21,975 nt of DNA, taken from IMG/VR virus record IMGVR_UViG_3300049793_000128, positions 1-21,975 of that record; one strand, given 5' to 3'. The position numbers and the translations under genes were made by a program. Shown here in pieces: positions 1 through 21,975 of the stretch. The notes beneath the pieces were generated by a model, which saw only the letters and a list, made by a program, of their open reading frames with translations, was not told the DNA's origin and did not search any database. The stretch's first letter is position 1; every line of letters begins with the position of its first letter. This DNA comes from a virus.

Positions 1-156
1 CACGGCCGTGTACGAGGTGGAGAGGAATGCACGACCGCAATACTTCTCGGCCGCAGAAGACGCAGCCGTTATCAGCCGCTTGAGCAGCGCGTCGCCCTCG
101 GCAGTTGTGATGCTGCCGTAAGACTTGACGTTAGCGAGAGTGGTGAGGTCGGACAT
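1..156 (-). CDS. gp6-like head-tail connector protein (partial, N-terminal 52 aa)
   Basis: The reading frame starts at an ATG at 156-154 and is open to the left window edge, so only the first 52 residues are visible. The start is supported by TAAGGAGTA (161-169 on the minus strand), where the TAA is also the stop of the upstream gene. The visible part has a short N-terminal segment (LTTLANVKSYG), then a helix carrying LLKRLITAASSAAEKYCGRA. This resembles the start of HK97 gp6-type connector/adaptor proteins, in which an early helix with an I/V-E-x-Y/F-x-x-R-x-F pattern is common. In that family the protein forms a ring below the portal and joins head to tail. Its place just after capsid protein and a small unknown fits HK97-like gene order. 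The call rests on a short stretch and on position. Confidence 0.6.
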   Translation of the reverse strand, partial: MSDLTTLANVKSYGSITTAEGDALLKRLITAASSAAEKYCGRAFLSTSYTAV

Positions 157-166
157 TTCCTACTCC

Positions 167-535
167 TTACTTGGCAGCTTCGGCGTCAGCACGACGCTTC
201 TGCTCGGCGGCGATACCTTCTAGAACACCTTTGCGCGCCTTGCCGTTGGTCTCGTAATCGACCAGCAAGATCAGCGCTTCGTCGTTCCACTCGGTGATCG
301 CTTCCAGGACTTCGTCGACGGTGCCGTCGAGCACCATTTCGAGTTCGGTACGGTTGTCTTCGTCTTCGCTCGGTACGACTGGGTCCGAGTCGCTGAGGCT
401 CTCGGCACCAAACGACGTGGCAATGGCCGCATGCTCGGTAGTGAGGCCTTTGGCGACGCCGTGTTTGTCGATGGGATACTCCTTGCCCTCGGCCGTGAAC
501 GAATGACCATGTCCTTCGGGAAACTTGACTTTCAT
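167..535 (-). CDS. Hypothetical phage head-region protein, 122 aa
   Basis: This small acidic protein lies between major capsid protein and the connector. The ATG at 535-533 is preceded by AGGAG with about 8 nt spacing. Residues 1-45 look like a small beta-rich domain (MKVKFPEGHGHSF, then EYPIDKHG) ending in the pattern 'IATSFGA'. Similar short proteins are often found directly downstream of capsid genes in HK97-like phages. Residues 50-62 are an acidic linker. Residues 70-122 look like a small helical domain (VDEVLEAI, ARKGVLEGIAAEQ) of the sort that ends many phage head-region proteins. The stop codon overlaps the ribosome binding site of the connector gene, so the two are probably translated together. 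Function is unknown. A role in head completion or capsid decoration is only inferred from position. Confidence 0.75.
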   Translation of the reverse strand: MKVKFPEGHGHSFTAEGKEYPIDKHGVAKGLTTEHAAIATSFGAESLSDSDPVVPSEDEDNRTELEMVLDGTVDEVLEAITEWNDEALILLVDYETNGKARKGVLEGIAAEQKRRADAEAAK

Positions 536-571
536 GACATTAGCTCCTGTACAACGTATTCGGTTGAAAAG

Positions 572-604
572 ATCCCACCTAGGGGAGTTGGTCCTAGGTG
601 GGAT
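572..604 (-). terminator. Strong intrinsic terminator-like hairpin after the capsid gene
   Basis: There is a perfect 12-bp inverted repeat: ATCCCACCTAGG at 572-583 and CCTAGGTGGGAT at 593-604, with a 9-nt loop. Read on the minus strand the stem is followed directly by CTTTTC, a short U-run. It lies 33 nt beyond the stop of the major capsid gene and 37 nt before the start of the next gene. It probably lowers transcription from the abundantly expressed capsid gene into the connector genes. The U-run is short, so termination may be partial. Confidence 0.75.
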
Positions 605-636
605 AAGACTGACTGGCTACCGAGCCGTCAGGTGGA

Positions 637-2100
637 TCAGGCGACCGCGAAGTTCTTCAACACGCCGAACGCAGGCGGGAAGTAGTTCTGCAGGAGCTGG
701 TCGACGTACACGCCGTACTCGTACTTGCGGGTACGCAGCGGCCATTCCAGCTGGTAGTAGCTGCGACGCTGTTTGATCTGCACCACGTTGCCGACGCCGG
801 ACAGCGGATAGGGAACCGAATCCGACCAGAACACGATCAAGCCGTCCGGGCAATCCGGGTGGACTTCGACCTTCACCTTCTTGTTGAGGACTTTGTTCAG
901 GTACGAACCGATGACCGAACCGGCGTCCATACCCATGCCGGAGCCGTTGGCGTCGAGGTTGTAGCGGATGAGCGGAGCGCCGCCATTGGCAATGACGAGC
1001 TTGTTCATGCCGATGAGCGTGGTGGCGGACACGTACATCATATCCGGTCCGAGACGGTAGTTGTCCCAGAACGACTTCAGAACCGTGTCGATCTGCGTGA
1101 TGCCGCCAGCGCCATCGCTGGTCAGCACGGTGCCAGTGCCAGCCGTGCCCGTGGCGAGTGCCGTGTTGTAGGAGTTGCTGCCCGGAGTGAAGATCTGCGT
1201 GAGCAGACCGTCATGCACCAAAGCGTCCTGGCTCTTGTCGCCAACCAGCGCCGAGGCATTCTGGGTACCGGCTGCGTTGGCGGAGATCAACACCGAGTTG
1301 ATAGTGGTGATCGCGCCGAGCAGTTCGGAACCCGATACGCCCCAATACCACGCGTAGGCGACAGCGCCATTGGTGACAGCCACCGTAGCGCTGATGGTGC
1401 TGGTAGCACCAGTGGTGACCTGCGACGCCGCAGCCGACTTGCCTGCGTGTCCGCCGTTGACGGTGTCCGTGGTGGAGTCGGCGTTGGTACGCGTGACAGT
1501 GACCGGGATGCCGCCAGCGATGGTGCCTTCACGCCATGCGACATGCGACAGCGCAACGCAGATCACGCTGTAGGTCGCCGCAGCCAGCGAGCCGCCAGTG
1601 GTGCTGGTGGAGACCGACGGAGTGGCCGTGGTGCCGAGAGCGAGGGACGCATTGCCACCGAAGATGATGCGCTCTTCCTGGATGAAGACAGAGTTGAGCA
1701 GCCCGTAGACGGCTTTCGCTTTGGCGTCGTCGAAACCTTCAGCTGCGTAGTCCGCTTCGAAGGAGACCGAGTCTTCCAGGCCGATGCCTTTGTAACTGGC
1801 AACGTACGAGGCCAAGGTCGTCGTGATGATGGCACCACGCTGACCTTCGGAGACGCCTGCACGGGTATTGGTGGTGTTGATGCCGGTGATGGCTTTCCAA
1901 TTCGTGGCCGTGCCGCCGGAGCCCATGACGCGAGGGATCTTGTTGCGGAGCGGGGTCAGAACCGGGTAGAGGTTGAGGGCCGGAGCCTGTAGATCGTACG
2001 CTACGAGACCGAGTCCCTGAGTGTACGCTTTGGCCAGTGAATCGGGAAGAGGAGCCGAGTGCGCCTTCTTCACCGCATCGATCGTTGCTTTCAGAGTCAT
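637..2100 (-). CDS. Major capsid protein, HK97-fold with Ig-like insertion, 487 aa
   Basis: This is the main head shell subunit. The N-terminal third (residues 1-150) has the pattern of HK97-like capsid proteins: a helical start, a hydrophobic P-rich segment (LNLYPVLTPLRNKIPRV), then a glycine-rich stretch and a long helix ending FIQEERIIFGGN. The C-terminal part (about 330-487) has the other shell elements, including LKSFWDNYRLGPDMMYVS, a P-loop-like turn around residues 372-395, and the final strand/helix region with RRSYYQLEWPLRTRKYEYGVY. Between them, about residues 160-285 are rich in S, T, A and G and look like an inserted beta-sandwich (AATYSVICVALSHVAWREG through AYAWYWGVSGSELLG). The ATG has AAGGAAAG upstream. 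It follows the prohead protease gene by about 100 nt and is followed by a terminator. No separate delta domain is evident; the scaffold function is probably in the upstream gene. Confidence 0.88.
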   Translation of the reverse strand: MTLKATIDAVKKAHSAPLPDSLAKAYTQGLGLVAYDLQAPALNLYPVLTPLRNKIPRVMGSGGTATNWKAITGINTTNTRAGVSEGQRGAIITTTLASYVASYKGIGLEDSVSFEADYAAEGFDDAKAKAVYGLLNSVFIQEERIIFGGNASLALGTTATPSVSTSTTGGSLAAATYSVICVALSHVAWREGTIAGGIPVTVTRTNADSTTDTVNGGHAGKSAAASQVTTGATSTISATVAVTNGAVAYAWYWGVSGSELLGAITTINSVLISANAAGTQNASALVGDKSQDALVHDGLLTQIFTPGSNSYNTALATGTAGTGTVLTSDGAGGITQIDTVLKSFWDNYRLGPDMMYVSATTLIGMNKLVIANGGAPLIRYNLDANGSGMGMDAGSVIGSYLNKVLNKKVKVEVHPDCPDGLIVFWSDSVPYPLSGVGNVVQIKQRRSYYQLEWPLRTRKYEYGVYVDQLLQNYFPPAFGVLKNFAVA

Positions 2101-2144
2101 GACGTCTTTCCTTCTGTTGTTGACATGGGTGAAGCGGTATTAAT

Positions 2145-2179
2145 TTGCCGGTTCATTTCAGGCGCACACTCACCGGCAA
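2145..2179 (-). other. Inverted repeat between protease and capsid genes
   Basis: TTGCCGGT (2145-2152) and ACCGGCAA (2172-2179) form a perfect 8-bp stem with a 19-nt loop, in the 101-nt gap between the protease stop and the capsid start. On the minus strand the stem is followed by ATTAATACC. There is no clear U-run. It may be a weak terminator, an RNA-processing or stability element in the capsid leader, or chance. Confidence 0.35.
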
Positions 2180-2201
2180 GAGTGAGCTTTCGCTTAGTCC
2201 G

Positions 2202-3356
2202 TTAACCCGGACCGATGAGGAATCCGCCGTTGCTGTGGGCGGACTTGATGAGGAGTTTGGCAGCTGCAACAGGATCGGTCGGGAGCGGAACTTCGGTCTC
2301 TTCGACCTCGCCGTTGTCCGTGATCTTGCTGATCAGCACACCCTTGGGCGGAGCAGGCAGCGCGTCGAACTTGGTCTTCAGTTCGTCGAACGATTTCTGC
2401 AGAGTATCGCGCTCGTCGGTGAGCTTGTCGATCACAGCTTTGGCAAGCTCGGCGTTCGTCGATACGATCTTGGCCAAGTCGTCGGTGTCAGCGGCTTTGC
2501 CTGCATCCTTCAGACGCTGCTTGGCCTCGGCCACGTCTTCGGCAACGAGCTGAACCAGCAGATCGTAAAGCTGACCAGCCAGCTTGCGCGCTTGCGCGGG
2601 GATGGTGCTGGTATCACCTTCGAAGGCGGCGTCATAGGCTTCGCTCTGTGCGAAGTACTCCAACTCACCAGCCAGATTCGCCAGCTGACTGATGGAGTAG
2701 CAGCCTTTGGAGACGACGTCAGCTACCTTCTCGACCCACTTGCCGTCGACCTTGATGAGCGTGACATCGGCGTCGCCGATCTTGACCACCTGCTCTTCCG
2801 GAGGTGGTTCGCCCGAGGGCGGAGTTTCCGGCGGAGGATCACCAACCGGAGGTGGCGTTTCCTTCTTGGTGACGTCTTCTTCGGGAGTCGGTTCTTCCAG
2901 CGGCACTTCGTCGGTGTCGTCGACGTTGTCCATCTTGTACATGTTGAAGACCGCGTCCGGATTGGCCGGACGATCGACGAGGCTGATCTCGGAGAGTTCG
3001 ATGCCGGTGATGATGGTTTTGTCGACGGAGTCACGCGAGGTGACCTTGCCGCCGATGCTGAAGCCTTTGTACGTACCGCTTTCCACCTTGATGATGGCAG
3101 TTGGGTCGACGATCAATGCCTTGAGCATCGTCTGTCCGTCGATCACCTCGCACTCGGTGGCAACGCCAGCCGCTTTGGGCTGGTGCATTTCGCGTACGTT
3201 GGCGAACTTCATGTACTCGGGCAACGCCGCTTTCATGGCGTCGGCTGTGATGATTTCCTTTTGGCAGTCTCGCGACTCGCTGGAGGCGATGCCCTCGACC
3301 AGCAAGGAGCCGTCATCCTGCTTGGTCATTTTGCTGATGGTACCGAAGATACGCAT
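2202..3356 (-). CDS. Prohead (head maturation) protease with C-terminal scaffold-like region, 384 aa
   Basis: The N-terminal 140 residues match the HK97-type prohead serine protease fold. Visible elements are the beta start (LLVEGIASSESRDCQKEII), a likely catalytic His in REMHQP (H58), a likely nucleophile Ser in GFSIGG (S100), and the family signature ELSEISLVDRPANPDA (residues 120-135). Residues 150-187 are an acidic, proline-rich linker (several PPP/PPE runs). About 205-335 are helical and highly charged, with a predicted coiled coil at about 265-335. This suggests one polypeptide carrying both protease and internal scaffold, with the scaffold cut away during maturation. The domain order is known in this family; the exact cut sites cannot be seen. 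The ATG at 3356 has AGAGGA upstream. It lies between the gpF-like and capsid genes, the usual location. Confidence 0.85.
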   Translation of the reverse strand: MRIFGTISKMTKQDDGSLLVEGIASSESRDCQKEIITADAMKAALPEYMKFANVREMHQPKAAGVATECEVIDGQTMLKALIVDPTAIIKVESGTYKGFSIGGKVTSRDSVDKTIITGIELSEISLVDRPANPDAVFNMYKMDNVDDTDEVPLEEPTPEEDVTKKETPPPVGDPPPETPPSGEPPPEEQVVKIGDADVTLIKVDGKWVEKVADVVSKGCYSISQLANLAGELEYFAQSEAYDAAFEGDTSTIPAQARKLAGQLYDLLVQLVAEDVAEAKQRLKDAGKAADTDDLAKIVSTNAELAKAVIDKLTDERDTLQKSFDELKTKFDALPAPPKGVLISKITDNGEVEETEVPLPTDPVAAAKLLIKSAHSNGGFLIGPG

Positions 3357-3377
3357 GATGATGTCCTCTTGTTGGTT

Positions 3378-4217
3378 TCAGTTGTCCATCTCGTCCGCGA
3401 AGGCCGGGATGATTGCGCACTCGCAATTCGGGTGGGCGGGAGCAGCGTCGTCCCCGCTGGAAAAATCTTGGTCGATCGGTATTGCTCCCTCTTCTTCATT
3501 ACCGAGACAGATTTCACACGCCTCGGCATCACCAGCCAGCCACGACTTACCGACGATGCTTGGTACAGCGCGGTAAGAAGCGAGCGCGCCTTGACTATCC
3601 GCCTTCGCCATCTCAGTCCTGGCAATCAGCTCGGCGCGCGTGGCAGAAAATCCTGCGGAGTCTTGTAACGCAGCGGCGAGCTCGGCGATTGTTGCGCCGT
3701 CTTCAATGGCGGACTCAACCTCGTTCTGCACCATGTCGAGAGTGGACTGTTTCAAGTCGGCCCACTTCCTGTTATTGGCTTTACTCAGCTTCTCAGTCGC
3801 GACGCCTATGTAATCGGCGGCCCAGCTCTTCGCAAACTCAACAGCGGTTGCTGTGTGCGCGTCTTGCTTGAGCAGCTTGGTGGTCGCCTTTGCACCGTCG
3901 ACTGCTACGGCTGTGATGGCGGCGATTGCTGCGTCGTCTACCACACTCCAATCCTCGCCCGCCAGCGCGTGGACAATAGCGTGAGTAACCTGACTGTCGA
4001 CAGGCAGAGTGCCGTAGGCGTCGGCGTAATGCGCCAGCACGAATTGCTTCAGCAGCTTTGCCTGCTGTTTGAAGAAGATACGGAGCTTCTTACGAAGCCG
4101 TATTTCATTCTTCTTCACCAATGGACGGTTGTGACTTACTGCGCGAGCATGCGTCTTCGCAAGCACCGAAGCCCGCTTGAGTTGACGATGATCTGCGCAG
4201 CAAGTAACCGAGAACAT
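3378..4217 (-). CDS. Mu gpF / SPP1 gp7-like head morphogenesis protein, 279 aa
   Basis: This is a minor head protein of the MuF family, which is packaged in few copies near the portal and helps head assembly and DNA delivery. The N-terminal 50 residues are very basic; the middle is helical. The C-terminal half has the family pattern: TIAELAAALQD, then ARTEMAKADSQGALASYR (199-216), then a metal-binding-like set C234-x2-C237 ... G-x-I-P ... H262-P-N-C265-x-C267. The protein ends a few residues after the CxC, so no toxin or peptidase domain is fused to the MuF core as happens in some phages. The ATG at 4217 has TAGGAGAA 7 nt upstream, and the stop of the lipoprotein gene lies 9 nt before it. An upstream fusion to portal, seen in some phages, is absent here. 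Confidence 0.8.
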   Translation of the reverse strand: MFSVTCCADHRQLKRASVLAKTHARAVSHNRPLVKKNEIRLRKKLRIFFKQQAKLLKQFVLAHYADAYGTLPVDSQVTHAIVHALAGEDWSVVDDAAIAAITAVAVDGAKATTKLLKQDAHTATAVEFAKSWAADYIGVATEKLSKANNRKWADLKQSTLDMVQNEVESAIEDGATIAELAAALQDSAGFSATRAELIARTEMAKADSQGALASYRAVPSIVGKSWLAGDAEACEICLGNEEEGAIPIDQDFSSGDDAAPAHPNCECAIIPAFADEMDN

Positions 4218-4226
4218 GTGCTTCTC

Positions 4227-4844
4227 CTACAAGCAGGTAAGTAGGTTGTGAACACCGACAGCGCCATGCTCTACCGCGTCGAAGTCCGTCATCTTGCTAC
4301 CAAAGGTTCTTCGACTAGCAACGGAGAAGTATAGCGGAGTCGCTTTCATCTCCTGCTTCGTCAGGTAGTAATGCAGTGCGAGGATACCAAGCCCCGCAAC
4401 AGGTGCAGCCGCTGCGACTGGTCCGGCTTCGCTTGCGCCGACGCCGAGACAAATAGCAGAGCTACCTAGGTCCAGACTGTAACCAAGACCAAGATGAGTG
4501 AGCTGTCGGCGTTCAGCGTTGTCGAACACAGGCTGTGTTAACGGAGCCAACGCCATCGCGGTGATTTCGTCTTGCGAGAAGAACTCACCTTTGTTCGTCT
4601 TCACATACATCAGTTCAGGATGCTCCACACGCCAGCGACTACGCTTCGTGAGGAAGTGACCGGTGCTGGTTTCGCGTATCGCGCCACGCATATAGATAAC
4701 GCGGTTCGTTTCGTAGTCCACCGGACCTTGCGCGTAGTGAGCGCCGGGTTCACCTTCCAAGAGCGGGTTGTGGAACTTACGATCAATGGTGCCGCAGCCC
4801 GTCAGCACCAGCAGCGCGAAGAGAAACAGTAGGCGAGTGAACAT
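4227..4844 (-). CDS. Predicted lipoprotein of unknown function, 205 aa
   Basis: The N-terminus is a textbook lipoprotein signal: a short start with R4, a hydrophobic stretch (LLFLFALLVL), and the lipobox L-T-G-C with the lipidated residue at C17. The mature part begins GTIDRKFHNPLLEGEPG. Residues about 20-115 are polar with aromatic and charged patches. Residues about 127-162 are hydrophobic and alanine/glycine-rich (AGPVAAAAPVAGLGILALHYYL), which could cross or rest on a membrane. The start is very well supported by AAGGAGGTAA just upstream, where the TAA is also the stop of the 86-aa gene. Lipoproteins are not part of a normal virion head module. Known phage lipoproteins act in superinfection exclusion, receptor blocking or as Rz1 spanins, but this one is longer than Rz1, lacks its proline-rich character and has no Rz partner nearby. 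No family is recognised. Confidence 0.75.
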   Translation of the reverse strand: MFTRLLFLFALLVLTGCGTIDRKFHNPLLEGEPGAHYAQGPVDYETNRVIYMRGAIRETSTGHFLTKRSRWRVEHPELMYVKTNKGEFFSQDEITAMALAPLTQPVFDNAERRQLTHLGLGYSLDLGSSAICLGVGASEAGPVAAAAPVAGLGILALHYYLTKQEMKATPLYFSVASRRTFGSKMTDFDAVEHGAVGVHNLLTCL

Positions 4845-4847
4845 GAC

Positions 4848-5108
4848 TTACCTCCTTTTGCGAGAAACGCGTGGGTTGTCGTGACGACCAGCAGGTTGAT
4901 GAACCTCTTCTGCTGGCTGAGATTCCTTTACTGCCTCCGGTGCATCAACGACAGCATTGTTAAGAAAGTTCATCGCCTCCTGTACCAGTGCTGCGTTCTG
5001 CATGATCTGTTGTGTGGTGAGACCTTGGGTGTGGCGGACGATGGAGTCCAGCCCGCCACAGACGGCGTTCCAAACTTGATCCGGCATGTCCTGATTGAAA
5101 CGCTTCAT
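4848..5108 (-). CDS. Hypothetical protein, 86 aa
   Basis: A small protein between the fibre-like gene and the lipoprotein gene. The ATG at 5108 has AGGAG with about 6 nt spacing. Residues 1-55 are likely helical (DQVWNAVCGGLDSIVRHTQG, then TQQIMQNAALVQEAMNFLNN). The C-terminus is an acidic stretch followed by a basic end (HDNPRVSRKRR). Its stop codon overlaps the Shine-Dalgarno site of the lipoprotein gene, so translation of the two is probably coupled. No family is recognised and no membrane segment is present. Confidence 0.65.
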   Translation of the reverse strand: MKRFNQDMPDQVWNAVCGGLDSIVRHTQGLTTQQIMQNAALVQEAMNFLNNAVVDAPEAVKESQPAEEVHQPAGRHDNPRVSRKRR

Positions 5109-5123
5109 AGCTGCTCCTATGTG

Positions 5124-6848
5124 TTACACGTAGCTGGGATACCACTTTGCGGTGGTGGCTGAGTAGGTAAATATGACTAGACGGTTCACTACCGCCGTTC
5201 CTGCGACAGCGATGTTGCCTGCTGTTGTCCAGGTGAATGCACCTGTTGGAATGAAGAAGCATACCAAACCAATACTCGGGCTACCGGTAGTAATTGTGTC
5301 GATGGCGGTGGTGCCTGACACGAACTGAATCCAGGCTGCTGTTGGGTTGATGGTGGAAGCACTAGCTATTGTTGAGATAGTAGCCAACGGCTGAAGCGGT
5401 AAGGCAATCTTCAACGGGACAACGGCGGTGATGTCAACAGAGTTAGAATCCACCTTAAGGCACGTAGAGCCAAACACATTGAATTTCCACCACCCACCAG
5501 ACACATCAACTATGTGATTGGCATCGCTGATCCAGTTCCCAGGGAAGGTCAAACCAGAAGCGTTGATAGTCAATCGCGTCGTGGCAACGTGTTGCGTAGT
5601 ACCGGACGCTTGTACTGCGCCTGTCTTGAAGACGATGTCACCTGCTGCTGCGTTGCCGGTGCCTAGCGAACCCTGGAAGGTAGTGGCAACAGCTGCGACG
5701 TTGCTGTCGGTACCGCCACGCGAACCTTGGAAGGAGATTGTCTGCGCTACGGGCGCTGCTGCATCTGCCGCGCCAAACGCTAACCCAGCCGCAGCACGTC
5801 GAGAGAGGAAGGTGTCGTTGTTCCAATCCAGCGTCTGTCCACTAGCGATACGCGCACCAGCAGACAGTGTCTGTAGCGCGGTGAATGACTGCGCAACTTC
5901 AAGGCCAGCAATCGTCGCATCAGCATTCGGCGGAGTCAGTACACGAAGAGTACTGGTGGTGAATCCATCAACCTCGAAACGCAGTTGCTTAGTAGCGTCG
6001 GCAGATCCCTTCACCAACGCAGCTGAGTCAACAAAAGGATTGCCAGACGACTGCGACACCCACGTGCCTGTGCCAGTGAAGACGTCTGTGGAGTTGCCAG
6101 ACAGCTTCGGCAAGAAGCCATGTTGGGAAGCTGAGGAGTTACCGGTGGTGCTGTCGGTAAAGACGTGCATCGCCTCAGTCACCTTGCCCGCACCAATCGC
6201 AACGACGCCAGCGGAAGTGATTGTGATATCGCCGGATATAGACACAGGCGCGTAAGCCGTGCCGCCTGCATTGCCGACGAGTATCTGCCCTGCGCTCGGC
6301 ACCGTACTCGGAACAATAGCTGCGCTGGTTGGAACGTAACCGATGTTGTTCTGGGTGATGGCCCAGTTACTTGCAGTTTGTCCTGGAGCGTTGGTGAGCG
6401 CGCGAACAAGGTCGCCAATTTCCACCACCGACCCGCCAATTGTACCACCAGCACTCACCGTCCATAGATCGCCCTTGAGCACGGCACCAGCAGAGCCGCT
6501 ACCGCCTGACGCTGGGAAAGTATTGCCGGAAGCGTTGTAATTACCGCGATCATCGATCAGCCCAACAACCAGCGTATCTGCGTAAGCTTGCGCCGCGGTC
6601 TGGGCTGCGTTTGACTTGGTAGTTGCGTCGGTCGAAGCAGCGCTGATTGCAGCAGCTTGTGCGGTGGAAGCTGCACCGAGTAGGTCGTATCGCGCGTCGC
6701 CACGAGCGTTGTTGTGATATTGTGGATGGTCGTCGTTGGTGAGGTTGGACAGCGCTGAGTGATCTCCACTCACGCCTGGAACACCTGCTGGACCCGGAGC
6801 GCCCCGAGCAGCAACGACGACGGTGAAGGTGGGTGTCGTTACATTCAT
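5124..6848 (-). CDS. Fibre-like structural protein with collagen-like N-terminus, 574 aa
   Basis: The start is set at 6848 (MNVTTPTF) because GGAGGTCACGAA lies directly before it and its ATG overlaps the previous stop as ATGA; a start 21 nt further upstream is possible in frame but lacks this site. The N-terminus has a beta segment, then collagen-like GxY triplets (GAPGPAGVPG, residues about 15-24), then the DHPQYHNNARGDARY pattern seen in many phage fibre and appendage proteins. Residues about 60-100 are an alanine-rich helix, probably a trimeric coiled coil. The rest is repetitive, rich in S, T, G, A and N, as expected for trimeric beta-fibres. The C-terminal 100 residues are hydrophobic beta (FIPTGAFTWTTAG) ending KWYPSYV. 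Fibre genes normally lie with tail genes; here it follows portal and precedes the gpF-like gene, so it could be a head fibre or capsid decoration. The binding target is unknown. Confidence 0.72.
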   Translation of the reverse strand: MNVTTPTFTVVVAARGAPGPAGVPGVSGDHSALSNLTNDDHPQYHNNARGDARYDLLGAASTAQAAAISAASTDATTKSNAAQTAAQAYADTLVVGLIDDRGNYNASGNTFPASGGSGSAGAVLKGDLWTVSAGGTIGGSVVEIGDLVRALTNAPGQTASNWAITQNNIGYVPTSAAIVPSTVPSAGQILVGNAGGTAYAPVSISGDITITSAGVVAIGAGKVTEAMHVFTDSTTGNSSASQHGFLPKLSGNSTDVFTGTGTWVSQSSGNPFVDSAALVKGSADATKQLRFEVDGFTTSTLRVLTPPNADATIAGLEVAQSFTALQTLSAGARIASGQTLDWNNDTFLSRRAAAGLAFGAADAAAPVAQTISFQGSRGGTDSNVAAVATTFQGSLGTGNAAAGDIVFKTGAVQASGTTQHVATTRLTINASGLTFPGNWISDANHIVDVSGGWWKFNVFGSTCLKVDSNSVDITAVVPLKIALPLQPLATISTIASASTINPTAAWIQFVSGTTAIDTITTGSPSIGLVCFFIPTGAFTWTTAGNIAVAGTAVVNRLVIFTYSATTAKWYPSYV

Positions 6849-7201
6849 TTCGTGACCTCCGGTTCCCAATCAATGTAGTAAGACTCGAGATCTTGCTGCA
6901 CGAGTCCGGCGGCATCATAAAGCTCCACGTCCATCACCCACGTAGTAGGTTCAGTCGGACCTGCGATCGCAGCCGTAACAGTGGATGTGAGGTCGAGTGA
7001 TATTTCTTTCGTCGTGTTGTTGACGCTGGCGTTGGGAGAACCTCCGGCGCTGGTGAACGACGCCATGATAGTTCCGCCAATGGTGTCGCGAATCTGCGCA
7101 CGAACATCCAAACCGGCGAGACTCGGAACGTCGTCGCCACTCAACGTAAATAGCAAGTTGAACGGCTTACCTTGACGAAGACGAAGATTACCTACAAACA
7201 T
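6845..7201 (-). CDS. Small beta-rich structural protein, possibly BppU-N-like, 118 aa
   Basis: The start is placed at 7201 (MFVGNLRLRQG): GGGGAGAG lies about 7 nt upstream and the start falls just 2 nt after the portal stop. The longer in-frame extension to 7288 would overlap portal by 86 nt and reads like an out-of-frame shadow. The protein has the shape of a small beta-sandwich: an opening strand (NLRLRQGKPFNLLFTLSG), a D-V-R-A-Q-I-R-D motif followed by GGTIMASF, a central LDLTSTVTAAI strand, then WVMDVELYDAAG and a final YYIDWEPEV. This layout is common in phage proteins encoded just before collagen-like fibre genes and resembles the N-terminal domain of baseplate upper proteins (BppU). 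The ATGA overlap with the fibre gene suggests that the two products work together, perhaps as an anchor for the fibre. The family assignment is by pattern only. Confidence 0.65.
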   Translation of the reverse strand: MFVGNLRLRQGKPFNLLFTLSGDDVPSLAGLDVRAQIRDTIGGTIMASFTSAGGSPNASVNNTTKEISLDLTSTVTAAIAGPTEPTTWVMDVELYDAAGLVQQDLESYYIDWEPEVTK

Positions 7202-7202
7202 A

Positions 7203-9047
7203 TCAACTCTCCCCATCGCGTGGAACAGTGGTAGTCTTGGTTGCTCCGTCCATGTTGACTTGCACCGTGGTTCCAGCGACGTCGACAATGGTTTCGGGCA
7301 ACGTCACGTGGACGTGTACATCACCGTAGTAGCCGCCCATCTTGGCGACTGGAGTCTTGGCTTTCGGCTTACCAATCGGTACGACGTTGCTGTCGTCCGT
7401 TGAAGAACCATCGTCAGCCGGAGGAGTGAGATCGCCGTTGGCATCCAGTCCGCCGATGACAGGGTCAGGCTTCTTCGGTTCGAAGCTGGCCAGTGGCGCG
7501 ATCATCGCGCTGATCTGCTCCGTGCTCAGCATTGGGAACGCAGCGCCGATCATCGCTGTAACCGACTCCGGCGGAAGTTGTTCATCCGCACAGGCTTGTA
7601 TGAGCGCGAGCAGCGAAGTGATCTGCGTCCCATTAAGCGCCGTCGCTTGCACATTGGGTCCGGCGGCACCTGCTGCGTCCGGTAGAGTTGGAGCATTGGG
7701 ATCAACGATTAGCGGCTTGCCATCCGGACCCATCTGCGGAATGGCATCAGACGTGGTAGGTGATAGTGCGGCGACTTCTTTGTCGATGCCGAGACGCTTC
7801 TGTACTAACGGTACCGACATGACGCCGCAGTTGATGTATATTTGATCGATCTCGGCCTGAGCCTTCGGGTCAATGTCTTCCTCTTCATCCCATTGGAACT
7901 CGAGGTCGGTGTATCCCATGTGGTTGACAATCGCTTGGTCCACCAGCGACTTGACCCAGCGCTGAAGCGGGACGAGGCCTTCTTGCAACGCCTGCTCGCG
8001 CGCAGTCTCGGCCGTAGCACGATTCACTTGTGAGACGAACGGAGTTGGCTCAATGCTCAGCGCGTAGCACACAACACGCGCAAGCCATTCGTCGAAGAGG
8101 TCTTTCAGCAGCGGAGCCTTCACCTCTTTGAACGTCGCCGCGGTGTCCTTCGGCATGTACCGCACTTTCCGCTTGACGGTGGAGTCCGCCATGAGGTTAT
8201 CGAAGTACTTCTGGAACTCGCTGATCTGCTCAGTGGTCCAGCCGTCGGGCATACCGGCGACAGCGTCGGGCAGAGTACCTGCCTCGAAGTAGTCGAACTG
8301 CGACAGTTGACGACGTAGCGCCATGTGCACAGTCATGATGATCTGCTCGACCGGGCTGTATCCATACGCCTTGTGAGTACGCGGATTACGAGGCTTGTAG
8401 ATCAACTCCTCAGTCGTGTACTGTACCGCGTTCGGTCCCTTGATATATTGCGCGTAGGCTGGAGCGGGTGCGACTGGGCGACGTCCCATGGAGTCGATGA
8501 GGATAGCGATGGTGGAGCCGTCCATCGGTTCGAGCGCATACAGCTGACCGCCATTGGTCTTGCGAACGTAGATGGCGGGAGCGTCAATGACGAGCATGTC
8601 CTCAACGAGCATCCGCAGCCAGTCGTCCCAGGTATGAACTTTGTCCGGGTACTGAAAGAACGTTTCAGCTTCCTTACAACGTTCGTCGGGCTCGGCGTCC
8701 TTGTCCTTCGGACGAATGCTCCAATTGAACTTCGATATCTGGTCCTTACGAGCTTCGATGATGATGCGCAGAAGATCGTAGTTGTCAGCAAGCGAGCGCA
8801 TCATGTTGAAGTTGATCGGCTCACCGCTGCGTGGCTGGTTGTTGAGGTTGTAGCCGACGGGATAATCCCACAACCGACCTTCCACGCTCTTCGGCGCTGT
8901 GGGCGTAGGCGGAGTCATTGGACTCATCCAGGACGTGTCGCCTGTCGCGGCGAAACGAATTCCGGCAACCACACGCGCAATCAGCGACTTGGGCACCGGA
9001 GTATTGGACGCTGCGCCCGAGGCGCGATCTTTCGTGTCAGTGGGCAT
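7203..9047 (-). CDS. Portal protein, 614 aa
   Basis: Portal forms the dodecameric ring at one head vertex through which DNA enters and leaves. The start is set at 9047 (MPTDTKDRASG), which overlaps the large-terminase stop by 11 nt and has GAGGAAG upstream; the open frame continues to 9329 but that part reads as a shadow of the terminase gene. Family features are clear: NYDLLRIIIEARKDQISKFNW (89-109), a region YPDKVHTWDDWLRMLVEDML (133-152), the A-I-Y-V strand, GYSPVEQII (229-237), and the long stem helix with the crown region ending WVKSLVDQAIVN. Residues about 430-614 are a low-complexity extension of P, A, D, G and S, longer than a typical portal core, ending with a histidine-alternating strand (YYGDVHVHVTL). 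The extension may hold internal contacts or a fused small domain. Confidence 0.88.
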   Translation of the reverse strand: MPTDTKDRASGAASNTPVPKSLIARVVAGIRFAATGDTSWMSPMTPPTPTAPKSVEGRLWDYPVGYNLNNQPRSGEPINFNMMRSLADNYDLLRIIIEARKDQISKFNWSIRPKDKDAEPDERCKEAETFFQYPDKVHTWDDWLRMLVEDMLVIDAPAIYVRKTNGGQLYALEPMDGSTIAILIDSMGRRPVAPAPAYAQYIKGPNAVQYTTEELIYKPRNPRTHKAYGYSPVEQIIMTVHMALRRQLSQFDYFEAGTLPDAVAGMPDGWTTEQISEFQKYFDNLMADSTVKRKVRYMPKDTAATFKEVKAPLLKDLFDEWLARVVCYALSIEPTPFVSQVNRATAETAREQALQEGLVPLQRWVKSLVDQAIVNHMGYTDLEFQWDEEEDIDPKAQAEIDQIYINCGVMSVPLVQKRLGIDKEVAALSPTTSDAIPQMGPDGKPLIVDPNAPTLPDAAGAAGPNVQATALNGTQITSLLALIQACADEQLPPESVTAMIGAAFPMLSTEQISAMIAPLASFEPKKPDPVIGGLDANGDLTPPADDGSSTDDSNVVPIGKPKAKTPVAKMGGYYGDVHVHVTLPETIVDVAGTTVQVNMDGATKTTTVPRDGES

Positions 9048-10602
9048 TCTTCTGCTTCCTCTGTGCTTCGAGCTCAGCGTTCTGTTGTTTGTAGAAGTCC
9101 AACATACCCATGTTACGCTCACGGGATGCATACCAGTTGATGCCCTGCGTCCATGCGTCAACTTCGTCGTCGTGCGGTCCACCTGGGAACGCAGACAACT
9201 CAGTGAGGAATGTTTCGATGTCGGAGTCGAGCGATGGATCCGGGAGCCAGAAGTTACCTGCTTCGTGCTGCGGCTGAATAGCGTATGCTCTCGCTTCTTT
9301 GCCGCCGTCTGGTGTGATGGCGATGACACCAGGAATCTCGACCTTGAGCGTCTCCACTACGGCGCTACCATTCGCCTTGTCCTCGATAAGGACCGCGATC
9401 GCGCGAGGGTATGCAGCTCGCACAGAACGAACAGCCTTGACCGTAGCGCCGAAGCCCATGCGTTCCTTGATGCGTTTGACGAGATACTTGTTGGCACCCT
9501 TGCGCCCGATGACCTGGATGGAGACGAAGTCGGTGCCGTCGGTGTCCTTGAATGAGCAGTCGACACTGAGCACGAGTTCTTCAAGCTCGGGCAGCGCCTT
9601 GTAGAAGTTCCAGTCACCACGTGCGAAGATCACGCCGCCACGACTGGTCGGGTTCTGCTGCAACTGAGCTGCTGTGTGGTACGCGCCGATTGCCTTTTCC
9701 AACTTGGCTACCGCTACGTCACCGAGGCGCTCAGGATTGAGTAGCTCACCCGGTTCGTTACGTGGATCGACGAAGCCAGTCGCAGTCATCACTGTCTTGG
9801 TATCCACCTCGGTGCGCTTACCGTTGATGAATACGAAGCACTTCGGTTCGTAGCGCATCGGCAGTATCAGATGTTCCCACACTCCGGGCTGTTCCTCCAT
9901 GAGGAAGCCAGTGGCGTCGCGCTCGTGCAGACGTTGATGAACGACGATGGATGCGCCCGAGTTGGGATCGTTCATACGTGTGGACAACGTACCGCGAATG
10001 AACTCGATGCTGGATTCCCTCGCGGCTTCGCTGTCAGCTTCCTTGGTGTTGAGCGGATCATCGAGAAGTATGCGATCACCACCGAAGCCCGTTGCACCTG
10101 CATCCGTGGATGAGATGAACCGATGTCCGCGCTTGTTGTTCTCGTAGTGCGACTTGACGTTCTGGTCGCTGGTGAGGTGGAACACAGAGCCGAACGCTTG
10201 CTGGTACAGTTGCGATTCGATGATGTTACGACTCTTCACAGCGTCGCGTGTGGCGAGCTTGGTGGCGTACGACGCAGTTAGGAACTGAAGTCCGGGCTGT
10301 GTTGTCCACTCCCACGCGGGGAATGTCTGCGTGACGAGCGTGGACTTGAGCATGCGGAACGGCATGTTGATGATGAGGTTGCTGATCTGTCCGTTGTGTA
10401 CGGCCATCAGGTGCTCACAAATCGCATCAACATGCCAACCATGGATGTACTCACGTGTCGGCTCAAGGACAGGCCACGCGTAATGGCGGAAGAATGTGAA
10501 CAGGTCCGTCTTCGCCTTTTCAGCCAATGCCAAGCGATTACGCCGCAGACGTTCCTGCAGCGCAAGGGCTAGACCGATCTTGGCTTGGCGAGTCTCGCTC
10601 AT
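9037..10602 (-). CDS. terL: Terminase large subunit, 521 aa
   Basis: This is the DNA-packaging motor: an N-terminal ATPase plus a C-terminal nuclease. ATPase: the Walker A position is MPFRMLKSTLV (residues 80-90), with K86, S87 and T88. The usual glycine before K is L85, a variation of the PPRxxKS form that occurs in this family. Walker B is RILLDDP (177-183), D181/D182. Nuclease: an RNase H-like fold with acidic residues D348 (LVLSVDCSFKD), E407 (VLIEDKANG) and the HDDEVDA motif (477-483). The ATG overlaps the small-terminase stop as ATGA; AGGCGA lies close upstream and a GGAGG further away, so coupling may help translation. Length is typical. A packaging type (cos or pac) cannot be assigned without comparison. 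Confidence 0.93.
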   Translation of the reverse strand: MSETRQAKIGLALALQERLRRNRLALAEKAKTDLFTFFRHYAWPVLEPTREYIHGWHVDAICEHLMAVHNGQISNLIINMPFRMLKSTLVTQTFPAWEWTTQPGLQFLTASYATKLATRDAVKSRNIIESQLYQQAFGSVFHLTSDQNVKSHYENNKRGHRFISSTDAGATGFGGDRILLDDPLNTKEADSEAARESSIEFIRGTLSTRMNDPNSGASIVVHQRLHERDATGFLMEEQPGVWEHLILPMRYEPKCFVFINGKRTEVDTKTVMTATGFVDPRNEPGELLNPERLGDVAVAKLEKAIGAYHTAAQLQQNPTSRGGVIFARGDWNFYKALPELEELVLSVDCSFKDTDGTDFVSIQVIGRKGANKYLVKRIKERMGFGATVKAVRSVRAAYPRAIAVLIEDKANGSAVVETLKVEIPGVIAITPDGGKEARAYAIQPQHEAGNFWLPDPSLDSDIETFLTELSAFPGGPHDDEVDAWTQGINWYASRERNMGMLDFYKQQNAELEAQRKQKNAH

Positions 10603-11186
10603 GGTAGTTCGCCTGCCTCCTTGTGTAGCTTCGCGATCTGAGCGTCAAGCTCCTCGTCCGTCAGCTGCACCAGCAACGCGATGGGTCCACCGTCAGCGCC
10701 AGTGATCTCCTGCTTGCGCTTGTACTTGGGATCGTTGCCTTGCAGAAGGAACTGGAGGAGCGTATCGGAGTACTCAGTCACGCGAGCGACCTCAACTCCC
10801 TGGAAGAAGACAGGCTTGTCCACTCCTCGTACAGCGCGTTTCACTGCATGATCCTCAAGTGTGAGGAGACCGCGCTGATGTGCGGCTTTCATCGCTGCTT
10901 CGAACTCAGGGTCTCGGTCGGCGCGCTTGTACACCGTGATGCGCTTGATGCCGACTACCTTACATGAGTCGGTGATGTTACCGCGCTCGCTGATCTCGTT
11001 GAGCAGGTCTTGCCACGCAGCCTTCGGGATCTTTGACTCATCCATGTCGTGGTACTTGACATTGATCTCCTCGAGCTTTGGCACGAAGGCTTGGAGACAA
11101 AGCGATCGCGTACGAGGCGCTCGGGGCTTCGTCTTGGACGTGATCTTCTTCGCCGCCGTCCTTGGCTTCGTCTTGGTCTTCTTCAC
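10599..11186 (-). CDS. terS: Terminase small subunit, 195 aa (GTG start)
   Basis: The small subunit binds phage DNA and loads the large subunit. The start is GTG at 11186-11184, preceded by AGGGGA with about 6 nt spacing. The first 26 residues are strongly basic (many K, R, T). Residues about 66-90 look like a helix-turn-helix (RGNITDSCKVVGIKRITVYKR), followed by DPEFEAAM as in many small terminases of this type. The C-terminal part (LTDEELDAQIAKLHKEAG) is probably an oligomerisation or large-subunit-contact helix. It is the first gene of the minus-strand block, next to the AT-rich intergenic region, and overlaps the large-subunit gene by 4 nt. Confidence 0.85.
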   Translation of the reverse strand: MKKTKTKPRTAAKKITSKTKPRAPRTRSLCLQAFVPKLEEINVKYHDMDESKIPKAAWQDLLNEISERGNITDSCKVVGIKRITVYKRADRDPEFEAAMKAAHQRGLLTLEDHAVKRAVRGVDKPVFFQGVEVARVTEYSDTLLQFLLQGNDPKYKRKQEITGADGGPIALLVQLTDEELDAQIAKLHKEAGELP

Positions 11187-11367
11187 AGATGTCCCCTATT
11201 CGTATCCGGGAGTCTCCTCGCGCGATGGACGAGTATATCCTGGAGCTGGTGGAGAATTATCCGGAGGAAAATGCTACCGCGCAAGACACTGTCCAACCCT
11301 CGTGACGTTTCGCTTTCCTGCACCTGATGGCGGGACATGACTGGAGTCGTGGCGCTGATTGTTAAGA

Positions 11368-11404
11368 AACAATGCAAAACAATGCAAAACAAATGCAAAA
11401 CAAA
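11368..11404. repeat. Tandem iteron-like repeat (unit AAAACAATGC / AAAACAAATGC)
   Basis: The sequence runs AAACAATGC, AAAACAATGC, AAAACAAATGC, AAAACAAAT, giving units of 10-11 bp in one orientation. Exact GCAAAACAA cores are at 11374-11382, 11384-11392 and 11395-11403. A spacing close to one helical turn would put bound protein on one face of the DNA, which is typical of iterons and operator arrays. Confidence 0.7.
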
Positions 11405-11440
11405 TCATAAAATGAAAGAGCCTAGGACAAAAACAGACAA

Positions 11441-11448
11441 TGTTTTGC
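11441..11448 (-). repeat. Inverted copy of the iteron core
   Basis: TGTTTTGC is the reverse complement of GCAAAACA, 8 of the 9 core bases of the tandem repeat, about 40 nt downstream of the array. A short A/T-rich stretch follows (11449-11480). Confidence 0.45.
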
Positions 11449-11499
11449 TATTTATCTTTAATTCTAATTTAGAAAGATATAGAGAGAAGAGTAGTTATA

Positions 11500-11519
11500 G
11501 TACTCTTAGTTAAGAGTAC
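11500..11519. promoter_or_regulatory. Perfect 20-bp dyad, candidate operator
   Basis: GTACTCTTAGTTAAGAGTAC has two exact 9-bp arms (11500-11508 and 11511-11519) around a central GT. The AT-rich setting between divergent gene blocks fits a binding site for a dimeric repressor or activator. No regulator gene is seen in the window, and there is no U-run on either side, so a terminator is less likely. Confidence 0.55.
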
Positions 11520-11556
11520 AGACCAGAGAAACACAACCAAAACAAGCACAGCCCTT

Positions 11557-11565
11557 GCAAAACAA
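11557..11565 (+). repeat. Dispersed direct copy of the iteron core
   Basis: An exact GCAAAACAA lies 150 nt downstream of the tandem array, in the same orientation, followed by TC as in the last tandem unit (AAAACAAATC). It widens the repeat region to about 200 bp. Confidence 0.5.
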
Positions 11566-11645
11566 TCACTTGCGCGTCTTCTGTTGTCCTTTTATTTTTG
11601 CACGTGCACAATTGTCTGCGCGCGTTGCTGGCTTGCCACTACAAG

Positions 11646-11674
11646 TTGACCGGGAAGGACCCCGGCGGTAGAAG
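11646..11674 (+). promoter_or_regulatory. Possible sigma70-type promoter for the replication block
   Basis: TTGACC (11646-11651, 5 of 6 to consensus) is followed after exactly 17 bp by TAGAAG (11669-11674, 4 of 6). It points toward the primase-helicase start 70 nt downstream. The spacer contains a small CCGGG/CCCGG inverted repeat. This is a motif match only, with a weak -10, and other sites in the AT-rich stretch are possible. Confidence 0.3.
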
Positions 11675-11743
11675 GACTGGACCACCTTCTGCTCAGCAAC
11701 TGCGCGATCTGTAATTGGTGGATTCACAGACAATGGGGATAAC

Positions 11744-13807
11744 ATGAAGAACAGTATTTCGGCACCACGTGGTGCCCTGAACGTGCGCGACGTGCGTAGA
11801 ATGATGCTCGACAAACTCGATGGCTCGGGTCTTGACGAGAAAGATGCGAAGGTGCTGAGTCTCGAACCGTTCACCGGCTCAGAGGCGAAGAAGCTTGGTA
11901 ACTTACCTGCCTACTTCGCTGGATTCAGAATCCCGTACTTTGATCTTGAGGGTCGCAGAACGAAGTTCTGGCGATACCGCTATCTCGAATCAACAAAGGT
12001 TGGCTTCGATGCCCTCACAACCAAGAAGCCTTTGCGTTACGCGCAGAGTGGCAAGTCCGTAAACGAAATCTATTTGCCTCCAGTAGCGGGGACCAACTGG
12101 AAGATGATCGCCGCGTCGAGCGATATCCCAGTAGTGATAACCGAAGGCGAACTCAAAGCGGCGTGTGCCACGCGCAACGGCACACCAACTATCGGGCTTG
12201 GCGGCGTGTGGTGTTTTAAAAGCACGAGCGCGAGGTTCCCTTTGCTGCCTCAGTTCAAAGAGTTCGCGTGGAAGGGGCGCACCGTCTACATCTGCTATGA
12301 CTCCGATGCGGTGACAAATCCGCAGGTGATGTCAGCGGAGAACGCCCTCGCGCGCGAGCTAACTATGCTCGGCGCGGAACCGATGATCGTTCGCATCCCA
12401 CAGGGACCGCCGAACGTGAAGATAGGTGTTGACGACTACATAGTTGAAGAGGGGATAAATGCCTTCCGTGAGCTGCTGGATACCGGAACGGAGTGGCGCG
12501 CAGCGAGCGAACTATTCGCCCTGAACGAAGAAGTGGTGTACGTACGCGATCCCGGCGTCATCCTTCGCATGGAGAACCTCCAACATATTAGTCCGCGAGC
12601 CTTCACCGACCACGCATACTCCACGCGTATCTACCACGAGGCGCAGGAGAGCGAGAAGGGAACAAAACTGGTAGAGCGCAACGCAGCCAAAGAATGGCTA
12701 AAGTGGCCGCAACGCGCTGAGGTAGCGAGAGTGACGTACAAGCCGGGAGATGGACGCATAACCCAGAAGAACGAACTAAACGTTTGGCCCGGATGGGGGA
12801 TAGACGCCGAGCCGGGAGACATCGCTCCGTGGCGAGACCTACTGGACTATCTGTTCTTCGGTGACAAGAAGGCGCGCGACTGGTTCGAGCAATGGTGTGC
12901 ATACCCGCTGCAGTATCCAGGAACGAAGATGTATTCGTGCGTACTCATCTGGGGTCTGCGTCACGGTACGGGTAAATCACTGATTGGGTACACGCTCGGT
13001 AAGATATATGGTGCGAACTTCACTGAGATCGGCGACAAGAACCTACACGAGTCGCACAATGAATGGGCTGAGAACAGACAGTTTGTCATGGGCGACGAAA
13101 TAACCGGCGGCGACAAGCGTGGACAGGCCGACCGGATGAAGTCCATCATCACTCAGCAGCTCCTGCGCTTAAACCCGAAGTACGTACCGTCGTATACCGT
13201 GCCGGATTGCATCAACTACTACTTCACCTCCAACCATCCGGACAGCTTCTTTCTGGAGGACGACGACCGACGTAACTTCATCCACGAGGTGAAGGGCCCA
13301 CCACGAGACCGTGAGTTCTACGCTCGCTACGACGCTTGGCTCAACGGCGACGGACCCTCCCACTTGTTCCACCATTTACTGTCGCTGTCGCTCAAGGGCT
13401 TCGAGCCCAAGGCTCCGGCGATGGTGACGGAAGCCAAGCTGGAGATGATAGACAGTGGGCGCTCCGATCTCGGTGGATGGGTCGCTCTATTGCGCGATTC
13501 ACCAGACAGCGTGTTGCGGATGGACAGCATAGCCATTAAGCACGATCTCTGGCGAGCCGAGGACCTCCTCGCCTTGTACGACCCACTACAGACAAAGCGA
13601 GTCACATCCAACGGCATGGCGCGTGAGCTGAAGCGAGCGGGATTCAAACGGCCAGCGGGCACAACGGGCATTCGCACGTCACGCGGTCAGGTGCGTTTGT
13701 GGGCTGTGCGTAACGAAGAGAAGTATATGCGCATGAATGCCGTTGACATTGGCAAGGCGTACGACACCGAACGCGCAGCGAAGACGCCTGCGAAAGCGAA
13801 ATTCTGA
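11744..13807 (+). CDS. Primase-helicase: TOPRIM-like DUF3854-type plus SF3-type ATPase, 687 aa
   Basis: Probably the main replication initiation enzyme. The N-terminal part (about 50-240) has a TOPRIM-like pattern: VVITEGELKAACA with E134/E136 (130-142), and VYICYDSDAVTNPQ with D186/D188 (181-194). This is the arrangement of DUF3854-type toprim domains in phage and plasmid primases. The C-terminal part (about 360-600) is a superfamily 3-like ATPase: Walker A GLRHGTGKS (404-412), Walker B FVMGDEI (447-453), a sensor-like NYYFTSNHPD (491-500), and an arginine pair DDRR (507-510). A zinc-binding primase head is not seen, so primer synthesis itself is not proven. The last about 100 residues look like a winged-helix-type end (TSNGMARELKRAGFKR). 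The ATG has GGGGAT 5 nt upstream. It is the first gene of the plus-strand block. Confidence 0.85.
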   Translation: MKNSISAPRGALNVRDVRRMMLDKLDGSGLDEKDAKVLSLEPFTGSEAKKLGNLPAYFAGFRIPYFDLEGRRTKFWRYRYLESTKVGFDALTTKKPLRYAQSGKSVNEIYLPPVAGTNWKMIAASSDIPVVITEGELKAACATRNGTPTIGLGGVWCFKSTSARFPLLPQFKEFAWKGRTVYICYDSDAVTNPQVMSAENALARELTMLGAEPMIVRIPQGPPNVKIGVDDYIVEEGINAFRELLDTGTEWRAASELFALNEEVVYVRDPGVILRMENLQHISPRAFTDHAYSTRIYHEAQESEKGTKLVERNAAKEWLKWPQRAEVARVTYKPGDGRITQKNELNVWPGWGIDAEPGDIAPWRDLLDYLFFGDKKARDWFEQWCAYPLQYPGTKMYSCVLIWGLRHGTGKSLIGYTLGKIYGANFTEIGDKNLHESHNEWAENRQFVMGDEITGGDKRGQADRMKSIITQQLLRLNPKYVPSYTVPDCINYYFTSNHPDSFFLEDDDRRNFIHEVKGPPRDREFYARYDAWLNGDGPSHLFHHLLSLSLKGFEPKAPAMVTEAKLEMIDSGRSDLGGWVALLRDSPDSVLRMDSIAIKHDLWRAEDLLALYDPLQTKRVTSNGMARELKRAGFKRPAGTTGIRTSRGQVRLWAVRNEEKYMRMNAVDIGKAYDTERAAKTPAKAKF

Positions 13808-14082
13808 TGAACAACCGGGAGAAGAAAGTGGCATACGGCAGAAGCGATACTGACAAGGTATTCCCAATCGAAATACAGCAGTCTGTCGAAGTGCCGGGAG
13901 CACAGTACGACGTGCTGATAAGCATCCACCGGAGCGGGTTCAATAAAGAGCAACTCGCGCTGGGTTGCAGCGGCTTGGTGGACTTTGGGCGCTCGCCCAC
14001 GGAAGAACATGTGTACCTTGAAGGCAACTTCACCATCGAAGAGTTGCTGGCGTTGTATCTGGTAATGCAGGAGGACTGCTGA
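13807..14082 (+). CDS. Hypothetical protein, 91 aa
   Basis: The ATG at 13807 overlaps the primase-helicase stop as TGATG, but it has only a weak ribosome binding site. A GTG at 13828, seven codons in, has GGGAG 6 nt upstream and may be the true start. The protein contains a beta-rich middle (VFPIEIQQSVEVPGAQYDVLISIHRSG split over residues about 18-44) and an acidic helix at the end (TIEELLALYLVMQEDC). The stop overlaps the next gene as TGATG. No family is recognised. Tight coupling suggests a small accessory of the replication module. Confidence 0.65.
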   Translation: MNNREKKVAYGRSDTDKVFPIEIQQSVEVPGAQYDVLISIHRSGFNKEQLALGCSGLVDFGRSPTEEHVYLEGNFTIEELLALYLVMQEDC

Positions 14083-14468
14083 TGGACACCTTGTATGGAG
14101 TGCTGGGAGTGGATAAGTCCGCAGATGAAGAGTCTATCAAGACTGCGTACTACAAGGCAGCGAGCGAACACCATCCGGATCGTGGCGGCAACCACGACAA
14201 GATGACGGACATCACACGCGCTGCTGCAGTGTTGTTGGACCCGGAGAAGCGACGCAAGTACGACAAGGAGTTGGAGATGCTGGGCGAACTGTGTCCGTCG
14301 TGCAAGGGAGCCGGACGCACGTTCAAACAGAAGGGCTTCACCAACAAGATACCAAAGGTGTGCGACATGTGCGGAGGCAACGGCATTCTTCGCTGGAAGA
14401 GCAGGACAAAGAAACTGGCCGAGGCCAGCGTCATCACGATGGGAACAACCAAGAGGAATAAGAAATGA
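14082..14468 (+). CDS. Mini J-domain protein with half DnaJ zinc finger, 128 aa
   Basis: Residues 1-62 are a J-domain: YGVLGVDKSADEESIKTAYY, the HPD triad at 31-33 (EHHPDRGG), and the closing helix (AAVLLDPEKRRKYD). J-domains stimulate the ATPase of Hsp70 (DnaK). Residues 71-78 (CPSCKGAG) and 94-101 (CDMCGGNG) are two CxxCxGxG repeats, half of the four present in DnaJ, enough for one zinc site. The DnaJ substrate-binding beta domains are absent. AGGAGG lies 7 nt before the ATG. It probably recruits host DnaK to a phage complex, for example to remodel replication proteins, as host DnaJ/DnaK do for lambda. That role is inferred; the J and zinc motifs are read directly. Confidence 0.88.
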   Translation: MDTLYGVLGVDKSADEESIKTAYYKAASEHHPDRGGNHDKMTDITRAAAVLLDPEKRRKYDKELEMLGELCPSCKGAGRTFKQKGFTNKIPKVCDMCGGNGILRWKSRTKKLAEASVITMGTTKRNKK

Positions 14469-15034
14469 GTCTTCTCGCATACAGTCAGCTTTGTCAACTC
14501 ATCGCGCGCGGCATCGTTGCCGGTAGCGACATCGAAATGGTGAACACCACCAGCATCGACATTCGCTTGGGCGATGCCATTATGGTGGAGAAGAGTGGTG
14601 AGGGAGGCGGTATCGGCGGTCCTCCATCCATCAGACGCGAAGTGTCGCTGCGCAATCGCGACCATCTGTCGATGGAAAAGATTTACCTGAACTCGGAAGG
14701 GTACGCTATCAGACCGGGTGAGTTCATTCTCGCGCAATCTCTTGAGACCTTTCACCTGCCGAACGACATCTCCGCTGAGTACAAACTCAAGTCGTCCATG
14801 GCGCGGCTCGGGCTGGAGCATCTCAACGCAGGCTGGTGCGACAGCGGCTGGTCGGGCAGTGTGTTGACGCTTGAGTTGAAGAACATGACGCAGTACCACT
14901 CCATTCGCATCCGTCCCGGCGATCGTATCGGCCAGATGGTGTTCTTCGAACACGTACCTGTCCCCGCTGACCGCAGCTATTCCGTGCGCGGGCGCTACAA
15001 CAACGACACTGAGGTGATGGGAGTTAAGGTATGA
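14465..15034 (+). CDS. dcd: dCTP deaminase / dUTPase-family enzyme, 189 aa
   Basis: Trimeric enzymes of this family turn dCTP into dUTP (and in some cases on to dUMP), feeding dTTP synthesis or base replacement. Visible motifs are the early SIDIRLGD (30-37), a strand pair ending IRPGEFILAQSLE (82-94), KSSMARLGL (109-117), AGWCDSGWSGSV (122-133), and the conserved LTLELKN with the likely catalytic E137, then IRPGDRIGQMVFFE (149-162). The length matches bacterial Dcd (about 190). The C-terminal tail (RGRYNNDT) differs from the YxGKYQGQ form of E. coli Dcd. Whether it is monofunctional or deaminase/dUTPase bifunctional cannot be decided by eye. The ATG overlaps the J-protein stop as ATGA. Confidence 0.85.
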   Translation: MSLLAYSQLCQLIARGIVAGSDIEMVNTTSIDIRLGDAIMVEKSGEGGGIGGPPSIRREVSLRNRDHLSMEKIYLNSEGYAIRPGEFILAQSLETFHLPNDISAEYKLKSSMARLGLEHLNAGWCDSGWSGSVLTLELKNMTQYHSIRIRPGDRIGQMVFFEHVPVPADRSYSVRGRYNNDTEVMGVKV

Positions 15035-15783
15035 AACGGGACTACAGCTGGAAGTCAGACTCCCTCGATGCCCGAGACATTCCGTGGGAAACCAATTTGC
15101 GAGCAGCTCAGCTGCCTCGTTCGATCAATCAACTGCATCGACACAACATGCCGCCCTCGTACGACCAAGACTACGGCGGTACATGCACGGCCAACGCGGC
15201 GACCGCGGCCCTCACCTACGAGCAGTTGAAGCTGGGACACAAGCCGTTCGCTTTCAGTCGGCTGTTCGTCTACTACAACGAACGTGTGTTGGAGCATACA
15301 GAGAACAGCGACGCTGGAGCGATGAATCGATCTGCTGTCAAGGTGCTTAACAAGATCGGCGCGTGTTCAGAAATAGCGTGGCCGTACGACCTCACCAAGA
15401 TGCTGCACCGGCCGTATAGCAGTACATACAACGCTGCGTTGCATCACCGTTGCGTTGGGTACAGACGCGTGGCCGTAAACGAACACGCTGTGAAGACAGC
15501 GGTGTTCAGCGACTACCCGGTGATCATCGGACTCAGCATTTATGAATACTTCGAGTCCGACACCGTAGCACGCAGCGGCGTGGTACCAATGCCAAACTTG
15601 CGTGAAGAAAAACTGCTCGGCGGTCATGCGGTGTTGTTGATGGGATACGACGACGACACGCAGCAGTTTCTGGTGCGCAACAGCTGGGGTACCAAATGGG
15701 GAGTGCACGGTTACTTCCATATCCCGTATGACTACGTCTGCAACCCGGAACTCGCAGACGATTTCTGGATTCTGCAGCCGTAA
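15031..15783 (+). CDS. Papain-like (C1A) cysteine peptidase, 250 aa
   Basis: All parts of a papain-type active site are present in order: oxyanion Q46 and nucleophile C52 in YDQDYGGTCTANAATAAL (44-61), H199 in LGGHAVLLMGYDDD (196-209), and N217 in VRNSWGTKWGVHGYF (215-229). The N-terminus (SLDARDIPWE, then LPRSINQLH...MPPSYDQ) matches the short lead of bacterial C1A enzymes with YDQGxxGSCTANA-type centres rather than a long inhibitory propeptide. There is no signal peptide, so it acts in the cytoplasm unless released by lysis. The ATG overlaps the deaminase stop as ATGA. Peptidases of this class are rare among phage replication genes. Targets may be host or phage proteins; nothing in the sequence says which. 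Confidence 0.88.
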   Translation: MKRDYSWKSDSLDARDIPWETNLRAAQLPRSINQLHRHNMPPSYDQDYGGTCTANAATAALTYEQLKLGHKPFAFSRLFVYYNERVLEHTENSDAGAMNRSAVKVLNKIGACSEIAWPYDLTKMLHRPYSSTYNAALHHRCVGYRRVAVNEHAVKTAVFSDYPVIIGLSIYEYFESDTVARSGVVPMPNLREEKLLGGHAVLLMGYDDDTQQFLVRNSWGTKWGVHGYFHIPYDYVCNPELADDFWILQP

Positions 15784-15836
15784 AACGGTGAACAGCACTC
15801 ACCGACATTAGTGCCGAAAGCGTAGGAGTTTTAACA

Positions 15837-16010
15837 ATGAACGCACACATTACATTCGTACTGATGTTGATCATGTACATCATCATGATCGTCGTGGCCA
15901 TACAGAACAAGGAATTCTGGAACAAAGAAGCTCGTCAATCCACTTCCATGTTCTGGTTCGAAGTCCTCGTCGGCTTCGCCATCCTCATGATGTACCACGG
16001 TACCGCTTGA
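15837..16010 (+). CDS. Small two-helix membrane protein, 57 aa
   Basis: A short gene with AGGAG 8 nt upstream of its ATG. Residues 5-22 are a strongly hydrophobic helix (ITFVLMLIMYIIMIVVAI). Residues 23-37 form a charged loop (QNKEFWNKEARQSTS). Residues 38-54 are a second hydrophobic helix (MFWFEVLVGFAILMMYH). A two-helix protein of this size may be a holin-like or other inner-membrane protein. No endolysin is seen nearby to support a lysis role, so the assignment stays open. Confidence 0.65.
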   Translation: MNAHITFVLMLIMYIIMIVVAIQNKEFWNKEARQSTSMFWFEVLVGFAILMMYHGTA

Positions 16011-16024
16011 CGAGGTAGCACAAC

Positions 16025-16204
16025 ATGAGCACCGAGCTGAAGGGTGGAACCTTGGACACGGTCAACGAAGAGTTTTCTATGTACAACCGTGACGACCAAC
16101 AAACGGTGATAAACGCAAAGCCAAGCGAGCTTGCGATAATGATACGCGTCGCCCTCACCTGGGATAAGACGCCTTTCTGGAGGTTGCTGAAATGCTCTTC
16201 GTAA
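16025..16204 (+). CDS. Hypothetical small protein, 59 aa
   Basis: The ATG at 16025 has GAGG about 9 nt upstream, just after the stop of the previous gene. The product is polar, with no membrane segment: an acidic start (STELKGGTLDTVNEEFS), then a likely helix (PSELAIMIRVALTW) and a tryptophan-rich end. Its last 13 nt overlap the start of the next membrane-protein gene, in a different frame. No family is recognised. Confidence 0.55.
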   Translation: MSTELKGGTLDTVNEEFSMYNRDDQQTVINAKPSELAIMIRVALTWDKTPFWRLLKCSS

Positions 16205-16365
16205 TCGGAATGATGTGCTTCATACTCGGTCTGCTCATGTTACTGCCCGGTGTCACGAACGGACCGCCAACTCCACGCACAGGCTTCGGCGTCATCATGG
16301 CTTGCGTCGGTGCTTCGTTGATGGTTCTTAGCGTGGGGATGTTTCTATGGCGCGTCATGCCCTAA
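16192..16365 (+). CDS. Small two-helix membrane protein, 57 aa
   Basis: A second 57-aa two-helix protein. The ATG is preceded by GGAGG with 8 nt spacing. Helix 1 covers residues 1-20 (MLFVIGMMCFILGLLMLLPG), the loop contains NGPPTPRT, and helix 2 covers about 32-53 (FGVIMACVGASLMVLSVGMF). The N-terminus is uncharged apart from the start. It overlaps the genes on both sides (13 nt and 19 nt). It has the size and shape of a small holin or antiholin, but no motif proves this. Confidence 0.65.
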   Translation: MLFVIGMMCFILGLLMLLPGVTNGPPTPRTGFGVIMACVGASLMVLSVGMFLWRVMP

Positions 16366-16808
16366 AAACCAGGACGAAGAGACGTCGGACGAAGTCCGCC
16401 GAAGTAGCGTTCATCCAGCCGAATCTTCGGGGCCGCGCGCGACTCACTCTGGATCGTTACTTCGGCGGCATCGGTGATGCATTCATGGTCGACCAGTTCA
16501 AGGCTACATTGCACAGCGGGTTTCAGTTGGAGTTAACTAAGTTGGACTTCCAACTGATTCCCGCTGCGTTGATACTGGCTTGCTACGGTCGTCATTATGA
16601 AGGTATTGAGTTTGTCGACGACTACGATGATTTGTTGTTGGCACAGCAAGAGGCGTTCACCGAAGGATGTGTGTGCGCACATCCGGATTTGTTCATGGCA
16701 AGCTGCATCGTAATTCTCGCACGACAAGATTTGTTTCCCTGTACTGAAGCTTTTGATGACATCAACATCCCAGAACTGTTCAATCAACTTGTAGTCGTGG
16801 AGGACTAA
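16347..16808 (+). CDS. Hypothetical protein, 153 aa
   Basis: The ATG at 16347 has GGGGA 7 nt upstream and lies inside the end of the membrane-protein gene. The first 20 residues are very basic (MARHALKTRTKRRRTKSAE), which suggests contact with nucleic acid or membrane phosphate. The rest is mildly acidic and helical (LDFQLIPAALILACYG), with scattered cysteines. The stop overlaps the next start as TAATG. No family is recognised. Confidence 0.6.
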   Translation: MARHALKTRTKRRRTKSAEVAFIQPNLRGRARLTLDRYFGGIGDAFMVDQFKATLHSGFQLELTKLDFQLIPAALILACYGRHYEGIEFVDDYDDLLLAQQEAFTEGCVCAHPDLFMASCIVILARQDLFPCTEAFDDINIPELFNQLVVVED

Positions 16809-17212
16809 TGGATAACCAAACTGTAATACCGAACCTGTTCGAAGTCATCGATCGCCTTCTTACAGGCAAGTGCACCAATCAACAGGCCCGCCACTGGGCG
16901 AAAGAGCATCTCGAGCGAGCGCACCAGCAGATAGAAGCCGAGCAAGACCCAGAGTACCTGCTGAGCGCTAAGGTCAGCGAAGACATCTGGGACCAACTAG
17001 GTAAGATCGGTGGACCGGGATACCCAACACCCGATGGACAGACCGACGCAGCACGCACTATTATAGCGAACGCCGAGCTTGTCGAGCGATACGATAGCGT
17101 CAACGCTCGTTCTCCCTTGGTGTACATCGCCGCGCTCGCCATCCACTCTCTCCGCCACATCGATCGGCTGGCTGCGCAAATGGCGATCAATGAAGCGGGA
17201 GGCTTGAACTAA
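16808..17212 (+). CDS. Hypothetical protein, 134 aa
   Basis: Translation starts at a TAATG overlap with GGAGG just upstream. The protein is mostly helical: NLFEVIDRLLTGKCTNQQAR, then AKEHLERAHQQIEAEQ, and a C-terminal helix (VYIAALAIHSLRHIDRLAAQ). A central loop contains PGYPTPDGQ. The helical layout with a hydrophobic last helix resembles many small phage proteins of unknown role. The stop overlaps the ligase start as TAATG, which suggests it is translated with the ligase. Confidence 0.6.
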   Translation: MDNQTVIPNLFEVIDRLLTGKCTNQQARHWAKEHLERAHQQIEAEQDPEYLLSAKVSEDIWDQLGKIGGPGYPTPDGQTDAARTIIANAELVERYDSVNARSPLVYIAALAIHSLRHIDRLAAQMAINEAGGLN

Positions 17213-18090
17213 TGAAACCGATGCTCGCTGCCAAGTGCACAGATATCCGCAAACTGCGGTATCCTCTATACGCGAGTCCAAAGTTGGATGGCGTTCGCGC
17301 TGTTATCAATCGCGAATGCGTGCTTAGTCGCAAGCTACTGTCCATCCCGAATAAATATGTGCAGAGTTTGTTCGGACGCAGCATACTGGACGGGCTTGAC
17401 GGCGAGCTGATAGTTGGCGAGGCGTACGCGTCCACTGTGTACCGAGATACAACCAGCGGCGTGATGAGCGTCGCTGGGGAACCTGCTGTACGGCTGTACG
17501 TGTTCGACGTACATACCATGTGGGATAAACCGTATCCAGCGCGACTAGCGCACCTGCAAGCGCGAGCGCGTAACTGGCCGAAGAACGTGGTGCTGCTGCC
17601 ACAGACCGAGATCAAAACGCCAGACCAGTTGACGGCCTACGAGATGGAGCAGCTCTCGCTCGGTTACGAAGGCGTAATGCTCCGCAGCTTTGACAGCTCA
17701 TACAAATTTGGACGCAGCACCGAGCGCGAGCAATGGCTGCTCAAGCTCAAGCGATTCGAGGACGCCGAGGCGACCATCATCGGCTTCGAAGAGTTGCAAC
17801 ACAATGAGAACGAGGCGACCAAGGACAACCTCGGTCGCATGAAGCGCTCCAGTCATAAGGAGAATCGCGTGGGTGGTGGTGTGCTCGGCTCGTTCATTGT
17901 ACAGGGTTATGGCAGTAAGTTCTCGTTCGGCATCGGCAGCGGATTCACGGCGGATGAGCGCGTCAAGTTCTGGGAAGCGCGTAAGCATCTGCTCGGTAAG
18001 ATCGTGAAGTATCAGTACTTCCCAGGTGGTGGTAAGGAACGCCCGAGGTTTCCAACCTTCCTGGGATTCAGGTCGAAGATCGACCTTTAG
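17212..18090 (+). CDS. ATP-dependent DNA ligase, 292 aa
   Basis: Seals nicks by forming a ligase-AMP intermediate. The adenylation lysine is K24 in ASPKLDGVRA (motif I). Other nucleotidyltransferase motifs follow: GLDGELIVG (motif III, E65), GYEGVMLRS (motif IV, E153), and WLLKLKRF (motif V, K178/K180). Residues about 185-292 form the OB-fold domain (AEATIIGFEELQ, then GVLGSFIVQGYG, SFGIGSGFT). It is a compact ligase without extra DNA-binding domains, as in other phages. The ATG overlaps the preceding stop as TAATG. It would act with the DNA polymerase and primase-helicase on the lagging strand and in repair. Confidence 0.9.
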   Translation: MKPMLAAKCTDIRKLRYPLYASPKLDGVRAVINRECVLSRKLLSIPNKYVQSLFGRSILDGLDGELIVGEAYASTVYRDTTSGVMSVAGEPAVRLYVFDVHTMWDKPYPARLAHLQARARNWPKNVVLLPQTEIKTPDQLTAYEMEQLSLGYEGVMLRSFDSSYKFGRSTEREQWLLKLKRFEDAEATIIGFEELQHNENEATKDNLGRMKRSSHKENRVGGGVLGSFIVQGYGSKFSFGIGSGFTADERVKFWEARKHLLGKIVKYQYFPGGGKERPRFPTFLGFRSKIDL

Positions 18091-18099
18091 CTCTTCCTT

Positions 18100-18115
18100 G
18101 CAATTGCGCAATTGC
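18100..18115. repeat. Perfect 16-bp palindrome in the ligase/18167 gap
   Basis: GCAATTGCGCAATTGC is self-complementary and is also a tandem pair of the palindrome GCAATTGC. It starts 10 nt after the ligase stop. It could be a protein-binding site or part of an RNA structure that marks the end of the preceding genes. Confidence 0.5.
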
Positions 18116-18132
18116 GGTGGGACAATGACCTT

Positions 18133-18148
18133 GGACGCGCTTGCGTCC
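18133..18148 (+). promoter_or_regulatory. Small GC hairpin upstream of the 183-aa gene
   Basis: GGACGC-GCTT-GCGTCC is a perfect 6-bp stem with a 4-nt loop, 18 nt before the ATG of the next gene and close to its GAGGAG site. There is no U-run, so it is more likely a processing or translation-control element than a terminator. Confidence 0.4.
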
Positions 18149-18166
18149 TACTACTGAGGAGTTGAC

Positions 18167-18718
18167 ATGGCTACCAAGAAGAAGGTTTCTGTTGTTCGCA
18201 AAGTAGTCCGTGATTCGAAGACGGGCCGCATTGTGGACAAATCCGAAGCGAAGAAACGACCGGCTACCACACAGACGGAAACCGTAGGCACTCGCGCGAG
18301 AGTGAGCGCGCGCGAACTGTTTACTCTGCCGCGCACACCCAAGGTGCCCAAGACACTGGCTGAAGCAGCCGACATGTATAGTCGCGTTCGTGAAGCGCGG
18401 CTGGCGTTGCAGAAAGCGTCCGAGCCTTACCAGCAGTTCGAGTTGGAGCTGCGCGAGCACATCATCGACAACCTACCCAAGTCTAAGGCAGGCGGCATCG
18501 CGGGTAAGTTGGTGCGCGTCGAGATCGTCAAGAAGGAAGTTCCGCAGGTGAAGGACGAGAAGAAGTTCGAAGCCTACGCTCGCAAGAAAGGCAACGAGGA
18601 CCTGATGGTCACGCGACCGAACACCAAGGCAATCGGTGAGCGCTGGGATGCTGGGAAGAAGATTCCTGGCGTTGAGCCGTTCGTCGTTGTTTCTCTTTCC
18701 ATGCACAAACTGAAGTAG
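18167..18718 (+). CDS. Conserved phage protein of unknown function, 183 aa
   Basis: The ATG has GAGGAG about 6 nt upstream. The first 50 residues are basic and polar (MATKKKVSVV start). Residues about 62-98 form a helix rich in charged residues, probably a coiled coil (DMYSRVREARLALQKASEPY). The C-terminal half carries a pattern that recurs in phage replication modules: LPKSKAGGIAGKLVRVEIVK (104-123), VPQVKDEKKFEAYA, then DLMVTRPNTKAIGERWDAGK and PGVEPFVVVSLSM. The coiled-coil plus beta layout recalls small host-nuclease-inhibitor or DNA-binding proteins, but no named family can be assigned. It stands between the ligase and the putative DNA-binding protein. Confidence 0.7.
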   Translation: MATKKKVSVVRKVVRDSKTGRIVDKSEAKKRPATTQTETVGTRARVSARELFTLPRTPKVPKTLAEAADMYSRVREARLALQKASEPYQQFELELREHIIDNLPKSKAGGIAGKLVRVEIVKKEVPQVKDEKKFEAYARKKGNEDLMVTRPNTKAIGERWDAGKKIPGVEPFVVVSLSMHKLK

Positions 18719-18728
18719 GAGTTGGTCC

Positions 18729-19181
18729 ATGAATCTCAAAAATCTGCTGAAGCAGAAGTATAACGAAGCCATGCAACATCTGCGTGAAAAGATGGTGCTG
18801 GCGCTAAACCACACCAAGCCAGAAATGCTGGCTAGTGCAGAGGAGTTGTTCATCCACAAAACCAACTACCTCGGCGCTATCAGCCCAGCGTCGGTGGTCG
18901 GATTCAGCTTCGCCATCGCCCGCACGCAAGGTGACAAGCTAGTAACCGAGCACATCATGGGTGGTGAAACCGAGCTGCTGGACTTGTTGGACAGCATGCA
19001 AAGCATCACCATCCAATACAGCGCAGTGCAAGGCGCGTTGGACGCTGCTCTTGATGTTGCCGACCAGCCTTGTCCCAGCTGCGGTAATAAGGTGCACGAC
19101 TCCAGCGATTTTGCTGATGCTCTTATCAGCGCCATCGTCAAAGACCTGCGTGAAGCAGGTGCAGAAGTTCATCGCCTCTAG
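18729..19181 (+). CDS. Hypothetical protein with one CxxC, 150 aa
   Basis: AGGAG lies 8 nt before the ATG. The protein is helical (LKQKYNEAMQHLREKMVLAL at about 7-26), with a short motif CPSCGNKVHD (C115, C118, H123) that could be half of a zinc site. Nothing else points to a function. It ends about 70 nt before the next gene. Confidence 0.6.
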   Translation: MNLKNLLKQKYNEAMQHLREKMVLALNHTKPEMLASAEELFIHKTNYLGAISPASVVGFSFAIARTQGDKLVTEHIMGGETELLDLLDSMQSITIQYSAVQGALDAALDVADQPCPSCGNKVHDSSDFADALISAIVKDLREAGAEVHRL

Positions 19182-19254
19182 GCGAAGATACCGCTACGTC
19201 GAGCGGGATAAAAAGTTAGACGTACCACCAACTAACAGCTAAGGAACTAAGCTC

Positions 19255-20202
19255 ATGGCAACCAAGAAGCAAGCAGCACCCGCCAAGAAGGCGACGAAGA
19301 AAACCAGCGGTAAGAGCATGACCGTCTTCGAAGAGAGGATGAAGCAACTGGCGGCAGCGGCAGTCGGCGTGGAAGCGCGCGTCGGCGGTGGTGGAACCTT
19401 CATCAGTACGAAAGGCGGCGCTCTGTCGTACAACGGTGCAGAGATGCCAGACAACGAGATGGACGTGGTTGTCCTCGATCACATCATCGAGTACGTCTAC
19501 TACGGCGACCGCTACGATCCGGACAACCCGCAATCGCCGATTGCATTCGCCTTCGGTCGCGACGAAGACGAGATGACGTGGCATCCGAACTCCATACCGG
19601 AATACGCCGGCGAACTTTGCAAAGACTCCGACATCAACCAATGGGGATCTGCCGAGACCGGTAAGGGCAAGGCAGCGAAGAACATTCGCCGCCTCGCCGT
19701 CATCCCAGCCGACCAGATCGACGACATCGAGAATGCCGAGATCGCCTACATCAAGGTTCCGGTTACCAGCGTCAAGGGCTGGGCGGGTTACGTGCGTTCG
19801 CTGGCGAACAACCTCAATCGTCCGCCGCTCGGCGTCGTTACGCGCATCAGCCTTGTCCGCGATGACAAGACGCAGTTCAAGATGAAGTTCGAACTCGTCG
19901 ATCAGATCGAAGACGCGGAAACGTTCGAAAGGTTGTGCGAGCTTTCCGAGAAGGCTGCAGCCGAGATCGAGTTCCCGTATGCGCCGTACGAAGAACCCGA
20001 GGCCAAGCCTGCTCGCGGTGCCAAAAAGGCAGGTCGGCAGGTGCCTGTGCAGCGGGCGCAGCAACGCCAGCCAACGGCAAAGCAAGCGCCAGCGGCCCGT
20101 GGCCGCAGCGCTCCGCCTGCTGCGCCTGCTAAAGCCCCGGCAAAGACCAGCAAAGCTCCGGCAAAGGCGGCTCCAGCGGCTGCGAAGAAGAGGAAGTTCT
20201 GA
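19255..20202 (+). CDS. Putative DNA-binding (ssDNA-binding-like) phage protein with histone H1-like tail, 315 aa
   Basis: The ATG has AAGGAA upstream. Residues 1-21 are rich in K and A. Residues about 40-240 form the conserved part: GGGGTFISTKGGALSYNG (44-61), a VVVLDHIIEYVYYGDRYD strand/helix (71-88), MTWHPNS, then INQWGSAETGKGKAAKNIRR (127-146), RLAVIPADQID, and KVPVTSVKGWAGYVRSLA (167-184). This pattern recurs in replication regions of many phages, often beside a family A polymerase, where a single-stranded DNA-binding role is usually suspected. Residues about 250-315 are a low-complexity A/K/P tail (PAKAPAKTSKAPAKAA, ending KKRKF) like histone H1 or bacterial H1-like proteins, well suited to binding DNA non-specifically. 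The acidic C-terminal tip seen in T7 gp2.5-type SSBs is missing, so the comparison is loose. Confidence 0.65.
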   Translation: MATKKQAAPAKKATKKTSGKSMTVFEERMKQLAAAAVGVEARVGGGGTFISTKGGALSYNGAEMPDNEMDVVVLDHIIEYVYYGDRYDPDNPQSPIAFAFGRDEDEMTWHPNSIPEYAGELCKDSDINQWGSAETGKGKAAKNIRRLAVIPADQIDDIENAEIAYIKVPVTSVKGWAGYVRSLANNLNRPPLGVVTRISLVRDDKTQFKMKFELVDQIEDAETFERLCELSEKAAAEIEFPYAPYEEPEAKPARGAKKAGRQVPVQRAQQRQPTAKQAPAARGRSAPPAAPAKAPAKTSKAPAKAAPAAAKKRKF

Positions 20203-20204
20203 CC

Positions 20205-20771
20205 GTGGACAAATCCGTTGCTCATAAGCACCGTATGAACCATATCGGGCTGCATCTTTACCCGGACAAGCTCGTGCCGTGGAACGAAGCCATTCCTCCG
20301 GATATGGCGAACGCACGCACCACGGTCGGAAGGCTGCGCAACTGCGGTTACTGCGGGAGCATGCATCCCTCGGACGTCGCGGCGGCAATCAAGGAAGGAG
20401 CCAAGGGTCACTTCGCTGATCAGAAGTACGGTTGGCCGCACAAGGCTTACTTCGACGACGTGCCGAATCCGTTCGCAGGAATGTTGGAAAGTCGAAGCAG
20501 TACGTCACGACCGACTCCGGATGAACTCGAGGCTGGCAAGTACATCACCATCCCGGGTGACTTCGTAGTCGTCGACCAACAGACCGGTCACAGCGAGCGG
20601 AAGATGGAGTACTACGGCGCGCCGACACCGGCTGGAAACAAGACGTACGGCAAGTTTTATTCCGTACATCTTCAGGACGCGACGCCAGAGGAGAGGGACA
20701 TCATCGAACACCACCTTGGATTACGCTTCTTGTTTGAGGATGGCGGCATCAGATGGACTCTCATTACGTAG
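20205..20771 (+). CDS. Hypothetical protein with CxxC...H motif, 188 aa (GTG start likely)
   Basis: The longest frame starts at GTG 20205, 2 nt after the preceding stop, with AGAGGAAG upstream; an ATG ten codons later (20235) is the alternative. Residues 45-56 contain RNCGYCGSMHPS (C47, C50, H54), a possible metal site. Further on are YGWPHKAYFDDVPNPFAG and KFYSVHLQDATPEERDIIEH. The profile is that of a small globular phage protein. No family is recognised. The position between the DNA-binding protein and DNA polymerase suggests a replication-linked role. Confidence 0.65.
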   Translation: MDKSVAHKHRMNHIGLHLYPDKLVPWNEAIPPDMANARTTVGRLRNCGYCGSMHPSDVAAAIKEGAKGHFADQKYGWPHKAYFDDVPNPFAGMLESRSSTSRPTPDELEAGKYITIPGDFVVVDQQTGHSERKMEYYGAPTPAGNKTYGKFYSVHLQDATPEERDIIEHHLGLRFLFEDGGIRWTLIT

Positions 20772-20872
20772 CTAGTTGTGTCTTGAGCATCTGACGGCTG
20801 ACAAAACAGTTTGCGGTCTGTGACAACGCCTCGGGCGAACGAAACCGCACTTACTCATCACAGGAGGACAGT

Positions 20873-21064
20873 ATGTCGAACGAGCTGGATAGCTGGGATG
20901 CCTTGAACAAGGCGCTCAAGAAGATCAAGGAAGACCCGGCGTGGGAGTTGCTGAAGGAAGAGCAGGCTGGACGCAAGCGTCCGCAATTCCTCCTGCGCAT
21001 CTACGGACGCGCTAATCTGCTGCGATCGCAGCGTGAACGTAAGGCTCTGATGAAGAGCTGCTGA
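20873..21064 (+). CDS. Hypothetical protein, 63 aa
   Basis: AGGAGG lies 6-7 nt before the ATG, and a 101-nt gap with no clear feature precedes it. The product is highly charged and helical (DALNKALKKIKEDPAWELLK, then a basic end rich in R and K). It ends at a TGA whose last A starts the AGGAG site of the polymerase gene. No family is recognised. Confidence 0.6.
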   Translation: MSNELDSWDALNKALKKIKEDPAWELLKEEQAGRKRPQFLLRIYGRANLLRSQRERKALMKSC

Positions 21065-21074
21065 GGAGCACGTC

Positions 21075-21975
21075 GTGGCAAAGATACCGGACGTCATCGT
21101 CGTCGATGCAGAGACACACGGCTTTGAGAGCCGACCCAAGTACCCTCCGGTGCCGGTCGGCTTTTCCATTAAGTGGCCTCAAGACAAACGCTCCACCTAT
21201 CATGGTTGGGGACACCCAACCAAGAACAACACAACGAAGAGTGCAGCGCAGAAAGAACTGACCCGCGCATACAAGTCCGGCATTCCGTTGCTGTATCACA
21301 ACAGTGCGTTTGACGTTGATGTGTTTGAAGAGCACATGCAGCAGAAGCGTCTTGATTGGAGTATGTACCACGACACATTGTTCCTTCTGTTCCTCCACGA
21401 TCCACATGCTCGCTCCATTAGCTTGAAGCCAGCGGCAGAACTTATTCTTGGGATGGCTCCAGACGAACGCGATGCAGTGCGTGACTGGTTGGAAGACCAC
21501 GGCATCTGCCGCAAGAAGCAGAAGGACTGGGGTGCTCACATCTGGCAAGCTCCCGGTGATCTAGTAGGTACGTACGCCGACGGCGACGTGATGCGCACCT
21601 ATAAGCTGTTCGTCAAGGTGTATCCGGAAATCGTGAAGCGAGGTATGCTCGAAGCCTACAATCGTGAACGTCAACTGATGCCTATACTGCTGGACAACGA
21701 ACGCCAAGGTCTACGCGTTGATCAGAAGCTGCTTAACTCTGACATCATCATCTACGAGCGCGCAGTCATCACGGCGGACAACTGGCTACGTAAGCGGCTG
21801 AAGGCCAAGGACCTCAACATCGACAGCGACAACGATCTTGCTGATGCGTTGGACAGAGCAGGCATCGTCACGGAGTGGGTGTACACAGAACCAACGAAGA
21901 ACCATCCGGAGGGACAGCGCAGCGTCGCCAAGAAGAACATGACAGTGGATATGTTCCGCGACAAGAAGGTAGCCG
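21075..21975 (+). CDS. Family A DNA polymerase with 3'-5' exonuclease domain (partial, N-terminal 300 aa)
   Basis: The frame starts at GTG 21075 (GGAG 6 nt upstream) and is open to the right edge. The visible part is a DEDDy exonuclease: Exo I VVDAETHG with D11 and E13, Exo II HNSAFD with N76 and D80, and Exo III YADGD with Y167 and D171. After it, the segment MPILLDNERQGLRVD (202-216) is the usual link from exonuclease to polymerase domain in T7-like and other phage family A enzymes. The polymerase motifs A, B and C lie outside the window. It would be the replicative polymerase together with the primase-helicase and ligase of this block. Confidence 0.88.
   Translation, partial: MAKIPDVIVVDAETHGFESRPKYPPVPVGFSIKWPQDKRSTYHGWGHPTKNNTTKSAAQKELTRAYKSGIPLLYHNSAFDVDVFEEHMQQKRLDWSMYHDTLFLLFLHDPHARSISLKPAAELILGMAPDERDAVRDWLEDHGICRKKQKDWGAHIWQAPGDLVGTYADGDVMRTYKLFVKVYPEIVKRGMLEAYNRERQLMPILLDNERQGLRVDQKLLNSDIIIYERAVITADNWLRKRLKAKDLNIDSDNDLADALDRAGIVTEWVYTEPTKNHPEGQRSVAKKNMTVDMFRDKKVA

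Follow-up and report, generated by a model that had tools for sequence, protein, structure and literature searches.

A minimal J-domain protein in the primase-to-ligase module of a phage lineage is a candidate replication co-chaperone

Results

A small J-domain protein gene lies close behind a primase-helicase gene in the window, the whole stretch of 21,975 nucleotides of viral DNA analysed here (IMG/VR record IMGVR_UViG_3300049793_000128). We find that this gene is a near-constant, near-core member of the DNA-replication block of its lineage. It recurs on the same strand between the primase and an ATP-dependent ligase, and is thus by synteny a replication-module J protein. We suggest, with a probability of about 0.55, that it acts as a replication co-chaperone that brings host DnaK to the primase-helicase or replisome, with the neighbouring dCTP deaminase (Dcd) feeding the nucleotide pools and the C1A peptidase (C1) being independent cargo. 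The genes of the operon are collected in Table 1.

Table 1. Predicted genes of the operon in the window and the matches that support them
Gene product	Position	Strand	Length (aa)	Matches and remarks
Primase-helicase	11744..13807	+	687	DUF3854 (toprim-like) 1.8e-22 and DUF5906 (D5/SF3-like NTPase) 7e-18 in Pfam; DNA primase phrog_1156 4e-37 in PHROG
u91, small unknown protein	13807..14082	+	91	Positional homologue in L235 and L176
Mini J-domain protein	14082..14468	+	128	PF00226 3.1e-17 (Pfam)
dCTP deaminase (Dcd)	14465..15034	+	189	PF22769 1.2e-30; phrog_1663 3e-46
Xylellain-type C1A cysteine peptidase (C1)	15031..15783	+	250	PF00112 3e-17
g153, conserved module unknown	16347..16808	+	153	Homologues in the J-to-ligase interval of L008, L009, L010 and L235
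ATP-dependent DNA ligase, adenylation and OB domains	17212..18090	+		PF01068 1e-12; PF14743 5e-11; phrog_114 2e-56
g183, module landmark	18167..18718	+		Weak Mu Gam-like match: phrog_13900 1.4e-8, phrog_253 0.002
g315, module landmark, function unassigned	19255..20202	+		phrog_27714 3.7e-23; conserved in relatives

The original prediction named a J protein, a dCTP deaminase and a C1A peptidase, each with complete motifs. These identities hold, since the Pfam matches to DnaJ, DCD and Peptidase_C1 all lie above the curated cut-offs and the HPD, S110/R114/E137 and Q46/C52/H199/N217 residues are in place. The J protein is assigned to the J-domain proteins (Hsp40/JDP) by its HPD motif (residues 31-33), placed between predicted helices II and III, and PF00226 is matched at 62.9 bits against a cut-off of 27.8. 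In the AF2 model (pLDDT 87) helices span residues 16-30 and 38-52, and the model matches J-domain entries of the PDB including the DnaK-bound 5nro. A single zinc-binding pair (C71xxC74...C94xxC97, one zinc centre) follows, and a G/F-rich region and a C-terminal substrate domain are both absent from the protein. Because the protein has a single zinc centre where DnaJ has two, its match to the DnaJ zinc domain PF00684 (20.1 bits) falls under the 32.7-bit cut-off. Cellular type I DnaJ likewise combines an HPD-bearing J domain with CxxCxGxG zinc motifs behind it, but it has two zinc centres (four CxxCxGxG), a G/F region and C-terminal domains. We rejected assignment to type I on the single CxxC pair, the length of 128 aa and the PF00684 score.

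In an alignment of the J family the four cysteines are invariant and HPD is found in 19 of 21 sequences. A larger set gave the same picture, with 58/60 proteins keeping HPD and 59/60 the CxxC pair; the two J proteins that have lost HPD belong to relatives L018 and L036. Since these motifs are kept even though the J proteins are mutually only about 21-50% identical, they are under selection.

To place the gene, we used 63 non-redundant relatives that share the primase and have at least 5 kb downstream, many of these records being fragments. Their primase-helicases are 39-70% identical to that of the window. J is present in 53 of them, Dcd in 10 and C1 in 3. Wherever J and the ATP-dependent ligase are both seen, J is upstream (29/29 genomes), and in many relatives it adjoins the primase or the ligase. 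No J was detected in about 16% of the relatives with enough downstream sequence, including L026-L034, which have a different gene order, so the primase does not strictly require J. When IMG/VR was scanned with C1, J and u91 as single sequences, no usable loci came up, and alignments or primase queries were needed. The ligase forms the right-hand landmark of the J/Dcd interval, and g183 lies downstream of it in relatives too. For u91 no family was matched in Pfam or PHROG. A homologue sharing the motif VYLEGNF lies directly 3' of the primase in L235 and L176 (phmmer E 0.045 for L235, the nearest relative); the positional homologue in L235 indicates that the u91 ORF is a real gene, which is otherwise lineage-specific.

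The same arrangement is found in isolated phages. In AXL3 and PW916 the primase, DnaJ and ligase lie within one module (PMC7504290, PMC9414467). The primases of Stenotrophomonas phage AXL3 and of Pseudoxanthomonas phage PW916 belong to the same family (44-45% identity). Their J protein (gp60 in AXL3) is small, at 111 aa, and their gene order follows that of the window: primase, J, a nucleotide gene (ThyX) and ligase. In AXL3, unlike the window, neither Dcd nor C1 was detected, and the function of J is likewise putative there. The lineage is siphovirus-like and its isolated members infect Xanthomonadaceae.

Four start/stop overlaps after the primase-helicase had been reported (TGATG, TGATG, ATGA, ATGA), and all four coordinates are as claimed. 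The primase stop TGA (13805-13807) overlaps the ATG of u91 at 13807, and the u91 stop (14080-14082) overlaps the ATG of J at 14082. The dcd ATG at 14465 lies within the end of the J gene and the C1 ATG at 15031 within the end of dcd, each by 4 nt. Overlaps are, however, routine in the plus-strand operon rather than peculiar to the u91-J-dcd-C1 stretch: they occur at 8 of its 14 junctions, for example between g153 and g134 at 16808 and between g134 and the ligase at 17212. In a compact phage operon of this kind, such overlaps alone do not imply a functional cassette.

Dcd is recognised as a probable dCTP deaminase by its PF22769 fold family (107 bits against a cut-off of 27) and by a Ser/Arg/Glu catalytic set that is invariant in 9 relatives; its activity is predicted. 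It matches E. coli and bifunctional-type Dcd structures in the PDB about equally well. Other phage Dcds are 44-61% identical to it, and PF22769 and the catalytic residues are common to bacterial and phage Dcds. In all 10 Dcd-bearing relatives J lies upstream, and Dcd precedes the ligase in 6/6 where the ligase is seen. In other relatives this interval holds ThyX (AXL3), NUDIX or cytidylyltransferase genes, and the lineage Dcds do not fall in one clade of the Dcd tree, which has weak support and long branches. Dcd recurs in the J-to-ligase interval as an optional gene for the nucleotide pool.

C1 is assigned to family C1A, xylellain type, by its Gln-Cys-His-Asn set and its predicted papain fold. 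The catalytic residues are each kept in 120-121 of 121 relatives, so that the peptidase does not appear to be inactive. The closest PDB match is xylellain (3ois; phmmer E 3e-46), and the AF2 model (pLDDT 92.6, pTM 0.91) is matched to it by Foldseek at TM 0.91 (E 1.4e-28) with 36% identity over the model and the full set of residues in both. In xylellain the N-terminal segment blocks the active site. The match of C1 starts at residue 31 of the 3ois chain and so leaves out the outermost N-terminal part of xylellain; the first 10 residues of the model have a pLDDT of 65. Peptidases of this type are widespread in phages and bacteria. C1 of the window differs from them in its gene context, a replication operon. 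Around 71 phage C1 loci we found no recurring neighbour gene, and the C1s of the relatives do not group together in the C1 tree. C1 is best explained as independently acquired cargo that is catalytically complete by its residues and happens to be co-translated with J and dcd. Codon use and GC do not mark either dcd or C1 as a recent import, a result that speaks neither for nor against recent transfer.

Discussion

In the mechanism that we infer for the co-chaperone, from DnaK binding to the J client and the roles in vivo, the J domain would dock onto host DnaK and set off hydrolysis of ATP. Targeting would probably fall to the single zinc centre, which replaces the general substrate domains of DnaJ. 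As client we consider a phage replication complex likeliest, made up of the primase-helicase with its partners, which would need Hsp70 remodelling for its assembly or turnover. Dcd would convert dCTP to dUTP for the supply of dTTP. C1 would be a separately gained enzyme, translated along with J and Dcd by chance. Lying in a replication module is not proof that the client belongs to replication: Rki, the characterised J protein of phage RB43, instead targets DnaK and sigma-32 (PMC3486835).

We consider it possible, though doubtful, that J instead serves host takeover or counter-defence, diverting DnaK as Rki does (e.g., with the heat-shock sigma factor stabilised) or competing with host DnaJ in sensing of the bNACHT25 type. 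Rki of coliphage RB43 is likewise a phage-encoded J protein without the full substrate domains of DnaJ; it binds DnaK, is toxic through DnaK and stabilises sigma-32 (PMC3486835). Host DnaJ is required by bNACHT25 to sense phage (PMC12169576), and the type III-like build of J, which lacks generic substrate domains, would suit a specific interferer. However, Rki is a type III protein from a T4-like phage, whereas the J protein described here has a zinc centre and a replication-module location. The constant placement between primase and ligase, across the whole range of primase identity, suits a replication partner better, and the zinc centre is almost as constant as HPD. Arms-race genes are usually patchier.

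J, Dcd and C1 had also been proposed to form one unit, with chaperone and protease acting on the same target. Such a co-selected unit, in which C1 would cut a replication or defence protein of the host once J and host Hsp70 had unfolded it, is very improbable. The overlapping junctions, the intact catalytic residues and the fact that J, dcd and C1 use codons as the remaining genome does are in its favour, but the overlaps are routine, and the triple occurs in the window only, among the 63 primase relatives, 81 phage Dcd loci and 71 C1 loci. In the first primase set Dcd was found in 0/34 and C1 in 1/34, C1 is absent near all 81 Dcd loci, and J lies within 8 kb of C1 at 1 of the 71 C1 loci, on the other strand. 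The expected recurrence of the gene order in diverged phages was thus not seen, and in most relatives the genes occur separately. With the triple unique and C1 without a recurring neighbour, joint action lacks comparative support; what stands of the proposed replication-remodelling unit is J alone. A functional pair of J and Dcd, with Dcd or the primase as client and C1 as the sole passenger, is improbable. J does precede Dcd in every Dcd-bearing relative and directly so in the window, L237 (0-nt gap), L157 (overlap) and L283, but this adjacency (4/10) is borderline against random order in the interval (P = 0.06). J is also far commoner than Dcd, and it is present in the fetched window of only 8 of the 81 phage Dcd loci. 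Finally, a late or lysis role for C1, relocated into the early operon, seems unlikely. C1 lies beside endolysin genes in two related phages, L241 and the record of L036 (read as L039), and Alicyclobacillus phage MMB025 has a C1 domain within an annotated endolysin. Against this, no signal peptide is seen in C1 and the gene belongs to an operon of early type that also holds replication genes. Since lysis genes are not enriched around the 71 loci, we rejected lysis as the general role of phage C1.

If J is a replication co-chaperone, we may tentatively go further and picture a lineage-wide, minimal zinc-J co-chaperone dedicated to the D5/SF3-type primase-helicase, which would make host DnaK a routine part of the replisome. 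SV40 large T antigen carries its J domain and its SF3 helicase in a single protein. The phage module would likewise pair a J function with a D5/SF3-type replicative helicase, but from separate genes, and no homology was detected beyond the J domain. If true, it would be a bacterial-virus counterpart of large T antigen's J domain, built from separate genes.

The general role of phage J-domain proteins has been described as poorly understood (PMC12619734). Though these proteins are often annotated, Rki is the only characterised one. Since J holds a fixed module position across a diverse lineage, two members of which are in culture, what phage co-chaperones do is directly testable here.

Results

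The window is in itself a virus record of IMG/VR, 21,975 bases long. Genes for packaging and structure (terminase, portal, Mu-F-like and prohead protease) form a block on its minus strand, facing a plus-strand early operon. The first gene of this operon encodes a 687-aa DUF3854/DUF5906 primase-helicase. The four genes behind it, for a 91-aa small protein (u91), a mini J-domain protein (J), a dCTP deaminase (Dcd) and a papain-like C1A cysteine peptidase (C1), follow with TGATG, TGATG, ATGA and ATGA junctions, exactly as first noted. Overlapping junctions are found at 8 of 14 positions in the plus operon, including both junctions before the ligase. Thus, a cassette is not marked out by overlap alone. 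The last open reading frame runs off the contig end. It shows weak similarity (E about 0.03) to families of 3'-5' exonucleases and RNase H-like proteins, so that further replication genes of the operon, e.g., a polymerase, may lie beyond that end.

The original observation that the motifs are complete is also borne out, with the HPD of J and the catalytic sets of Dcd and C1 all intact. J has a complete J domain and one CxxC pair, which makes up one half of the zinc domain of DnaJ, and it lacks both the G/F region and the C-terminal domains. Its AlphaFold model, for which 19 family members were used, has a pLDDT of 87, and the J domains that it matches among PDB entries include the DnaK-bound E. 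coli J. The Dcd scores above the Pfam cut-off. C1 belongs to the xylellain type of C1A enzymes: its best PDB match is xylellain itself (PDB code: 3ois; TM 0.91 for the structure model), and the catalytic Q-C-H-N residues are universal among its relatives. A positional homologue of u91 is found only in L235, the closest relative. The phrog_5845 protein encoded after that homologue has a C...H...D pattern (GDCHRTALACLL ... NHTVVCYGG) resembling that of C39/papain-clan cysteine peptidases, with no Pfam match.

Coordinates of features in the window and in related loci
Locus	Positions	Feature
Window	21075-21975	Open reading frame at the contig end
L235, closest relative	12140-12760	phrog_5845 protein
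L006, Stenotrophomonas phage AXL3	7031-7879	ThyX
L018	12276-12686	J protein without HPD
L036	12294-12632	J protein without HPD
L241	8102-8920	C1A peptidase
L039	8256-9074	C1A peptidase
L002, jumbo phage	5965-6750	Xylellain-type peptidase
L003, jumbo phage	5986-6777	Xylellain-type peptidase

It had been proposed that J, Dcd and C1 form a functional unit, for which repeated co-occurrence in diverged phages would be the support. Such co-occurrence is not found in primase-, Dcd- or C1-seeded loci. A first scan with the primase as seed gave 32 relatives, to which two phage records were added. In these 34, each searched over its full length, J is present in 23, Dcd in none and C1 in one, where it lies far away. 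A wider primase scan combined with Dcd-seeded loci gave 104 loci with 89 distinct primases, 63 of which have at least 5 kb downstream. Among these 63, window included, J is present in 53, C1 in three and Dcd in 10, a fraction biased upward since the set was seeded partly by Dcd-bearing members. The three C1 genes are that of the window, one in an endolysin/spanin neighbourhood (L241) and a distant relative that lies on the minus strand in L269. Within the fetched flanks of 81 phage Dcd loci, C1 is absent from all and J is present in eight.

The C1-seeded counts give the same picture. In 71 non-redundant phage C1 loci, a J gene lies within 8 kb in one, and Dcd lies several kb away in three related loci; in all four the gene is on the other strand. 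Tallied by Pfam and PHROG, the nearest genes show no recurring neighbour, with no family above 3/118 or 4/132 proteins, and C1s from kin phages do not form one group. Taken with the primase- and Dcd-seeded counts, these results mean that the cassette hypothesis fails on the terms proposed with it, and C1 is treated as independent cargo. Acquisition of xylellain-type peptidases by Siphoviridae and Myoviridae has already been recorded (PMC10380794). In L241 and L039, two phages that share the window's primase, the peptidase adjoins endolysin genes (phrog_465, phrog_15351), together with an Rz-like spanin in L241; these contexts differ from that of the window. Genes for xylellain-type peptidases with 43% identity to the window C1 are also present in two jumbo phages, a 595 kb uncultured phage and Burkholderia phage FLC9; in FLC9 the gene stands alone on the strand opposite to its neighbours.

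The position of J is fixed. It is upstream of the ligase in 29 of the 29 genomes having both, and in some loci it overlaps the primase stop (L009), in others the ligase start (L016 and L020). The cultured AXL3 and Pseudoxanthomonas phage PW916 share this layout. HPD is retained in 58 of 60 J proteins and the CxxC pair in 59 of 60. The J proteins of L018 and L036 have HTD and H-N in place of HPD and retain the zinc cysteines, which suggests a possible role of the zinc half that does not depend on DnaK. In a sub-group that shares the primase (L026-L034) no J is detected, and in three members g183 and g315, landmark genes downstream of the ATP-dependent DNA ligase in the window, are upstream of the primase; the module is thus reorganised there.

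Dcd follows J in all 10 Dcd-bearing loci and precedes the ligase in all six where a ligase is seen. It is the gene directly after J in four (the window, L237, L157 and L283; P = 0.06 versus random rank). Other members of the lineage have ThyX, NUDIX and nucleotidyltransferase genes in the same interval, so that it seems to be a place for nucleotide-pool genes and not for a J-specific pair. In AXL3 and PW916, ThyX lies between J and the ligase, the interval that holds Dcd in the window.

Discussion

An HPD-bearing J domain triggers ATP hydrolysis by Hsp70 and clamping of the client, and type III J proteins steer Hsp70 to specific clients. Viral replication complexes are remodelled by Hsp70 machines, as with SV40 T antigen and with host DnaJ/DnaK in lambda. 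From this knowledge and the fixed position of J, we infer that J would recruit DnaK of the host to the primase-helicase of the phage or to proteins that work with it. The main rival is a role like that of Rki, the J-domain protein of coliphage RB43, or in counter-defence (PMC3486835, PMC12169576).

Phage J proteins, phage Dcds and phage xylellain-type peptidases are each already known. What is new is the census, which places a single-zinc mini-DnaJ as a near-core member of the replication module of this lineage.
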